64,000 bases of DNA from the NCBI GenBank assembly GCA_037721215.1, contig JBBJNV010000004.1:62001-126000 (forward strand), written 5' to 3'. The stretch comes from Gemmatimonadaceae bacterium. Its GTDB lineage: Bacteria; Gemmatimonadota; Gemmatimonadetes; Gemmatimonadales; Gemmatimonadaceae. A program made the position numbers and the translations under genes. The first letter of the stretch is position 1, and every line of letters begins with the position of its first letter. The notes beneath the pieces were generated by a model. That model ran no database searches. It was not told where the DNA came from and saw only the letters and a list, made by a program, of their open reading frames with translations. Shown here piece by piece: positions 1 to 64,000 of this stretch.

Positions 1-943
1 TCGGGTTTTCGCGCAACCGATGTTGCTTCGCATGGTGATGTTCGCCTCGAGACTGCTTGCGGCGACGCCTATTCCAACTGTGCTCTCCCGAACCGATGGT
101 CGCCTTGGCTTCGCGATGGCGATGCTGGCTTCCGCAGGTTCGCCTCTCGAGCGTGCAGGGTATTTAACGCCTTCGGGAGGCGTGCGAGGAAAAACGGCGG
201 TGCTCCTCGGTTGCGTAATGGAGGGACTTTTTACCGATACCAACCGCGCCACTGAGCGCGTTTTGCGTGTGAATGGATACGAGACCGTCGATGCTCCCGG
301 CCAGGGTTGTTGCGGAGCGCTTCATGCCCATGCCGGCGATCTCGAGACGGCCCGGGCTCTCGCGCGACGCAACATCGCTGCCTTCGAAAAATCAGGAGCC
401 GATCTGATAGCGGTCAACTCGGCGGGCTGCGGCGCGATTATGAAAGAGTACCAGCATCTGTTGCATGAGGACGCCGAGTGGGGTGAACGGGCGGTGGCTG
501 TAGCGGCCCGTGTCAGGGACGTCAGCGAGCTCCTCGTGGCAGCCGGTCCGGTTCCCGGGGGTCCCTTGCCGCTTTCTGTGACTTACGACGCGCCTTGCCA
601 TCTCATGCACGCGCAGCGTGTGGTGACTCAGCCGCTCGCTGTCCTCGCGGCCATTCCGCAGCTGAAGCTGACTCCGCTTCGCGACTCCGAGCAGTGCTGC
701 GGCAGCGCCGGCATTTACAATCTGATCGAGCCTGCAACATCGGACGCGGTGCTTATCCCGAAACTCGACTGCATTGCCGAGTCAGGTGCTCCCTACGTTG
801 CAACTGGCAATCCGGGGTGCCTGATGCAGATAGGCGCTGGACTGCTTCGGTCAGGGTCGGCTGCGCGTGCAATCCACCCGGTCGATCTGCTCGACGCATC
901 CTACGCCGGTATGGCCGAGCCGGGCGGCCCCGCCACCCAGTAG
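1..943 (+). CDS. glcF: Glycolate oxidase iron-sulfur subunit GlcF, C-terminal part (5' end outside window)
   Basis: Probable (S)-2-hydroxyacid/glycolate oxidase Fe-S subunit, which passes electrons from the flavin subunits toward the membrane quinone pool. The reading frame is open to the left edge, so the gene is partial. What remains holds two cysteine-rich CCG-type domains: CGA and SAGCG motifs in the first half and DAPCH...QCCGSAG plus NPGC in the second. These are the heterodisulfide-reductase-like motifs of GlcF/LutA/GlpC proteins. GlcF is about 400 residues, so roughly 90 residues with the two N-terminal 4Fe-4S motifs are missing. LutA-like proteins share these domains, but the length and the SAGIYN context favour GlcF. 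Confidence 0.8.
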   Translation, partial: RVFAQPMLLRMVMFASRLLAATPIPTVLSRTDGRLGFAMAMLASAGSPLERAGYLTPSGGVRGKTAVLLGCVMEGLFTDTNRATERVLRVNGYETVDAPGQGCCGALHAHAGDLETARALARRNIAAFEKSGADLIAVNSAGCGAIMKEYQHLLHEDAEWGERAVAVAARVRDVSELLVAAGPVPGGPLPLSVTYDAPCHLMHAQRVVTQPLAVLAAIPQLKLTPLRDSEQCCGSAGIYNLIEPATSDAVLIPKLDCIAESGAPYVATGNPGCLMQIGAGLLRSGSAARAIHPVDLLDASYAGMAEPGGPATQ

Positions 944-975
944 CATTCGTCATAGTCGCTGGTTTAATTGCGACT

Positions 976-1974
976 ATGACCGACGCTAGCGAATACGCGG
1001 CGATGCGCTCAGGCTCGCTGCTCGTCGATCGCAGCGAGCGAGTGCGGATCCGGTTCACGGGACCGAGGGCCGCCGAGATCATTACCGGGCTCGTCACCAA
1101 TGACGTCTGTTCCCTTGTGGCTGGCCAGGGGCAGTACGCGGCAGCGCTTACGCCAAAGGGAAAAATTGCCGCCGACATCAGAATATTTGTCGGCGATGCC
1201 GATGTGCTTACCGACACGTCCGCGCGCGCGGGTCCGGGATGGCAGGACATCGTGCGCCGGTACGTCAATCCACGTGTAGCCCCGTACCGTGATATCACCG
1301 GGGAAAGCCGCAGTTTCGGGGTATTCGGTCCAAAATCAGTTCGGGCTGTAGCGAGTGCGACGGGCATCGGTGAGGCGGTTCTGGGAGCGCTTGCGGCATA
1401 TTCCCATGTAACTGCGGGCGCCGATGGTAATCGCATGACCGTCGTGCGTGTAGCTGAGATCGACGTCCCGGGTTTCGAGATTGTGGCAGGGATCGCTGCT
1501 GCCGATTCTCTTCGCGACCGCCTCATTGCCGCAGGCGCGACGTCGGGATCGATGAGTGCCTGGGAGATTGCGCGCATCGAGGCTGGGCGCCCGGAGTGGG
1601 GTATCGATATCAACGACTCCACCATTCCGCAGGAAGCCAACTTCGACGAGCTCGGCGCCATTTCCTACACGAAAGGCTGCTACACTGGTCAGGAGACCGT
1701 CGCACGAGTTCACTTCCGAGGGCATGTAAACCGGTTTCTGCGCCGCCTTCACTTCGTCAGTGCATCGCTGCCCGCGGCAAACGCCGAACTCGTCGATGAC
1801 GCCGGAAATGTCGTTGGAGATGTGAGAAGCGTGGCGATGTCACCGCGCCATGGAGGGGTTGCCCTGGCGATGGTGCGGCGAGAGGTCGGGCCCGGGACAA
1901 CCCTGCATGCGAGGTGGGCAGGCGGCGAATGTACGATGCAGATTGCCGCACAGGAAAAAGGCGCGACTGGTTAG
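976..1974 (+). CDS. ygfZ: YgfZ/GcvT-family folate-binding protein
   Basis: Tetrahydrofolate-binding protein of the YgfZ/IBA57 family, 332 residues, which assists assembly or repair of Fe-S clusters. The family signature KGCYTGQE is present at about residue 230, with the GcvT-like fold before it and a short barrel after it. ATG at 976 was chosen because the family's N-terminus (GSLLVDRSERVRIRFTG) begins just after it; the frame stays open further upstream but lacks family similarity. It starts 32 bases after the glcF-like gene, so the pair may be cotranscribed, and an Fe-S assembly factor next to an Fe-S enzyme makes sense. Its stop codon lies inside a terminator hairpin. Confidence 0.88.
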   Translation: MTDASEYAAMRSGSLLVDRSERVRIRFTGPRAAEIITGLVTNDVCSLVAGQGQYAAALTPKGKIAADIRIFVGDADVLTDTSARAGPGWQDIVRRYVNPRVAPYRDITGESRSFGVFGPKSVRAVASATGIGEAVLGALAAYSHVTAGADGNRMTVVRVAEIDVPGFEIVAGIAAADSLRDRLIAAGATSGSMSAWEIARIEAGRPEWGIDINDSTIPQEANFDELGAISYTKGCYTGQETVARVHFRGHVNRFLRRLHFVSASLPAANAELVDDAGNVVGDVRSVAMSPRHGGVALAMVRREVGPGTTLHARWAGGECTMQIAAQEKGATG

Positions 1975-1985
1975 TCGCGCCTTTT
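1956..1985. terminator. Bidirectional rho-independent terminator
   Basis: A perfect 13-bp inverted repeat (AAAAGGCGCGACT, GGTT loop, AGTCGCGCCTTTT) with A-run on the left and T-run on the right, so it works in both directions. It serves the convergent ygfZ (plus) and Met-rich lipoprotein (minus) genes. The ygfZ stop TAG (1972-1974) lies in the loop/stem. Confidence 0.85.
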
Positions 1986-2005
1986 CTGATCCGCGAGCGG
2001 AAGGT

Positions 2006-2221
2006 TTACCGCTTCATCATCCCGGTATCCTTCATCATCATCGAATCCTTCATCATCATCGAATCTTTCATCATCATCGACGAATCCATCATCTTCATGC
2101 CAGTGTCCATCATAGCCGGCGCTGGGGCCATCGCGGCACCAGTGTCAACCATGGCGGCGTCGTCGTTCTTGGCACAGGCGGCCAGAGCGAAAACAGCGAC
2201 GGCCAGAGCAATGCGCTTCAT
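2006..2221 (-). CDS. Methionine-rich repeat lipoprotein
   Basis: A 71-residue predicted lipoprotein of no named family. Residues 1-15 form a signal peptide ending in a lipobox (ALAAC, Cys16). The mature part is small, has no other Cys, and is dominated by methionine: MMDTG and MMDSS elements, then three tandem SMMMKD hexads and a closing MMKR. The hexads come from an 18-base DNA tandem repeat at about 2029-2082. Met clusters like these bind Cu(I) or Ag(I) in known periplasmic copper proteins, so metal handling is a possible role, but it is inference. It is monocistronic, with its own shared terminator, and is divergent from the AAA ATPase gene. Confidence 0.75.
   Translation of the reverse strand: MKRIALAVAVFALAACAKNDDAAMVDTGAAMAPAPAMMDTGMKMMDSSMMMKDSMMMKDSMMMKDTGMMKR
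2029..2082. repeat. 18-bp tandem repeat coding for the Met hexads
   Basis: About three copies of an 18-base unit (CCTTCATCATCATCGAAT and close variants) inside the Met-rich lipoprotein gene. Each copy codes for one hexad on the minus strand. Repeats in multiples of three let copy number change without frameshift. Confidence 0.8.
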
Positions 2222-2463
2222 ACGAAATTCTCCGTGTAGGGGCCAACGTGATTAAACGCCGGTCCGTGCACGCAGTCGCGGTGCTCGTTTGTGGCGCGTC
2301 CAAAAAGTTACTGCATCCGATGGGAGTGTCAAGAGCGTGCCATTCGGGCTGACGCTCCACGGCCGGTTTGGCAACACCCGGGTATAACACGCGGCTCGAC
2401 AGCCGAATTCTGTCCCGTCGGCTCGTTTTTCCGCAGCATCAGGCAACAATCAGGAGTAGAGCT

Positions 2464-3912
2464 TTGCAGCATTATCCAGAAACGTTCGGTGCCCTGAAAC
2501 GGTCGGCCTGGGGACAACCTGAGCGCGCGTTGCGATCGGTGAAGGACGAGATGAGGGCCAATCTGCTTGACCGTCTGGCCCGGGGCGGCCCGCTGTTCGA
2601 AGGCGTCGTTGGCTATGAAGACACGGTCATGCCGCAGATTGTCAACGCTATTCTGTCCCGCCACAATCTCATTCTTCTCGGTCTTCGGGGTCAGGCGAAA
2701 TCCCGGATACTGCGATCACTAACCACGTTGCTCGACGATGCCATACCGATCGTCGCTGGCAGTGAGGTGAATGACAACCCCTTCCGGCCAATTTCGCGCT
2801 TTGCGAAGAACCTCGTGGCCGAGTGCGGCGATGCAACCCCCATCGTGTGGCTCGACCGTGACAGCCGGTTCGTCGAAAAACTGGCAACTCCCGATGTCAC
2901 TGTTGCCGACATCATCGGCGACGTCGACCCGATTCGCGCAGCGCGCGGAGGGCACGTGCTATCCGACGAGCTCACCATTCATTATGGAATGCTGCCGCGC
3001 GCAAATCGTGGAATCTTTGCCCTGAACGAGTTGCCGGACCTCGCTGGCAAGGTGCAGGTGAGCCTCTTCAACATCATGCAGGAAGGCGATGTCCAGATAA
3101 AAGGGTATCCCGTCCGCCTGCCCCTCGATGTGCTTCTTTGCTTTACCGCCAACCCCGAGGACTACACGGCTCGCGGAAAAATCATCACTCCTCTAAAAGA
3201 TCGCATCGGCAGTGAGATCCTCACGCATTATCCGGAGACTGTCGAGATCGGAATGGCCATAACCGGCCAGGAGGCATGGACCGACCGCAAGGCGACCGCC
3301 GTTCGCATACCCGATTTCATCGCCGAAGTAGTCGAGCGAATTGCGTTCGAAGCGCGGACCGACAAGCGCATCGACAGGCGATCAGGGGTTTCGCAGCGCA
3401 TGCCGATTACAGTGATGGAAAACATTGTGTCGAACGCCGAGCGGCGGTCTGTCATCACCGGGGAAGCCGAGATCGTCCCGAGACTTGGCGACATTTATGC
3501 CGCCCTGCCTGCCATTACGGGGAAGATAGAGCTCGAGTATGAGGGGGAGCTGGTGGGCGGCCACAACATTGCCCGCGAGCTCATTCGGCGCGCGGCGGAC
3601 GCGACATTTCAGGAGCGGACCGGTGGAGTGAATGCCGACGAGATCGTGATGTGGTTCGATGCCGGAGGCGCCCTTCAGGTAACTGACGACGTTCATGTGG
3701 ATGCAGTTGTCGAAGGGTTCGAGAGCGTCCCGACCTTGCTGCCAATGGTCGGGCTCACGGGCCTCGCTGAAAAGGGAGACACCCCCGTGATTGTCGCCGC
3801 CTGCGAGCTGATTCTGGAGTCGCTGGTGGCACGCCGGAAGATCTCCCGGAGCGATGCCGGGCTGTACGGCCGTTCTCTCGACGAGAAACGCAGGCGACCT
3901 TATCAGGACTGA
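2464..3912 (+). CDS. MoxR/ChlI-type AAA+ ATPase
   Basis: AAA+ ATPase related to magnesium-chelatase subunit I and MoxR proteins, 482 residues. It shows a P-loop variant (GLRGQAKSR), a Walker B-like region (GIFALNELPDL), sensor residues in CFTANPEDYTARG, and an arginine-finger region (PLKDRIGSEI). TTG at 2464 is preferred as start because a clean AGGAG (2452-2456) lies 7 bases before it; the frame also opens at 2368 without a ribosome site. Relatives often act with a VWA-domain partner as a chaperone pair, but no VWA gene follows here. The stop is directly followed by the ATG of the cytidylate-kinase-like gene, so translation is probably coupled. It is not a convincing BchI and no bacteriochlorophyll genes are near. 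Confidence 0.8.
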   Translation: MQHYPETFGALKRSAWGQPERALRSVKDEMRANLLDRLARGGPLFEGVVGYEDTVMPQIVNAILSRHNLILLGLRGQAKSRILRSLTTLLDDAIPIVAGSEVNDNPFRPISRFAKNLVAECGDATPIVWLDRDSRFVEKLATPDVTVADIIGDVDPIRAARGGHVLSDELTIHYGMLPRANRGIFALNELPDLAGKVQVSLFNIMQEGDVQIKGYPVRLPLDVLLCFTANPEDYTARGKIITPLKDRIGSEILTHYPETVEIGMAITGQEAWTDRKATAVRIPDFIAEVVERIAFEARTDKRIDRRSGVSQRMPITVMENIVSNAERRSVITGEAEIVPRLGDIYAALPAITGKIELEYEGELVGGHNIARELIRRAADATFQERTGGVNADEIVMWFDAGGALQVTDDVHVDAVVEGFESVPTLLPMVGLTGLAEKGDTPVIVAACELILESLVARRKISRSDAGLYGRSLDEKRRRPYQD

Positions 3913-4539
3913 ATGCCCATAATCACGATCTCCCGACTTTACGGATCAGGAGGTTCAGAGGTCGCGGCCCGCGTTGCGCGAGGGCTGGATTGGTCATTGC
4001 TCGATAATACAGTTGTAGACGCAGTCGCCGCGCGGCTCGGCGTTCCGCGCGCGGAGGTTGCTGCTCGCGAGGAACGGGTGCCGTCACTGGTGCAGAGGCT
4101 CGTTGACACAATGGCGGCGGGTTCCCAGGAATGGCTGTCTCCGATCGCCTCGGCGAAGCGCGCGCCAACCGATGAGCAGCTGGTCGAGGTGACCAGACAC
4201 ATCATGGAGGAGGCTATCGCCCGCGGCCCGGTGGTGGTCGTTGGTCGCGGCGCCCAGGCGATGCTTGTCGAACGGACCGACGCTCTGCATGTGTTCTGCT
4301 ACGCACCCAGAGCCGCATTGATTGCACGGTCGATAGAACGCGATGGAGTGGGCGGTGACGAAGCCGCCGTGCTCGTGGACAATACAAACGCGCAACGCGA
4401 GCAGTGGGTGCGAAAACACTGGAATCGCGCGTGGCGAGAGCACGATAATTATCACTTGGCCGTCAATACCGAGTGGCTGGGTATTGGCGGTGCCGCGGAC
4501 CTCGTGCTGCACGCCTGGCGCGAACGGTTCGGCCCTTAG
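3913..4539 (+). CDS. Cytidylate kinase-like protein
   Basis: 208-residue P-loop protein of the cytidylate-kinase-like family (Pfam Cytidylate_kin2). The N-terminus has the nucleotide-binding stretch ITISRLYGSGGSEVA, and the middle has the VVVGRGAQAML and FCYAPRAALIARSIE elements typical of the family. The substrate is unknown; members are distinct from the essential Cmk. The ATG abuts the stop of the AAA ATPase gene, and a PAP2 gene follows after 28 bases, forming a likely three-gene operon. Confidence 0.78.
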   Translation: MPIITISRLYGSGGSEVAARVARGLDWSLLDNTVVDAVAARLGVPRAEVAAREERVPSLVQRLVDTMAAGSQEWLSPIASAKRAPTDEQLVEVTRHIMEEAIARGPVVVVGRGAQAMLVERTDALHVFCYAPRAALIARSIERDGVGGDEAAVLVDNTNAQREQWVRKHWNRAWREHDNYHLAVNTEWLGIGGAADLVLHAWRERFGP

Positions 4540-4567
4540 CGGAGCGGCCCGGAATTCGCGAAGCCGG

Positions 4568-5275
4568 ATGGGCATGCTTTCATCCGTGGATATGCGCAGT
4601 CGGCCTGAACTTGGGCCTGGAGGAATCGGGCTTACGGCGGCGGGGCTATTCGGGCTGCTCTCCTGGAAAGTGCTCAAACACCGGACATGGCGGCAGGATT
4701 TCCGGTTTTGGTTGGCCCTCCCACGTTACGGGGAAAAAACAAGAACGAGTGCCATGTGGTTTGGCCACCTTGGAAAGGAATGGGCAGTTCTTCCGGTGGC
4801 CGCGGCTCTCGCGGGAAAATTATGGAACGACGATCGGACCGCTGCTGCGGTGACCGTTGCGGTGGCTGCTTCGGGAGCCGTTGCCGCGAGCCACATTTTT
4901 GATGTTGCCCTGCCAAAACGTTCGCCGCCGCCGGGAAGACGCGCTCCGTTTACGCCCAGCTTTCCGAGCGGGCACGCCCTGCACAGCACTGCATTCCTGC
5001 TGACTTCGGCCTACGTTCTGTCGCGCGAAAAACTGGTCGATAGTCGAAGAATTGGCGGGCTCGCTCTGGTGCTGTCCGCGGCACTGGGAGTCGACCGGCT
5101 CATTCACGACCGGCACTGGACAACCGATGTCATCGCGGGCTGGCTGGCTGCGGTTGCTATCGCCGGATCTGCGACGGCCGGCTACGAGATTGCATCGAGA
5201 CGATCAGGGAGTCGCGGGCATAAAGAGCTGACGACTTATGCACCCCGCGTGCGAAAGCGGCGTGGAAATACCTAG
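4568..5275 (+). CDS. PAP2-family membrane phosphatase
   Basis: Membrane phosphatase of the type-2 phosphatidic acid phosphatase superfamily, about 235 residues. The three active-site motifs are visible: KRSPPPGRRAP (motif 1), PSFPSGHALHS (motif 2, catalytic His) and DRLIHDRHWTTD (motif 3, catalytic His/Asp). Several hydrophobic segments lie around them. Possible substrates are undecaprenyl diphosphate, phosphatidate or other lipid phosphates. The start is uncertain among ATGs at 4568, 4574 and 4592; none has a strong ribosome site. It is last in the operon and converges on the SDR gene with a 12-base gap. Confidence 0.82.
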   Translation: MGMLSSVDMRSRPELGPGGIGLTAAGLFGLLSWKVLKHRTWRQDFRFWLALPRYGEKTRTSAMWFGHLGKEWAVLPVAAALAGKLWNDDRTAAAVTVAVAASGAVAASHIFDVALPKRSPPPGRRAPFTPSFPSGHALHSTAFLLTSAYVLSREKLVDSRRIGGLALVLSAALGVDRLIHDRHWTTDVIAGWLAAVAIAGSATAGYEIASRRSGSRGHKELTTYAPRVRKRRGNT

Positions 5276-5287
5276 ACGGGCGCAATC

Positions 5288-5995
5288 TCAGTCGTGCGGG
5301 TTGGTCGCCCAGACTGACGCTTCAGTTATGAAACCGCGGTCGCTGACCTCGAGCATCGAGGCGATCAGGGCCGCGACGTCGTCAGCGAGCAGCTTGCTCG
5401 AATTTTCAGGGCGTTCCTCTCCGCCTGCAGCAGTGAAGAAGCTCGTTTGAACCTCGGATGGATTGACCTGCATTACCCGGACATTGCTTTTCCGCAGCTC
5501 AGCCCGCCAGCACTCCGTCATCCCGCTGAGCGCGAACTTCGTCGAGACGTAAGTGGTTCCGCCGGGAAACCCCCGCGACCCCGCGGTCGACGCAATGTTG
5601 ACGATGTTGCCCGTATTGCTGGCGATGAAGTGCCTGGCAGACTCGCGCGCGACCAGCATGGCGCCAAGCACGTTCGTTTCCCACACGCGCCTGAAGTCGG
5701 CCGAAGTAGTTTCTACAAGCGACGCCCAGTGGCCAAAGCCGGCATTGTTGACGAGCACATTGTAGCCGTCCAGCTCGGCCACGACCCGTTCCACCATCCG
5801 TTTCACATCGTCTTCTTTCGACACGTCAGCGACGATCCCAGTCGCGCCGAGCTCTGCTGCGGCCAGCTCGATTGTGTCAGCCTTGCGGCCACAAATTGCC
5901 ACCTGAGCACCGCGATCGCGAAGAAGCCGCGCCGTCGCATAGCCGATCCCTGAACTCCCCCCGGTGACGAGCACCTTTGCATCCTTCAGATCCAC
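5288..5995 (-). CDS. SDR-family NAD(P)-dependent oxidoreductase
   Basis: Classical short-chain dehydrogenase, 235 residues. It has the nucleotide-binding TGGSSGIG (11-18), NNAG, the catalytic Ser in NIVNIAST and the YVSTK active site. The GTG at 5995 is chosen because AAGGAGG lies 4 bases upstream; the frame runs further up with no homology. It resembles 3-oxoacyl-ACP-reductase-like SDRs of unknown substrate. It follows the threonine aldolase gene by 28 bases on the same strand, so the two are probably cotranscribed. Confidence 0.85.
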   Translation of the reverse strand: MDLKDAKVLVTGGSSGIGYATARLLRDRGAQVAICGRKADTIELAAAELGATGIVADVSKEDDVKRMVERVVAELDGYNVLVNNAGFGHWASLVETTSADFRRVWETNVLGAMLVARESARHFIASNTGNIVNIASTAGSRGFPGGTTYVSTKFALSGMTECWRAELRKSNVRVMQVNPSEVQTSFFTAAGGEERPENSSKLLADDVAALIASMLEVSDRGFITEASVWATNPHD

Positions 5996-6023
5996 CTTGC
6001 CTCCTTTTGCGTGGCATTGAAGC

Positions 6024-7079
6024 TCATGACGTTGAGCTTTCCAGCCGTGTTGCCGCGGCAATAAAGCTCTCGATGTCTTCCTCGGGCGTGTCAAACGACG
6101 TCACGAACCGTGCCTCTGACGTGGCCTCGTCCCAGACGTGGAAGAAGCATTCAGCCTGCAATTGCGCTATGTGCTCACGAGGGAGCATTGCGAAGACTTC
6201 GTTTGCCTCCACTTTCTGGGTCACGCGTATCCCGTTGATGCCGGCAAGCCCCTGGCTCAGCAACGTCGCCATCCGGTTCGCATGCGTCGCACTCCGCAGC
6301 CACAGGCCATCGGTGAGCAATGCATCGAATTGCGCTGCGAGGAACCGCATCTTTGAGGAAAGCTGCATTCCCTGCATTCGGCGAAAAGCAAAGCCATGAG
6401 CCAGAGACGCGTCGAAAAACACAACTGCTTCCCCGGCGATCAGACCGTTTTTCGTTCCCCCGAATGAGAGGACGTCCACTCCCGCATTTCCGGAGATCTC
6501 CGCGAGGGATACGCCGAGGTAAGCCGCCGCGTTTGCGAGGCGGGCCCCATCCATATGGAGCCTGAGCCCGTGCTGATGCACAAACGCCGCAATCAACTGA
6601 ATCTCGTCCGGCGTGTAGACAGTCCCGTATTCCGTCGCCTGCGAAATCGACACTGCGGCCGGTTGCACATGATGCTCGTTGCCGAAATGGTGCAGATGGC
6701 GGGCAATGCCGTCTTGATCGATTTTCCCGTTGGTTGTCGGAATGGGTAGCAACTTGCAGCCGATATGTTTTTCGGCGGCTCCGCATTCAGAAGTGTGGAT
6801 GTGCGCGGTGTCGGCGCAAATGACTGCGTTGAACGGCAGCGCCAGCGTTTCCAGACCGAGGACGTTGGCGGCAGTGCCGCTGAAAACGAAGAACACCTCT
6901 GCGGCATCGCTCCCCAGCTCATTCCGCAATTTCTGGCAGACACTTTCGGTCAAGGCATCGTTGCCGTACGAGGGCGCGTGGCCGACGTTGGCGGCAGCGA
7001 TTGCCGCAATCACCTCGGGATGGACTCCCGACCAGTTGTCGGACGCGAGGTGACGGCGAGAGGGTTCTGAAGCGTGCAT
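6024..7079 (-). CDS. ltaE: Low-specificity L-threonine aldolase
   Basis: PLP-dependent beta-eliminating lyase that splits L-threonine/allo-threonine to glycine and acetaldehyde. Residues seen: DNWSGVHP near the N-terminus, GTAAN phosphate-binding loop, HMDGARL (PLP-pyridine Asp, about 177) and the Schiff-base Lys in SFGGTKNG (about 210). Length is about 351, usual for the family. ATG at 7079 is preferred to an in-frame TTG two codons upstream. It heads a two-gene unit with the SDR. Confidence 0.85.
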   Translation of the reverse strand: MHASEPSRRHLASDNWSGVHPEVIAAIAAANVGHAPSYGNDALTESVCQKLRNELGSDAAEVFFVFSGTAANVLGLETLALPFNAVICADTAHIHTSECGAAEKHIGCKLLPIPTTNGKIDQDGIARHLHHFGNEHHVQPAAVSISQATEYGTVYTPDEIQLIAAFVHQHGLRLHMDGARLANAAAYLGVSLAEISGNAGVDVLSFGGTKNGLIAGEAVVFFDASLAHGFAFRRMQGMQLSSKMRFLAAQFDALLTDGLWLRSATHANRMATLLSQGLAGINGIRVTQKVEANEVFAMLPREHIAQLQAECFFHVWDEATSEARFVTSFDTPEEDIESFIAAATRLESSTS

Positions 7080-7243
7080 TGCCAACTCTATCCGGGCAGG
7101 GCGCGAGGTGCAACACTCCTCGTGTTCTGGTAGTGGTCATTTTGGCCTCTTAGCGGTAAGGACGCTCGCGCCCGAGCGGGAAGGGCGAGAACTACCGCGG
7201 TGCGCTGACGGCGAGCCCGCCGCCGGCCGGGCGGCTCAATCAC

Positions 7244-7648
7244 TCAGGAACCAACCGCCGGTTGATCCTTTCGCCGCACTTGTGAATCCGGTGCACCTTC
7301 AGCGATCCGGTTCACAAGGCCGTGAAGCATTTTGCGAACGCGGACGGTCTGGTCGACGAGCGAGTCGGAATCCGACCGGCTAATCACTCCAATGTCGCGC
7401 CCGATGGTGATGTGGTATTCGAGTTCTGAAGCAGAGCTGATGGAATAACGGAGAAAGCGCGCAAATTCTTTCTCGCTTTGCTGCCCGCGACCCTCGACGA
7501 TATTCGTCGGAATCGACATTGCCGCTCTGATCAGCTGACTACGGAGGGATATATGGTGGGCGCCCCTTATCGCAGCGGCCACGCGGTAGACGTTCAGCGC
7601 TAGCGCGTGTGCCTTCTGCCATACTTCCAGCTTCTTGTACCTTGCCAC
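7244..7648 (-). CDS. Four-helix-bundle protein (23S rRNA IVP-like family)
   Basis: A 134-residue protein of the four-helix-bundle family first found inside 23S rRNA intervening sequences (TIGR02436 type). The signature is clear: YKKLEVWQKAHAL at the start, ISLRSQLIRAAMSIPTNIVEG in the middle, and SASELEYHI later. GTG at 7648 is chosen because it starts the family's N-terminus. Here it is a free-standing gene, not in rRNA. Its function is unknown. A GC-rich inverted repeat just after its stop (about 7212-7236) may act as terminator. Confidence 0.82.
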   Translation of the reverse strand: MARYKKLEVWQKAHALALNVYRVAAAIRGAHHISLRSQLIRAAMSIPTNIVEGRGQQSEKEFARFLRYSISSASELEYHITIGRDIGVISRSDSDSLVDQTVRVRKMLHGLVNRIAEGAPDSQVRRKDQPAVGS

Positions 7649-7884
7649 ACCCGAAGATCGCGCGCTCCTGCGAGAGCAGTAGCATCGTCGCGCGGCGCAA
7701 GGTGCCATATCATCGCACGATCAGCGGGAACGAAGTTCATGGCGTGGACCCGAACGGTCCCCGCGCACATAGCCGCACGGCCGCCAGCGGGCCGGCCGTC
7801 AGCGGACAGCGTGTCCTCAGCCTGGCTTTTGGCCCCATACCTAACCCACTACCCGCGTTCTCGTTGATTTATCTCGATTCGGAG

Positions 7885-8727
7885 TCAGTCGTCGATGACC
7901 CGGTGCGTCAGCCACTGTTCGACATCCTGGAAGACGAGTGACCGGTCGAGGTCATTGTGTGGTTCGTGCAGTCCGCCGGGGTATAAATGAAGACTCTTGT
8001 CGGTGCTCGACGCTGCATCGAGGAGCTCCCTGCTGCCATCGGGCGAGTTGATTGGATCGGCACCCCCGTGCACCACTAGCAGTGGTAACGCTATGGTGCC
8101 CGCGAGCGAACGCACCCGGTCGATCGTCGCAAGAATCTCGGTACCCCACCGCATGCTGACGAGTGGGTGAACGAGCGGATCGCGGCGGTACGCTTCGATT
8201 ACGGCTGGGTCGCGCGAGATTCCTTTCTCGTCCAGGCCCAGCGAGATAGAGAAGGCAGGGACAATGCGCGACAGAATCCGCGCGATAGCGACCAGGTGAG
8301 CCTTCGCCACGCCGGTGGGCTGCAACGGAACGCCGCTGACAATCAGTCCCGCCAGACCTTCGGGGTGCGCAATGGCATAATCGAGCGCAATCAGGGCTCC
8401 CATGCTGTGCCCATAGAGAAAAAGTGGGCTACCCGGGGCGACCTGTGTACAGTGACGAACGAACGCCCTCAGATCTTCACGGTAGTCCAGCCACGTGTCG
8501 ATGTGCCCGCGGCGGCCCGGAGACCGGCCGTGTCCCCGATGGTCGAAGCCGAGCACAGCGAATCCGTGATGAACGAGATGGCTGGCTAAATCTGCGTAGC
8601 GGCCCGAGTGTTCCCCGATACCGTGGACAAGGGCTATTGCGGCGCGGGGCGATTTCGGGGGCTCCCACGACTGGGCCTGCAATCTGAGGCCACCGCCCCC
8701 GGAGAACTCCTGGTTCTCATGCTTCAA
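7885..8727 (-). CDS. Alpha/beta hydrolase, monoacylglycerol-lipase/lysophospholipase-like
   Basis: 280-residue serine hydrolase. The oxyanion region VHGIGEHSGRY, the FDHRGHGRS motif, nucleophile elbow GHSMG (Ser108), acid residue in GGADPINS and catalytic His in GGLHEPHND are those of monoglyceride lipases and PldB-like enzymes. No signal peptide, so it is cytoplasmic or peripheral. Start is a TTG; no ATG lies at a better place. It begins 24 bases after the M1 peptidase stop and is probably expressed with it. Confidence 0.85.
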   Translation of the reverse strand: MKHENQEFSGGGGLRLQAQSWEPPKSPRAAIALVHGIGEHSGRYADLASHLVHHGFAVLGFDHRGHGRSPGRRGHIDTWLDYREDLRAFVRHCTQVAPGSPLFLYGHSMGALIALDYAIAHPEGLAGLIVSGVPLQPTGVAKAHLVAIARILSRIVPAFSISLGLDEKGISRDPAVIEAYRRDPLVHPLVSMRWGTEILATIDRVRSLAGTIALPLLVVHGGADPINSPDGSRELLDAASSTDKSLHLYPGGLHEPHNDLDRSLVFQDVEQWLTHRVIDD

Positions 8728-8751
8728 GAGATTTCACCCTGTCCCCTGGCG

Positions 8752-10662
8752 TCAGCCCGCCTCTTTCCACTTGAGAATTCCATCGATGGTCGTCACCGCG
8801 ACGGAATGATATGTGGGCCTTGCCCGCCGATAGATGTCCATCGCCATTGTCCGTCCCCAGTCGGTTTTGGCCAGCGACGTATACAGGGGCGCCAGGAATT
8901 TTCTCCGTCCCTGGGAAGTCAGGAATTTCTCGAGCGCCGCGAAGGCCGGCATGTACTTGTTGCGAATCGCAATCTGAAGCCATGCGGACAGCACTTCGCT
9001 ATTCCCAGTGGACGTCAGCTTGTGAGTGCGATCGAGCTCCGCAAGGCGCGGAGCCGCGATAGTGTCGGGAAGCGCGCGCAGGAAGTGCAGCCATTCCTGG
9101 GTAGACCATCCGGAAGTATTGATCGCGGACAATGCGCCCCCCGCCTTCCATGCTTCGACCTTTTCGTCAACGCTGGTGAACTTTTCCGAGCTGACCGGGG
9201 GGATATTGGCAGGAACACCGGGCTCGAATATCCAGCCCTGCAGATTGATCCGTTCGGCCTCGCCCGGCTTTAACAGCTTTTCGTTCATGTAGGCAACCAT
9301 TTTCGCGGAAGTGATTGGCTGAAATGCGAAGTGGTCGAAGTAGTCGCGCAGAAACGCATCCAGACGCTGGCGCCCTGTCACGGATTCCACAGTCTGCAGA
9401 AAAGCAGCGCCCTTCTCATAGGCGATGTCTGTCACTCCATCATCCGGGTCCCGGCCGGTGAGGTCGATGCTGAGCCGTGTGTCAGCCGCCTTCAGCCCGC
9501 CTGCTTCCTCGACCGCCTTCTGCATGTCCTGCCTGCCGAGAACACGAAGCATGTCAGCGTAGGGCTTGCCGCGCAGCTCTTCCATGATGCGCGATTCGAT
9601 GTACGTCGTGAATCCCTCGTTGAGCCAGAAGTCGTTCCACGTGGCATTCGTCACCAGATTCCCCGACCATGAATGGGCCAGCTCGTGGGCGACGAGACTG
9701 ACAAGTGAGCGATCGCCGGCCAGTATCGTGGGTGTGGCAAAGGTCAGAGTCGGGTTTTCCATGCCTCCAAAGGGAAACGAGGGTGGCAACACCAGAATGT
9801 CGTACCGGCCCCATCTGTAGGGACCGTAGAGTTTCTCAGCCGCGGCGATCATCTGGTCGACCTCAGTGAACTCGCTCGCCGCGCGCGACACGACGCTCGG
9901 CTCACCATAAACCCCGGTGTTCGAGCCTATCGGCCGGAATGCGATGTCACCAACCGCAAGTGCGATGAGATAGGCAGGGATTGGTTTGTCCATGCGGAAT
10001 CGAAACACTGAACGGCCTGCCGTGTCCTTTTCGCCGTCGCTGCCCGCATGGGCAGCGGACATTACTGCCCGCATCCCCGGCGGCACATGAATTACTGCGT
10101 CGTAGGTCTGCCTCAGTCCCGGTCCATCCTGTGTCGGGATCCAGCTTCGGGTCAGAATCGCCTGCCCCTGTGTGAACATAAACGGGAGCTTGCCACCGGC
10201 GGTCTGAGCCGGAGCCAGCCACTGAACGGCGGCTGCAGAGGGTGAGGTCTCGTACTCGATCACAATGGTATCGCCCTTCGCCGGTAGAGCGATTGCGAGG
10301 GCAGAGCCGACAAACTCGCGGCCTGCTCCGCTATTGAATCCGAGGGCTGTGCCGCGGGAATCTGTGACCCGTTTGATAGCGAGGTCACGGATATCGAGAA
10401 TCACGCTGTCCGCCGATGGCGCGCGCTTTATGTTGAGTCGCGCGGTGGCGGCAATCCGTTTCGAGGCGAAATCCGGGATCATATCCAGCGATACGTGAGT
10501 CACCCGCGCTTCGGCGGGCTGTGCGTGGGAATGCGTGTCGCGGGTATCTGCGACTGCCGGCGCACTCACCGGTGGGTCAGCCGATTCGGTGCACGCCGCA
10601 AACACGAGCAGAACCGCGACCGGCAATCCGCGGAAAGCGGGATAGCAATTTGTCATTCTCAT
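8752..10662 (-). CDS. M1-family metallopeptidase, lipoprotein
   Basis: 636-residue zinc aminopeptidase of family M1. It carries the exopeptidase motif GGMEN (299-303), the zinc site HELAH (326-330) with the third ligand Glu349 in WLNEGF, and the C-terminal helical domain of the leukotriene-A4-hydrolase group. A signal peptide ends in a lipobox (FAAC, Cys24), so it is a periplasmic or outer-membrane-anchored peptide scavenger. The length is usual. It is followed closely by the alpha/beta hydrolase. Confidence 0.9.
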   Translation of the reverse strand: MRMTNCYPAFRGLPVAVLLVFAACTESADPPVSAPAVADTRDTHSHAQPAEARVTHVSLDMIPDFASKRIAATARLNIKRAPSADSVILDIRDLAIKRVTDSRGTALGFNSGAGREFVGSALAIALPAKGDTIVIEYETSPSAAAVQWLAPAQTAGGKLPFMFTQGQAILTRSWIPTQDGPGLRQTYDAVIHVPPGMRAVMSAAHAGSDGEKDTAGRSVFRFRMDKPIPAYLIALAVGDIAFRPIGSNTGVYGEPSVVSRAASEFTEVDQMIAAAEKLYGPYRWGRYDILVLPPSFPFGGMENPTLTFATPTILAGDRSLVSLVAHELAHSWSGNLVTNATWNDFWLNEGFTTYIESRIMEELRGKPYADMLRVLGRQDMQKAVEEAGGLKAADTRLSIDLTGRDPDDGVTDIAYEKGAAFLQTVESVTGRQRLDAFLRDYFDHFAFQPITSAKMVAYMNEKLLKPGEAERINLQGWIFEPGVPANIPPVSSEKFTSVDEKVEAWKAGGALSAINTSGWSTQEWLHFLRALPDTIAAPRLAELDRTHKLTSTGNSEVLSAWLQIAIRNKYMPAFAALEKFLTSQGRRKFLAPLYTSLAKTDWGRTMAMDIYRRARPTYHSVAVTTIDGILKWKEAG

Positions 10663-10713
10663 GCGAGTGAAATGGAAGTGGATGGAGCCTCCGCGCTATA
10701 AACCAATTGACTA

Positions 10714-11799
10714 TCACCGGTCTGGCTCATGGACCCTGGACTCATCGACCGAATGTTCTGCCGCTTTTTCATCGGCTTCCGCATGATCGTCTGCGTCGGC
10801 CTCGAGGCCCTGTTGTTCGGCGCTGCGTTCCTTTTCGCAGACAAGTACTGACAGAAGCGCGAAATGATCCGATCCAAAGTCAGGCAGCCGCTGGAGGCTC
10901 GACACCGTGAAATGCCGACTGTGAAAAATGTGGTCGAGCGGCCAGCGCGCAAACCAGTGACGCGCATTGAAGGTGTTATACATTCCGCGGCCGACCCGGG
11001 GGTCGAGCAACCCGCTGATTTTGCGGAAGAGGCGTGTCGTCTCCGACCACGCGACGTCATTCAGATCGCCCGCGACAATCACCGGAGTGTCGCTTTCCGA
11101 CACGCTCTTGCCCACGACCATCAATTCGGCATCCCGCTCACTCGAAGTCTCATTTTCTGTTGGACTGGGCGGCGCAGGATGCAGAAAATGCATGCGGACG
11201 CTTTGTCCTGACGGAAGAATCAGCTCCGCGTGCATCGAGGGGATGTCGGGCTCCACAAGAAACTGAATAGCAGCGTTCCGGAGCGGGAATCGGGAGTAGA
11301 CGTGCATGCCGTAAAGGTTGTCAAGGGGGCATTTGATCGTGTGCGGGTAATCGCGCTCAAGCACCGCAAGCTTCTGTTCCCACCACTTGTCAGTTTCAAG
11401 CGTGACAAGAACATCCGGATTATTCTCGCCGACCAGCTTCAACAGCGCATCTGCCGCGCGGCTCGGGGCGAGGACATTGGCATTCATTAGCCGGATTGTG
11501 TTCTCCGGGTCTCCCGCAAGTGCCCATTTCACCTCGTTCCGGAATATCCGGGTGTGTGGCACGATCCACCAGCTCTGATACAGGAGACAGGCTGTCGTGA
11601 CGCCGATCAGAATCCACGCCTTGGGCTCGGAAAAATCGAGCAGAAGGATGCTTGCCACGAGGATCGCTGCGAGCGCCATGGCGAGCTGCAGCCGGGGAAA
11701 GTCGAGGTCCCGCACCCACCAGGCGGCGTATCTGGACAACGGCAGCAGGGTGGAAACCGCAAGTACGAAAGTGAGAACTGCAAGTGCGTAGAAGACCAT
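10714..11799 (-). CDS. Membrane-anchored endonuclease/exonuclease/phosphatase-family protein
   Basis: 361 residues. Three hydrophobic helices (about 1-25, 38-55, 62-82) precede an EEP (DNase I-like) domain. Catalytic elements seen: MNANV, VTLETDKWW (metal Glu), HFLHPAPPSP, AGDLNDVAWS and SDHFALL. Such proteins may act on DNA, phospholipids or phosphoinositides; the substrate cannot be told. The last 40 residues form an acidic, low-complexity tail. It lies 51 bases upstream of the M1 gene on the same strand. Confidence 0.82.
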   Translation of the reverse strand: MVFYALAVLTFVLAVSTLLPLSRYAAWWVRDLDFPRLQLAMALAAILVASILLLDFSEPKAWILIGVTTACLLYQSWWIVPHTRIFRNEVKWALAGDPENTIRLMNANVLAPSRAADALLKLVGENNPDVLVTLETDKWWEQKLAVLERDYPHTIKCPLDNLYGMHVYSRFPLRNAAIQFLVEPDIPSMHAELILPSGQSVRMHFLHPAPPSPTENETSSERDAELMVVGKSVSESDTPVIVAGDLNDVAWSETTRLFRKISGLLDPRVGRGMYNTFNARHWFARWPLDHIFHSRHFTVSSLQRLPDFGSDHFALLSVLVCEKERSAEQQGLEADADDHAEADEKAAEHSVDESRVHEPDR

Positions 11800-11954
11800 A
11801 GTGGCGTCTAAGCTACTTTTCCCCGCGGCTTTGTGCAGTGGCCGCCACCGGAGAGCAACACAAGAAGAAGGGGTCGCACCAATCGATGGTGACCGGTGTA
11901 GGAGTACGGCATCCAGATACTCATCCAGCAGGCGAACTCTACCAGGAACCTACC

Positions 11955-12587
11955 ATGACGAAAATTCGAAGCGTCGCGCGCTGTGGCCTCGCAATACTGA
12001 TAATCGGTGTGTCGAGCGCCTGTTCAAGTAGCGGCGGCCTGGGCAGCATCCTTGGCGGTGTCCTTGGCGGGGGCGGTGGGGGCGGTGGTGGCAATCGGCA
12101 GAACCAGGTATCCGGCACAATTCAGGCAGTCGATACGCGGAACCAGCAGCTCTCCATTCGTCAGTCGAATGGCCAGAACGTGACGGCCAGCTACGATGAC
12201 CGCACCCGGGTCTCTTATCAGGATCAGAACTATCCGGTGACGTCTCTCGAGTTCGGCGACGAGGTTACCGCCCGGATCCAGACGAACGGCAATCAGTATT
12301 ATGTCGATTTCGTGCAGGTCAATCGGTCAGTCTCGACCACCGGCGGCGGGGCGACAGGCGGATCATCCAATGTCCAGTCGCTTCAGGGCATCGTTCGCCG
12401 TGTAGATCCAACAAATGGAGTGTTTATAATCGATGCCAATAACAACGTTCAGCTCACGGTATCGCTTCCGTACAACGCGAGCCGCAACGATGTCAGCCGG
12501 TTTCAGAATCTCCGCGTTGGAGACAACGTGCGATTTTACGGCATCTATCTGAACAACGCCCGGGTGGAGCTCAGGCAGTTCTACTAG
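11955..12587 (+). CDS. Glycine-rich lipoprotein with DUF5666-like repeats
   Basis: About 210 residues. Signal peptide and lipobox (SSAC) are followed by a Gly-rich linker with nine consecutive glycines, then two similar beta-rich units (SGTIQAVDTRNQQLSIRQ and LQGIVRRVDPTNGVFIID) that look like DUF5666/OB-type domains. ATG at 11955 has AGGAA 6 bases upstream and directly starts the signal peptide; a longer frame upstream is not plausible. Function unknown; probably an envelope-exposed binding protein. Divergent from the EEP gene. Confidence 0.7.
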   Translation: MTKIRSVARCGLAILIIGVSSACSSSGGLGSILGGVLGGGGGGGGGNRQNQVSGTIQAVDTRNQQLSIRQSNGQNVTASYDDRTRVSYQDQNYPVTSLEFGDEVTARIQTNGNQYYVDFVQVNRSVSTTGGGATGGSSNVQSLQGIVRRVDPTNGVFIIDANNNVQLTVSLPYNASRNDVSRFQNLRVGDNVRFYGIYLNNARVELRQFY

Positions 12588-12647
12588 GCCCGGGACGGTA
12601 GACGGCTGCGGGCGGACAAGCCGGCCGTCACCAACCCTGTTATCATT

Positions 12648-12683
12648 CGCGAGCCGGCGGCCATCATGGCCCGCCGGCTCGCG
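12648..12683. terminator. Strong GC hairpin without clear T-run
   Basis: A 13-bp perfect arm (CGCGAGCCGGCGG) pairs with CCGCCGGCTCGCG around a short ATCATGG-type loop. It lies between the lipoprotein and PH-SHOCT genes. There is no U-tract, so termination is possible but not certain. Confidence 0.45.
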
Positions 12684-12728
12684 GAACGTCAGGGAGCCTG
12701 CTCCTGCTGTCATTTACCGGATTAACCC

Positions 12729-13388
12729 ATGGCACCAACCGAAGCTGCTCTGCCACCCACGACCAGCCGTGGCCCCTCCCCGAGTCAGGATCCAGCGCTC
12801 GGTGGCGCCCTCGAGCGGCTTCGCGAATTGCTGGTCCCAGGCGAAACGCTGTTGGCATACGCGTCTCAGCGACGGCTTTTTGCACTGGCTCATCGGCGTC
12901 TGATAATCGCCGCTACGAGTGGCAGGTTCATTGCCCTGGAGCGTCACCTTTTCGGAGGCTACACACCGTCGGATGTGCGGTGGCAGGATCTGCATGACGC
13001 GGGGTTGCGCGAGGGAACCTTCGGCGCCGACCTCGCGATTACCGCTGCCGCAGGTACCGATCTGGCGCTCGCCGACAAGCCGGGCCGAACGTTGATCTAT
13101 CAGGGGCTTGAAAAGGAGCAGGCGCGCAGGGTTTACCGGGTCTGTCAGGAGCAGGAACAGGCATGGCGCGAGAAACGCCGGATTCGCGATCTCGACGAGA
13201 TGAGAGCGAAGTCCGGCGGCATCCAGCTCGGAGCGCAGGGCGGCGCGACCATGCCGTCAGCGCCGCGTGACTCTTCTCCGGACAGCCCGGCGGCACGTTT
13301 GAGGCGCGCGAAAGAAATGGTCGACACCGGCCTCATAACGGACGCCGAGTACGAGTCCATCAAAGCACGGATCGTCGACGGATTGTGA
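12729..13388 (+). CDS. PH-domain plus SHOCT-domain protein
   Basis: 219 residues. Residues about 25-135 look like a bacterial PH domain of the YokE/bPH type (GETLLAYASQRRLFALAHRR, DVRWQDLHDA). The C-terminal 30 residues are a SHOCT motif (LRRAKEMVDTGLITDAEYES). SHOCT tails often occur on proteins that oligomerise or meet the membrane. Function unknown. Convergent with the small membrane protein gene that follows. Confidence 0.72.
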   Translation: MAPTEAALPPTTSRGPSPSQDPALGGALERLRELLVPGETLLAYASQRRLFALAHRRLIIAATSGRFIALERHLFGGYTPSDVRWQDLHDAGLREGTFGADLAITAAAGTDLALADKPGRTLIYQGLEKEQARRVYRVCQEQEQAWREKRRIRDLDEMRAKSGGIQLGAQGGATMPSAPRDSSPDSPAARLRRAKEMVDTGLITDAEYESIKARIVDGL

Positions 13389-13429
13389 TGCCGCATTGCG
13401 CCGACGCGCTCTGACCGCCGGCTGCAAGG

Positions 13430-13873
13430 TTAGTCGAGCGGCTTGGCGCGATCTTTATGCGCTTGCCCGGCATTTGAACGCGCATCACCGACCGGTCGAC
13501 GGCCAGCAGGTTCAACGTCCTCCGAATCCTCTGACTGCGGTGTCACGAGTCGCAATTTTGGCGGCAGACGCGGTGCAGGCCTGTCGGGCGACATCCGCAT
13601 TGGTGCTTCCGCAGGTCTGGATGACAACTGATCGGATCCCGGTCCGGGGAGTACAGCATAGACTTCCGTTTGTCCTGTCTGCCGCCGGCGCCTGTGCAGC
13701 CACTCCCACAACTGCCCCAGCAGAATGCCGGCGCCGAGCCCGATGGCACCGGTGATGATGGCTGCGGCGACCACAATACCGAAAAACAACCAGAGACCGC
13801 GAACGAAATCGCCACCCTCGAGCTGTGCGCCGAGGAATCGCCATGCAAAGGGCGCCGACCCCAGGAATCCCAC
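13430..13873 (-). CDS. Small membrane protein, unknown family
   Basis: 147 residues from a GTG. One long or two short hydrophobic segments (about 24-55, LWLFFGIVVAAAIITG and GLGAGILLGQLW) are followed by a basic RRRR stop-transfer and a polar, proline-rich cytoplasmic tail. Two other minus-strand frames overlap this stretch, but only this one has a sensible membrane layout. No family recognised. Confidence 0.5.
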   Translation of the reverse strand: MGFLGSAPFAWRFLGAQLEGGDFVRGLWLFFGIVVAAAIITGAIGLGAGILLGQLWEWLHRRRRQTGQTEVYAVLPGPGSDQLSSRPAEAPMRMSPDRPAPRLPPKLRLVTPQSEDSEDVEPAGRRPVGDARSNAGQAHKDRAKPLD

Positions 13874-14013
13874 GAGGAAGCCGCATAACGCGGAAAGATC
13901 CTTGATGCTCGTACGGCGCAGATGGTAGAACTCGGACTTGACGGGTGCCCCGCGGAAACATTCGTTGAAGCGAAATCTACAGGCGGAACGCGCCGTCGAT
14001 GATGTCTGGCAGG

Positions 14014-15630
14014 CTATCCGGCTCGTAATCCTCGCCCGCTGCCGGTCGGGTTGCGGTGGCCTTCGCGCAGCGCGACGATCCCGTTCACTACTACTGCCGT
14101 GATCCCCACCGGGTACTGGAACGGCGCGTCGAACGTTGCTGTGTCGGCAATTCGTGCAGGATCGAAGACTACGACATCACCGGCGGAGCCAACCGCGAGC
14201 CGCCCCCGATTTGCCAGTCCCGCTCTCGACGCAGGCATGGATGTCATCTTCCTTATCGCAACAGGCAGACTCAGAACCTTGCGCTCGCGAACGTATCTGC
14301 CCAGCACGCGCGGAAAGCTTCCGGCGCCCCGCGGGTGAGGACTTCCGCGCCGGGTAGGGCCGTCAACGGCAAAGCCACCGCCGTCGCTGCATACCATGCC
14401 AAGAGGATGAGAAAGAATCCGCTCCAGATTTTCCTCGCTCATCGCGTGGCCAAGCATTCCGACATCACCGTTGCTCCTTCGCAGCAGCCCTACGGCCGTC
14501 TCATAGGGATCGATGCTCAGCGCACGGGCATATACGCCGAGTCGTTTGCCTTCGGCCGCGCGGTCGTCCGCCGTGCGTACCGATGAGATTTGCGCATTGT
14601 CCCATCCGCCGATAAGCTCGACTTTTGCAAGGGTCTCGCGTTTGACGCGCGGCGCAACCGCAGGGTCCGCCAGGCGAGCGAAAAACGCGCTGATACCACC
14701 ATCGCGGCTCCACACTGGAAAGAGGTTGGTCAGTCCGGTTGAATACGCAACGTACGGATACCGGTCGAACGCAACATCCACATTCGCGGAAGACGCTGCG
14801 GCAATTCTCGCGAACGCGTCGTCCAGCTTCGGCCAGTTGCGCGGGCCCTGCGTCTTGAGGTGTGATATCTGCAAGGAGCATCGGGCCCCGCGGGCAACGG
14901 CAATCGACTCGTCGATCGCATCGAGCAGGCGGTCGTCTTCGTTCCGCATGTGCGTCGCATACGGAAGCTTCCGCAGGGCAAGGGGCCTGCAGAGCGCAAT
15001 GAGCTCGTCACGCGACGCAAATGCGCCGGGCGTGTACTCGAGACCGGAAGAGACCCCACACGCGCCGTCGGCCAGCGCCCGGACAACCATCGCCGTCATT
15101 CGCTGTATCTCAATTGCCGTCGCGGGCCGGTCTGCGTTCCCGACAACACTGCCCCGTATTGAGCCAAGGCCCACCATCGATGCCACGTTTGGCCCGGGTC
15201 GCATACGGTCAATCGATTCGAACAAGGCAGCGAAGGATTTGCCTTCGGCGCCGGTTGCACGCGAACTTCCGTCAGCTCCGGTGACGATCGTGGTGATTCC
15301 CTGCCGGATGACCGACTCTGCCCGCGGGTCGTCCTCGAGCGATGAGTCACCATGCGAATGGATGTCGACGAATCCCGGTGAAACGCAGAGTCCACGTGCG
15401 TCAATCTCATCGCGGCCCCGGAGCCGGAGGCGCTTGCCAATGCTTACAATGCGCCCGCCGTCGATCGCGAGATCGAGGTCACGGCCTTCCGCGCCGCTTC
15501 CATCGAACAGCGTGCCGCCTCGAATGACGAGATCGTGATCGGGGCGAAGGTGAAAGAACCCCTGGCCGCCCACGACGGTGAGCAGCGCGCTTCCGCCGCT
15601 TGCGACAAAGGATCTGCGAGTGGTCTTCAT
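14014..15630 (-). CDS. N-acyl-D-amino-acid deacylase-like amidohydrolase
   Basis: 538 residues. An N-terminal Tat-like signal (TTRRSFVASGGSALL) predicts export folded. The amidohydrolase core has HSH (His91, His93) in the VDIHSHGD motif, a His in ATHMRNEDD, a His in LQISHLKT, and the catalytic Asp in MVCSDGG, matching D-aminoacylase. The composite-barrel end region (GSAGDVVVFDP) closes it. It would release D-amino acids from N-acyl forms, possibly from cell-wall material. It begins 19 bases after the zinc-cysteine SDR gene. Confidence 0.85.
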   Translation of the reverse strand: MKTTRRSFVASGGSALLTVVGGQGFFHLRPDHDLVIRGGTLFDGSGAEGRDLDLAIDGGRIVSIGKRLRLRGRDEIDARGLCVSPGFVDIHSHGDSSLEDDPRAESVIRQGITTIVTGADGSSRATGAEGKSFAALFESIDRMRPGPNVASMVGLGSIRGSVVGNADRPATAIEIQRMTAMVVRALADGACGVSSGLEYTPGAFASRDELIALCRPLALRKLPYATHMRNEDDRLLDAIDESIAVARGARCSLQISHLKTQGPRNWPKLDDAFARIAAASSANVDVAFDRYPYVAYSTGLTNLFPVWSRDGGISAFFARLADPAVAPRVKRETLAKVELIGGWDNAQISSVRTADDRAAEGKRLGVYARALSIDPYETAVGLLRRSNGDVGMLGHAMSEENLERILSHPLGMVCSDGGGFAVDGPTRRGSPHPRGAGSFPRVLGRYVRERKVLSLPVAIRKMTSMPASRAGLANRGRLAVGSAGDVVVFDPARIADTATFDAPFQYPVGITAVVVNGIVALREGHRNPTGSGRGLRAG

Positions 15631-15649
15631 CGTTGAATCCTGGGCGTGG

Positions 15650-17224
15650 CTACCAATCGGTCGGAACGTAGTCTTTCAGGAACTGACCCCACAAATGTTC
15701 GCCGGTGTTTACACCGGCGACGATCGGATCGACGATTCGCGCAGCTCCGTCGACAATGTCCAGCGGCGGGTGAAAGCGATGTTCGGCCGTCTTGCGAGCC
15801 GCAACGTCGGCCGGATCCTCGTCCGTCACCCAGCCGGTGTCGACACTGTTCATGTGGATGCCATCGGCATAATAATCCGCCGCGGACGTGCGCGTCATCA
15901 TGTTCAGTGCGGCCTTCGCCATGTTGGTATGCGGATGCCTCGTTGTCTTCCACTTTCGGTAAAACTGGCCTTCGACCGCCGAGACGTTGACGATGTGCTT
16001 GTCGCGCCCGGGCGTGCGGATCATCAGGGGCTTGAGACGCGCATTGATGATGAATGGAGCAATTGCATTCACAAGGTGCACTTCGAGCAGTTCCACCGAG
16101 GGTACCTCATCCATCATCAGCCGCCACGAGTTTCTGTCACGCAGGTCGATCTGCTGAAGATCCTGATCGAGTCTGCCTGCAGGAAACAGGTGGGGCCGGT
16201 TGGCAAGCTCTTCGGACAGCAGCGGGACCTGCGACATTTCCGCCGCATGAGTCAATCCTGCAACCCGTGAATCTGCGCGGTCGAGTACCGCCGGCAGCTC
16301 CTCCCCCTCCGGCAGGATGCTCGACGCGCGCAGGCCTTCGTAGGACCCGAGCAGCCGGCGCACTTCCGGTGCCAGCTCATTCATTGACTGAAATTCTCCA
16401 GCCATCATGTGCTCGTAGAACTCTGGCGGACGGCGCACCGTCTGGCACGCATTGTTGATTATGAAGTCGAGGCGGTCACGGGTGTCGAGCAAGTGACCGC
16501 AAAACGCCTCGACACTGGGGGTGTGTCGGAGATCGATCCCGAAGATTTCAAGTCGATCGCGCCAGACCGCAAAATCAGGCTCTTGAGCGTAACGCGCCGC
16601 GGAATCGCGCGGGAACCGCGTGGTGACGATCAACTGCGCGCCGGCTCGGAGCAACTTGATGCCCGCCTGGTAGCCAATCTTCACACGCCCGCCGGTGAGC
16701 AGCGCAACGCGCCCCGTCAGGTCGGCAAGCTCGCTACGCTTCGCGAAGTTGAAAGCGGCGCACTGCGGGCAAAGCTGGTCGTAAAAGTGATGAAGTTCCG
16801 AGTAGTCCCGCTTGCAGACGTAGCAGTTCCGCGGGTCGAGCGACTCGCGCAGACTGGTATCGTGCGCAGTTTCGAGCAGCTCAGGGGCTTGCGGAGGAAA
16901 GACGTTGGGCGACGTGAACACAGTTTCGCGACGCAGCTTCCGGATGCCTGTTTCGGCGAGCACGCTCTCTTCACGTTCCACGCGTTCCGCCTTGCGTTTC
17001 CGTAGCGTGACTTTCAGCAGCTGACGCCGGCCGATTGCATCGGGGCGTGAGACATGACCAGCCGCGCGCAGCAAGCGGTTGCGATCGTTTTCACTGACTT
17101 CCGCGAGCAGTGCGCGATTGTCTGCGACTGATTCCAGGAGATCGGCCGCGGCGCGGACACGTTCGGAGAACGCGGCGCCTGCCGGTTCTTCAGCGCCTGG
17201 TGTGCGGTTCTGTCCTGGGGGCAT
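15650..17224 (-). CDS. Large SDR-like protein with zinc-type cysteine cluster
   Basis: 524 residues. Residues about 1-130 are helical and charged. Then comes a CxxC...CxxC cluster (CYVCKRDYSELHHFYDQLC region, about 133-154) that looks like a zinc knuckle. An SDR Rossmann domain starts near 170 (LTGGRVKIGYQAG), with INNACQT as the NNAG counterpart and a catalytic-type Ser (VNVSAVEG). At the usual YxxxK position the sequence reads HTNMAK: the Lys is kept but the Tyr is not. A long insert splits the Rossmann fold. Proteins of this layout exist as uncharacterised oxidoreductases. The substrate is unknown, and the missing Tyr makes standard SDR chemistry doubtful. Confidence 0.72.
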   Translation of the reverse strand: MPPGQNRTPGAEEPAGAAFSERVRAAADLLESVADNRALLAEVSENDRNRLLRAAGHVSRPDAIGRRQLLKVTLRKRKAERVEREESVLAETGIRKLRRETVFTSPNVFPPQAPELLETAHDTSLRESLDPRNCYVCKRDYSELHHFYDQLCPQCAAFNFAKRSELADLTGRVALLTGGRVKIGYQAGIKLLRAGAQLIVTTRFPRDSAARYAQEPDFAVWRDRLEIFGIDLRHTPSVEAFCGHLLDTRDRLDFIINNACQTVRRPPEFYEHMMAGEFQSMNELAPEVRRLLGSYEGLRASSILPEGEELPAVLDRADSRVAGLTHAAEMSQVPLLSEELANRPHLFPAGRLDQDLQQIDLRDRNSWRLMMDEVPSVELLEVHLVNAIAPFIINARLKPLMIRTPGRDKHIVNVSAVEGQFYRKWKTTRHPHTNMAKAALNMMTRTSAADYYADGIHMNSVDTGWVTDEDPADVAARKTAEHRFHPPLDIVDGAARIVDPIVAGVNTGEHLWGQFLKDYVPTDW

Positions 17225-17272
17225 GACCGAAACTAAGTGGTCGTGGCCATAAGTCTTGACGGGAAAAAAATT

Positions 17273-18460
17273 TTACCGCCGCCGGATGTTGTACTTGTCG
17301 AGAATGGCGCGTACCCGGTCAAGCGGAATTGCGTCGACCGTCTGGCCGCGACTCGTTACCGTCTTCGCCATGAAAAGTGAATTGTAGATCGCTTCCTCGG
17401 TTGCTTCGACAACGGCTTGAAACAGCGCTGACGTGTTGTCGTTTGACAGTTCAGAGATTGTCCGCAACGTGGGCGCCGGGGGCACGACACCTGTAACTGT
17501 CGCAGGCGGCGCATTGCTTCGGCGGACTTCCTTCGCAACAGAGAACGACACTACATAATCGCCTGAGCCATTCGACGCGCTCGAACCGGTACGCGCCAGC
17601 CCCATGATTGCGCGGGCGGCGAGTCGTTCGAGATTTCGCTCCGTCATCGGGGCATCGGTCGCAACCACGATCATCACTGAGCCGTCGCCGCGATCTCCCT
17701 CGACGTCCCTCTTGAACGAATACCGGCCAAGCTCGCGGCCGACTGGCGCGCCAAGCACCTGCAACACTCCGCCAAAGTTCGTCTGTACGAGCACGCCGAT
17801 CGTCCAGCCGCCGAGCGTGCGCGGAAGGATTCGCGACGATGTTCCTATCCCGCCCTTCCAGCCGAACGCGATGGTGCCGGTACCCGCTCCGACGCTTCCT
17901 TCCGCAACCGCCCCTGCATTCGCGGTGCGAAGTGCTTCGCGAACATGATCGACGCCGACAGGATGCGAACGAATAGCGTTCAGCGTTCCGTCATTGGTCT
18001 CTCCGATAACGGGATTGATGGAGCCGACGCGCTCCATGCCCGGCATCGCCAGCAGCTGACTGGCCAGTGCATCCGCCACCCGCCAGACACAGAGAGTGCA
18101 CGTCAGGAGAATTGGCGTTTCGAGCTCACCGAGCTCGCGCACCTGGGTCGATCCCAGCAGCTTGCCATACGCATTGCCGATGTAGACGGCGGCAGGCACG
18201 CGATCGAAGAACAGATTTCCCGAGTGGGGGAGAATTGCTGTTATTCCTGTGCGCACAGAGTCGCCCGTGATGACAGTCGCATGGCCTACGAGCACACCGG
18301 TGACATCAGTGATGGAATTGAGGGGGCCGGTGCGGAATATTCCGGGCGCAACACCAAGTGACCGGGCGCGTACGCGGGCCTCCTGCGCCGGGAGCGTTCG
18401 AGGAGTGAGGCACGCAAGCGTTACAGCAACGCACGCAAGGACAACCACGGCCGGGCGCAT
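17273..18460 (-). CDS. P1-family (DmpA-like) N-terminal nucleophile peptidase
   Basis: 395 residues with a signal peptide. Family P1 aminopeptidases (DmpA, BapA) cut themselves in two at a Gly-Ser bond and use the new N-terminal Ser. Here the site is very likely Gly260-Ser261 in GDGSVMIVVATDAP. Other signatures are TDVTGVLVGH, GETNDG, GAGTGT and KGGIGTSSR. ATG 18460 starts the signal sequence; a longer frame upstream overlaps the preceding gene and is rejected. It follows the sorbosone-dehydrogenase-like gene by 5 bases, so the two are cotranscribed. Substrates may be D- or beta-amino-acid peptides. Confidence 0.87.
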   Translation of the reverse strand: MRPAVVVLACVAVTLACLTPRTLPAQEARVRARSLGVAPGIFRTGPLNSITDVTGVLVGHATVITGDSVRTGITAILPHSGNLFFDRVPAAVYIGNAYGKLLGSTQVRELGELETPILLTCTLCVWRVADALASQLLAMPGMERVGSINPVIGETNDGTLNAIRSHPVGVDHVREALRTANAGAVAEGSVGAGTGTIAFGWKGGIGTSSRILPRTLGGWTIGVLVQTNFGGVLQVLGAPVGRELGRYSFKRDVEGDRGDGSVMIVVATDAPMTERNLERLAARAIMGLARTGSSASNGSGDYVVSFSVAKEVRRSNAPPATVTGVVPPAPTLRTISELSNDNTSALFQAVVEATEEAIYNSLFMAKTVTSRGQTVDAIPLDRVRAILDKYNIRRR

Positions 18461-18465
18461 CGTTG

Positions 18466-19782
18466 CTACTGCCCGGCGGCTGAGCCCGCTACTCTCCAGA
18501 CGACGTTGCCGACATCGTCCGCCACCAGCAATGCGCCCTTGCGATCGACAGCTACACCAGTGGGCCGCCCCATCGCATCGCCGCCGTCGTTTACAAACCC
18601 TGTAAGCACGTCGATCGGCGGTCCCCTCGGCACTCCATTCACAAACGGAACGAAAACGACCCTGTACCCGCTTCGGGGTTTGCGATTCCAGGAACCGTGC
18701 TGGCCCACGAACATTCCGCGAGCGAGGTGCGCGGGCAGCGTTCGCGATCCTGACCACACAAGTCCGAGCGAAGCAGTGTGAGCCCCGAGCGCATAGTCCG
18801 GCACCACCGCGCGAGCGACCAGATCGGGACGCTGTGGTTTCACCCGCGGATCGACGTTCTGCCCGAAGTAACTGTATGGCCATCCATAGAATCCGCCGTC
18901 GCGAACGGCCGTCATGTAGTCAGGGACAAGATCGCCACCAAGCTCGTCGCGCTCGTTCACCGCCGTCCAGAGCGCACCCCGTTCGGGATCCCACGCCATT
19001 CCAACCGGATTGCGGAGACCCGAGGCAAATACACGACGGCTCCCAGTCGCAGTGTCGATTTCCCATATCTCCGCGCGGTTTACCTCCCGGTCAATGCCAT
19101 TCTCTCCGACATTGCTGTTGGAACCGATGGCGACGTAAAGCCTGGAGCCATCGGGTGAAGCGATCACGTTCTTGGTCCAGTGATGGTTGAGCGGCCCTGC
19201 TGGAAGATCGACCACCTTTGTTCCCGCTGACGTAATGGCTGTCTCACCGCTTCGGTACGGAAAGCGGATGATAGCGTCAGTGTTGGCGACATAGAAAGCA
19301 TCGCCAACCAGGGCCATTCCGAATGGCGAGTTCAGACCTCCAAGAAATACCGTTCGAGTCTCCGCGACTCCGTCACCGTTGGCATCCCGCAGCAGCGTGA
19401 TTCGATTTGCGCTTGGTACGGCACCGCCGGCCTTCTTCTGGAAATATTTGAAGAACCAGCCCTTGATACCCTTCGCGTCGTCCGGCCGCCGCGGTGCGTT
19501 GGTTTCGGCGACGAGTACATCGTTGTTGGGCAATACATATAGCCACCGCGGATGATTCAAGCCTTCGCTGAACGCATTTACCCTGGTGCCGCTGCTCGCG
19601 ACCGGTTTTGCACCGGTGGGCCACCCTTTCGCGGTGGCGACGTTCACGACCGGAATCAGCGACGTTGCGGGCGGCGGCAGCACCGGATTGGGCCCCGTCC
19701 CCGCTGATACCGGCAACCGTGCCGGCGAGCCGCATCCCGCGATCGTCAATGAGCCGACAAACGCGAGAACGGCCCTCGTCAC
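18466..19782 (-). CDS. Sorbosone-dehydrogenase-like (PQQ-type beta-propeller) lipoprotein
   Basis: 438 residues, lipobox IAGC (Cys17). The body is a six-bladed propeller of the PQQ-dependent sugar/sorbosone dehydrogenase type: [46 protein letters not shown] and [11 protein letters not shown]. It probably oxidises a sugar or aldehyde in the periplasm if PQQ is available; no pqq genes are in the window. Starts with GTG, overlapping the zinc-ribbon gene's stop by 4 bases (GTGA). Confidence 0.82.
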
Positions 19783-20153
19783 CTGCCCGGTCTGTTGCCG
19801 CCAGGAACCTTTGGCGCCGCCGGCGTGAACACGTCCACGGATAGTGTGAACGTGCGTTGCTCGTTAGGGAGCATCGCGCCGACACCAACAACGTGGCGGG
19901 CGATTTCATCACCCTTGTCGTTCCGTATAGTCAACAGCATGGAATACTCCCACGCTTCGCCGGACGCCGGATGGCGCATCGTGCCCTCCACTCGCAACGC
20001 CGGAAAACTCGGGTTGGTATTCTCCGACGCTCTTTGGTCGAATCGAAGATGGTGCCGACAGACCGGACAAATGATTGCACTGTCAAGAATCGTCGCCTTG
20101 CAGTGCGGGCAGGCGCGGGTGGTCCCCGGTGTCGCGGGCCGCGCGCTGTTCAT
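19779..20153 (-). CDS. Zinc-ribbon protein of unknown function
   Basis: 124 residues. The N-terminus has two CxxC pairs (CPHC, CPVC, about 15-33), a rubredoxin-like zinc ribbon. A beta-rich domain follows. No family name can be given. It overlaps bactofilin upstream (ATGA) and the propeller gene downstream (GTGA), so it sits inside a translationally coupled operon and may work with bactofilin. Confidence 0.72.
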
Positions 20154-20662
20154 GACGCGGCGCCGCTCTCCGTCTTAGTGTCGGATTTCGATGTGTTCTT
20201 CTCTTCCCAACCGAACTCCACCTGACCGCGCATGCGGGATCCAGCCGCGACCGTGAGTGAGCCGGCCTTGAGATTTCCATTCAGCACGCCGGAATCGAGA
20301 AGCTCAACTCTGGACGCCGAATCGATATTCCCCTCGAGCTCGCCACCAATCACCACCGCGCTGGCGCGAACACCGCCGGTGAGCTTGGCTCCCGTCTCGA
20401 TAGTCAGGTCTCCCTTGACGTTAACGTCGCCCTGAAAGTTTCCGGCGATGCGAACGTGGCCTGCGCCTTCGATCTTGCCCTCGATGGTCAGACCGGCGGC
20501 AATGACCGATTCCTTCGTCTCTCTGGATGCCGATGGCCGGCGGGGCGTGTCATGGGTCTGCTGCGTGTCGGTGCGCATTTCCGGTTCCCTGACGGCAGGT
20601 CGATCGAGCGGCGTGGATGCCAAGTCCTTGTTGACGGTGTTCTGTTCCTTCCAGATAGCCAT
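20150..20662 (-). CDS. Bactofilin (polymer-forming cytoskeletal protein)
   Basis: 170 residues. A disordered N-terminus (about 1-50) precedes the bactofilin beta-helix, visible as repeated short strands: GLTIEGKIEG, IAGNFQGDVNVKG, LTGGVRASAVVIGG, LLDSGVLNGNLKAGSL. A charged tail follows. Bactofilins polymerise without nucleotide and often guide cell-wall enzymes; an M23 peptidase gene lies just upstream on the same strand, a recurrent partnership. First gene of the unit bactofilin, zinc ribbon, propeller, P1 peptidase. Confidence 0.88.
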   Translation of the reverse strand: MAIWKEQNTVNKDLASTPLDRPAVREPEMRTDTQQTHDTPRRPSASRETKESVIAAGLTIEGKIEGAGHVRIAGNFQGDVNVKGDLTIETGAKLTGGVRASAVVIGGELEGNIDSASRVELLDSGVLNGNLKAGSLTVAAGSRMRGQVEFGWEEKNTSKSDTKTESGAAS

Positions 20663-20786
20663 GGTGAATTCCTGTCTGATAGCGAAAGGACTGCGGGATG
20701 CCGGGCCGGCGTTCCGCCGTTACCCGTTCAAGATAGACGCTTCACGCGGGCGGGCTAGTCGTCGTCAGCATTTGCCTCCGCCGCAC

Positions 20787-20969
20787 CTAGACGTGGCCCT
20801 CGGTTCCAGCAAGGCCGTCCCGGGAAGTTTGTTGCGATGGTTCACCCTGATCGTCAGTCGTCTCGTCGTGTCCGCGCTGTAGCCGCTCTTCACGTTTCGT
20901 CTCTTTCTTTTTCTTGCGATCCAGCTCCTTTCTGCGTTTCTCAAAATCGTAATTGGGTTTCTTCGGCAA
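20787..20969 (-). CDS. Small, highly charged protein
   Basis: 60 residues from a TTG start. Starts MPKKPNYDFEKRRKEL and continues with a Lys/Glu/Arg helix (DRKKKKETKREERLQ), then a polar tail. Short proteins with this start are found in many bacteria as hypothetical proteins. Charge pattern suggests an extended single helix. It lies between the M23 peptidase and bactofilin genes on the same strand. Confidence 0.6.
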   Translation of the reverse strand: MPKKPNYDFEKRRKELDRKKKKETKREERLQRGHDETTDDQGEPSQQTSRDGLAGTEGHV

Positions 20970-21044
20970 TGGCGCGGCTCCGATCGAGTGGGCGTACAGG
21001 GGTGCGACGAGCAGGGCGTCACACAGTCGCGTGACAAGAACAAC

Positions 21045-22067
21045 TTAGTCGCGCGAAGCACCCGCCGCCGTACGGGAGCCGACTGGCCTCCGAACGGCAC
21101 TCGCATCGAGGGAATCCGCGCTGCGGCTGACTCCGCTGTACCACTCCGTTTCGAGGCCGATCAAATCAAGGGGATTTATGGCGTGTTCGCCGTAGCGGGC
21201 ACTCCAGTGAAGGTGCGGGCCGGTGACGCGACCGCTGGCACCGACGAGACCAATTTTCTGACCCCGCTCAACAGTGTCGCCCGCAGCAACTATAGTCCTG
21301 CTCAAATGAAAGTATCCGGTCACCAAACCGCCGCCGTGGTCGATGTATACGACCCCCCCGGCCAGAAAGAAGTGATCGACCAGCGCAACCACTCCACGAT
21401 TCGCCGCGTGCACCGGCTCCCCCACCGCCCCACGAAAATCCACGCCGAGATGCCGGCTCGTCACACTTCCGTTGAACAGTCTGCCCGATCCGAACTGGCT
21501 CGTGATCGCCGATTCGCGTGGCCGCAGAAACCGCGCTGTCCACAGGGGCGCGGTGTCGTGAGACAGGCGGCCAACGGCGCGCGCGCGCGCACTCTCGCGC
21601 GAAATTCGCGCTTCAGTGGCAGCGTCAGGCGGCTGAGTGAATTTCGACGAAACCGACAACTGGCGCCGGCGGCCGGCGGTAGTGGCGGGCGGCCGGGGCA
21701 GGGTCACCTTCGCGAGCACCGTGTCCAGCCTTCCGGAAACGTGCGTCAAGATCGCGCGCACAACCACACTGTCGGACGCATCGACAGGAACGCCGCCGAT
21801 GGCACGCCACGTTCCCCCCGTCGCGCTCATGAAATGAAGGGGCTCGCCCGCCATCGATCCGCTGACTCCAACAATCGGATCGGACTGCTCCTGCGAGCCA
21901 ACCACCGCCACTCTCACGATCGATCCGGGCTGCGGACGCGACGGAAGGGTGGTGATCGAAGTCTGTCCCGAACGCGCCGGCCGGGAGTGTTGTGCCGTCT
22001 CCTGCGCATCCGCGACGCCAGCCGCCATCAGGCAAACAGCAACGCGGCTGGCAATGCAGCCAATCAT
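21045..22067 (-). CDS. M23-family (LytM-type) metallopeptidase
   Basis: 340 residues with a signal peptide (cleavage near ADA-QE). The N-terminal part (about 45-125) is beta-rich. The C-terminal LytM domain has zinc ligands His206 and Asp210 (HLGVD) and His285/His287 (HLHW); all needed residues are kept, so it should be an active peptidoglycan endopeptidase. It lies in a wall-related block with bactofilin downstream and an amidase upstream. It begins 50 bases after rsuA. Confidence 0.88.
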   Translation of the reverse strand: MIGCIASRVAVCLMAAGVADAQETAQHSRPARSGQTSITTLPSRPQPGSIVRVAVVGSQEQSDPIVGVSGSMAGEPLHFMSATGGTWRAIGGVPVDASDSVVVRAILTHVSGRLDTVLAKVTLPRPPATTAGRRRQLSVSSKFTQPPDAATEARISRESARARAVGRLSHDTAPLWTARFLRPRESAITSQFGSGRLFNGSVTSRHLGVDFRGAVGEPVHAANRGVVALVDHFFLAGGVVYIDHGGGLVTGYFHLSRTIVAAGDTVERGQKIGLVGASGRVTGPHLHWSARYGEHAINPLDLIGLETEWYSGVSRSADSLDASAVRRPVGSRTAAGASRD

Positions 22068-22117
22068 GGAGACACTCCCGTCGCCACCACCCTCGTATCA
22101 CCCTTGCTCGTCAACAG

Positions 22118-22819
22118 TCAGAATCCCAGTAATTGTATGCGTTCCCTTATTTCGACGACTCGCCAGCTGCCTTCGGGCAGAGGCCCAAGCTTCAATCCGC
22201 CAATCGCGAAGCGATGTAACGCCTCCACATGATTGCCGACCGCGGCGAACATTCTGCGTACCTGATGATACCGGCCTTCAGTCAGTGTGATCCGCACATG
22301 GCGGGTGTCAAGTATTTCGAGCGTCGCCGGTTTGAGCGGTGTTCTGTCTGACTCGAGAACCATTGCGCCACTGGCGAAGGTCGCTGCTTCGTCGCCTCTC
22401 AGATGCTGGGAGAGACGTACGTCATACACCCGTGGAAGATGGTTGCGTGGCGATGTGATTCGATGATTGAGCTGACCATCGTCAGTGAGCAACAGCAGTC
22501 CCGACGTATCGCGGTCGAGCCTTCCCGCGGGCGACATCGCCGGGGATCGCACGTGAAACCGCGGCGGCATCAATTCATAAATGAGCGTGCTCGCCTCTCT
22601 CGCCGAGCAGACGTAGCCGGCCGGCTTGTTGAGCATGATCAGTGCGCCAGGCGCAGGGTCGAGTGGTTTGCCGTCAATCAGCAGGTCCTCGTGACTTGGG
22701 AAGTCCCCCTCTTTCGCAAAGCTGCCGTCTCTCAGTTTCACCTTGCCTTCCCGCAACATGTTCGTCACGTCGCGCCTGCTGCCGTAACCGAGATTTGCGA
22801 TATACCTGACGAGCTTCAC
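22118..22819 (-). CDS. rsuA: 16S rRNA pseudouridine synthase, RsuA family
   Basis: 233 residues. N-terminal S4 RNA-binding region (VKLVRYIANLGYGSRRDV) followed by the pseudouridine synthase core with catalytic Asp in GRLDRDTSGLLLLT and the EGRYHQVRRMF motif. GTG at 22819 is chosen because AAGGAG lies 6 bases upstream and the length then equals that of E. coli RsuA. RsuA isomerises uridine in helix 18 of 16S rRNA; RluB/E/F cannot be excluded. Confidence 0.87.
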   Translation of the reverse strand: MKLVRYIANLGYGSRRDVTNMLREGKVKLRDGSFAKEGDFPSHEDLLIDGKPLDPAPGALIMLNKPAGYVCSAREASTLIYELMPPRFHVRSPAMSPAGRLDRDTSGLLLLTDDGQLNHRITSPRNHLPRVYDVRLSQHLRGDEAATFASGAMVLESDRTPLKPATLEILDTRHVRITLTEGRYHQVRRMFAAVGNHVEALHRFAIGGLKLGPLPEGSWRVVEIRERIQLLGF

Positions 22820-22844
22820 GATCCGCTCCTTTGACGTCCGCGGT

Positions 22845-23510
22845 TCAGCTCCCGTCGGGAGACCTGACGCCCACGGCGTCAGAAAGCGCACGATCCGCTC
22901 GTTCGGTCATGAGCCGCGTCACGAATCTCTGGCCTTCGCCAATCCGCTCTACTTCCAGCGCCGTTGCCTCGCTGGTCTGTTCGAGCCTGGAAAATCTCTC
23001 AATGAGCTCGCGTGGCAACTCGGTTACCCCGGCAACGTTTTTTCGCCAGATCCTGCGCGCGTAGGCAATCGAGATGGGAACCATCACTGCGAGCAACAGG
23101 AGCAAAGTGCCGCCGGCGAACAACGCTTCCCGGGGAGGCCCGTCTCTCATCGTCGGTGGTTCGATCGTGACCGCACCCGGTATCGACGCGGCACGAGCGA
23201 CCTGCAGATCGGCCGCAACGATCGCCTTGTCGACATCGGCAATCCTCAGGTCGATCTGGCCGATGCGCTGCTGCATTCCCGAGCTCGCCTGGCCCGGCAC
23301 GGTACCATGATCTTCAAGTTCCCTCAGGAGGCCATGACGCTGTTCCACGAGACTCCGCAGCTGGCCCTGGAGCTCGTCCCGCTGCGCGGTTGCGGCCCGG
23401 TATACCAGAGTCGCGGAAGGCGCTGCTTCCACGGCGGCTGCTGGTGGCTGCGGGGGGGCTGGTGGCTGCGGGAGGGCTGGAGCTTGTTCCGGTGCTGAAG
23501 AATTTTGCAT
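22845..23510 (-). CDS. Coiled-coil membrane protein
   Basis: 221 residues from ATG 23510 (a TTG at 23555 is also possible). A Pro/Gln/Ala-rich start is followed by a coiled coil (RDELQGQLRSLVEQRHGLLRELE), one transmembrane helix (LFAGGTLLLLLAVMVPISIAY, about 132-155) and a second charged helical tail. No family recognised. It lies between the amidase and rsuA genes on the same strand. Confidence 0.6.
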   Translation of the reverse strand: MQNSSAPEQAPALPQPPAPPQPPAAAVEAAPSATLVYRAATAQRDELQGQLRSLVEQRHGLLRELEDHGTVPGQASSGMQQRIGQIDLRIADVDKAIVAADLQVARAASIPGAVTIEPPTMRDGPPREALFAGGTLLLLLAVMVPISIAYARRIWRKNVAGVTELPRELIERFSRLEQTSEATALEVERIGEGQRFVTRLMTERADRALSDAVGVRSPDGS

Positions 23511-23570
23511 GACCGTCGGAGGTGGTTCGGGAATTCGTCGGGTGCCTATGCTCAAACTACGCTGCGACCG

Positions 23571-24638
23571 TCACGGCTGTTTCACTCCACCAGCGAGCGA
23601 ATAGTCGAAGCCATACGAATGCTTTCCGTTGGCAATGTCGATTGTCATTGTCCCGGCCAGTCCCGTCAACTCCCCGGTTCCCGAGTCAGGCACAACCGCA
23701 ATGAGCAACTGCGGGGCGCTTCGCGTCATCGTCCCATTGTGCTGCAACACGAAGCTGCCAGTGCGGCCATGAAGCGTTCCTGTCACCCGCTCGATTGCGA
23801 CGTAGCCCGCGGAGCCTTCGATGGCCGTCATCGCCGTGAGCATCTGGCCTTTGCTGACTCCTTCCAGATCGCCGCGAAACTGTTTGTCGATTGACATTCT
23901 GCCGAGGCTGGCAACGTCTGCATAGTCGTCGGCTGCCTGCGCCTTGAGTTTCACCTCGAACGTGCCGGCTGCGTGGATCACCATTCCTTTTTTCTCCATG
24001 TTGGCGACTATCGGGATAAGACCGCGCAGGCGGGGAAGCTCTGCATACAGCGATCTGCCGGGACACGACGTCTGTGCGTAATCGCGGTGGGCAGCGAGTG
24101 AATCCGGCGGAATGCCGAATCGGCGCGCCTGGCCCGGGATTAGAGCACCCAGAGTTTTCCGCTGGGCAGACGATAGTGTGTCATTCTCGAAGTTCCCTTC
24201 GACCACGATAAGCAGATGACCAGTCGGATCATACGGCGTATTCGAATCACCCACATACCGCCACTCGCGTCCCTCGGCAACCGAACCATCTACGGCCACG
24301 TAGTAGTGATACGGGACATCCGCCCACGCCTGCTTGCGCCGGCCGCTGGCAAGAGAGTCGTCGCGCTGTGAAAAAGCCTGAAGTCCGCGCAGCTTGGCTT
24401 CAACGGTGCGACTGGTGTCTTGCGCAACGCCGGTATGATGGATTGTGATGCGGACAGGCACATGGCTGCGCATTGGCAGCACTGGTGCCCGTGCACCCCA
24501 CTCAGCGCGGGAGATGTAGTGCACCCCATCGGGCATTCCGGCCGGAGGAGCCATACGTGCGTTGCAACCTCCCAGCAACAACGCCGCAGCGGGATACAAC
24601 AACGCAGAACACAGTTTTCGACGCCTGCCGAGGCTCAA
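23571..24638 (-). CDS. N-acetylmuramoyl-L-alanine amidase fused to DUF3224 domain, lipoprotein
   Basis: 355 residues. Lipobox LLGGC (Cys25). Residues about 40-200 are an amidase_2/PGRP domain: zinc His in ITIHHTG (67/68), HYYVAVDG, His184 (AAHRDY) and Cys192 (SCPG). Residues about 219-352 match DUF3224 (AAGTFEVKL, GRMSIDKQFRGDLEG, SKGQMLTAM, HNGTMTR). DUF3224 usually occurs as a separate protein of about 130 residues, and the Met at 214/219 marks where it would begin. The frame is continuous with no stop between them. The start is a TTG overlapping the preceding stop (TTGA). Predicted to cleave peptidoglycan amide bonds at the outer membrane. Confidence 0.83.
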   Translation of the reverse strand: MSLGRRRKLCSALLYPAAALLLGGCNARMAPPAGMPDGVHYISRAEWGARAPVLPMRSHVPVRITIHHTGVAQDTSRTVEAKLRGLQAFSQRDDSLASGRRKQAWADVPYHYYVAVDGSVAEGREWRYVGDSNTPYDPTGHLLIVVEGNFENDTLSSAQRKTLGALIPGQARRFGIPPDSLAAHRDYAQTSCPGRSLYAELPRLRGLIPIVANMEKKGMVIHAAGTFEVKLKAQAADDYADVASLGRMSIDKQFRGDLEGVSKGQMLTAMTAIEGSAGYVAIERVTGTLHGRTGSFVLQHNGTMTRSAPQLLIAVVPDSGTGELTGLAGTMTIDIANGKHSYGFDYSLAGGVKQP

Positions 24639-25327
24639 CTTGCCTTCCGCGCCGGGACTGCAGGCAGCCGTGCATTTTCCAGACTGTATTTTGCCATTTC
24701 CAGAGCATCTCCTTCTGTTGTCGACCTGACATGCTGCAGCAGCGTCACGCGCCGCGACCTTTCTCTCTCGTCCTGCCCGGCCTCGGCGATGAGCATCGCA
24801 AGGTCAGCTTCGATCTGGGCTCTCGTCTCGTTTTTCAGGTAGAGCAGCGCAAGACCTGCAACCTGAAATCGGCCGAAACCTTCGATGAGAAACTCACACA
24901 AAGCCGGGCTGGTGCGAAGGTGAATCCGGATTGTCTGCTCCACGCTGCGCACTGGATATTGCGGGAACGCGGCAGCGTGAATAATTGCGGATGCAAAATT
25001 GTTGAGCAGCAGCTCAGCCATCGCCTTCACTTCGTCACGGGTCGCCGTGTCTCCTTCCGTCCACTTTCGGTTGTCATAGAAATAGGGACGGAGATAAGGC
25101 TTTTCGACAAGCAACTTGAGATGATCCGATGTCTCGATCATGGCTCGCTGCACCAGCTGAATCTCCGGCTGCTGCCGGGAGTTCTCCAGCTGGCGACGCG
25201 CCATTTCGAGTTGCTCCCTCGATGCGCGCAACTGCCTCACGAAGACGGAAAAGTTCAGCAGACTCGTCAGCACCAGCAGCAGCGTCCCGGCAATGGTCAC
25301 CAATGGAATCCACACCGCCAGGTTCAT
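24635..25327 (-). CDS. Membrane-anchored helical protein, unknown
   Basis: 230 residues. One N-terminal transmembrane helix (IPLVTIAGTLLLVLTSLLNF) is followed by a coiled coil (LRASREQLEMARRQLENS) and a mostly helical domain with the YLRPYFYDNRKW motif. Such proteins exist as uncharacterised bacterial proteins. It overlaps TerB upstream and the amidase downstream by 4 bases each, so the three are translationally coupled. Confidence 0.68.
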   Translation of the reverse strand: MNLAVWIPLVTIAGTLLLVLTSLLNFSVFVRQLRASREQLEMARRQLENSRQQPEIQLVQRAMIETSDHLKLLVEKPYLRPYFYDNRKWTEGDTATRDEVKAMAELLLNNFASAIIHAAAFPQYPVRSVEQTIRIHLRTSPALCEFLIEGFGRFQVAGLALLYLKNETRAQIEADLAMLIAEAGQDERERSRRVTLLQHVRSTTEGDALEMAKYSLENARLPAVPARKAS

Positions 25328-25821
25328 TGCGTGTCGCCGGGTCCAGAGTGAGTGTCATCACCTTTTTTCAATGCAGCCGCCTGCTTGGCAGCGGACAGGT
25401 AGCCCGGCTCGAGGTTGAGCAGGTTGGAAATCTTCCGCGTGAGATAATGTTCGTGCTCGGCGATCTGCCCGTCGGCGAGCGCAACACCCCACATCACTTC
25501 CGCCAGCACCAGCTTCTGGCCTGTATCGTAGCTCCTTATCAGCGCAGATGTAAACGCGAAGTGGTCCACAGCGCGCAGCCGTTCCTCTTCGGCGAGTGCC
25601 ATCACTTTCGCCGTATCACCAGCGGAAAGGGCAAAGTGTCGCTCCAGTGACTGTTCGATATGGGTCCGTTCCGACGGCGAGAACTCGCCATCGGCAAATG
25701 CAATGTCCAGCAGGAGGGCACAGGCAGCGAGATGCAAGGGATCCAACACATTGTCGCCTTGTGCTTCCACCCGGCCGGGCGCGGCACGCTGGAACAACGA
25801 GCGAATTCGATCGGTTAGCAT
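25324..25821 (-). CDS. TerB-like protein
   Basis: 165-residue TerB/TerB-C-like all-helical protein. Motifs DIAFADGEFSPSER (metal-binding DG) and MWGVALADGQIAEHEHYLTRKI repeat the two-fold helical signature. The name comes from tellurite operons, but isolated TerB proteins have wider unknown roles at the membrane. First gene of a coupled operon with the membrane helical protein and the amidase fusion. Confidence 0.82.
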   Translation of the reverse strand: MLTDRIRSLFQRAAPGRVEAQGDNVLDPLHLAACALLLDIAFADGEFSPSERTHIEQSLERHFALSAGDTAKVMALAEEERLRAVDHFAFTSALIRSYDTGQKLVLAEVMWGVALADGQIAEHEHYLTRKISNLLNLEPGYLSAAKQAAALKKGDDTHSGPGDTQ

Positions 25822-25944
25822 GCCGTCGATTCTAACCGATCGCCCCCCTGTGCGCGATGCGGCGAAGCCGGTTGCGCGGTATTAGATTTTCCTGCGAATC
25901 ATCTGTTCTGATACTGAGCTCCATGCCCCTGGATGGAATATCCC

Positions 25945-27474
25945 ATGATCGCCCTGACCGTTCGCAGATGTGGCTTCCTGCTGCTTGCCGCTGTTGCCGG
26001 CTGTTCCAGCCCGGGCACGGACATCATTGGCCCACCGCCGATCCCGCCGATCCCGCCGGGTCCGCCACCAATCGCGCCACTCGACACGACTGCGCCGGCT
26101 TTGCAGCGGGAGATGCGCGGCCTGTGGGTGGCGACAGTGGCAAATATTGACTGGCCGAGCAGGTCGACTCTCACCGCGGAGCAGCAGCGCGCGGAGTTGA
26201 GCGACATAATGACACGGGCTTCGACGACCGGGATCAATACAATCGTTCTGCAGGTCCGCCCCGCGGGCGATGCTGTGTATCTGTCGGCACTCGAGCCGTG
26301 GGCCGCTATCCTGACCGGGACGCAGGGAAAGGATCCCGGCTACGATCCGCTGACATTTGCGATTCAGGAGGCGCACGCGCGCGGGATGGAGCTGCATGCG
26401 TGGATCAATCCGTTCCGCGCCGGGAATACGTCAGATACCGCCAAGCTTGCCGCACTGCACCTGTACAACACGAAAAGAGATCTCGTCCGTATCTACGGCG
26501 GAAATCTCTGGATGGATCCCGGTGAGCCGGAAGTACACGATCACTCGATGCGCGTCATCACTGACATCGTACGCCGTTACGATATCGACGGCATTCACGC
26601 CGACGATTACTTCTATCCGTACGTTGTGAACAACAGCGCGGGACAGCCCCTCGCTTTTCCTGATGACGCCTCATACTCGAAATACAGTGCCGGGCTATCG
26701 CGCGGCGACTGGCGGCGCGCAAACGTGGACCGATTCGTTGAGAGGCTGAACCGCGAAGTGCATGCGATCAAGCCGACCGTGAAGGTGGGCATCTCTCCAT
26801 TTGGCATCTGGCGCCCAGGTTTCCCGGCGGGCGTAAACGGTCTCGACGCATTCGCCTCGATCTATGCTGACTCGCGCAAATGGCTCCAGGAGGGCTGGCT
26901 GGACTATCTCGCACCGCAGCTTTACTGGGCCATCAGTGCACCGCAACAAAGCTTCCCTGCCCTGCTCGACTGGTGGTTCTCGCAAAACATCAAAGGCCGG
27001 CACGTATGGCCGGGGCTCGCCACTTACAAAGTGGGAGACGGAACCCCGAGCGCATTTACGATGCAGGAAATCCCGGAGCAGATTCGCACGACGCGTGCGA
27101 GGCCGGCGGGTACCGGACACCTCCTCTACAATACCACCACGACGCTCAAGCGGAACGGCGGCATGCTTGCGGCGACACTCGCGGCAGATATTTACAAAAC
27201 CGGCGCACTCGTTCCGGCGGTCCCGTGGCTCGACGCTTCGGCCCCCGGCGCGCCTGCGCTGACAACGTCGGGGTCGGCAATCACGATCACGCCGGCATCG
27301 GGCGAGCGGGCGCGATGGTGGGTGATCAGGCGGCGAGCTTCGGGCTCATGGACACAGCGTGTTCAGTTTGCGACTGACCTAACCGTTCCATTGGATACCG
27401 CAACCGATCGCGTGATCGTACAGGCAGTCGATCAGGCGGGAAATGCAAGCGCCATCGCGGAGTGGAGGCGGTAG
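25945..27474 (+). CDS. GHL10-type glycoside hydrolase lipoprotein (DUF187)
   Basis: About 509 residues. Lipobox VAGC with a proline-rich linker (GPPPIPPIPP). The TIM-barrel domain has GLWVATVANIDWPS at its start, VLQVRPAGDAVY, LHAWINPFR, DGIHADDYFYPY and LDYLAPQLYW, the hallmarks of the GHL10/DUF187 family. A short beta domain ends it. Likely hydrolyses a cell-wall or exopolysaccharide glycan. ATG 25945 has GGAA 6 bases before; ATG 25933 is an alternative. Divergent from TerB. Confidence 0.85.
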   Translation: MIALTVRRCGFLLLAAVAGCSSPGTDIIGPPPIPPIPPGPPPIAPLDTTAPALQREMRGLWVATVANIDWPSRSTLTAEQQRAELSDIMTRASTTGINTIVLQVRPAGDAVYLSALEPWAAILTGTQGKDPGYDPLTFAIQEAHARGMELHAWINPFRAGNTSDTAKLAALHLYNTKRDLVRIYGGNLWMDPGEPEVHDHSMRVITDIVRRYDIDGIHADDYFYPYVVNNSAGQPLAFPDDASYSKYSAGLSRGDWRRANVDRFVERLNREVHAIKPTVKVGISPFGIWRPGFPAGVNGLDAFASIYADSRKWLQEGWLDYLAPQLYWAISAPQQSFPALLDWWFSQNIKGRHVWPGLATYKVGDGTPSAFTMQEIPEQIRTTRARPAGTGHLLYNTTTTLKRNGGMLAATLAADIYKTGALVPAVPWLDASAPGAPALTTSGSAITITPASGERARWWVIRRRASGSWTQRVQFATDLTVPLDTATDRVIVQAVDQAGNASAIAEWRR

Positions 27475-27665
27475 GAAGTAAGCGTAAAAGCGGCGTAATA
27501 TTCTGCCAGGGGATTTTTGGCCCCGCGTCACAGGCGGAAAACGCGTCGCGTTTGCGCTTCGCTTGGACGCTCACCTTTAAGAAAATGGAGTGCATCGCCG
27601 TCCTGTCTTCGTGAGCGCTAACAGTTGCGCCACCAACAACGGCAGACTGGCAAGCGGACACCGCG

Positions 27666-28664
27666 TCAGTTCCGACGGTGCCGCTCCATGAAATCTGTAA
27701 CCGACTTAGGCAGAAAAAGATTGTCGGCGATGGCAGCAATTTCTTCCGCCTCTCGCCAGTCCGACTCGAGCTGAGCGAGCTCTCCCTCCATCGCCACCCG
27801 CTCAGATTGTTCGTGAGCCGCCATCTCGAAAGCGAGCCGCATCTCTTCGGGATATTCGTTGATGCCGCTGTACTTCCAGCCAAGGGTCTCGCCATACTTC
27901 AGGATTCTTCGGAAATAGAGATCGGCTGACCCAGCGCGCTCGATCTCCCTGACTGCGATGTCAACGTGCGAGGCGGTCGCTCCTTCGACGTTCATCGCCG
28001 GCGCAACGAGCTGCGCAGTGTGGAGTGCTTCTGATCCGTAAAAGTCGAGAAACCTGGCGTCGAGTGCGAACCGGATTCCCCATCCCTGATCATCTGGGGT
28101 TGAAAAGATTCGCACGCCTACCGATTCGTGTTTCCAGATCCTGCGGTTAAATCCCAGCTCCGCACGTTTGACGATGAATCTTCGCGACTTTCCCAGCTCA
28201 CTTTTGCGGTGGAGCGCCCGTGCGATCCCCGCACTGAGCAGCGGAGCAATGCTCACATAACCTCCACCGATCACGATCACGCCAAAAGCAACAGCCAGCC
28301 CAGTGACATGCGCAATCTGCTGTACGCGTCGCCGTCTTTCGAAGTAGCGACCGTATCGCCAGGCAGCGAACTCGGGGCGGAGTGGCTCACCGATGCGGAC
28401 AAGGTCCGTCCCTTCGCGTACCCGCCCAAGTCCGATTTGATCTGTTGATGCCCGCATGACCGTTCCCCGATACTGGCGCTCGCACTCCTCGATTGCTTCC
28501 CATCGCTCCTCGATCGGAGTGAGATTCCAGCGGCCGCATTTTCCACACACCGCCCACAGGCGCCCCTTCGCTGCGTCGAACGCGAGCTTCCTTCCGACCG
28601 GGAAGTGCTCGATCGCTTCATTCGTGCCGAGCCGCGAGTGACAGAAGATGCAGGTGGAGTACAT
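27666..28664 (-). CDS. Zinc-ribbon, membrane-anchored protein of unknown function
   Basis: 332 residues. N-terminal CIFC and CGKC pairs (Cys5, 8, 40, 43) form a zinc ribbon. A transmembrane segment lies near 120-140 (HVTGLAVAFGVIVIGGGYV). The C-terminal half is soluble, with an acidic helix near the end. No family name can be given. It lies between the GHL10 gene (convergent) and the IS630 element; about 258 bases upstream of its start hold no gene. Confidence 0.6.
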   Translation of the reverse strand: MYSTCIFCHSRLGTNEAIEHFPVGRKLAFDAAKGRLWAVCGKCGRWNLTPIEERWEAIEECERQYRGTVMRASTDQIGLGRVREGTDLVRIGEPLRPEFAAWRYGRYFERRRRVQQIAHVTGLAVAFGVIVIGGGYVSIAPLLSAGIARALHRKSELGKSRRFIVKRAELGFNRRIWKHESVGVRIFSTPDDQGWGIRFALDARFLDFYGSEALHTAQLVAPAMNVEGATASHVDIAVREIERAGSADLYFRRILKYGETLGWKYSGINEYPEEMRLAFEMAAHEQSERVAMEGELAQLESDWREAEEIAAIADNLFLPKSVTDFMERHRRN

Positions 28665-28922
28665 GAAGTAGCAGGAAAGTCTGACGGAATTATGACAAGA
28701 TCTTAGAATCGGATCGGCGATCCCATTGGGGTTTCATTACTTGTTTCAAATCCATTTCGCGTGGTTGAGTAACAGAAAAGATCGTACGTCGCCTCCTGAC
28801 GAACGCTGCTGCTGTCAATCACTTTCCGGCACCTCGCTTCGCTTGACACTATTAGATGTGCGTTCAGCAGAACCTGAACGTTAGCCAGTCAGGGGGCGCA
28901 TGATCATCGGGGAAACGCGTTC
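28665..28922. other. Intergenic stretch left of the IS630 element
   Basis: 258 bases with no supportable ORF. It is the original 3' flank of the metallophosphoesterase gene, now displaced by the insertion. It contains a few short imperfect palindromes but no clear promoter or terminator. Confidence 0.4.
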
Positions 28923-28924
28923 TA

Positions 28925-28937
28925 GTGGACTGTAACT
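28925..28937 (+). repeat. IS630 left terminal inverted repeat
   Basis: GTGGACTGTAACT, perfect complement of 30031-30043; preceded by target-site TA. Confidence 0.9.
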
Positions 28938-30004
28938 CAATTAATGGTTGCACGGATGCGATTCGTCGGATTGCTGTAAGACCATTTAATGGGCTGGCAC
29001 GTCTTGTTATGCTGCCTGATGTAGTGCATCAGCTTCCGGCGCAGGTCGGTCGTGGATTTGAAGATGCCCCGGGCGATCATGTCGCGCTCGATCTTCGAGA
29101 ACCAGAGCTCGACCTGGTTGAGCCACGAGCTGTAGGTCGGGGTGTAGTGGATCGTCACCCGCGGGTTCTCGGCGAGCCACGCGCCGACGGCCTTGGTCTT
29201 ATGCGCCGAGAGGTTGTCGGCGATGATGTGGATTTCCTTGTGTCGGGGCTGCGTGATGATAAGTCGGCTGAGGAAGCGCAGGAACTCGGCACTCGTGTGC
29301 CGGTCGGCCGTCATCCCTTGCACATGGCCAGTCCGAATATCAAGCGCGGCGTAGAGCGAGAGGGTTCCATTGCGCTTGTACTCGAACCCGTGTCTCTCCG
29401 CTCGGCCGGGCGACAGGGGAAGAACTGGATCAAGCCGGTCCAGCGCCTGGATCGCCGACTTCTCGTCGACCGAGAACACCACAGTGTTAGTCGGCGGATC
29501 GAGGTAGAGCCCGATGACGTCGGCCGCCTTCCTCTCGAAGTCCGGATCGTCGCTCGTCATGTAGCGCTCCAAGCGGTGAGGCTTGAGCCCCGCTCGCTTC
29601 CATACCCGGGCGACGGTCATGTGGCTGACCCCTGTGGCTTTGGCCATGCGACGAGCGCTCCAGTGAGTGAACGGCGAAGGCGGCTTTTCTCTGGTGCGGG
29701 CCAGGATCTTCGCCTCGACCCTCGGATCGAGGCGGTCTGGCCGGCCGCTGCGCGGCAAGTCGCCCAGCGCGAGCAGTCCGCCCTCGACGAAACGCCGCTT
29801 CCATCGAGCGACGAAGGCGTCAGTTACCCCGTGCGTCGTGGCGATCGAGTCGTAGCTCTCGCCATCAGCCAGGGCGAGGATGACCCGGGCACGCCTGACG
29901 AGGCCGGCGGGAACGGTAGTGGAGCGCAGCATGCTCGCAAGCACCCTGCGCTCGGCGGCGGGAAGGATGATGTCCATCGCGATGGTAAACATGCCGAATC
30001 CCAC
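28937..30004 (-). CDS. IS630-family transposase
   Basis: 355 residues. N-terminal helix-turn-helix (ESYDSIATTHGVTDAFVARW, then a second helical domain with GVSHMTVARVWK), followed by the DDE catalytic core: VDEKS (first Asp), IIADNLSAHKT (second Asp) and SSWLNQVELWF (Glu). Full length with no stops, so likely active. The start may be ATG 30004 or 29977. Its stop codon lies at the edge of the left terminal repeat. Confidence 0.92.
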   Translation of the reverse strand: MGFGMFTIAMDIILPAAERRVLASMLRSTTVPAGLVRRARVILALADGESYDSIATTHGVTDAFVARWKRRFVEGGLLALGDLPRSGRPDRLDPRVEAKILARTREKPPSPFTHWSARRMAKATGVSHMTVARVWKRAGLKPHRLERYMTSDDPDFERKAADVIGLYLDPPTNTVVFSVDEKSAIQALDRLDPVLPLSPGRAERHGFEYKRNGTLSLYAALDIRTGHVQGMTADRHTSAEFLRFLSRLIITQPRHKEIHIIADNLSAHKTKAVGAWLAENPRVTIHYTPTYSSWLNQVELWFSKIERDMIARGIFKSTTDLRRKLMHYIRQHNKTCQPIKWSYSNPTNRIRATIN

Positions 30005-30030
30005 CGCAAGATCAATGCTATCATTACTTC

Positions 30031-30043
30031 AGTTACAGTCCAC
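30031..30043 (-). repeat. IS630 right terminal inverted repeat
   Basis: AGTTACAGTCCAC, perfect complement of 28925-28937; followed by target-site TA. Confidence 0.9.
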
Positions 30044-31053
30044 TAGTGGCAACTCCGACCATGCCTGTCCCAGACACGTCCGTCGGTGCTCAGGAACGCA
30101 CCCCGGTAGGCGTTGGGCCCCAGTGTAAGCAGCAACACCCCGAAATGTCCCTGAATCTGCACGATCGAATTTTTCGCGGTTGAACGGCCAAGTATACCGA
30201 AGCGCGACCGGAATCCGCGAAGGCTTGCCCCACCGGTTCCCACGAGAATCTGCTCGATCCCCCTGACGCTGTCGGCAACACCGCCCGGTGTCTGCGGCAG
30301 GAATCGTTCGTAGTGATGATCATGCCCACTCAGCACGAGATCCGCGTTACGTGCATGGAGAATGTCCCACAAACGGCGCATCGCCGGGTCGCCCTGCCGG
30401 TAGGACGAGCTGAAGAGCGGTCGATGGAAATATGCGAGGGTGCAGCCCTTTGTATCGCCTGACAGTTGCTGCCTCAGCCATGTCTCCTGAATATCGCGCT
30501 CCGCGTCACTGCCGTTGATCGCCAGCTCGCTGTTCAGGACAACTACCTGCCACTCCCCCAGGGCATAGCTGTAGTAACCTTTGCCGGCTTCCCCGGCGCG
30601 CGCTCCGAAGTAGCGGTAATAGGGCGCCCCGCGATCAGCGTACCAGTCGTGGTTTCCCATCGACGGACGAATTGCTTTCCTGATCAGCTTCGCGGTATCG
30701 CCCCAGGATGGTGTGTAACACCTCGTAAGCTGCTGATCCGAAGCCTCAGGATAGGCATGATCTCCAAGAGTGAATACCACGTTCTCGACATTTGCCGCGG
30801 AGTCCGCTCTGAGGACGCTGTCCACCAGCACCGCGGTTGCTTCGTCGCCGTCATTTCCGCAAGTCGCGATATCACCCGTTCCGATCATCAGTCGCGCCCC
30901 CGCCAGCGCCACTGCCTCAGCGGGCGAGTCTGCAGGCGGAAGCGTCCGACTCAGGCCATAGTTGCCGCCATCGCAGTTTAACAGCAGGAACGGCAGTGCA
31001 ATCCATGATGCCGAATTTCTGCGCAACACCCGACGCCTCAGGACCTCGATCAC
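30043..31053 (-). CDS. Calcineurin-like metallophosphoesterase, secreted
   Basis: 336 residues from a GTG. A hydrophobic N-terminal segment ends near LLNC, possibly a lipoprotein signal. The metallophosphoesterase fold shows TGDIATCG, TLGDHAYP (metal Asp/His), MGNHDWY (GNHD box), YFHRPLF and LSGHDHHYERF, which complete the binuclear metal site. The IS630 element lies exactly at the stop: TA is the target duplication and G is the first base of the element. The native frame also stopped there (TAG), so the protein is unchanged. Follows the Omp85-kinase gene by 58 bases and is the probable last gene of that operon. Confidence 0.88.
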   Translation of the reverse strand: MIEVLRRRVLRRNSASWIALPFLLLNCDGGNYGLSRTLPPADSPAEAVALAGARLMIGTGDIATCGNDGDEATAVLVDSVLRADSAANVENVVFTLGDHAYPEASDQQLTRCYTPSWGDTAKLIRKAIRPSMGNHDWYADRGAPYYRYFGARAGEAGKGYYSYALGEWQVVVLNSELAINGSDAERDIQETWLRQQLSGDTKGCTLAYFHRPLFSSSYRQGDPAMRRLWDILHARNADLVLSGHDHHYERFLPQTPGGVADSVRGIEQILVGTGGASLRGFRSRFGILGRSTAKNSIVQIQGHFGVLLLTLGPNAYRGAFLSTDGRVWDRHGRSCH

Positions 31054-31111
31054 GCAGGCTGTTGAATGCTCGTCAATCGTCGTGGCTTCACGTGCAGGTC
31101 AACCCAGCGCT

Positions 31112-33763
31112 TCAGAAGACAAAACCGAGATTCAGCAGCACCCGCCGCTCGCTGTTGTTCGTGAAGAGAACGTTGAGGTTCGTGCCGGGGTTGATGACTC
31201 CAACCCAGAACCCCGCGCCGTTGCCGGTATTCCATCCGCCGGCTGACTCTCCGTCCAGATAAACCCGGGCCACATCGATGAATCCCAATACCCCGACATC
31301 GAGTGGGAGTATCAATGGAAACCTCGCGATTGGCAGACGCAGCTCTGCTGCGCCGAATAGTGACGCGTCGCCAGCAAAACGTTGCCGCTCCTCGGTGCGA
31401 AGCGATCGCGATCCGCCGATGAAAGCCGCGTCGAAAAAAGGAAACTCTCCAAAGACCTTCTTGCCTCCTGCCCGGAGCGCCAGCACCGGTCGCGACAGCA
31501 CAGGCATCGTCAGATATGACATCGCTACCGCTGACATTTCCTGATACGCGGTCTGGGCGTCCCAGAAGCCCGGATACGCACCTGCAACCATCTCCGCTTT
31601 CCCCCAAACCGCCGGAAGAGAACGTGCGGTGAGCCCTCTGGATCGACCGCTGCTGCCGCTGATCGGCAGATCACGGCTATCATACTCCATCTGGAGCTGG
31701 ACACCCGCCTGGCCAAAATCCCCAAATCCGTATGGTCTCTGTTCTGAAATGAACCTGCCAGCCGTGCTGTCGGTGGACGTAAACCGGACTATCGGCCCAA
31801 TCGACAGTTCCGTTCCGGGCGCGAACGAATATCCAAGCGCGGGTCGCAGAAGCCACTGTGTCTGGCGCACATCGTAGAAGTCTCCGGGCGAATCAGGGGT
31901 GTCATTTCCGAAACCTCGAAATTCACCGACCTTGATCTGCGACATGTTTGCTTCGGCCATAGTATGCAACGACGAACTCTCGAACCGCCGGTCGCCCTCC
32001 AGCCCGACTTCGAATCCCCCGATCGCAGTCGAGTATTCCAGCTCACCCTTGAGCATGGTCGCGTATGGAACCCGGCGGAATCCGTACTGGACTCGAGATA
32101 CGCCTATCTTTGGGACCACGCCCAGACCATGGCCTGTTCTCACGCCAACAACCGGCGTGATGGAAGCGCCACGATCGCGCTGCGGTGGCACCAGCTCACC
32201 ATAGGCGAAAACCCAAGGACGCCGATTGAAGTAGTCGTTCAGAGCTGCGGTCGGACTTGCTCTTTCACCAGCCGTGTCAGGGGCATATTTGATGTCGGCC
32301 ACTGCACCCATGTCGTACATTCTCGTCGGATTTTTCTTTCCTCCAACGATCGATATATCGGTAAGCCAGTTGGTCCCGTTGCCTCCGACAATTCTGACCG
32401 GGATGCTGCGTGCAACGTTGCCGTTGACAGCTGCCCGGTCGTCGCCCCCGTGGAGGTAGATTCTTATTTCGGAGGTCTCACCAGGCTCGAAGTGACGCAC
32501 GAACCAGGGAGCCCTGGTTTCCGACTGAATCCGGACAGTCACACCGCCGTTTGCCGCTCGCACGACTGTCGCCCGGTCGTCCTTGTCGGTTGCATGGATA
32601 TCGCTGGTAGCCCACAGACTTTCGTAGTACCGGCGAGCTACCTCAGGCAGTTGATCGCGGCGCGCCCTGAGTGTATTGCCGAGATCGGGGGACAGCGCCG
32701 CATGCTCCCGCGGCATGGCTCGAATTGCCTCGGTTATTACAGGATTGCCTACTCTTCGAACCACACTCGCCGCAACCGAGTCCCATGCGCGTCTGTCGAG
32801 GCCAGCCAGAAGGCGGCGATCAAATTCGATCGCATTATCGAAAACAGCGGTCGGACTGGAAAGTTCACTGCGAAATTTTATGAGACTCGGCACAGCCCGC
32901 CGCGCGATATCCAGCAGGAATCCGTCGTACGAGACAAACACCTTGTCCCGATCGCGCGGAATGGGCAGCCACCGTGAACCCGCGCCTTTTTTCGCGCGTG
33001 CCCATCTCCACTGGTCGGGATGACGGTCATTGTCGCCCAGAAGGAGATCCGCAAGTCTCGCCGTGAGCAAAGCACGGCCATCCACCTGATCGTCGGGATC
33101 CTGATTAATGCGCTTGAGCAATTCCTCACTGTCGATGATGTCGACGGCGCCGCCGAATTCTCCACTTCTGTCCGGATCCTGCGGATACGCTTCGATAGTG
33201 CCCAGCACACCTGCAAAGTTTTTCCTGAATTCTCCCAATAGAGGATCGTCTGGCATCACGACGAGTCGGGGTACAGGATGAAGCACGCCCAAGGCCCTGA
33301 GAATTGGCGGAGCAATGACAGCCGCCGAGGGATGCGAGGCGCTGCCCTGGTCACGATAAACGTCCCAGATAACGGTGCCTTCATACTGGCGAGGCAGACG
33401 GCCAAAAAATGCCTTGAATACCGGCCTGAACACGAATTCGGAACTGTCAGCCGCTCCAAATCGCAGGGACCGGGTCTGCATGCCGCCGCCTTCCTTCAGC
33501 GGTGTAAGTCCGCCGGCAAAGCCCCGGAGATCCAGAACCGGCACCCGGATTGGCTCCCCCCACTGGTCGCGATAGTTGTCTCCCAGGAGGTAGCGATAGC
33601 TACCACCGGCGGCATACATGTCACTCGCCACTATGGTCACGGTATCCCTGCCCAGGATCGCCGGGGCAGGTTGCCGCTGGGAATGCAGGTGCCGCGGCAG
33701 AATGGCCATCAGGGTCAGCAGGATGCCACCGGGCAACCACCGCGAGCCGCGAAAACCGATCAT
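31112..33763 (-). CDS. Omp85/D15-type outer-membrane protein with HipA/FAM20-like kinase motif
   Basis: 883 residues with a hydrophobic N-terminal signal. Residues about 80-300 carry kinase-like elements: GGGMQTRSLRF and EFVFRPVFK (nucleotide-binding, Lys117), then LLGDNDRHPDQW (catalytic-loop Asp246 in DRH) and IPRDRDKVF (metal Asp271/273). These resemble HipA, FAM20 and CotH-type kinases. Residues about 560-883 form a D15/Omp85 barrel with repeating strands and the terminal aromatic LGFVF signature. The kinase would face the periplasm or the cell surface. It overlaps the upstream lipoprotein gene by 4 bases (ATGA). Related Bacteroidota proteins, from memory, carry metallophosphoesterase, this domain and a barrel together; here the phosphoesterase is a separate downstream gene. 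Activity is inferred only. Confidence 0.75.
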   Translation of the reverse strand: MIGFRGSRWLPGGILLTLMAILPRHLHSQRQPAPAILGRDTVTIVASDMYAAGGSYRYLLGDNYRDQWGEPIRVPVLDLRGFAGGLTPLKEGGGMQTRSLRFGAADSSEFVFRPVFKAFFGRLPRQYEGTVIWDVYRDQGSASHPSAAVIAPPILRALGVLHPVPRLVVMPDDPLLGEFRKNFAGVLGTIEAYPQDPDRSGEFGGAVDIIDSEELLKRINQDPDDQVDGRALLTARLADLLLGDNDRHPDQWRWARAKKGAGSRWLPIPRDRDKVFVSYDGFLLDIARRAVPSLIKFRSELSSPTAVFDNAIEFDRRLLAGLDRRAWDSVAASVVRRVGNPVITEAIRAMPREHAALSPDLGNTLRARRDQLPEVARRYYESLWATSDIHATDKDDRATVVRAANGGVTVRIQSETRAPWFVRHFEPGETSEIRIYLHGGDDRAAVNGNVARSIPVRIVGGNGTNWLTDISIVGGKKNPTRMYDMGAVADIKYAPDTAGERASPTAALNDYFNRRPWVFAYGELVPPQRDRGASITPVVGVRTGHGLGVVPKIGVSRVQYGFRRVPYATMLKGELEYSTAIGGFEVGLEGDRRFESSSLHTMAEANMSQIKVGEFRGFGNDTPDSPGDFYDVRQTQWLLRPALGYSFAPGTELSIGPIVRFTSTDSTAGRFISEQRPYGFGDFGQAGVQLQMEYDSRDLPISGSSGRSRGLTARSLPAVWGKAEMVAGAYPGFWDAQTAYQEMSAVAMSYLTMPVLSRPVLALRAGGKKVFGEFPFFDAAFIGGSRSLRTEERQRFAGDASLFGAAELRLPIARFPLILPLDVGVLGFIDVARVYLDGESAGGWNTGNGAGFWVGVINPGTNLNVLFTNNSERRVLLNLGFVF

Positions 33764-34689
33764 TGGGAAGAGGGCGCCGCCGTGCCAATCGGCCAGCGGT
33801 AAAGGGTTATCATGGCGGCGCCTTTCGTTGCTTCATCGGCGATAGCAATGATGCTGTCGCGGCTCACAGCGACGCCTTCCGCCTGCGGGTGCCGGCCCGG
33901 AATTGTCATTGAGCGCACCAACTCACCGGTTGGAGTGACCTCGATGAGCGCCTGTTCCGGCCCGGCGATCAACACGTAATTACCCGTCACGGGGTCGACA
34001 GCAATGTCGGTGGGGTGAAGGCGCTTCCAATCATTTGGTCCAATCACGCGCTCGAGCGGAATAGTGAGCATGGACATCTGCGGCGATGCCGATGCTCCGA
34101 GGTGATAGCGGTAGATCACGAGCTGGTCGCGCAGCTTCTTCGTTTCGACATTCTTGCACGGAAGGAGCAGGACCGAGCTGCGCGGGTCGAAGGCCAGTCC
34201 CTCGAACTCGCATTCGCGGCCCAGACGGGTATCGTGCAGCGTCGCGCGCACTGTTGCGCCGTCGGCTCCCTCCTTGAACTGGTAAAGCTTGCCGTTGCTG
34301 GTGAGGAGGTACATCGAGTTCTGTGCAACCGTAATCGCCTCGAAATCTCCGCGCGTGCCGTGTTTTTCCCCGACGGAGAACCGCTTCACAACGATACCGC
34401 GGCGGGGATTGATCACGAACACCACAGCTCGCTGGTCGTTGTGCGCGAGCAACTGCCCATTTGCGGTAAGGGCGAGTCCGGAGATCTCCCGCAGCTCGCG
34501 AGGGAGGATCCACATGGCCAGCGGTGCGCCCGGTGCCAGGTCGCGCGCCGCCAGCCGGCGCGCCAGCTGAGTCTCCCGGTTGGCGAGCATTGCCGCGTCG
34601 GCCGAAGACACCTTTCTGTCATCCTTTCTGCAGCCCGCAACGGACATCAAAAGTCCCAGCGAAACTGCGACTACCTGCGCCAGCGTCAT
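33760..34689 (-). CDS. SdiA-regulated/YjiK-type beta-propeller lipoprotein
   Basis: 309 residues, lipobox VAGC (Cys20). The propeller region has the SdiA-regulated family pattern: REISGLALTANGQLLAHND, GDFEAITVAQNSMYLLTSNG, CEFEGLAFDPRSSVLLLPC, HPTDIAVDPVTGNYVLIAG and AEGVAVSRDSIIAIADE. The family is related to phytase-like propellers, but substrate is unknown. Starts inside the stop of DUF4956 (ATGA) and ends inside the start of the Omp85-kinase gene (ATGA). Confidence 0.82.
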   Translation of the reverse strand: MTLAQVVAVSLGLLMSVAGCRKDDRKVSSADAAMLANRETQLARRLAARDLAPGAPLAMWILPRELREISGLALTANGQLLAHNDQRAVVFVINPRRGIVVKRFSVGEKHGTRGDFEAITVAQNSMYLLTSNGKLYQFKEGADGATVRATLHDTRLGRECEFEGLAFDPRSSVLLLPCKNVETKKLRDQLVIYRYHLGASASPQMSMLTIPLERVIGPNDWKRLHPTDIAVDPVTGNYVLIAGPEQALIEVTPTGELVRSMTIPGRHPQAEGVAVSRDSIIAIADEATKGAAMITLYRWPIGTAAPSSQ

Positions 34690-35795
34690 GACGAAATACC
34701 GACCTCGTCGCCAACGCCGTCGCGGCTTTCGAGATCGACTGTCGCGATCCGGTCTCCTGCCCCATCACGGATGGCCGTGAGGAGCTCATCACGGGTCGCG
34801 GATTTTTTCAGGCGCAACAGGTAATAGATCTCAGACGGCTTGCCGATGTGCTCCTCGATTTCATCGAGTTTCCAGCGTCTCGTCTTCTCCCCCAGGACGC
34901 TTTCCGCCAGCTGCTGCGCTTCCGTCACCTTATCGGTCGTAATCGTAAGAACGGCATCGAAGCGGGGGTTCTTCTTGCGAGTGCCGAGTACGTCGCTAAC
35001 GCGTTCGAACCGCTCGGCCAGCGCGTCCGCGGTTTGCGGTGTCAGCGACAGCACGAGATCGCGATCCGGCACAGCGTCGTGATCCTCATTGTTCACGAGA
35101 CTGTTCAGCGGTCCCGCCCATCGCGACGCCGCTGTCGGCGTAAGAACATTCCGTCCGTAATCGTATCGCCATGTAAAAAGCAGCACAAAATTGAAGACGA
35201 CCGTCAGAGCGGCACCGACCGCCAGCGTTTGTACTCCCGCCGCGAAGCCGACGGCAATCGCAAGAAAGATGAAGACGACATCCCGCGTGTCCCGCAGATT
35301 GGTGCGGAATCGCACCGCCGCCACGACGCCGGCAAGGCTGAATGCCAGTGCGAGGCTGTCCCTCACGATCAGCACGATTCCAGCGACGACAAGCGGAAGG
35401 ATGATCAGCGTCTGAACGACGGCCTGGCTGTGACCCGCAATCTGCCGCGCCGACATGTATACCCACGACACGGGCAGCATCAGGAGGATCGTGCCGATGA
35501 GGATGAGCGTCGTCGTTATCAGCAACTCGCCGAGGGAACCGACACCGAAGATCGAGACGACGGTGGCCGCGGGACTGGGGGTCGGCGCGGGATTGAGACC
35601 GTCCTGCAGAATGAAGGGGCTGGAGGCTGTGGACGTCTGGGTGTCGAGGCCCTTGCCGATCAGCAGCCGGTCACTCTCCGGCAGGACGTACGACAGCCCA
35701 AAAAGCAATGCGGCGAGAACGGCGTAATAGGCCAGCAAACGTCGCATCGGACGATCCGAACCCATCGCCAGAAAGTCGATGATCCGATTTAGCAA
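34686..35795 (-). CDS. DUF4956 integral membrane protein
   Basis: 369 residues from a TTG. Several transmembrane helices in the first 230 residues, with the DUF4956 core GVVAAVRFRTNLRDTRDVVF and the following hydrophobic FLAIAVGFAAG. A soluble, ferredoxin-like domain of about 130 residues follows. In other bacteria DUF4956 genes lie beside VTC (polyphosphate polymerase-like) and CotH genes; here the partners are a propeller lipoprotein and a kinase-motif barrel. First gene of the operon. Confidence 0.85.
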   Translation of the reverse strand: MLNRIIDFLAMGSDRPMRRLLAYYAVLAALLFGLSYVLPESDRLLIGKGLDTQTSTASSPFILQDGLNPAPTPSPAATVVSIFGVGSLGELLITTTLILIGTILLMLPVSWVYMSARQIAGHSQAVVQTLIILPLVVAGIVLIVRDSLALAFSLAGVVAAVRFRTNLRDTRDVVFIFLAIAVGFAAGVQTLAVGAALTVVFNFVLLFTWRYDYGRNVLTPTAASRWAGPLNSLVNNEDHDAVPDRDLVLSLTPQTADALAERFERVSDVLGTRKKNPRFDAVLTITTDKVTEAQQLAESVLGEKTRRWKLDEIEEHIGKPSEIYYLLRLKKSATRDELLTAIRDGAGDRIATVDLESRDGVGDEVGISS

Positions 35796-35935
35796 AGAAA
35801 TGGTCCCCGAAAGTGCAAGTCAGGCCCGGCGTGAGAGCCGGACTGGAGTTACACATTTGATGTTAAAACTGAATCTGCGAATCTATCTCCTGTGGAGCGA
35901 GACGGCATCGGTAAAGCTTACCCTGCAAGGCCCGG

Positions 35936-36265
35936 TCAGGTTTCCCTCGACCGACGCTCGGCTTCATCGTCGAGTATCTGCCTCAGCGTTGCGAGCACCG
36001 GATGATCAGCGGTGTATTCCCGGCCGTACGCCAGATTGAAACGATAATCAGGGAACCGGTGATGCACGGCCATTGCCATGAGTCAAAGGCGCCACGTGTG
36101 ATCGGCAACGCTTTCCTGTCGCCCGGCTGAAGTCCATCCGTTGCGAGCAGCCGTTTTCAATCCTTCCGCTGCCCGCAGGAACGCGAGAAGGCCGCCGATA
36201 TCACCGGCCGACACCGGCGAAACCGAGTCACCCGCCGGGGCATTCGTGTCAGATGCGTCGTTCAC
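35936..36265 (-). pseudogene. Truncated HD-domain hydrolase (YfbR-like)
   Basis: An N-terminal part, LLAFLRAAEGLKTAARNGW...ESVADHTWRL, clearly matches HD-domain hydrolases. It ends at an in-frame TGA (36083-36085). The same frame then continues with LMAMAVHHRFPDYRFNLAYGREYTADHPVLATLRQ, which is the family C-terminus joined straight after the first helices. About 110 residues, including the HD pair, are gone. So there is an internal in-frame deletion plus a stop codon. The GTG start overlaps the methyltransferase stop (GTGA), so the lost gene was coupled to it. Confidence 0.75.
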
Positions 36266-37032
36266 TGAGTTTTGTTCGCGACGAACAGGTCGTACGACCC
36301 GGGCTCCAGATCGGAGTGGTCGAAAGGAACAATCCGGGTTTCGAATCCGACTTCTGACATTACGCGAAGCCAGTCGGAGCGGGAGAACAGTCCTTCGATG
36401 TGCCGGTCGTGCTCTACCCGCACCGATCCATCTTTTGCCCTGATGAGATAGGCGTAATCCACAGTGCAGGTGGAATCGGAAGGATGGGGATCCCACGCCC
36501 ACTCGAGGAAGCGCAGCGCCCCGTTCACCCCGTCGTTGCCTCCGTGGTCGGTGGAGGGCCGAAAGTTCTCACGGACGTGGTCGGGTGCAAAGACGGCGAG
36601 ACCGCCGGGCTTGCAATATACGAACGCTGTCTCGACTGCCTGGCGGAGATCGGTGTAGGTGGTCATGTACGAGATGGCGTCGTGGACAAACACGCGATCG
36701 AACTGGCGGCCCAGCCGCACAGTTCGCATGTCCCCCTCGGCGTGCTCGCATTCCGGATTGAGCGCGCGGCTCACGTCGAGCATGCCGGTCGAGCGGTCCA
36801 CCAGAGTCACGGCACCGAAATGAGCCTTGAGATGAGATGCATTATTGCCGCCACCGCTGCCGAGCTCGAGGAGCGTAAGCGAGGCATTGGCGCCGAGCAG
36901 ACCGGCGTAGAATGCCGCTTCCTCGACATACTCATGAGGCGCGGACATGAGCGCCCACCAGGGCGCGAGATCGGTGTAGAGTCGCGGCTGAGAGGGAGGA
37001 GAAAGGTCTGCAGCCATTATATGGGACCCCAT
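36262..37032 (-). CDS. Class I SAM-dependent methyltransferase
   Basis: 256 residues. The SAM-binding motif LLELGSGGGNNASHL, acidic residue in VTLVDRSTGML, and GDMRTVRLGRQFDRVFVHDAI are typical of class I enzymes. Residues DHVRENFRPSTDHGG suggest a small-molecule substrate. The start could be 37032 or ATG 37017. It is followed by the broken HD hydrolase, coupled by a GTGA overlap. Substrate unknown. Confidence 0.82.
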   Translation of the reverse strand: MGSHIMAADLSPPSQPRLYTDLAPWWALMSAPHEYVEEAAFYAGLLGANASLTLLELGSGGGNNASHLKAHFGAVTLVDRSTGMLDVSRALNPECEHAEGDMRTVRLGRQFDRVFVHDAISYMTTYTDLRQAVETAFVYCKPGGLAVFAPDHVRENFRPSTDHGGNDGVNGALRFLEWAWDPHPSDSTCTVDYAYLIRAKDGSVRVEHDRHIEGLFSRSDWLRVMSEVGFETRIVPFDHSDLEPGSYDLFVANKTQ

Positions 37033-37201
37033 AGATATCTCGTTGCCGCCTCGGACCCTGCCCGTTGCAATCGTGCCCTCGACTTCACGACATCGCGACG
37101 CTTTCGGCGCTCGCGTCCAGCCTCAGATCGCGAGATGCGGTTGTCAGCAACGCCCGGGTTGCTTCGGTCGCATAAACCAGGCCCCACAAATAGGAATCCA
37201 T

Positions 37202-37522
37202 CTATTCGCCATACATCTCCGTGATGAGGCGCCGGAGCGTGCCGGCCTTTGAATCGGTAAGGTTCCCAAGCTTGCGGCCGATGCGTGATTTGCTGATGGT
37301 GCGGATCTGGTCGACGGCGATCTCCGCGTCGCGCCGGCCGGCTCGTACGGCGAGCCGGGTGCGCCAGGTGGGGTGGAGCTGTGTGGTGAGCGGACAGACA
37401 GTGACCGTCTGGAGGTGTTCATTGAGCTCGTCGAGGCTGACGATCACGACCGGGCGCGACTTCGCCATCTCGGCGCCTCGTGCGGGATCGAGCGCCGCCC
37501 AACGGATGTCGTAGCGTTTCAC
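37202..37522 (-). CDS. mazF: MazF/PemK-type endoribonuclease toxin
   Basis: 106 residues. The fold signature YDIRWAALDPARGAEMAKSRPVVIVS, then VTVCPLTTQ and VDQIRTISKSRIG, are those of MazF/PemK toxins, which cut mRNA at short motifs. It starts with GTG overlapping the mazE stop (GTGA), the usual antitoxin-first arrangement. Full length and likely functional. About 170 bases after its stop hold no gene. Confidence 0.9.
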   Translation of the reverse strand: MKRYDIRWAALDPARGAEMAKSRPVVIVSLDELNEHLQTVTVCPLTTQLHPTWRTRLAVRAGRRDAEIAVDQIRTISKSRIGRKLGNLTDSKAGTLRRLITEMYGE

Positions 37523-37851
37523 CCGGCGCCCGAGCGTCTGCGGGCGGTGTGATTCGGCTCGCGCTCGGCGACGCGGGGCAGTCTTTCCGTGTCCCAGGTG
37601 ATCTCATTGAGACCGTCGCCATCGGCTGCGTCCCACTCGGTCCAGTCCTCGACGCTGGTCGCCATTTCCCGTGCCGTTTCGAGAAATGAGAGCTTATGGC
37701 TCGCCGCACCCCGTAGGCGGAGGAGGATGCCTTCAGTCTTCTCTTCCATGACGACGCTCTCGCCGATGTGGTACCTGGCAAGAGTTGCGGCAGGGATGCG
37801 GACGCCGCGGGAGTTTCCGATGCGGGCGACTTTGAGTTCTACCGGCTTCAT
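37519..37851 (-). CDS. mazE: MazE-type antitoxin (SpoVT/AbrB fold)
   Basis: 110 residues from ATG 37851. N-terminal AbrB/MazE swapped-hairpin domain (VELKVARIGNSRGVRIP, LARYHIGESVVMEE) binds the operon's own promoter in the family. The C-terminal acidic tail (SVEDWTEWDAADGDGLNE) would neutralise the toxin. Adjacent, translationally coupled mazF confirms. Only 31 bases separate it from the lipoprotein gene upstream. Confidence 0.88.
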   Translation of the reverse strand: MKPVELKVARIGNSRGVRIPAATLARYHIGESVVMEEKTEGILLRLRGAASHKLSFLETAREMATSVEDWTEWDAADGDGLNEITWDTERLPRVAEREPNHTARRRSGAG

Positions 37852-37882
37852 GTAATAACAGTAGTTACGTATGTGGACGCGG

Positions 37883-39106
37883 TCAACTGCGCCCACGACC
37901 GCGCGAGCGTGTGCGCGGTTCGGCAACGCGTCTCGACGGCACTCGACGCGACTGTACAGGCGCGCGCAGTTCGAACGCTCCCACATCGAGCCACAGCCGC
38001 CGGTTTATCCGCGAGGTACGTGAGTCGATCAGTGGCACGATCGCTGTGAAGAAGTAACGTCCCGGGGCAAGCGAGTCTCCAAGCACCTCGGGTCCAGTAA
38101 CCTGCCGCGTCAGCATTCGACTCTCTCCCGGTGCAAGACGAACAGGATCGGGCACGGGCACACAACTCCGCGGAGAAATCCAGACGGGAGCCGGGGGCGC
38201 GGTGCGCTGGGCATCGGCGCTTCGATACGCGTGCAGCACGATCGGACAATCGCGCGAGATGTAGCGGGTCAGCTCGCCCCTCCGTCCACCGTTGGTGACG
38301 TCGACCCGGACATCGAACGTCTGGCGAGGCGCTGTGACTTCGTGAGCTTCGCCATGGTAGCGAAATCCGTCGAGGGGATAGTCGGGCCTGACAACGAATC
38401 GAGAAGGGACGAGCATGGCATGGCCACCGCTCAAAACCGTGGTGTCGCCATTCAACTCTAATCGCACGCTGAACGAATAATCTCCCGCGGGCAGGGAATC
38501 GCCGTAAATCTGCGGTAGCGGAACTCTGGTGTTCAGTCCTCCAAACCCCGGTTTCGTCTCCGACTGGCCGGGCGCAAGCGTAATGCCGAACAGAATCGCT
38601 TCACAGTCGTACGCGGTTGCGGTCGGCCACCCAGCTCGGTGTTCAGATCTCCACACGGGACCTCGTCCGTTGCGCAAGCCGCGATACGCTCTCAGGCTGA
38701 CGGCACACGCACCATACTCAAGGCGAACCATGCGGGATGAGATGTTTCGCACGGTGACTGCAGCACGAAGAATATGCGCAGGTGATTCACCAGCAGAGTC
38801 CCGCGCCACGTCGAGCTTGACGGCGTACGACAAGTCGCTGTGAATGTCAGCCAGCGGAATTGAATCGCGAACTTCCGCATCCGACAGTCGAGGGCCGACT
38901 TTTGACGGTGATGGCAGCCCGTGCCTGCTCAAGGAAGTCCCGCCGGCGGGCAGTGCGATACTGCTCACCTTATCCGCGGGAGGGCGATTCCCTGAACACC
39001 CTGCCAGCGCGGCAAGAGCGGCGGCAAGCGCGCCCCTGATTGTCAGCGACCGCAAGGGTCGATCCGGGCGCGCTGTAATTGACCGCAAGCAATCAAGGGA
39101 GTTCAC
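37883..39106 (-). CDS. Lipoprotein with two BsuPI-like domains
   Basis: 407 residues from a GTG. Lipobox LAGC (about Cys37). Two immunoglobulin-like regions, about 85-225 and 255-375, share the pattern of BsuPI-type protease-inhibitor domains (VTVRNISSRMVRLEYG, LAPGQSE; VDVTNGGRRGELTRY, LAPGESR). Function unknown; binding or protein inhibition at the envelope is possible. The basic C-terminal tail (RRVPSRRVAEPRTRSRGRGRS) is not typical and may be read-through into intergenic DNA before mazE. Confidence 0.6.
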   Translation of the reverse strand: MNSLDCLRSITARPDRPLRSLTIRGALAAALAALAGCSGNRPPADKVSSIALPAGGTSLSRHGLPSPSKVGPRLSDAEVRDSIPLADIHSDLSYAVKLDVARDSAGESPAHILRAAVTVRNISSRMVRLEYGACAVSLRAYRGLRNGRGPVWRSEHRAGWPTATAYDCEAILFGITLAPGQSETKPGFGGLNTRVPLPQIYGDSLPAGDYSFSVRLELNGDTTVLSGGHAMLVPSRFVVRPDYPLDGFRYHGEAHEVTAPRQTFDVRVDVTNGGRRGELTRYISRDCPIVLHAYRSADAQRTAPPAPVWISPRSCVPVPDPVRLAPGESRMLTRQVTGPEVLGDSLAPGRYFFTAIVPLIDSRTSRINRRLWLDVGAFELRAPVQSRRVPSRRVAEPRTRSRGRGRS

Positions 39107-39130
39107 GCACCGGACTTTCCTGTGTGCGGT

Positions 39131-39523
39131 CTATTGAACGCGAACCGTTCGCGACACGGAACTGCCGTCAGGCTGCATCGCGCGGACGGTGAAAGGGTTC
39201 GAGAACGGAGGCGTCGCCTCGTAAGTTTGCGGATCCTTTCGGATGTCGTCAGTGCACAGGCCGTTTGGGCCGGAGCTATCGCGTCCGCGGGCTTCGAACG
39301 ACAGTTCGCCCGGACGACGGGTGGCAACCAGTCTCTCGAACCTGCGGCACCCGCCGCTCATGACCGTAAGCCTCACGGTGAACGGCGCACCGGGGGACGC
39401 AGACTCAGGCACAACGAAATCGGTGATGGGAAGTGTTACGTCTCTGGCGGAGCTGAACGGATTGGTGCATGCGGCGCAAAACGCGAGGAGTCCGAATATC
39501 ATCGAACGGCGGGAGTATCTCAT
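39131..39523 (-). CDS. Small lipoprotein, unknown
   Basis: 130 residues from ATG 39523. Signal peptide (SMIFGLLAFCAAC) with lipobox Cys near 19. The mature part is beta-rich with several Cys residues (GGCRRF, GLCTDD), suggesting disulphides. No family recognised. Upstream neighbour of the BsuPI-like lipoprotein gene by 24 bases, so possibly cotranscribed. Confidence 0.6.
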   Translation of the reverse strand: MRYSRRSMIFGLLAFCAACTNPFSSARDVTLPITDFVVPESASPGAPFTVRLTVMSGGCRRFERLVATRRPGELSFEARGRDSSGPNGLCTDDIRKDPQTYEATPPFSNPFTVRAMQPDGSSVSRTVRVQ

Positions 39524-39709
39524 CGTGAGAAACCTGGTCAGAGGATCACCGTTTACCATTCCGTGAAGTGCCACGGGATGATTACGTTTTGCACTCGCGA
39601 ACTATTGGGCTTTGCCGCTTCGCCCCGCCCATGTATCTATTTGCTGACCTGTCGCGCGCTTTCTGGCTCCTGAGCGGAAAGCCCTGCACTCGAATTGTAC
39701 GTTGTGGGA

Positions 39710-41275
39710 ATGACTGACGTAACCGCCACAGGTCCAGCCCGGGCCGGCCGCCGCGAATGGATCGGACTCGCCGTGCTCACGCTTCCGTGCATGCTGCTGG
39801 CGATGGACCTCACCGTTCTGCACCTCGCCGTACCCGCACTGAGCGCAGACCTCCAGCCCAGCAGCGCTCAGCTGCTGTGGATCGTGGACATCTACGGATT
39901 CCTGATTGCTGGCTCGCTTATCACCATGGGCACGCTCGGTGACAGGATCGGTCGCCGCAGACTCTTGCTGATCGGCGCTGCATTCTTCGGCGCGGCCTCG
40001 GCGCTGGCCGCGTTTTCAACCACCGCCGAAATGTTGATTGCCACCCGCGCCCTGCTGGGAATTGCAGGTGCGACGCTGATGCCGTCCACGCTGGCGTTGA
40101 TCCGGAACATGTTTCATGATCCCGGCCAGCGCACGGTTGCCATCGCAGTGTGGCTGAATGCTTTCATGATTGGGAGCGCAATTGGCCCGGTGCTGGGCGG
40201 GCTGTTCCTCGAGCGGTTCTGGTGGGGTTCGGTATTTCTCCTGAACGTCCCGGTAATGGCGTTGCTGCTGGTGCTGGGGCCATTTCTCCTTCCTGAAAAT
40301 CGCGACCCCGACTCCGGTCGGCTGGATCTGATCAGTGCCGCTCTTTCGCTCACTGCGATGCTGGCGGTCATCTATGGAATCAAACGGGTCGCACAGGACG
40401 GACCCGGCCCCGAGTCCATGATCTCAATCGTGGCCGGCATCGCAGCTGGGCTGGTGTTCGTGTACCGCCAGCGAAAACTCGCCGATCCGCTCATCGATCT
40501 GCGGCTCTTTCAGGTTCCGGCTTTCACCGCATCTGTTGCGACTCAACTTGTCGCGCTGCTCGCAATGGCGGGCATCTATCTCTTCGTTGCGCAGTACCTC
40601 CAGCTCGTCCTTGGTCTCTCACCATTTCGCGCGGGCCTTGCGCTACTGCCATCGACGATTGCAGGAATGGCCGGATCGATGCTGGCCCCGCTCAGCGTAC
40701 GACGGTTTCGTCACGCCTACGTGATGGGCGCGGGCCTCATCCTCTCGGCGGTGGGGATGGCCGTATTGACGCGGGTCGGGGACGGGTCAGGGCTGACTGT
40801 CATTGTGACTGCGTTCGTGATCATCTCGGTGGGACTCAGCGCGACGATGACGTTGACCACCGACATGATCATTGGTGTCGCTCCGCCCGCGCGCGCTGGC
40901 GCCGCATCGGCAATCTCGGAAACGAGCAGCGAGCTTGGTCTGGCACTCGGCATCGCCATCCTCGGCAGCATCGGTACCGCCGCCTATCGCCGTATCATGA
41001 GCGGAGACGTGCTGGCCGGTGTGGATCGGGAAGCAGCAGAAAGCGCGCGGGCAACGCTCGGGGGCGCGGTGGACATCGGCAACGGACTGAGCGGCGCGGA
41101 AGGCATCGCGCTTGCCGATACAGCGCGCGGTGCATTCGCGCAATCGCTGGAGCTGGTTGCCGGCATCGGCGCTGTGATGGTGCTGGCGATGGCGGTTGTG
41201 GTGGTTATCATGCTGCGGCGCGTGAGGCCTGGTGCAGACGCCGTCCGAGAATCGGAGATGACTGCGGCAGCGTGA
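39710..41275 (+). CDS. DHA2-family MFS drug efflux transporter (EmrB/QacA/SmvA-like)
   Basis: 521 residues and about 14 transmembrane helices. The DHA2 motifs are clear: MDLTVLHLAVPALSADLQ in helix 1, LWIVDIYGFLIAG in helix 2, GDRIGRRRLLLIG between helices 2 and 3, and WLNAFMIGSAIGPVLGG in motif C. This is closest in look to SmvA/QacA-type exporters of cationic drugs and biocides. ATG 39710 chosen; an in-frame start at 39695 would be also possible. Divergent from the small lipoprotein gene. Ends at the tandem repeat. Confidence 0.85.
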   Translation: MTDVTATGPARAGRREWIGLAVLTLPCMLLAMDLTVLHLAVPALSADLQPSSAQLLWIVDIYGFLIAGSLITMGTLGDRIGRRRLLLIGAAFFGAASALAAFSTTAEMLIATRALLGIAGATLMPSTLALIRNMFHDPGQRTVAIAVWLNAFMIGSAIGPVLGGLFLERFWWGSVFLLNVPVMALLLVLGPFLLPENRDPDSGRLDLISAALSLTAMLAVIYGIKRVAQDGPGPESMISIVAGIAAGLVFVYRQRKLADPLIDLRLFQVPAFTASVATQLVALLAMAGIYLFVAQYLQLVLGLSPFRAGLALLPSTIAGMAGSMLAPLSVRRFRHAYVMGAGLILSAVGMAVLTRVGDGSGLTVIVTAFVIISVGLSATMTLTTDMIIGVAPPARAGAASAISETSSELGLALGIAILGSIGTAAYRRIMSGDVLAGVDREAAESARATLGGAVDIGNGLSGAEGIALADTARGAFAQSLELVAGIGAVMVLAMAVVVVIMLRRVRPGADAVRESEMTAAA

Positions 41276-41338
41276 GCTACCCGCTACCCGCTACCTGCTA
41301 CCCGTTACCCGCTACCCGCTACCCGCTACCCGCTGCGG
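41276..41338. repeat. Heptamer tandem repeat GCTACCC
   Basis: Eight copies of a 7-bp unit GCTACCC (two carry single changes, GCTACCT and GTTACCC) followed by a partial GCTGCGG. It starts exactly after the MFS stop and lies between convergent MFS and dinB genes. Confidence 0.85.
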
Positions 41339-41350
41339 GTCGAGACATAG

Positions 41351-42583
41351 TCAGTTCGAATCCCTCGTAAGGGATGCCGGCAGAATTCCCTTTGGGCCGA
41401 ACTTGTCCCTCACCCGGTCGACGGTTCGGGCAACCAGGCGGTCGCGATCCGTTTCCGCCGACAGATCAGCACCCGCAGAGAACAAGATCATCTGATCAGC
41501 TTTTGGATCATGCGCCAGGGCTGAAAGGGCAACTCCAAGCAAACGTGCGGGCACCCGGCGCACACCACGCAGTTTCGCCAGCAGCTCACGGGCCACACGC
41601 AGAATGACGCGATCTGACACAACCGCCTCCGTCAGAGTTCGTCGCGCGGAACGTGTACGGAAATCCATGTCGCGGATGCGCACCGTGATCGTCCGCGCGG
41701 CGAGGCCGGCGCCGCGTAGATCGAATGCCGCCTGCGTGACCAGCGCCAGCAGTTCGCGTTCAAGGTCACTGTCTTCATGCAAGTCTTCCGCGAAGGTTTC
41801 ATCGCGGCTGATGCTCTTTGCTTCGCCGCCTGACTCCACCGCCGAATCGCTGACGCCGTGCACCCGGTCCCAGAGCCATTCCGCCTCTCTCTTCCCGAAC
41901 CACTGCCGGAGCGTGGTCAGCTCGTGTCGAAGGACATCAGGGACGGTTGTCATTCCGAGTTTTGCGAGCCGCTCCTGAAACTTCGGCCCAACGAGCGGAA
42001 GTTCGGCGAGCGCGAAGGTACGCAGGAAAATTTCTTCCATTCCCGGCTCGACGATGTGCACTCCATCTGCTCCGGTGCCCGGTTTTGGCTTGGCGCGCTC
42101 GACAGCGAGCTTGGCGATGAGTTTGTTCGTACCTCCGCCAATCGAGATCGATACCCCGGTCTCGTTATGAACGGCGTCGCGCGCCCGGTGTGCGGTACGG
42201 GCGAGGTGCTCATGGTGATAGACGCGCTCGGTGCCGCCAAGGTCTAGATACCACTCATCGATACTCGCGCCCTCGATGCCGGGGGCAAAGCGTTCCAGCA
42301 CCCTCCGGATCTCGCCGCTTTTCGCCGAACAAGCCTTGCGTGGCACGGGCACGCACATCGCGTCGGGGCAAAGTCTGAGCGCCCGTGCGATGGGCATCGC
42401 GGAGCGGACACCGAACTTGCGGGTCTCCCATGAGGCAGAACAGACAACGCCGCGGCTTTCGCGCGATCCGCCAACTATCAGCAGCGGAGCCTGGCCGGCG
42501 CCGTTGGGGTCGATCATCCGCGCAACCGCGACGTAGAATGCGTCGGCGTCGGCGAGCAGGATTCGCCGCGGGATGTCTGGCAC
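41351..42583 (-). CDS. dinB: DNA polymerase IV-type Y-family polymerase
   Basis: 410 residues from GTG. Y-family motifs: DADAFYVAV (metal Asp, Tyr at the steric-gate position), SRGVVCSASWETRKFGVRS, ASIDEWYLDLGG (metal Asp-Glu), and SIGGGTNKLIAKLA. The little-finger domain is at about 240-360. Near the C-terminus DQMILF resembles a sliding-clamp binding motif (QxxLF). The usual DMDAFFASVE is changed to DADAFYVAVAR, so this is a divergent branch, but all metal ligands remain. Translesion synthesis is the likely role. Confidence 0.87.
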   Translation of the reverse strand: MPDIPRRILLADADAFYVAVARMIDPNGAGQAPLLIVGGSRESRGVVCSASWETRKFGVRSAMPIARALRLCPDAMCVPVPRKACSAKSGEIRRVLERFAPGIEGASIDEWYLDLGGTERVYHHEHLARTAHRARDAVHNETGVSISIGGGTNKLIAKLAVERAKPKPGTGADGVHIVEPGMEEIFLRTFALAELPLVGPKFQERLAKLGMTTVPDVLRHELTTLRQWFGKREAEWLWDRVHGVSDSAVESGGEAKSISRDETFAEDLHEDSDLERELLALVTQAAFDLRGAGLAARTITVRIRDMDFRTRSARRTLTEAVVSDRVILRVARELLAKLRGVRRVPARLLGVALSALAHDPKADQMILFSAGADLSAETDRDRLVARTVDRVRDKFGPKGILPASLTRDSN

Positions 42584-42619
42584 TCAGCGTCTTCCTTTAG
42601 TCTCACAGGTGATATGGAC

Positions 42620-42646
42620 ACCGAGACCACCGAGACCACTGAGACC
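42620..42646. repeat. 9-bp tandem repeat ACCGAGACC x3
   Basis: Three adjacent copies (ACCGAGACC, ACCGAGACC, ACTGAGACC) in the gap upstream of dinB. No coding frame uses it. Confidence 0.7.
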
Positions 42647-42689
42647 ATCTGGGAAAAACCTCACCAGCGATTCGGCGGCGGGCGACGGC

Positions 42690-42956
42690 TCACGCGAAAC
42701 GCTTGAGCGACCGCTCGCGTGCTTTCCGGGCCTCCTCTTCACGATTCTTCGGCGCCGCGGTCGTGCTCATTGAATGGACGAGCCGGTATGCCGCGGCGGT
42801 CACTTCGTCCACCGCGCAATCGAAAGCCGCTTCGTTCGCGCGGCTCGGTCGGGTCGTCCCGCTCAGCTTGCGGACGAACTGAAGCGCCGACGCGCGAATT
42901 TCATCTTCGGTTGCGGGCGGCTCGAAATTGACCAGTGTCTTGATGTTCCGGCACAT
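42690..42956 (-). CDS. DUF2277 protein
   Basis: 88 residues starting MCRNIKTLVNFEPPATEDEIRASALQFVRKLSG, the exact signature of DUF2277. Small helical proteins with conserved N-terminal Cys; function unknown. ATG 42956 is the family start. It lies alone between dinB and the TPR lipoprotein. Confidence 0.88.
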   Translation of the reverse strand: MCRNIKTLVNFEPPATEDEIRASALQFVRKLSGTTRPSRANEAAFDCAVDEVTAAAYRLVHSMSTTAAPKNREEEARKARERSLKRFA

Positions 42957-43076
42957 TCTGCAATCCTCGTTCAATGGTTACAGGGACGACGAACGTTCCC
43001 GCGCCGCTCCTGGGCGCGAAGTCGCCAGACCAGAAGGCGCAAGCACCGATTACCGCGACGCTGCTTCCGTTGGAGA

Positions 43077-43931
43077 TCACCGCAGACGCCGGAGCTCCGC
43101 TTCCGATACGATGAATCCGAAGCCAGGCCAGCCTCCCGAACGAACCGAGCGCTCAAACCAGCTCCTGGCGCGGGCCGTATCTCCCTTGACCAGGAACCAG
43201 TTGCCCACGCCATAGCTCAACGTTGCTATCTGGACATCTGCTGTGTCGGCCGGCGTGAAAACCTGGTCGGGGCCGATCTCGCCGCGGTAAAGCTTGAGCC
43301 GTCGCGCGTACGCATTGGATACCGCCAGCGAATCGGGGCGCCTCGCCAGCATCGCCTGCGCGTCGGTGTTCCGTCCCGCGCGGGAGAGCGACATCCAAAG
43401 CCAGTCAGTCGCCCCAGCCAGTTCCCCAGCATCAGGCGCGCGCCCCTGAGCCGTCGCAAAAGCTGCTGCTGCGCCAGTGAAATCTCCGCGCGCGAAACGG
43501 ACAACGCCGAGGTGATACCAGATGCCGTAGATCGTGCTGTCGAGTCGACTGCCGCGGGTCAGATCGGCCGCCGCGCGATCGAAGTCTCGCACAGTCAGGT
43601 ATCGATGACCGCGCCAGCGCAGCAGCAAAGGATTGTCCGGCGCGATTGCAAGGCCGCGGGTGAAGGTTGCGATTGCTTCCCGGAATTGACGGGCACCCGA
43701 CTGGGCGACGCCGAGCTGAATGATTTTCTCGACGCTGCGCGGATCGGCGGCGAGGGCGACCTCAGCACGAGCAATCGCACCGGTGTCGGGCTGCGATCGA
43801 TACACGATCCCGGCGGGCGAACGGTATTGAACCGAAGGGCCCCCTTCAGTCAGGCCGTTCGACTGAGCTCTCTGACTACACGCTGTGGGGAAAATCACCA
43901 GCAGCATCAACAGCGCGATCCGAATCAGCAT
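43077..43931 (-). CDS. TPR-repeat lipoprotein
   Basis: 284 residues. Lipobox PTAC (Cys17). TPR-like helices run from about 60 to 180 (IIQLGVAQSGARQFREAIATFTRGLAIAPDN, WYHLGVVRFARGDFTGAAAAF) with another at about 235-265 (VGNWFLVKGDTARARSWFER). A scaffolding or assembly role is possible; no specific partner is visible. Same strand as the epimerase gene upstream (59-base gap). Confidence 0.72.
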   Translation of the reverse strand: MLIRIALLMLLVIFPTACSQRAQSNGLTEGGPSVQYRSPAGIVYRSQPDTGAIARAEVALAADPRSVEKIIQLGVAQSGARQFREAIATFTRGLAIAPDNPLLLRWRGHRYLTVRDFDRAAADLTRGSRLDSTIYGIWYHLGVVRFARGDFTGAAAAFATAQGRAPDAGELAGATDWLWMSLSRAGRNTDAQAMLARRPDSLAVSNAYARRLKLYRGEIGPDQVFTPADTADVQIATLSYGVGNWFLVKGDTARARSWFERSVRSGGWPGFGFIVSEAELRRLR

Positions 43932-43989
43932 AGTCGTACCTCGGTCACCAGATGTGGGATGTCTTTCATCGCATTCGCACATTTCCGCA

Positions 43990-44964
43990 TTACTCGACCC
44001 GTCTGGCCGATTCCGAAAGCATAAGCGCCTTGCTGTCGAGTAGCCAGTTCACGGCCTCCCGTGCCGCATCGACGGCGGTGTACATGGGTTTGAATCCAAG
44101 CAATGCCTCCGCCTTCGCTACGCTTGCGGCGGGAGAGTGCACGATGTGGTCGTGGGTGATCAATGCTTCCTGTGCGGTTACGGTTGTTCTCCACTGGTCC
44201 CAAGGCAGAAACTCGAGGCACGCATCGCGCCCGAACCATGACGACGCCGACTTTGCGTAGTCAGTCATCGTAACCGGTTCGCGCGCCGCGACGTGAAAAG
44301 CCTGGCCGACTGCGGCGTGGGGCTGGCCGAGCGCGAGTTCGAACGCCTGCGCTACATCGTCGGCATGAACGTGCTGGAGTGTCGCCATCCCCTCGTCTGG
44401 AAGAGCAACCTTGTCCCCCTGCGCGAGGCGTGCAAAAACCGTCAGATCGAGGTTACCCGCCGGATTGACCGGAACCCAACCCGCACCGGTGATGTGACCG
44501 GGGTGCAGCACCGAAGCTGGAAAGCCGCTGCCCGCGGCTTCAAGCAGGAATCGCTCGATCTGTGCCTTCCGGATGCCGTATTCGCCAAACGGTTCCCGCA
44601 GAGCGGTCTCGTCGTATGGACGCGACTTTGGAACGCCGTGCACCCACAAGGTGCCGCAGTGCAGGAAGAGCTCGACCCGGTCGCGGAGCGCATCAACGAG
44701 ATGCGCCGCTGAGTCGAGAGTGAAGCAGATGAGATCGATGACGACGTCGGGCGAGAGCGTCGCGATCGCGCTACCGAAAGTGCGGTCGGCCTCTGCCGCC
44801 GCGCGATCGATGCCCACGTGTTGAACGTGGCGCCATGCGAGGGACTCGTGATAGGGTTGCCGCAGGCCGCGGCTGACGGCAAGTACTTCGTGTCCCGCCA
44901 TGACGAGACGCGGAACCAGATAGCTGCCGATGTGGCCGGTGGCACCGATGATTACAACGCGCAT
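43990..44964 (-). CDS. NAD-dependent epimerase/dehydratase (extended SDR)
   Basis: 324 residues from ATG 44964. Rossmann motif VVIIGATGHIGSYL (GATGxxG), LHCGTLWVHG (Ser/Thr), and YGIRKAQIE (YxxxK variant). C-terminal substrate domain with HVHADDVAQAFELAL. The sugar or small-molecule substrate is unclear; it resembles the atypical reductase/epimerase group found with sugar metabolism. Divergent from the secreted hypothetical gene. Confidence 0.82.
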   Translation of the reverse strand: MRVVIIGATGHIGSYLVPRLVMAGHEVLAVSRGLRQPYHESLAWRHVQHVGIDRAAAEADRTFGSAIATLSPDVVIDLICFTLDSAAHLVDALRDRVELFLHCGTLWVHGVPKSRPYDETALREPFGEYGIRKAQIERFLLEAAGSGFPASVLHPGHITGAGWVPVNPAGNLDLTVFARLAQGDKVALPDEGMATLQHVHADDVAQAFELALGQPHAAVGQAFHVAAREPVTMTDYAKSASSWFGRDACLEFLPWDQWRTTVTAQEALITHDHIVHSPAASVAKAEALLGFKPMYTAVDAAREAVNWLLDSKALMLSESARRVE

Positions 44965-45059
44965 GGGTGCGTGAGTCGAGGGTGGTGAATACGATGGCGT
45001 AGCCACGCCGCGGCATGACAGCACATATTATCGCTCGTCAACTTCCAACGGGATATCCA

Positions 45060-45671
45060 ATGTTGCGCATCGCCGCCGTCGCTCTTCCACTCGTTCTCCC
45101 CGCGTTGGCGCTCCAGGCTCAAACTCCGTCCTACCCCTCTGCCGAGCGGCAGATTGCCGCGGCTATCAGTCCGCTTCCAGAGAATCTGCAAAAGGACTCC
45201 AAGGTTCTCGGATACACTGACCAGGGCAAGTTCGTCACTCTCCGATCCGGTACGAACGACATGGTCTGCGTTGCCGACGACCCTGCGGGCAAGCAGTTCC
45301 ATGTCGCCTGCTATCACAAGGCGCTGGAATCGTTCATGGCGCGGGGGCGTGAGCTGCACGGCATGAAGAAATCAAAGGAAGCAGTGGACAGCACTCGCCT
45401 CCGCGACGTCAGAACCGGGCGATACTCGATGCCGGCAAAGGCGGCCGCGCTGTATCAGTATTTTGCCCCGCGCGACAGTGTCGATGCCGCGACGGGCGCG
45501 GTGCGAGGCGCGCAGTACCTCTACGTCGTCTACACCCCGTATGCCACCTACAAGAGTACCGGCATCGCGGAAACTCCGGTCGAGGGCGGGCCATGGATCA
45601 TGAACCCGGGCAAACCCTGGGCGCATCTCATGATTCAGCCGCAGAAGACCGCGAATATCACGATGAAGTAA
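45060..45671 (+). CDS. Secreted hypothetical protein
   Basis: 203 residues from ATG 45060. Signal peptide MLRIAAVALPLVLPALALQAQ. The mature part has AERQIAAAISPLPENLQKDSKVLGY and CVADDPAGKQFHVACYHKALESF with two Cys, and AQYLYVVYTPYATYKSTGI near the end. Family not recognised; similar proteins appear in Gemmatimonadota. Function unknown. Its stop is in the same frame as the following truncated ORF. Confidence 0.62.
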   Translation: MLRIAAVALPLVLPALALQAQTPSYPSAERQIAAAISPLPENLQKDSKVLGYTDQGKFVTLRSGTNDMVCVADDPAGKQFHVACYHKALESFMARGRELHGMKKSKEAVDSTRLRDVRTGRYSMPAKAAALYQYFAPRDSVDAATGAVRGAQYLYVVYTPYATYKSTGIAETPVEGGPWIMNPGKPWAHLMIQPQKTANITMK

Positions 45672-45731
45672 AGCTCAGCGCGGCATTCGCGCACGGCGAC
45701 CAGCGCCGGAAATCAGAACGTCGCGCTGGAG

Positions 45732-46127
45732 TTGCCGGAACACGCGCGGGCCGAGCGTCGACCCTTTGATCTGGACGCAACCCGTCAGCTCATTGCGCAG
45801 CAGAACAAGCGCTTCACCAATGCGGATCTCACGGGCGACGTGGCCACGATCGACTCGATGTTTGTCCCGGATGCCAAGTCCTATCCGCCCGGCGCTGCCG
45901 CAGTGAGCGGCCTTCCCGCGCTGCACGCCTTTACCGTGGAGTACCTCAACGCCGGTCTCACCGAGTTTCGCGAGGAGACCACCGACTTCTACGGGAACGC
46001 GGAGTACGTTGTTGATGCAGGCACCTACGTCGCGAGGTACGGGCCGGACCACGTGACCGAGCGCGGCAAGTACCTCAATGTGTGGCAGCAGGTGAACGGG
46101 AGCTGGAAGCTCAAGTCAAACATGTGA
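45732..46127 (+). CDS. NTF2/SnoaL-like protein, probably N-terminally truncated
   Basis: 131 residues from a weak TTG, with no ribosome site; the frame is open back to the stop of the preceding gene. Residues about 15-130 look like a DUF4440/SnoaL NTF2-fold protein (ATRQLIAQQNKRFTNADLTGD, MFVPDAKSYPPGAAAV, NVWQQVNGSWKL). Secreted relatives normally have a signal peptide, so the 5' end seems lost. An attC-like site lies 58 bases after its stop, as in integron cassettes, so it may be a cassette ORF. Confidence 0.55.
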   Translation: MPEHARAERRPFDLDATRQLIAQQNKRFTNADLTGDVATIDSMFVPDAKSYPPGAAAVSGLPALHAFTVEYLNAGLTEFREETTDFYGNAEYVVDAGTYVARYGPDHVTERGKYLNVWQQVNGSWKLKSNM

Positions 46128-46185
46128 AACACCGACGCGCCTCCGCCGACGCCGAAGTGACCGGCCCCCGTACGTGATCCGTACG

Positions 46186-46323
46186 GTCTAACCCAGTGTT
46201 GCAGACGTACGGGCGCCCGGGACTCCGTTTCCCAGCTCGCGGCCGCACCTTCATATTGAACTGCGGCGGGTGCGGCCGCTCAGCGCCGTGCGGCGCCCGC
46301 CGCTCAACACTAGGTCGTTAGAC
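46186..46323 (+). other. Integron attC-like recombination site
   Basis: 138 bases. It starts with GTCTAAC (46186-46192) and ends with GTTAGAC (46317-46323), perfect complements that match the attC core-site patterns RYYYAAC and GTTRRRY. Inside, AGTGTTG near the left core pairs with CAACACT near the right core, as L'' and L' would. The middle folds further (CGGGCGCC/GGCGCCCG and GCGGCCGCACC/GGTGCGGCCGC, 11 bp). GTTAGAC is followed by GC. These are the features of a 59-base-element type site, at the long end of the size range. No integrase gene is in the window. Confidence 0.72.
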
Positions 46324-46346
46324 GCACAAACTCAGTTGGATTCAGC

Positions 46347-46493
46347 ATGAGCGACTCAACGCCGGACCCGCTCGAAAGTGTCGCCTGGGCGTTCAACAGC
46401 GGTTTCGGCCCGCTGGTCTATGATGTGCACGATGACCGACGGCGGCCGACGCACTTTCCGCCTGTGTGCCGAGCACGTAACATCCCCCGATGA
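46347..46493 (+). CDS. Short ORF after attC-like site, likely truncated
   Basis: 48 residues beginning MSDSTPDPLESVAWAFNSGF, with its ATG 23 bases after the attC-like site, as cassette genes usually are. It ends in a stop overlapping the kinase start (ATGA). No family recognised. It may be the remnant of a cassette gene or a leader peptide for the kinase. Confidence 0.4.
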   Translation: MSDSTPDPLESVAWAFNSGFGPLVYDVHDDRRRPTHFPPVCRARNIPR

Positions 46494-49180
46494 ACATCCT
46501 CGAACGCCTCACCGACGCGCTTGGCCGTAGCTATCGCGTGGAACGCGAGATCGGCGCGGGCGGCATGGCCACGGTGTATCTCGCGCACGACCTCCGACAC
46601 GATCGCGAAGTGGCGATCAAGGTGCTGCATCCCGATCTCGGAGCAGCGCTCGGCGGCGAGCGGTTCCTGAGTGAAATTCGAACCACGGCCCGACTGCAGC
46701 ATCCACACATTTTGCCACTGCTAGACAGCGGCGTGGCCGACACCCTGTTGTACTACGTGATGCCGCTTGTGACCGGGGAGACGCTGCGCGCACGCATCGA
46801 GCGCGAAGGGCAACTCCCGATTGCCACCGCCGTGCAAATCGCGCGCGAAGTGGCCAGCGCACTCGAACACGCGCACAAACAGGGAATCGTTCATCGCGAT
46901 ATCAAGCCCGAGAACATCCTGCTGCAGGACGGCTCGGCGCTGGTGGCGGACTTTGGCATCGCGCTCGCCGTGCGGAGTGCCGGTGGGCAACGCCTCACGC
47001 AGACGGGGTTGAGTCTGGGCACGCCCCAGTACATGAGCCCCGAGCAGGCACTGGGAGAACGCGTGATCGACGCGCGCAGCGACGTGTATGCGTTGGCGGC
47101 AACCACGTACGAGATGTTGACCGGCGACCCGCCGTTCACCGGTTCCAGCGTGCAGGCGGTGGTCGCGAAGGTGATGAGCGCCGAACCGGAACGCCTCACG
47201 CTCACAAGGAAGACCATTCCTCTCGCGATTGAGCGTGCCGTACTCACGGGGCTCGCGAAATTGCCAGCCGACCGGCAGGAGAGTGCCGCTGCATTCGGCG
47301 CTGCGCTGCGCGATGCATCACCAGAGACGGTTTCCCCGACCACGCAGTCGGCGACGGCAGCCGCAAGCGCAACGCGTGTAGCGAATCACGGCACGACATG
47401 GAAAGTGGGTGTGGGCGGACTTGTTGTAGGCATGGTGATCATGGCGGCCGCGTTGTGGCCACGCGATGCATCGCGCGCCGGCACAAGCGCCATAGGCTTT
47501 GCGCGCACGCAGATGACGTTCAGCGGGAAGGTGGGTTTTCCGGCGATCACGCCGATGGGCGATGTGACCGCCTTTGTCGAGCGAGAGTGCGAGCATACTG
47601 GAAATGACGCGTTTTCGAACGAGAATCTCGACAACGCTGCCGCACCGTGTTTTAGGTCGCTCATGGTCCAGGACACCGGATCGTCCACCGCCGTGCGGGT
47701 CATGAATCACGTGCCGAATATTCGCGCCGTCCGATGGCTGGCCAGCGCCACCAGTCTCGTCGTTGACGCGACGCTTGACTCGCTACGCAGCGGAATTTTT
47801 CTCGTCCCGCGTCTCGGCGGGACGGCACGACGCCTGGCGGAGCGGGGACCCTTCGATGTGCATGGCAGCGGCGATACGATTCTCGTGTTGCCGTCCGAGG
47901 CCGCGACTGCCACGCATGCGCAGATCATTGCGACCGCAACGGGCGCCGTGGTTGACAGCGTGTCCGTGCCCAAGAGTGATGTTGTCACGATCGCGTGGTC
48001 TCCCGACGGACAACGTATCGCGCTCAGCGATGAGGCGATCATCCTGCTCATCGCGCGTGACGGCACCGTGTTGGACTCACTCACTTTGAATACCCGACGC
48101 ACGATCCGCTGGGCACCCGACGGATCGGCGTTGTTTGCCTTTTTGCCGGCACCCGCCCGCGACGACGAGTTCGTTCGTATCGACGTCGATCGAAACGGTC
48201 GCCTCGCTCGGCTGCCCGCCGCCGTGATGCCAAGCGTTGCCTCGCTCTATCGGGGCGAGTTCGACATTGCTGCACGCACCGGAAGGCTGCTGTTCATATC
48301 GGGCGAGGCACGGCAGGACCAGTGGGTATTTGGCGTGGGCGGGGGGAACGACCCTCCGCGCCCGGTGACGACCGGGACGTCGTGGTACGGCAGTGCCGTA
48401 ATCGCCCCCGATGGGCGCACTCTGTACTACCTTCGCGGCAATGCCTCCGGCGACAACCTGTATCGCTTGCCACTCGATGGAGCGCGGAACCGCATGCTGG
48501 ACGATGAGGCGCTCACGAACAGCCGTGGCCCTGGGAATACTCCCATGGGCATCTCGCCCGATGGGCGTCGAGTGACGTTTCTGAAATCGGAGGGCGACGA
48601 CTATAGCGCGTATGATTTTCACACCGGTGAGCGACGTGTCCTGCGTAAATCCCGCTGGCCGGGGCAGGATGCGCCGCTGCCGATTGCCGAAGGAGCATTG
48701 GTGTCGATCGGGCCGTCGGGACATGAGGTCGTCATCACTGACGGTAAGTCCGGGACAAGTCGACGCCTGCCCATTCCCGACTCGCTGCAGCTGCTCCGTG
48801 GAGGCACGCTCAGTCCTGACGAGCAGGAACTTGCCGTCGCTGCACGGACGCCCACGGGTTTCGCGCTCGGTGCGGTGTCGCTTGCGTCCGGGCTCTTTCG
48901 CTTTCTTACACCGTTTGCGCCCAGCGTGCAGTCCAGTAAGCTGTCGTGGTCATCGGACGGTTTTATCTACTTCGGCGCCTGGGAATCGGGTGCCAGCGCG
49001 CCGTCGCTGCTGCGCGTCAATAGCAGGTCCGGTGGCGCGCCCCAACGGGTCATGACGCTCCCGACGCACTGCGCGCTCCAGAGCGTTTCGGTCGCGACGG
49101 CCGCGCCGCGGGGCGTGTGCAGGGTCGAGGACTTCCGGGGTGATGTCTATCTGGCATCGATTCCCGGCGTGATGCGTTAG
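46490..49180 (+). CDS. Membrane Ser/Thr protein kinase with periplasmic WD40-like propeller
   Basis: 896 residues. Hanks-type kinase in residues 1-275: GAGGMATVYLA (G-loop), Lys44 (VAIKVL), catalytic Asp137 (VHRDIKPEN), DFG 154-156, and SPEQ. All active residues are kept. One transmembrane helix lies near 305-324 (VGGLVVGMVIMAAALWP). The rest is outside the membrane and forms a TolB/WD40-like propeller with repeated strands (TIAWSPDGQRIALSDE, AVIAPDGRTLYYLRG, MGISPDGRRVTFLKSE). This layout is common in Gemmatimonadota. It follows the attC-like site and overlaps a short ORF by 4 bases. Confidence 0.9.
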   Translation: MNILERLTDALGRSYRVEREIGAGGMATVYLAHDLRHDREVAIKVLHPDLGAALGGERFLSEIRTTARLQHPHILPLLDSGVADTLLYYVMPLVTGETLRARIEREGQLPIATAVQIAREVASALEHAHKQGIVHRDIKPENILLQDGSALVADFGIALAVRSAGGQRLTQTGLSLGTPQYMSPEQALGERVIDARSDVYALAATTYEMLTGDPPFTGSSVQAVVAKVMSAEPERLTLTRKTIPLAIERAVLTGLAKLPADRQESAAAFGAALRDASPETVSPTTQSATAAASATRVANHGTTWKVGVGGLVVGMVIMAAALWPRDASRAGTSAIGFARTQMTFSGKVGFPAITPMGDVTAFVERECEHTGNDAFSNENLDNAAAPCFRSLMVQDTGSSTAVRVMNHVPNIRAVRWLASATSLVVDATLDSLRSGIFLVPRLGGTARRLAERGPFDVHGSGDTILVLPSEAATATHAQIIATATGAVVDSVSVPKSDVVTIAWSPDGQRIALSDEAIILLIARDGTVLDSLTLNTRRTIRWAPDGSALFAFLPAPARDDEFVRIDVDRNGRLARLPAAVMPSVASLYRGEFDIAARTGRLLFISGEARQDQWVFGVGGGNDPPRPVTTGTSWYGSAVIAPDGRTLYYLRGNASGDNLYRLPLDGARNRMLDDEALTNSRGPGNTPMGISPDGRRVTFLKSEGDDYSAYDFHTGERRVLRKSRWPGQDAPLPIAEGALVSIGPSGHEVVITDGKSGTSRRLPIPDSLQLLRGGTLSPDEQELAVAARTPTGFALGAVSLASGLFRFLTPFAPSVQSSKLSWSSDGFIYFGAWESGASAPSLLRVNSRSGGAPQRVMTLPTHCALQSVSVATAAPRGVCRVEDFRGDVYLASIPGVMR

Positions 49181-49271
49181 GGTGCATCAGCGAGTCGCTC
49201 CATCAGCCCAGTCAGGTTGCACGACGCACGAGCCGCATCGCGGCTGGAGCGCGGCGTCTGTGCCTGGACCC

Positions 49272-49361
49272 TCACGGTGTGTCTTCCGCAATCTTGATCT
49301 TCGCCAGCAACGCTTTGAAGCGTGGATCACGCCGTACCGCGGGAATGTTGAAGTAAAATTT
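49272..49361 (-). pseudogene. C-terminal fragment of a TPR/kinase-type protein
   Basis: A 29-codon reading frame, FYFNIPAVRRDPRFKALLAKIKI..., looks like the C-terminal end of TPR-containing kinases or regulators (the DPRFxxLL pattern). It is cut by an upstream in-frame stop at 49362-49364. Only a remnant; low confidence. Confidence 0.35.
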
Positions 49362-49389
49362 CTACGCCGGCATCCAGATCACATGCGCC

Positions 49390-49698
49390 TTGTACGCACG
49401 ATCGGGAATACGCGAGACCCGCGCGCAGACCGTCACCATGTCATTGCAACAGGGGCTCTTCCGACCCAACGTAGCCATCGTTGCCGGCGCGGGCGACCGC
49501 GTCGAGCAGATGCAGCATGCAGAGGCGTCTGGCGCCGCCGCGTACATCACAGGCGAGATCAACTCGCGAATCGATACGGAGTATGGCCACCGGAAATTCG
49601 CTGACGTCGAGCGCTTCGCGGCGGCAAACCCTGACAACCGGTCCATCTGCCCGTCGCGCTCGCCGCGTACGCATATTTCCGCCTTCGCCGAAAGTTGA
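49390..49698 (+). pseudogene. Nif3-like protein fragment
   Basis: Residues about 25-80 of this frame (LFRPNVAIVAGAGDR, AEASGAAAYITGEI) fit the core of Nif3/YqfO dinuclear-metal proteins (VAIxGGxG...AxxxGxDAYITGE). The rest of the about 250-residue family is absent on both sides, and the start region has no matching sequence. It lies in a 540-base stretch between two real genes, so it is a decayed or transferred remnant rather than a functional gene. Confidence 0.5.
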
Positions 49699-49720
49699 GA
49701 TTCCATTGACCGGAGAGTTC

Positions 49721-51823
49721 ATGAGACATCTGAAATTGGTAATGGCTGTACTGCTGTCTGGAACTCCATTCGCATCGATTGGCGCGCAACAGAACGGGTC
49801 GATGGTCCCACCTCCGGTCGCTACGCGCGAGGTGCATGAGACGTCGATCCACGGCTACAAGCTGAGCGACGATTACTTCTGGCTGAGGCGAAAGGCAGAC
49901 CCGGCGGTTCGCGCGTATCTGGAAGCGGAGAATGCGTATACCGTCGCAAAGATGAAACACACCGATTCGCTGCAGCAGCGGCTTTACGACGAGATCGTCG
50001 GCCACGTAAAGCAGACCGATCTGAGTGTTCCTTACCGGCGCGGAGCGTACCTCTACTACTCAAAGACCGAAACGGGAAAGCAATACCCAGTCTACGTTCG
50101 CAAGCCGGTTACGGGCGGCCCGGAACAGGTGATGCTCGACCAGAACGAGCTGGCAAAGGGTCTGGGTTATTATGCCATCGGCGCACGCGTTGTCAGCGAT
50201 GACGACTCGCTCCTCGCGTTCACTTTTGACAGCACGGGATACAGGCAGTACACACTCCGGATCAAGAACCTCCGTACCGGCAGGATGCTGCCGGACCGCG
50301 TCACCCGGGTCGGCAGCGTCGTATGGTCGACCGACGGCCGCACCCTCTTCGTCACGACGGAAGATTCGATCACCAAACGGTCCGACAAGTTCTGGCGGCA
50401 CCCCGTCGGCGGCGACAGTATGAGCCTGCTGTTCAACGAAAGAGACGAACTTTTCGACGTCTATGCTCATCGGTCGCTCAACCGGGAGATGATTTTTCTC
50501 CAGAGTGCTGCCAAAACTACATCGGAGATGCACTACCTCCCCGCCGGCAATCCTTCTGCCGGCCTCAGGGTAATCCTGCCGCGCGAAACCGGGCACGAGT
50601 ACGACGCCGATTACGACGCCGGCCGCTTTTACCTCCGAACGAACAGGAACGCCCGAAACTTCCGCGTGGTCAGCGCCCCGGTCAGTGCGCCATCCAGCTG
50701 GACTGATGTGGTCGCCGGCAAACCAGGCGTCAAGATTTCCAACGTCGAATTCTTTCGCGACCACATGGTGCTATCCGAGCGCGAGGGCGGCCTTCCATAT
50801 CTTCGCATCATGGACAAGAAGACGGGCGCCTCGCACCGTGTGGCGACGTCGGAGCCGGCGTTCTCGATGGGAACGACATCGAATGCCGAGTACGACACGA
50901 ATCGCATTCAATATTCCTACAACTCGCTGGTCACCCCGCCCTCGACATTCGAATACGACATGTCGGCCAGATCGCGTAAGCTTCTCAAGCAGCAGGAGGT
51001 TCCGGGATACGCCGCGCAGGGGTACGAATCGCGCAGGATATGGGCGAACGCGCGCGACGGCACAAAGGTACCTGTATCGCTCGTGTACAAAAAGGGAACG
51101 AAGATTGATGGATCGGCGCCGATGCTCCTCTACGCGTACGGTTCGTACGGTTCGTCTCAGGACGCAGCCTTTTCGTCAAGCCGGCTTTCCCTGCTCGACC
51201 GCGGGTTCATCTGGGCTGTCGCAAATATTCGCGGCGGCGGCGAGCTCGGAGAGGAATGGCGTGAAGCCGGACGGATGATGAACAAGATGAACACGTTCAC
51301 TGATTTCATCGACGTGGCCGACTATCTCGTGAAGACCAGGTACACATCGAATGATCGGCTGATGATCCAGGGAGGCTCGGCCGGTGGTCTTCTGATGGGA
51401 GCGGTCGTGAACATGAGGCCCGAACTTTTCAGGGCCGCCATCGCGGCGGTACCGTTTGTAGATGTGATAAACACCATGCTCGATGCCTCCCTTCCCCTCA
51501 CCACAAGTGAGTACATCGAATGGGGTAATCCGAACGACAAGGCGGCGTTCGACTACATGATGACGTATTCGCCATACGACAACATCAAGGCCCAGCGTTA
51601 TCCGGCAATGCTCGTGGAAGTTTCTCTCAACGACAGTCAGGTGCCTTACTGGGAAGGAGCAAAGTTCGTGGCGAAGCTGCGAAGCATGAAGAAAGACGAC
51701 AACCTGCTGCTTCTGAAGACGAACACGGGCGCGGGGCACGGCGGCGCGTCGGGCCGATACGACCGCTTCAGGGAGATCGCGTTCGAGTACGCGTTTCTCC
51801 TGAGTCAGATACCGAAGCAGTAG
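49721..51823 (+). CDS. ptrB: Oligopeptidase B (S9A peptidase)
   Basis: 700 residues with a signal peptide (VLLSGTPFASIGAQ), unusual because most PtrB proteins are cytoplasmic. The seven-bladed propeller spans about 70-410, and the catalytic alpha/beta domain follows: GGSAGG (nucleophile Ser), Asp in LNDSQVPYWE and His in GAGHGGASGR. Substrates are short peptides after basic residues. ATG 49721 has GGAGAG just upstream; a longer upstream frame lacks a signal. First of three same-strand genes with sixA and a second S9 peptidase. Confidence 0.88.
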   Translation: MRHLKLVMAVLLSGTPFASIGAQQNGSMVPPPVATREVHETSIHGYKLSDDYFWLRRKADPAVRAYLEAENAYTVAKMKHTDSLQQRLYDEIVGHVKQTDLSVPYRRGAYLYYSKTETGKQYPVYVRKPVTGGPEQVMLDQNELAKGLGYYAIGARVVSDDDSLLAFTFDSTGYRQYTLRIKNLRTGRMLPDRVTRVGSVVWSTDGRTLFVTTEDSITKRSDKFWRHPVGGDSMSLLFNERDELFDVYAHRSLNREMIFLQSAAKTTSEMHYLPAGNPSAGLRVILPRETGHEYDADYDAGRFYLRTNRNARNFRVVSAPVSAPSSWTDVVAGKPGVKISNVEFFRDHMVLSEREGGLPYLRIMDKKTGASHRVATSEPAFSMGTTSNAEYDTNRIQYSYNSLVTPPSTFEYDMSARSRKLLKQQEVPGYAAQGYESRRIWANARDGTKVPVSLVYKKGTKIDGSAPMLLYAYGSYGSSQDAAFSSSRLSLLDRGFIWAVANIRGGGELGEEWREAGRMMNKMNTFTDFIDVADYLVKTRYTSNDRLMIQGGSAGGLLMGAVVNMRPELFRAAIAAVPFVDVINTMLDASLPLTTSEYIEWGNPNDKAAFDYMMTYSPYDNIKAQRYPAMLVEVSLNDSQVPYWEGAKFVAKLRSMKKDDNLLLLKTNTGAGHGGASGRYDRFREIAFEYAFLLSQIPKQ

Positions 51824-51850
51824 GCAAACGCTGCACCGAGGTCATCGATC

Positions 51851-52360
51851 ATGAAACTGCTGGTCATACGTCACGCCATCGCAAAAGACAGGGAAAAATT
51901 CGCCGAGTCCGGTGAATCGGATGATCTCCGGCCGATTACGACGACGGGCGAAAAAAAGATGAGAAGGATCGCGAAGGCGCTGGTTGATGAAATCGGAGAT
52001 GTCGACCGTCTCGCCACCAGCCCGCTGACGCGCGCGATGGAAACTGCCAGGATTGTCGCTGACGCTTACGGAATCGACGACCCCGAAGTCACGGACTCGC
52101 TTGTGCCTGAAGCGCGCCCGGAGCAGTTCGAGGAGTGGTGCGGGGCTTCCACGGAGACGAGCGTGCTCGGAATAGTCGGCCATGAGCCGCATCTTGGCGC
52201 ACTCGTCACATGGCTGCTGACCGCGAGTCAGGAGTCGCGCATTCTCCTCAAGAAAGGGGGCGCCTGCCTGCTGGAGTTCGAGCTGCAGCCACGCCGCGAT
52301 TCGGGAACGCTGCTGTGGCTGCTTACTCCTGCTCAGTTGAGGAAAATGGCCCGCCGTTAG
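51851..52360 (+). CDS. sixA: Phosphohistidine phosphatase SixA
   Basis: 169 residues. Histidine-phosphatase fold: VIRHAIA (catalytic RHA), TSPLTRAMETARIV, and GHEPHLG (second His). Length and missing extra domains match SixA, which removes phosphate from histidine of phosphorelay proteins. ATG 51851 lies 27 bases after ptrB. Confidence 0.88.
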   Translation: MKLLVIRHAIAKDREKFAESGESDDLRPITTTGEKKMRRIAKALVDEIGDVDRLATSPLTRAMETARIVADAYGIDDPEVTDSLVPEARPEQFEEWCGASTETSVLGIVGHEPHLGALVTWLLTASQESRILLKKGGACLLEFELQPRRDSGTLLWLLTPAQLRKMARR

Positions 52361-52420
52361 TCGGCCCCCCTGGCCGCAGAACGTCTTGCGATCACCACAC
52401 CCCAGCCCGATTGTTCGTCC

Positions 52421-54559
52421 ATGCGAGCTCTCATAAAGCACATCATCGTCGCCCTCGGGCTGACATTCCCATCCGCGGCCGCAACCGCGCAAAGTCAGGC
52501 GCAGTTCACGATCGAGCAGATCACGAGCTACCCCTTCCCGAACGAACTCACCGCCTCGGCATCCGGCAGCAGAATCGCGTGGGCGGTCAATGAACGCGGC
52601 CAGCGAAATGTGTGGGTGGCCGAGGGACCTCAGTGGCGGGCACGCCGTCTCACGAGCTACCTCGCCGATGACGGTCAGGAACTCACCAGCATCGCGATTA
52701 CCGCCGACGGAAGGCACGTAACCTACGTTCGCGGCGGCGAGCATAGCGCAAACTGGCAGGGGACTCCGCCCAATCCCGCGTCAAGTCCGTCCGCACCCAA
52801 AGTGCAGATATGGAGTGTGCCGTTCGACGGATGCGTCGCAACGGGGAAGCCCTGCGCGCCAAAGTTGCTCGCCGATGGCGATGATCCAGAAGTTTCGCCA
52901 CGCGGCGACCGGCTGGTATTCGTGAGAGACCGGCAGGCATGGACAGTTCCCACTAATGGAGCCTCCGCCGCAACGCGGCTATTCACAGCCAATGGCGAGA
53001 TCACTGAGATGCAGTGGTCGCCGGACGGCAGCCGGATCGCGTTCGTCTCCGCGCGCGGCACCCACGCATTCATCGGCGTATTCACAAACGACTCGACGCC
53101 CATCCTGTGGACTGCGCCGACCACCTCGCGCGACGCTTCGCCACGCTGGTCCCCCGACGGAACGCGCATAGCGTTCGTGCGGAATCCCGGGAGCGGCGGC
53201 TCCCCCGACTCCATTCTCGTCCGGCCCCGCAGACGTTGGTCGCTCTGGACCGCAAACGCAGCGACCGGCGAAGCGAGGATGATCTGGGACGCGCCAGACA
53301 AGTCGTACCCGTCGACGCACGGCGGAACCAACCTGCACTGGGGGGCAGGCGAACGAATCGCCTTCCTCTCCAACGCAGCCGGCCAGGCGCAGCTCTATTC
53401 AATTCCGGCGAGCGGTGGCGCGCCGCTCCTGTTGACGCCGGGCAGCTACATGGCTGAACACATCTCACTCAGCCCCGACCGCCGGTTCCTGTTATTTGCC
53501 GGAAACGCCGGACGTGACTCGAACGATGTTGACCGCCGCCATATTGTAAGGGTTCCCATAGATCGCGCTGCGCCCGAAGTCCTGACATCCGGCGCCGGCC
53601 TCGAGTGGAGCCCGATCGTAACAGGCGACGGGCGGTCGATCGCCTACATCGGTGCTACGACACAGCGCCCCCCGCTTCCCGCGGTGATGCCGGCTGGTGG
53701 CGGCAATCCGTCGTGGATCGGCGCTGACCGCATACCCCCCAATTTCCCAGCCGCGCTCGTGGTTCCATCAAAGGTGATCATCAGATCGCCCGACGGCATC
53801 GCGGTTCATTCGCAACTGTTCAACACTGGAGGCGCTGGTCGGAAGCCGGCCATCGTCTACGTGCACGGCGGCCCGCCACGACAGATGCTCCTCGGCTGGC
53901 ATTACTCCGACTACTACACCAACGCCTACGCTCTCAACCAGTATCTCGCGAGCAGAGGCTTCGTCGTACTGTCAGTGAACTACCGTCTCGGCATCGGCTA
54001 CGGCCGCGACTTTCAGCAGGCGAAACGCGCTGGCGCGCAGGGCGCATCGGAGTACCAGGATGTGCGAAGAGCAGCAGAGTGGCTTAGAGCGCAGCCGTTT
54101 GTCGATCCAGACAGGGTCGGAATATATGGCGGGTCGTACGGGGGCTTTCTCACCGCGATGGCGCTGGCACGCAACTCCGATCTCTTCGCTGCCGGCGTCG
54201 ACATCCACGGCGTACACGATTGGACGACAGAGCGAGCGCGGGGCTTGATGAACCGCGAGCGCTACGAAGAGGCACCGGATATTGTCCGCGCGATCAAAAC
54301 CATGTGGACATCGTCGCCGGTTTCATACATGAAGACCTGGAAGTCGCCGGTGCTTCTCATTCACGGTGACGATGACCGTAACGTCAGGTTCAGCCAGACC
54401 GTGGATCTCGCGCGCCGGCTCTCGGCACAGGGCGTGCCGTTCGAGGAGCTGGTGATCCCTGACGACACCCATCACTTCATGCGGCACTCGAACTTCGTGC
54501 GTGTCAATACTGCGACCGCTGAGTTTCTTTTGCGCAAGCTCGCGCCCCGCCGCAAGTAG
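52421..54559 (+). CDS. S9-family (DAP2/prolyl-oligopeptidase-like) secreted peptidase
   Basis: 712 residues with signal peptide (LGLTFPSAAATAQSQA). WD40-like propeller strands (MQWSPDGSRIAFVS, RWSPDGTRIAFVR) precede the peptidase domain: HGGPPRQM, GGSYGGFL (nucleophile Ser), HGDDDRNV (Asp) and DTHHFM (His). Similar to bacterial dipeptidyl aminopeptidase/acylaminoacyl peptidase. It lies 60 bases after sixA. It converges on the kinase gene. Confidence 0.9.
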   Translation: MRALIKHIIVALGLTFPSAAATAQSQAQFTIEQITSYPFPNELTASASGSRIAWAVNERGQRNVWVAEGPQWRARRLTSYLADDGQELTSIAITADGRHVTYVRGGEHSANWQGTPPNPASSPSAPKVQIWSVPFDGCVATGKPCAPKLLADGDDPEVSPRGDRLVFVRDRQAWTVPTNGASAATRLFTANGEITEMQWSPDGSRIAFVSARGTHAFIGVFTNDSTPILWTAPTTSRDASPRWSPDGTRIAFVRNPGSGGSPDSILVRPRRRWSLWTANAATGEARMIWDAPDKSYPSTHGGTNLHWGAGERIAFLSNAAGQAQLYSIPASGGAPLLLTPGSYMAEHISLSPDRRFLLFAGNAGRDSNDVDRRHIVRVPIDRAAPEVLTSGAGLEWSPIVTGDGRSIAYIGATTQRPPLPAVMPAGGGNPSWIGADRIPPNFPAALVVPSKVIIRSPDGIAVHSQLFNTGGAGRKPAIVYVHGGPPRQMLLGWHYSDYYTNAYALNQYLASRGFVVLSVNYRLGIGYGRDFQQAKRAGAQGASEYQDVRRAAEWLRAQPFVDPDRVGIYGGSYGGFLTAMALARNSDLFAAGVDIHGVHDWTTERARGLMNRERYEEAPDIVRAIKTMWTSSPVSYMKTWKSPVLLIHGDDDRNVRFSQTVDLARRLSAQGVPFEELVIPDDTHHFMRHSNFVRVNTATAEFLLRKLAPRRK

Positions 54560-54618
54560 AATCGATCCAGGGTGTCGTTGCAATAGACTGAGCCAACGCT
54601 TCGCTGAACGACCCAGAG

Positions 54619-56778
54619 TCAGACGCCGCGCCCCGTGCCCGCCGAGTCCTGGTCCAGTTGCACCGTCAGCGCAGCAACGCGATCGCCAAACTCCTCACGC
54701 GTAGCATCGCCTGCCCGACCGGACGCTGCAGAAACCGCGGCCCACAGACCCTCCAGCACCGCAACGTGCATCCTGCGTCGGCCGCGCGTGATTTGATGGG
54801 AATCCCGCATTCGATGTACGACCTCGAGCTGCTGCTGGAGCAGTACCCGTAACTCGCGCTGCTCGCCGGTATTTTCACTCGCAGGTCCGCCAAGCATCGT
54901 GAGGCGCTCGGATAATCTGGCGACCTCTGACTCGTTTGCGTTGCGGTCGAGGGACGCAAGCGCCTTGTCGACGCGCTGCACAGCTCGGAGGGTGTTGTCC
55001 GCGAGTTCTTCGGCCGCCTTTCTCACTTCCATGCTTTCGCCAGCCAGCGATGCAAGCTGCTCCCTTATCGCGCGATAGATATCGGCGGGACTATCCATCT
55101 GCGGCGGTCGTACACGGCCTTTGGATGACCACAGAAGGCGAGCCATTGCCGACTCGCTCCACACGGGAGACGCCGCGGTCGCCCCAAAAAGAAACCGCGC
55201 CGAGTCGACCGCACCGAGTCGCTGTTTTCGTGCCCAGACAAACGCGAACAGTGTTATCGCTGCCGCCACCACGACCATCCCTCCCTCGATAGCGAAAAAC
55301 ACTGTGTCAGCCACGCGAGACCCTGCCGACGTCAGTCTTTCGCGGACCACCATGATCAAGGGCACAAGCACTATCACTCCGCTCAGTGCAAGCCGGGTCA
55401 TTCGAGCCGGCAGTGGCAGCCTGGTCCATACATCCGACGGGCGCCGCAGCCGTTTTGGCCACCACATCCCCCACCACTCGGGAGGCCACGACGCAACGCG
55501 CAGCATCTGCAGCGAGCCGATCCCGTTGCGCCCCACGTTCCAGACATGAAGCATGAGACCGAGCGGAACGAGCAGCGCAATAACCAGCAACAATGCACGC
55601 TCAGCGGGAGATCGATGCGTCAGCAGCCCGAACGAGACCCACGCCGATACCCATATGAAAGCATACGGCCCAAAACTTGGCAGATCTTTTATTCCCTCAG
55701 GCAGTCCGTCGTCGGCTATCCCTCTGACGCGGACAAGCGCCTCCTTCAGAGAGCGGGCGTCCGGCCATCGATTCGCGCGGTCGCGTGAAAGGCAGCGCAT
55801 GACGATCGCCGCCAGCTCTTCGGGCACCGACGGAACCAGCTTCAGAAGGTCTGCCGGCTCTTGCGACAGTCGTGCGTGCATCAGCTCAACCGAACTGCCG
55901 CCAGCGAATGGCGCTCGTCCACACAGCATGACGTAACTGACCGCACCAAGGGAATAGATGTCACTTCTCTCGTCGATGTCGGCCAGTCCGAGGGTCTGCT
56001 CCGGAGACATGTAGTCAGGAGTTCCAAAAACCATTCCCGACTCGGTCAACCCATCAGTGAGCCCCGGCATCTTCGAGATCCCGAAATCAGCGAGTACGCT
56101 CCTCCCCGATTCTTCGTCGAGCAGCACGTTCGCCGGCTTGATGTCGCGATGAATCACGGAGAGTCGGTGCGCGCAATCCAGTGCGTCCGCCACTTCCATC
56201 ATTATCCTGTGCGCCTCGATCCATGGAAGGCGGCCGCGACGGTTCAGGCGTTCCGCGAGAGATTCTCCGCGAACGTAGCCCATCACGAAGTACCACACGC
56301 CCGGTAACTCCCCAAACGTGTGGAGCTGAAGAATTCCGGGATGTGAAAGCTGGGCAACAATGCGAGCCTCTCGCCGAAAGCGCTCGCGGCCCTCCACCGA
56401 AACGAGCAGATCGGGCCGCAGCACCTTGATCGCTACCAACCGTTCGAGCGCCACTTCCTTTGCCAGATAGACGGCACCCATGCCACCGCGTCCAAGCTGG
56501 CGGACGATTTCGTAATGGGGTGCGAGGGCTTTCTCGAGCACCGTGCGGTATTCCGAATCCTGCTCAACCGCAATTTCGGCGGCGGTTTCCGCTATCGCCT
56601 TGCGCGCGCCCGGGATGCTGTCGGGACCATCATGCGCAGCGAGGAGTGACTCGACTTCAGTACGACATTCCTCATCGTCCGCGCAGCGACTGGCGATGAG
56701 GGCCGATCGATCTGCGGGCTCCGCCGCGAGGGCCGCCGAGAAAACAGTCTTGATCTCCTCCCAGCGCTCGGGCGTCAC
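54619..56778 (-). CDS. Ser/Thr protein kinase with C-terminal membrane domain
   Basis: 719 residues from GTG 56778. The first 80 residues are the N-terminal TPERWEEIKTVFSAAL helical domain seen before kinases in this and the Acidobacteria groups. The kinase domain follows: GRGGMGAVYLA, Lys118 (AIKVL), Asp212 (HRDIKPAN), DFG 231-233. About four transmembrane helices (about 375-525) and a charged coiled-coil tail (about 565-700) complete it. It overlaps the ECF sigma factor stop by 4 bases (GTGA), so kinase and sigma are co-expressed and probably act together. Confidence 0.88.
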   Translation of the reverse strand: MTPERWEEIKTVFSAALAAEPADRSALIASRCADDEECRTEVESLLAAHDGPDSIPGARKAIAETAAEIAVEQDSEYRTVLEKALAPHYEIVRQLGRGGMGAVYLAKEVALERLVAIKVLRPDLLVSVEGRERFRREARIVAQLSHPGILQLHTFGELPGVWYFVMGYVRGESLAERLNRRGRLPWIEAHRIMMEVADALDCAHRLSVIHRDIKPANVLLDEESGRSVLADFGISKMPGLTDGLTESGMVFGTPDYMSPEQTLGLADIDERSDIYSLGAVSYVMLCGRAPFAGGSSVELMHARLSQEPADLLKLVPSVPEELAAIVMRCLSRDRANRWPDARSLKEALVRVRGIADDGLPEGIKDLPSFGPYAFIWVSAWVSFGLLTHRSPAERALLLVIALLVPLGLMLHVWNVGRNGIGSLQMLRVASWPPEWWGMWWPKRLRRPSDVWTRLPLPARMTRLALSGVIVLVPLIMVVRERLTSAGSRVADTVFFAIEGGMVVVAAAITLFAFVWARKQRLGAVDSARFLFGATAASPVWSESAMARLLWSSKGRVRPPQMDSPADIYRAIREQLASLAGESMEVRKAAEELADNTLRAVQRVDKALASLDRNANESEVARLSERLTMLGGPASENTGEQRELRVLLQQQLEVVHRMRDSHQITRGRRRMHVAVLEGLWAAVSAASGRAGDATREEFGDRVAALTVQLDQDSAGTGRGV

Positions 56779-57392
56779 GCCGCACCAAGCGCGCGGCGAA
56801 GCCAGCTGCGCGCAATCACCCACTCGCGCTTGACCGTCGCCGGGGACACATCGAGAGCCTCGGCAGTTTCTTCGATGTTCAGGCCGCTGAAGTATCGCAT
56901 CTCCACCAGCCTGGCTTGGAACGGATCGATCGCACCAAGCGCGTCGAGTGCGTCATGGAGCACTATCACATCGAGTGAAGCCGATCCTTCCGCACCCGCC
57001 ACTACGCCATCGAGTGTCACCTGAATCGCCCCGCCACCGCGTTTGGCAGCCAGTCGCTCGCGCGCGTGATCAACAAGGATTCGGCGCATGACCTGCGCGG
57101 CTATCGCGAAAAAATGGGCCCGGCTCCGGTATACCGCGCGGTCCTGGTCTACGAGCTTGAGATATGCCTCGTGCAGAAGAGCCGTGGGCTGCAGTGAATG
57201 ACCCGGGGACTCTCGCCTCATCGCGCGATCTGCAACGCGGCGCAGCTCCTCGTAGATAATCGGCAGGAGTCGATCTATCGCGGATTCGTCGCCTCGTCTC
57301 CACGCCATAAGGAGCTGCGTTACGTCTGATCCCGAAGACTCGGATGGTGAAGTGACGATCCTTCCATTGTGCGTGGCCGAGCGACGATACAA
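56775..57392 (-). CDS. ECF-type RNA polymerase sigma factor (TIGR02999-like)
   Basis: 205 residues from a TTG. Sigma-2 region (ELRRVADRAMRR...LHEAYLKLV...FFAIAAQVMRRILVDHAR) and sigma-4 HTH (MRYFSGLNIEETAEALDVSPATVKREW) match the TIGR02999/ECF type found with Ser/Thr kinases in Acidobacteria-like genomes. No anti-sigma gene is adjacent; the kinase following it may regulate it. Coupled to the kinase by a GTGA overlap. Confidence 0.87.
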   Translation of the reverse strand: MYRRSATHNGRIVTSPSESSGSDVTQLLMAWRRGDESAIDRLLPIIYEELRRVADRAMRRESPGHSLQPTALLHEAYLKLVDQDRAVYRSRAHFFAIAAQVMRRILVDHARERLAAKRGGGAIQVTLDGVVAGAEGSASLDVIVLHDALDALGAIDPFQARLVEMRYFSGLNIEETAEALDVSPATVKREWVIARSWLRRALGAA

Positions 57393-57498
57393 CCGGGCGA
57401 CCGGCCAGTCAACTATTTGAACCCGTGTGCCGGGACGTTGCGGGCAGGCAGGGTGTCACGCCGGCAGGGGCGTCCGCGATAGTCACTACATTGTCAAT

Positions 57499-58557
57499 AT
57501 GAATCAATTATTTCCGCTGGTCGCAGCGTGCATGGTGGCGGCGACAATAAATACGCCGCTTGCGGCACAGGAACCCGCGAGCTGGGGAGAAACCCTCGAG
57601 TTCAATACGTTCTCGATCGCCGCGGTAGATCCGCGAACGAAGGAATCCGGAGTCGCAGTCACTACTCGCGTCGCGTGCGTCGGCAATGGGGTGCCGTGGG
57701 TACGGGCTGGTGTCGGCGCTGTCGCAACCCAGGCGGCAACACGCACGGAACACGGCCCGCAGATTCTCGATCGGATGGCAAAGGGCATGGCGCCGGCCGA
57801 AGCGCTTCGGCGACAGATCGCTGCGGACACCGGAGCAGCACAGAGGCAGGTCGGAGTGATCTCGACGGATGGCCGAAGCGCCCAGCATACCGGCGCTGGA
57901 ACGACGGCGTGGGCGGGTCATCGAGCCGGTCCCAACTACGTCGCTCAGGGGAATCTGCTCGTCGGTCCAGCGGTACTCGACGCAGTCGCCGCAAATTTCG
58001 AAGCGACCGCCGGCACTCCGCGTCACCTCGCAGATCGTCTCATCGATGCCATCGCCGCCGGACACGCGGCAGGGGGCGACGCGAGAAAGGGCCGTTCGCA
58101 ATCCGCCGCGGTGGTGGTCGCCGACCCGCGGCCGGGCCGTTCCCGCCGAACGGACGGGATTACTGCTTTCATCAACGTTTGCGAGCATCCCGACCCAGTG
58201 GCAGAGCTCCGCCGCATCTACAACACAATCTCGCAGACACTCGGCTTCCGAACGCTCGAGCATTTCGCCGGAAATGATGTCTGGCAACTCAAAGTGATGT
58301 TGCATGCACTTGGCGCTTATCGCCCTGGCACACCGGAGCTCGCGCGCGACTCCACCGCGCTTGTTTACAACGCTGAGACAGTCGTAGCGGTCGATGCGTT
58401 CCGCTTTTCGGAGAAGCTGGCGGGCCCATCGCTGGGATCACCTTCGGGGCTGGTCGATGCGGAGACCGTCGCGCGGCTGTGGTCAGCGCTGAATCGCGCG
58501 GGGAAAGCGCGCGCAGTCCGGGAAAAATTGATGGAGGTCACCGCCGTCCGGCGATGA
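57499..58557 (+). CDS. DUF1028 protein, secreted
   Basis: 352 residues from ATG 57499. Signal peptide (PLVAACMVAATINTPLAAQ). The DUF1028 domain (about 35-240) begins NTFSIAAVDPRTKESGVAV with the GVGAVATQA and LVGPAVLDAV motifs of this Ntn-hydrolase-like family. A second C-terminal domain of about 90 residues resembles a peptidoglycan-binding type helix bundle. Enzymatic role unproven. Converges on the ACT gene. Confidence 0.82.
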   Translation: MNQLFPLVAACMVAATINTPLAAQEPASWGETLEFNTFSIAAVDPRTKESGVAVTTRVACVGNGVPWVRAGVGAVATQAATRTEHGPQILDRMAKGMAPAEALRRQIAADTGAAQRQVGVISTDGRSAQHTGAGTTAWAGHRAGPNYVAQGNLLVGPAVLDAVAANFEATAGTPRHLADRLIDAIAAGHAAGGDARKGRSQSAAVVVADPRPGRSRRTDGITAFINVCEHPDPVAELRRIYNTISQTLGFRTLEHFAGNDVWQLKVMLHALGAYRPGTPELARDSTALVYNAETVVAVDAFRFSEKLAGPSLGSPSGLVDAETVARLWSALNRAGKARAVREKLMEVTAVRR

Positions 58558-58559
58558 TG

Positions 58560-58952
58560 TCAAGCCCACTCCTTCGACCACGTATCTGCTACCATCCTCC
58601 CCTTCACTGCATCATCTACAACGAGGATCAATTGATTGCCGTGATCGCTGTATAGCACTTCGATGTTGACCTGAGCGTCGGCCATCCTCCGCGTGAGCGC
58701 GCCTAGCTGACCCGGCACCGCCTGCCTGAGACGCTGGACAACTTCGTCGCGAACGGCAAGCACACGAATCCCGGCGCCTTCCAGCGCATCACGAGCAGCT
58801 TCGCCGTCGGTGAAAAGGAAATGCGCGATGGCGCGTCCGTGCACCACCCAGGCACCTCCGCCCTCGACACTTACCCCCGCCCGGCCCAGCGCCTCACCCA
58901 TTTCGGCCAGCGCTCCGGGACAGTCATCGAGTTCTATCGCCAAGTCCTTCAT
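58560..58952 (-). CDS. Tandem ACT-domain protein
   Basis: 130 residues with two ACT-like units (IELDDCPGALAEMGEALGRAGVSVEG and RLRQAVPGQLGALTRRMADAQVNIEVLY). Likely senses an amino acid. It overlaps the OsmC gene upstream by 4 bases (ATGA), so it is the second gene of a pair. Partner or target unknown. Confidence 0.78.
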   Translation of the reverse strand: MKDLAIELDDCPGALAEMGEALGRAGVSVEGGGAWVVHGRAIAHFLFTDGEAARDALEGAGIRVLAVRDEVVQRLRQAVPGQLGALTRRMADAQVNIEVLYSDHGNQLILVVDDAVKGRMVADTWSKEWA

Positions 58953-59440
58953 TGCTGAGATTCAGTCTTCGAACGAACTCTCACAATCGCAGCATGGTGG
59001 ATGGGCACACTGCAGGACGCGGCGACGAAACACGCCTTGTGCGCTTCCTCATGCAGGTCCATTGCAACGGACTGTTTCTCCCCGTCGTCGATCGTTACAA
59101 CCGGGTTCAGGACGACCCGCTCGAATTTGCCATTCCAGTCGGCGTCGAGCACGAGCATACCCTGCGCATTGTCCTCGTACGCGACGACTGACACGCCTTT
59201 TCGGGCGCACAGCGCAAGGTACGTGAGCATATGACAAGCCGAGATTGACGCGACAAACAGATCTTCGGGGTTGTTCAGCGCGGGATTCCCGCGAAACATC
59301 GGGTCAGCGCTTCCGCGCATATCAGGCTTCCCGTGCACAGCTACGGTGTAGTCCCTGCCATACCCGGCGTAAGTCGATGTGCCTGTGCCGAGATTGCCGT
59401 TCCATTCCAGCCGGGTTGTGTACTCGTGCGTTTTTGACAT
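58949..59440 (-). CDS. OsmC/Ohr-family peroxide-related protein
   Basis: 163 residues. OsmC fold with NPEDLFVASISACHMLTYLA (redox Cys) and HKACFVAASCSVPI (second Cys), FERVVLNPVV. Members reduce organic hydroperoxides by a Cys pair. Coupled to the ACT gene. ATG 59440 with AAGG upstream. Confidence 0.83.
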   Translation of the reverse strand: MSKTHEYTTRLEWNGNLGTGTSTYAGYGRDYTVAVHGKPDMRGSADPMFRGNPALNNPEDLFVASISACHMLTYLALCARKGVSVVAYEDNAQGMLVLDADWNGKFERVVLNPVVTIDDGEKQSVAMDLHEEAHKACFVAASCSVPIHHAAIVRVRSKTESQQ

Positions 59441-59695
59441 GGACGCCTTCTGCCGTAGGAATTGGAGCCGATCTGCAGTGAGGAATATGGTCTACCGCCG
59501 CCGGCGGGGCATATCCTCGCGCTCAGACGACACAGGCGTGACGGTGCAGAATTTGAACTGATACGAAGCAGAGGGGTTGTGAAAAGAGGGGGCGCATTTG
59601 CGCTCCCTCTTTTCATTTCCGTATTCTGATCGCACTCGATTTCTGGGCGTTATAAGACGCGCCCCTCCGAATGGCTCCCAATATTGGGTTAATCA
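59441..59695. other. Intergenic with orphan terminator and possible short ORF
   Basis: 255 bases without a named gene. The plus strand has a 24-codon frame (59487-59561, MVYRRRRGISSRS...) preceded by GAGG 4-5 bases before its ATG and followed 19 bases later by a terminator hairpin. It could be a small protein or an sRNA; nothing else supports it. Confidence 0.35.
59581..59614. terminator. Orphan rho-independent terminator-like hairpin
   Basis: GAAAAGAGGGGGCG and CGCTCCCTCTTTTC pair around CATTTG, with an A-run before and T-run after. No upstream coding gene reaches it on the plus strand, so it may end a small transcript starting after 59440. Confidence 0.65.
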
Positions 59696-61052
59696 TTGCA
59701 GGATCTCACCACCGGACCGGTCACACGCCATCTCCTGAAAGCGGCGAGCTTCATGCTCGTGACGATGGCGTTTCAGACGCTGTATTTCCTGATCGATCTC
59801 TACTGGGTGGGGCGACTCGGGACGGATGCGGTCGCGGCGGTGGGCATTGCCGGCAATCTGACGTTCATCGTGCTCGCGTTGACGCGGATGCTCGGCGTCG
59901 GTACGACAACGGTGGTGTCTCACGCTGTGGGCCGGCAGGAACACGATCAGGCGCGCTTTTCTGTTCAACCAGTCGCAAGTGCTCGCGATGATAGCGGGAT
60001 TGCTTTTCCTGATCGTTGGACTCGCGGCGCGCACGAGTTATTCACAGGCCCTGGGCGCCGATGCGAGAACAGCGGAGCTGGCCAATGAGTATCTGCTGTG
60101 GTTCATCCCGGCGATGGCGCTGCAGTTCGGTCTTGTGGCGATGGGTTCAGCCCTGCGGGCGGTCGGCAACTTCAAACCCGGCATGATCGTCTCGAGCGCG
60201 ACTGTGGTGATCAACATGATTCTCGCCCCGATTCTGATCTTCGGCTGGGGGACGGGCCGTGCGTTCGGAGTCGCCGGTGCGGCAATCTCTTCACTGATTG
60301 CGATCGTTATCGGTGTCGTCTGGCTGGCCACATATTTTCTTCCGCGCGAGTCGTATCTGAGATTCGTGATCGCCGACTGGCGCCCCCACCCTGCCACCTG
60401 GAAGAAGATGCTGGTCATCGGCCTTCCAGCGGGATTTGAGTTTGCGATCACTGCTCTGTATCTCATCATCGTGTACTCGATCACACGACCGTTCGGCCCC
60501 GCGGCTCAGGCCGGATTCGGAATTGGAATGCGGATTGTTCAGGCCGGCTTCATGCCAGCGGTCGCGCTCGGATTTTCAGTGGCTCCCGTTGCCGGGCAGA
60601 ACTTTGGTGCGAAGCATCCGCAACGCGTCAGGGACACCTTTCGGCATGGGGCGATCATGGCCGCAGGCGTAATGTTTGTCCTTGCAATCCTTTGTCATCT
60701 CGCGCCGGCCCCACTGGTAGGACTTTTCTCGAGCGACCCCGCCGTGATCGATGTTGGCTCAGAGTATCTTCGTATCGTGTCGTACAGCTTTGTCGCGTCG
60801 GGCGTGATTTTCGTCGGGTCGAGCATGTTTCAGGCGATGGGCAACACGATTCCGTCGCTGATCACTTCCGGTGTCCGGGTTCTGCTCGTCGCAATTCCTT
60901 CGATTCTTCTCGCGAAGTCGCCTGGATTCCAGCTCCGCTGGATCTGGTTTCTCTCGGTCGGGTCGGTGCTCGTGCAGCTCGTAATCAGCATGCTGCTGCT
61001 GCGGCGGGAATTCGGGCGACGGTTGAATTTCGAGGCGGAGCCGGGCGGTTAG
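59696..61052 (+). pseudogene. MATE-family multidrug efflux pump, frameshifted
   Basis: The first part (TTG 59696, MQDLTTGPVTRHLLKAA...) encodes the first helices of a MATE transporter up to GRQEHDQARF at about 59959. The sequence then switches to the +1 frame (LFNQSQVLAMIAGLLF... to 61052). A single extra T in the TTTT run at 59957-59960 explains the break; without it one about 451-residue, 12-helix MATE protein results (motifs GNFKPGMIVSSATVVINMILAP, SVAPVAGQNFGAK). Either a true frameshift or a sequencing error. The TTG start has no strong ribosome site. Confidence 0.8.
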
Positions 61053-61055
61053 CAG

Positions 61056-61658
61056 TCAGCGAGGGTCATCATCACCGGCGCGGAACTCACGACGCCTAAT
61101 TCGCCATGCCATCAAATAGCCGAGCCGTCTAAGGAGGGGTTCCAGCCAGGGCCACCGTTGCCCAGTTGCAACGAAGACAACGTCGACGTACGGGCCCGGG
61201 ACGAACGTCAGGCGCTTCGGGTCGAGGGCGGTCGCTCCCTGACCCTCGATCCGCACCTTCAGACCCACTGCCTCGAGCGCCAGATATCGGTCGGTCAGCT
61301 TGCCGAACTTCCTGCCGATTAATCCGCCCAGCCTGCCGCCATAATGCAACGTCAGCGTCACCCTGCTGCCCTGATCCGCTGCGGCGACTGAGTGCCTCCC
61401 CGTGGTCACCACCCCCGGGCGGCGGGCAGTCCAAACGAAGCTTTTGCGCGGATCGATCTCGGTTACCGTCCATTCGGTGGCGGGCAACCTCGGCTGGCGA
61501 ATCCGGTATCTTGCGCCAATGCATAGCGGCCCTGAATCCAGCTTCTCAATGCTTGTAATCGATGACGTCCACTCGGACCAGCGCTCGACTTCGCACATAA
61601 CTTCCCAGACACGTTGTGGCGGTGCCGCGATGTCGATTTCACGCGAGAATTGTCTCAT
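61056..61658 (-). CDS. SRPBCC/polyketide-cyclase-like protein
   Basis: 200 residues. SRPBCC-type ligand-binding fold (FSREIDIAAPPQRVWEVMCEVERWSEWTSSI, RYRIRQPRLPATEWTVTEI, VTLTLHYGGRLGG) in the first 150 residues. The C-terminal 50 residues are basic and aromatic with no clear match. Function unknown. Converges on the MATE gene and is divergent from the aldo/keto reductase gene. Confidence 0.7.
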   Translation of the reverse strand: MRQFSREIDIAAPPQRVWEVMCEVERWSEWTSSITSIEKLDSGPLCIGARYRIRQPRLPATEWTVTEIDPRKSFVWTARRPGVVTTGRHSVAAADQGSRVTLTLHYGGRLGGLIGRKFGKLTDRYLALEAVGLKVRIEGQGATALDPKRLTFVPGPYVDVVFVATGQRWPWLEPLLRRLGYLMAWRIRRREFRAGDDDPR

Positions 61659-61762
61659 CGATGACGTCGGTCGTAAACGTGCATCATACGCCCTGTGGCC
61701 GTGGTCAAGCGCAGCGACTCTGTCGAAAGGAATATGACTTCACGCAAAATACCCGTCCATTC

Positions 61763-62665
61763 ATGAAGCGCCGACATTTCATCAAGTCGATGGCTGCTTA
61801 TTCCGCCCTGCCGGTGCTGAGTCAATCGCAGGCGGCAAAACCCATCACGAAGATCATTCCGTCGAGTGGCGAGCGCATACCTGTCATCGGCATGGGAACA
61901 TGGCAGACTTTCGATGTCGGCCGCTCGGCTGAATCGCGGGCCGGATTGCGGCTAGTGCTTCAGGAGTTTTTCGATCGCGGCGGGCGGGTGATAGACTCGT
62001 CGCCGATGTATGGAAGTTCGGAGCCCGTCGTCGGTGCTCTCCTTCAGCAGATGAGGCCCCGGCGAGCAGCCTTTGCCGCAAGCAAAGTGTGGGTACCCGG
62101 CAAGCGGCTCGGCGTGAGTCAGATCGAGTCGTCACGGAAACTATGGAGCATCCAGCGATTCGATCTCCTCGCGGTGCACAATCTTCTGGACTGGGAAGCT
62201 CATCTCGAAACACTTCGCGACATGAAAGCGGACGGACGGCTGCGCTATATCGGCGTAACCACGTCGCACGGTCGCCGGCACGATCTGCTCGAACAAATCA
62301 TGAGGAAAGTGCCGCTCGATTTTGTGCAGTTCACCTACAACCTGGCAGATCGGTCGGGCGAAGACCGCCTGCTGCCCCTGGCGCAAGAGCGCGGGATCGC
62401 CGTGATGATCAATCGGCCGCTCGATGGCGGAGGGCTATTCGACCGCGTGCGCGGGAAGCAGCTACCGGGCTGGGCTGCGGAGGCCGGCGTTCAGAACTGG
62501 GCGCAGTTCTTTCTCAGGTTTGTCGTGTCGCACCCAGCCGTCACGTGTGCAATCCCTGCCACCTCGCAGCGTGCGCATATGTCTGAGAACATGGGTGCCG
62601 GCTTCGGCCGAATGCCGGATGCCGCGTTTCGGCGGAGGATGGCGGATTACTTCAGAGTGTTGTGA
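61763..62665 (+). CDS. Aldo/keto reductase with Tat signal
   Basis: 300 residues from ATG 61763. Twin-arginine-like start (KRRHFIKSMAAYSAL). AKR fold with Asp/Tyr (VIDSSPMYGSSE), Lys (AASKVW) and His (LLAVHNLLDW) of the catalytic tetrad and the nucleotide-binding motifs near the end (IPATSQRAHM). Probably exported and NADPH-dependent use is then unexpected. Substrate unknown. Confidence 0.83.
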   Translation: MKRRHFIKSMAAYSALPVLSQSQAAKPITKIIPSSGERIPVIGMGTWQTFDVGRSAESRAGLRLVLQEFFDRGGRVIDSSPMYGSSEPVVGALLQQMRPRRAAFAASKVWVPGKRLGVSQIESSRKLWSIQRFDLLAVHNLLDWEAHLETLRDMKADGRLRYIGVTTSHGRRHDLLEQIMRKVPLDFVQFTYNLADRSGEDRLLPLAQERGIAVMINRPLDGGGLFDRVRGKQLPGWAAEAGVQNWAQFFLRFVVSHPAVTCAIPATSQRAHMSENMGAGFGRMPDAAFRRRMADYFRVL

Positions 62666-62762
62666 GTGAGCCGGTCTCCATAAAGCGAGATCAAGGGTTC
62701 GCGTGCGGCGCGAAGCCGAACCGCTTCTCAACGCCCGTCTGGTTGAGGAGCGCCGGCGGCCT

Positions 62763-64000
62763 TCATGCGCGGGAAGCGTAGCCGAGGAGGCGGACACCTT
62801 CCACCAGCCTCGATACTTCATCCATGGTTGTGTAGATGGCCGCGCCCGCGCGGACGAGCCCTTCAGTTGAGAGCCCCAATCGCTCGACGACAGTAGCAGC
62901 ATAAAAATCGCCGTTCGAAACGAAGACACCCCGATCGGCGAGCTTGCGCGCAGCTTCCCGGGAACTCATGCCTTCGATAGTGAACGCAACTGTCGGCGTG
63001 CGCGGCATTTCTGGAGGCGGCCCGTAGAGGCGAACTCCCTCGACTGCTGAGAGACCTTCCCACATTGCCGAGATCTGCTCCATGCCCCGAGCGTGCAGCT
63101 CGGCATATGTCGCCTTGAGACGCCCGCGCCTGCTCGTTCCCGATGAGCTCAATGATGCAAAGAAGTCGATGGCGGCCGCGGCCGCGACAATTCCCTCGTG
63201 ATTGAGAGTACCGGTTTCACATCTTTCCGGCCCGGTGTCATGCGCTGGACGCAGCCTGGGGATGTCGATCGATTCCAGCAGTTCGGTCCTGCCGTAAAGA
63301 ATACCAACGTGCGGACCGTAGAACTTGTACGCGGAGCATGCAAGGAAATCGCATTGCAGCTCCCGCACGTCGGGTAGAAAGTGAGGCGCGAAGTGAACCG
63401 CGTCGACAAAAACCAGCGCGCCCATTTCGTGAGCCATCCTGGTGGCGCGGGCAACATCGTTCACCGTTCCGAGCGCATTCGACGCGGCTCCAATCGCGAC
63501 GAGCTTCGTTTTCCGGCTCAGCAGCCGTTCGAATTCGTCCCAGTCGAGCTGCCCTGTCTCGGCAATCATCCCTACGGTTTGCACGGTGACACCCCGCTCA
63601 CGGGCCAACTCGCGCCACGGGTCGACGTTGGCATGATGGTCGAGCTCGGTGACGATGACCTCGTTTCCCTCGGAAAGCCTGCGGCCGAGCGCCCTCGAGA
63701 CATGGAAGGTGAGCGTCGTCATGTTCGCGCCGAATACAATCTCGTTGGCCGAGGCATTCAGGAAGTCGGCGAAAGTCATGCGAGCTGATGCCAGCGCAGC
63801 GTCCGTTTCTGCGCTTGTGGGATACGCCCACTCAGTGTTGGCGTTGTGATGATAGAGATAGTCCACCATCGCATCGGCGACACTTCGGGGCACCTGGGTG
63901 CCGCCAGGTCCATCGAAGTAAGCGACCTGATTTCCGTTGTGGATGCGATCGAGCGCCGGGAATTGAGCGCGGATTTCGGCGACTGACGCGACTGGAGAAG
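62763..64000 (-). CDS. Class-V aminotransferase, SufS/cysteine desulfurase-like (5' end outside window)
   Basis: The frame continues to the right edge (VAEIRAQFPALD, YFDGPGGTQVP), so the N-terminus is cut by only a few residues. PLP-binding Lys lies in CSAYKFYGPH, with DAVHFAPH (Asp/His) and DHHANVDPW motifs. The family is close to cysteine desulfurase-like Csd proteins. The last part matches the C-terminal domain (SSREAARKLADRGVFVSNG). It could release sulfur from cysteine or act as a kynureninase-like enzyme. About 97 bases after the aldo/keto reductase, convergent. Confidence 0.83.
   Translation of the reverse strand, partial: SPVASVAEIRAQFPALDRIHNGNQVAYFDGPGGTQVPRSVADAMVDYLYHHNANTEWAYPTSAETDAALASARMTFADFLNASANEIVFGANMTTLTFHVSRALGRRLSEGNEVIVTELDHHANVDPWRELARERGVTVQTVGMIAETGQLDWDEFERLLSRKTKLVAIGAASNALGTVNDVARATRMAHEMGALVFVDAVHFAPHFLPDVRELQCDFLACSAYKFYGPHVGILYGRTELLESIDIPRLRPAHDTGPERCETGTLNHEGIVAAAAAIDFFASLSSSGTSRRGRLKATYAELHARGMEQISAMWEGLSAVEGVRLYGPPPEMPRTPTVAFTIEGMSSREAARKLADRGVFVSNGDFYAATVVERLGLSTEGLVRAGAAIYTTMDEVSRLVEGVRLLGYASRA

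Follow-up and report, generated by a model that had tools for sequence, protein, structure and literature searches.

A candidate envelope kinase/phosphatase operon built on an Omp85-type barrel, with recurrent genomic linkage to polyphosphate enzymes

The window analyzed here is the whole 64-kb stretch of DNA (64,000 nucleotides) from a Gemmatimonadaceae bacterium. Its minus strand carries four consecutive open reading frames, bordered by an insertion element, with the following features:

34686-35795, minus strand: gene 1, predicted inner-membrane protein of the DUF4956 family (TTG start, 369 aa; PF16316)
33760-34689, minus strand: SdiA-regulated/YjiK-type beta-propeller lipoprotein (309 aa; PF06977, lipobox VAGC)
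31112-33763, minus strand: protein with signal peptide, kinase-fold domain and Omp85 beta-barrel (883 aa)
32612-33646, minus strand: kinase-type domain, residues ~40-384 of the Omp85 protein (AF2, Foldseek, PDB profile)
33413-33415, minus strand: codon for K117, a lysine invariant in 103/103 relatives
33008-33037, minus strand: catalytic-loop motif GDNDRHPDQW, residues 243-252, with D246 the predicted catalytic Asp (conservation)
32945-32953, minus strand: predicted metal-binding motif D271-R-D273, the DFG/DxD equivalent (conservation)
32354-32611, minus strand: beta-rich linker domain from kinase domain to barrel, residues ~385-470 (AF2 strands, conservation)
31115-32176, minus strand: Omp85-type beta-barrel, residues ~530-883 (Foldseek TamA/BamA; NCBIfam Omp85_fam)
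30043-31053, minus strand: calcineurin/purple-acid-phosphatase-like metallophosphoesterase (GTG start, 336 aa; PF00149, lipobox LLNC)
28922-30046, minus strand: IS630-type insertion outside the system (inverted repeats; DDE_3 transposase at 28937-30004)

The four genes are those named in the original prediction: DUF4956 (35.4 bits, gathering cut-off 30.6), SdiA-regulated (29.1 bits, cut-off 21) and Metallophos (42.8 bits, cut-off 21.5) all scored above their Pfam cut-offs, and the Omp85 part was identified by NCBIfam and Foldseek. That prediction also described three genes overlapping by ATGA; the 4-base overlaps are real and amount to two junctions, DUF4956/SdiA-regulated and SdiA-regulated/kinase. 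The gap of 58 bases that it placed before the phosphoesterase gene on the same strand was found at 31054-31111. An Rfam scan of the window gave no match, promoter- and terminator-like sites did not rise above shuffled sequence, and the minus strand contained no terminator-like site. The IS630 inverted repeats (28922-28957 and 30011-30046) have CTAG ends, and the phosphoesterase stop codon TAG falls inside the terminal CTAG, exactly where the element finishes; the C-terminus of the phosphoesterase agrees with its relatives. IS630 was rejected as a component of the system, being an element of its own that stops at this codon and marks the downstream border.

The original prediction proposed a search for the same neighborhood in relatives. 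Most genomes of the same genus kept the four-gene order, which also recurred in a further family belonging to the order; the 4-base overlaps were often retained too, and the arrangement is therefore far beyond chance. A single polypeptide of ~1200-1300 aa combines phosphoesterase, kinase domain and barrel in 42 of 103 relatives, almost all of them Bacteroidota; of the 118 genomes sampled, about a third carried this fused Bacteroidota protein at full length. Judged from sequence, this fusion supports the phosphoesterase and the kinase domain as a putative working pair. Most Bacteroidota carrying the fused protein lack DUF4956, which places DUF4956 outside the core. The four-gene envelope system first proposed is thus partly supported: the conserved operon and the pairing of the kinase-type domain with the phosphoesterase held, the common target proposed for the two is putative, and DUF4956 was not retained as a core member. 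The Ignavibacteria relatives had no phosphoesterase nearby and were adjoined by a PAP2 phosphatase. Among relatives, the phosphoesterase subfamily was also swapped at the same operon position. An ordinary conserved operon, with neighbors kept by lineage habit and no joint function, would fit the variable composition, in which DUF4956 or the phosphoesterase may be missing; given the fusion, the ATGA coupling and the swap in place, we regard it as very improbable.

The DUF4956 protein has hydropathy peaks at residues ~19-39, 75-116, 119-161 and 170-210, and is predicted, with a family alignment as further evidence, to lie in the inner membrane with several transmembrane segments followed by a C-terminal cytosolic domain. 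A homologue has been annotated as MgtC-like plus ACT (PMC12345266), two genomes contained a single stretch matched by both DUF4956 and MgtC profiles, and the DUF4956 protein of locus L169 matched MgtC (E = 0.015); profile-profile comparison with MgtC (PF02308) did not reach significance (hhalign P = 0.09) and was set aside as evidence that DUF4956 is MgtC. The propeller lipoprotein matched the structure of E. coli YjiK (3qqz; E = 1.7e-8), with E68, D85, D115, E117, E163, E271 and E286 invariant in 18 relatives. In 14 relatives of the phosphoesterase, the purple-acid-phosphatase-like ligand motifs GD / GDxxY / GNH / H / GHxH were all invariant (D61, D98, Y101, N134, H135, H210, H244, H246). Phosphatase activity has been reported for a Riemerella metallophosphoesterase (cited in PMC10281475), which may be a fused relative and is left out of the evidence here.

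Since the fold search with the full-length 883-aa protein was dominated by the barrel, a separate N-terminal model (pLDDT 94.5) was used for a second search. This analysis revealed matches to CtkA (6e-6), HipA (1.4e-5), CotH (5.1e-5) and Fam20C (6.0e-5 to 8.0e-5), each with a probability of 1.00, to PI4KII with the same probability, and to WaaP; TM-scores to the targets were ~0.3-0.5, as for a remote fold match. A PDB sequence profile also matched CtkA (E = 0.0043). K117, D246, D271 and D273 were each present in 103/103 relatives; D-R-QW belonged to the search pattern that gathered L064-L143, and D271 and D273 lay outside that pattern. K117 would hold the donor phosphates. No Pfam family covered the domain in any of the 103 members, and the CotH gathering score (PF08757) was not reached, the best E-value among them being 0.1. 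The Asn metal ligand expected after the catalytic Asp is absent, with residue 251 being Gln in 101/103 relatives and Asn in two. Taken together, the model and alignment indicate that the central protein bears a real kinase-type domain, with a predicted bilobal kinase fold and its predicted catalytic residues intact. Because of the Gln at 251 and the CotH score, we liken the domain to HipA/CotH/Fam20-type kinases, as which it would probably work, and do not file it within those families. The kinase-like protein of the original prediction was therefore borne out in predicted fold and in its invariant K/D/DxD residues, with Gln replacing the metal-ligand Asn. The fold might instead carry out another transfer, such as AMPylation, glutamylation or lipid/sugar phosphorylation (SelO, SidJ, WaaP and PI4K folds); lipid A or an envelope polymer, for instance, might be modified in this way and trimmed by the phosphoesterase. 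The PI4KII and WaaP matches point this way, and the Gln substitution means that the chemistry may differ; the closest fold matches are protein kinases, and we consider this reading quite unlikely.

The 883-aa protein had no Pfam match. Its C-terminal barrel, which places it in the Omp85 superfamily, matched TamA/BamA by Foldseek (E down to 1.1e-7), and NCBIfam Omp85_fam matched residues 724-854 at 1.5e-15, under its curated cut-off. The outer-membrane component of the original prediction is supported by the barrel together with the lipoprotein signals in the operon. No POTRA domain was matched or folded in this protein; in its place are the kinase domain and the beta linker, which is conserved as 'EIRxYxxGGxDxxxVxG...VRIIGGxG' and modelled as strands. 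Omp85 classes without POTRA exist, the domain being usual and not defining (PMC4104836).

The strongest clue to function is a recurrent linkage, in relatives from several bacterial phyla, to PPK1 (polyphosphate kinase) and Ppx, which was missed by the original prediction. PPK1 lay within 10 kb in about 12 of 26 relatives (chance ~0.16) and within 15 kb in 12 of 39 Bacteroidota genomes (chance ~0.4); these counts are not phylogenetically independent, and in nine of the Bacteroidota cases the spacing is one and the same, ~11-14 kb. On the tree, the linkage required 12 state changes and appeared in many separate clades, and one Bacteroidota genome had two copies of the system, each near its own PPK1. 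Ppx/GppA (exopolyphosphatase) was found directly downstream in the same genus. Many relatives lack a nearby PPK1, as does the source genome, whose Ppx and PPK1 genes are on a different contig (PPK1 on C27). PPK1 was present in 39/41 genomes with the system and 70/77 without it (P = 0.49); co-occurrence was consequently rejected as evidence, and only linkage is informative. Second DUF4956 operons, with the order DUF4956, secreted kinase-motif protein and PPK1, were identified at five Gemmatimonadota loci, and a DUF4956-PPK1 fusion at a sixth (L168, 3457-6378). These loci recall the CotH, polyphosphate polymerase and DUF4956 set known from Gram-positive bacteria. The secreted protein matched CotH below the cut-off (E = 0.027), gave hhalign P = 0.19 with both motifs aligned, and had no PDB match; we did not accept it as a proven kinase.

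Two other readings were considered. In phosphate scavenging, the phosphoesterase and a phytase-like propeller would free phosphate from organic phosphates at the cell surface, the barrel would pass it inward and PPK1 would store it; the kinase fold would be a binding domain or run in reverse, and the clustering would reflect a shared phosphate-starvation response. This draws on the purple-acid-phosphatase type of the phosphoesterase, a weak match of the propeller to Phytase-like (E = 1.1e-4, under the cut-off), the PPK1 and Ppx linkage and the PAP2 phosphatase in Ignavibacteria. However, a K/D/DxD set kept in 103/103 relatives is unexpected for a mere binding domain, and no phosphate transporter or Pho gene was recognised among recurrent neighbors, leaving scavenging rather unlikely. 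Alternatively, the barrel could be a type Vd-like autotransporter exposing the kinase and phosphatase outside, with the polyphosphate link incidental. Surface display has been considered for the 'Metallo' Omp85 class (Heinz & Lithgow 2014, PMC4104836), and the single-polypeptide enzyme-barrel architecture resembles that of the patatin-Omp85 protein PlpD; but the enzyme domain of PlpD has been shown to remain periplasmic (PMC11116518), and a linkage that arose in so many clades argues against an incidental one. We hold display to be doubtful.

We give a probability of about 0.5 to the reading that the operon encodes an outer-membrane-anchored periplasmic kinase/phosphatase pair, part of a phosphorylation system that involves both membranes and is coupled to polyphosphate; its periplasmic location, catalytic activity, opposing roles and metabolic coupling we infer. 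The barrel would hold the kinase domain, of HipA/CotH/Fam20 type, at the periplasmic face of the outer membrane. Beside it the lipoprotein phosphoesterase would serve as the opposing enzyme, so that a substrate in the periplasm or outer membrane, be it protein, lipid or glycan, would gain and lose phosphate on the spot. An accessory role in binding metal or substrate may fall to the YjiK-like propeller lipoprotein, and DUF4956 may be an inner-membrane partner that connects this activity in the envelope with the making and breakdown of polyphosphate by PPK1 and Ppx in the cytoplasm. The periplasm is not thought to contain ATP, so the supply of a kinase there is puzzling. A bolder proposal, attractive but in our view unlikely, is that PPK1 or VTC together with DUF4956 pushes polyphosphate across the inner membrane, where an extracytoplasmic kinase uses it in place of ATP on envelope targets and the phosphoesterase reverses the mark or trims the chain. 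The kinase in this proposal is CotH-like, secreted or, as here, barrel-anchored. Across the locus and its relatives, a kinase fold outside the cytoplasm, a membrane protein and a polymerase for polyphosphate are combined in interchangeable forms, and this offers a testable answer on periplasmic kinase supply; the genomic context hints at a way in which phosphorylation could proceed beyond the cell compartment that contains ATP. It also provides a functional lead for DUF4956 and, from the modelled fold, a likely activity for a widespread Bacteroidota protein known only as a phosphoesterase-Omp85.

Comparison with known systems places the locus among several partial likenesses. The kinase-type domain resembles CtkA, HipA, CotH and Fam20C in predicted fold and in the positions of K, GD.D and D.D, with identity of only 8-15% in the fold alignments; we know of no kinase of these types on an Omp85 barrel. 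YjiK shares the beta-propeller, here a lipoprotein within a kinase operon, and to our knowledge has no established function itself. PlpD likewise joins an enzyme domain to an Omp85 barrel, but the enzyme is a lipase, POTRA is present and there is no phosphatase partner. The 'Metallo' Omp85 subfamily, defined by PF00149 plus the barrel, corresponds to both ends of the Bacteroidota relatives; PF00149 was there taken for a metalloprotease and a kinase is not mentioned (PMC4104836), and Pfam has no annotation for the kinase-type domain of ~400 residues that separates the two ends. That protein is one polypeptide, as in the 42 relatives, whereas in the window it is split and the phosphoesterase is a separate lipoprotein.

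The original prediction correctly noted that DUF4956 is elsewhere a neighbor of CotH and polyphosphate-polymerase genes (PMC7112168). Gram-positive Pel loci carry a CotH, polyphosphate polymerase (VTC) and DUF4956 accessory set, and in Streptococcus intermedius deletion of the CotH or the DUF4956-type gene alters Pel levels and aggregation (PMC7112168, PMC12345266); PMC12345266 reports that its trio was not found outside Pel loci. What the two sets share is DUF4956, an extracytoplasmic kinase whose fold falls in one class, and a polyphosphate-making enzyme, which is VTC there and PPK1 here. An adjoining polyphosphate-making gene is absent in this genome and present in many relatives. No Pel genes were noticed. 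The comparable combination here is not part of a Pel locus, its kinase sits on an outer-membrane barrel, and a phosphoesterase and propeller lipoprotein are added.

The original prediction described four minus-strand genes as an envelope operon, and the positions and strand of all four were confirmed in the window, where an insertion element follows them:

34686-35795, minus strand, DUF4956 gene (Pfam match above cut-off)
33760-34689, minus strand, SdiA-regulated gene (Pfam match above cut-off)
31112-33763, minus strand, kinase-motif/Omp85 gene (NCBIfam Omp85 match at the C-terminal end only)
30043-31053, minus strand, metallophosphoesterase gene (Pfam Metallophos match above cut-off)
28922-30046, IS630-type element with 36-base inverted repeats (83%) and CTAG ends

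Two of the operon junctions are ATGA overlaps, and at the third 58 bases separate the genes; no minus-strand terminator-like site was found at any of the junctions. A whole-genome search with the window's protein identified the kinase-motif/Omp85 protein in 30 of 61 relatives. The order DUF4956 - SdiA - kinase/Omp85 - phosphoesterase was retained in most same-genus loci and recurred in another family of the same order (loci L046 and L048); thus the neighbourhood, whose loss in related genomes would have spoken against the prediction, is conserved. In the conserved loci the first junction is a 4-base overlap, as is the second in many cases; in L046 and L048 the kinase and phosphoesterase genes overlap by 4 bases too. 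The IS630-type element terminates exactly at the phosphoesterase stop codon, with the TAG inside the terminal CTAG. The C-terminus of the window phosphoesterase matches that of its relatives, so the gene is intact despite the insertion. Just upstream of the operon (35938-36262, minus strand) lies what looks like an HD-domain phosphohydrolase-like pseudogene; by eye, it comprises the first half to ...VADHTWRL, a stop codon and a C-terminal tail, with the middle absent.

A Pfam scan of the kinase-motif/Omp85 protein gave no match, and no Pfam family covered the kinase domain in any of 103 members. Alignment of the 103 relatives revealed invariant R113, K117, D239, D246, R247, D271, D273 and R368 (window protein numbering). 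Loci L064-L143 were retrieved with the motif [GN]D[WNF]DR[HGD]xxQW, so the conservation of D246/R247 and QW was partly fixed by the search; K117, R113, E191, D271 and D273 lie outside this motif and their conservation is independent of it. A structure model of residues 30-480 built on this alignment (mean pLDDT 94.5) best matched CtkA, HipA, PI4KII, CotH and Fam20C in the PDB (E 6e-6 to 8e-5, probability 1.00). CtkA was also recovered by profile alone (E=0.0043), with GDwDRH aligned to CtkA GNFDRH. The predicted fold resembles these atypical kinases, but the metal-binding Asn usual after the catalytic Asp is replaced by Gln in 101 of 103 members. The model thus very probably represents a kinase-type fold with an intact predicted catalytic set. 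A second, diverged kinase/Omp85 copy (36% identity) was present in the same genome (L032:6184-10971, contig C20); the next genes there encode a phosphoesterase from the other PF00149 subfamily and a 271-aa protein that had no Pfam match.

The full-length model matched TamA/BamA barrels. The protein has a signal peptide, no POTRA domain, and a conserved beta-rich domain between kinase domain and barrel; the propeller protein and the phosphoesterase carry lipoboxes. From Omp85 topology we infer a periplasm-facing kinase domain. PlpD has a similar enzyme-on-barrel architecture, but there the periplasmic location was shown experimentally (PMC11116518).

The window phosphoesterase retains all purple-acid-phosphatase-type metal ligands, and the propeller matches YjiK (3qqz) with a set of invariant acidic residues. 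Most other lineages have a phosphoesterase from a distinct, second PF00149 subfamily, whether it is encoded next door or fused. In Bacteroidota a single chain of ~1200-1300 residues holds the phosphoesterase, the kinase domain and the barrel, and the propeller gene frequently sits immediately upstream; 42 of the 103 relatives have this form. Ignavibacteria mostly lack the phosphoesterase, and a PAP2 phosphatase often adjoins. Retention of the kinase fold beside changing phosphatases suggests that kinase domain and phosphatase form a functional pair. In Pontibacter and Rufibacter (L095, L097, L098, L105, L115, L118) a DUF6268-like protein of ~350 aa directly follows the fused gene, an assignment for which the representative tested (L131) scored slightly below cut-off. 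A frequent neighbour of the fused gene or its PPK1 in Bacteroidota and Ignavibacteria is HD-PycTM, a protein that joins an HD domain to a Pycsar-effector TM domain (L088:6536-7729 and ~40 other loci).

Linkage to polyphosphate genes was recurrent. In the same genus, an exopolyphosphatase (Ppx/GppA) lies directly downstream of the operon, then a convergent PPK1; in another family, the kinase/Omp85 gene is immediately preceded by a PPK1 whose N-terminus is weakly CYTH-like. The two genes were ≤10 kb apart in ~12 of 26 relatives with both, versus 0.16 expected (the computation ran with n=27 and 13 pairs), and ≤15 kb apart in 12 of 39 Bacteroidota genomes, versus 0.4 expected; simple p-values overstate independence here. 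Linkage changed state 12 times on the kinase-domain tree, so it is not a single inherited accident, and one genome (G156) has two kinase/Omp85 copies, each close to its own PPK1. PPK1 presence did not differ between carriers and non-carriers of kinase/Omp85 (p=0.49). The Ppx and PPK1 genes of the window's genome sit side by side on contig C27, apart from the operon. Several loci (L049, L050, L054, L169 and others) encode a PPK1 of 1050-1150 residues whose N-terminal extension is weakly CYTH-like (best E=0.00044, below cut-off).

DUF4956 also adjoins PPK1 without the Omp85 kinase, as a search of relatives revealed (six loci examined). Five (L169-L173) combine DUF4956, PPK1 and a secreted kinase-motif protein, all on the same strand in four (PPK1 is convergent in L172). 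The secreted protein has GN(T/N)DxS...HN and PxDxDF-like motifs and resembles CotH in its motifs only (E=0.027 against CotH, below Pfam cut-off). The sixth (L168:3457-6378, minus strand) encodes a single 973-residue protein with N-terminal DUF4956 and a complete PPK1; the neighbours of this fusion are a CHAD-CYTH protein and another PPK1. DUF4956 is absent from most Bacteroidota carriers and is therefore a partner, not the core of the system. MgtC and DUF4956 profiles both match one stretch in each of two genomes (G022:C37:28932-29375 and G045:C148:8660-9154), a sequence hint that these families may be related.

We favor, with a probability of about one half, a mechanism in which the kinase domain, anchored in the outer membrane and facing the periplasm, and the phosphoesterase would oppose each other on an envelope substrate, and the inner-membrane DUF4956 protein would couple this pair to cytoplasmic polyphosphate turnover. 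The main rival account, in which the operon would serve phosphate scavenging, appears unlikely. That polyphosphate itself is carried across the inner membrane to act as phosphoryl donor is doubtful.

The open-access papers found describe neither the kinase domain nor the split operon nor a link to polyphosphate, and earlier notice elsewhere is possible. The loci with DUF4956, a secreted CotH-motif protein and PPK1 parallel a Gram-positive gene set, CotH - polyphosphate polymerase - DUF4956 (PMC7112168); in that set, deletion of the CotH-type gene or of the MgtC/ACT-type membrane gene changes Pel polysaccharide and aggregation (PMC12345266). The phosphoesterase-Omp85 architecture is itself known as the 'Metallo' class, in a study that interpreted the PF00149 domain as a metalloprotease and mentioned no kinase (PMC4104836).
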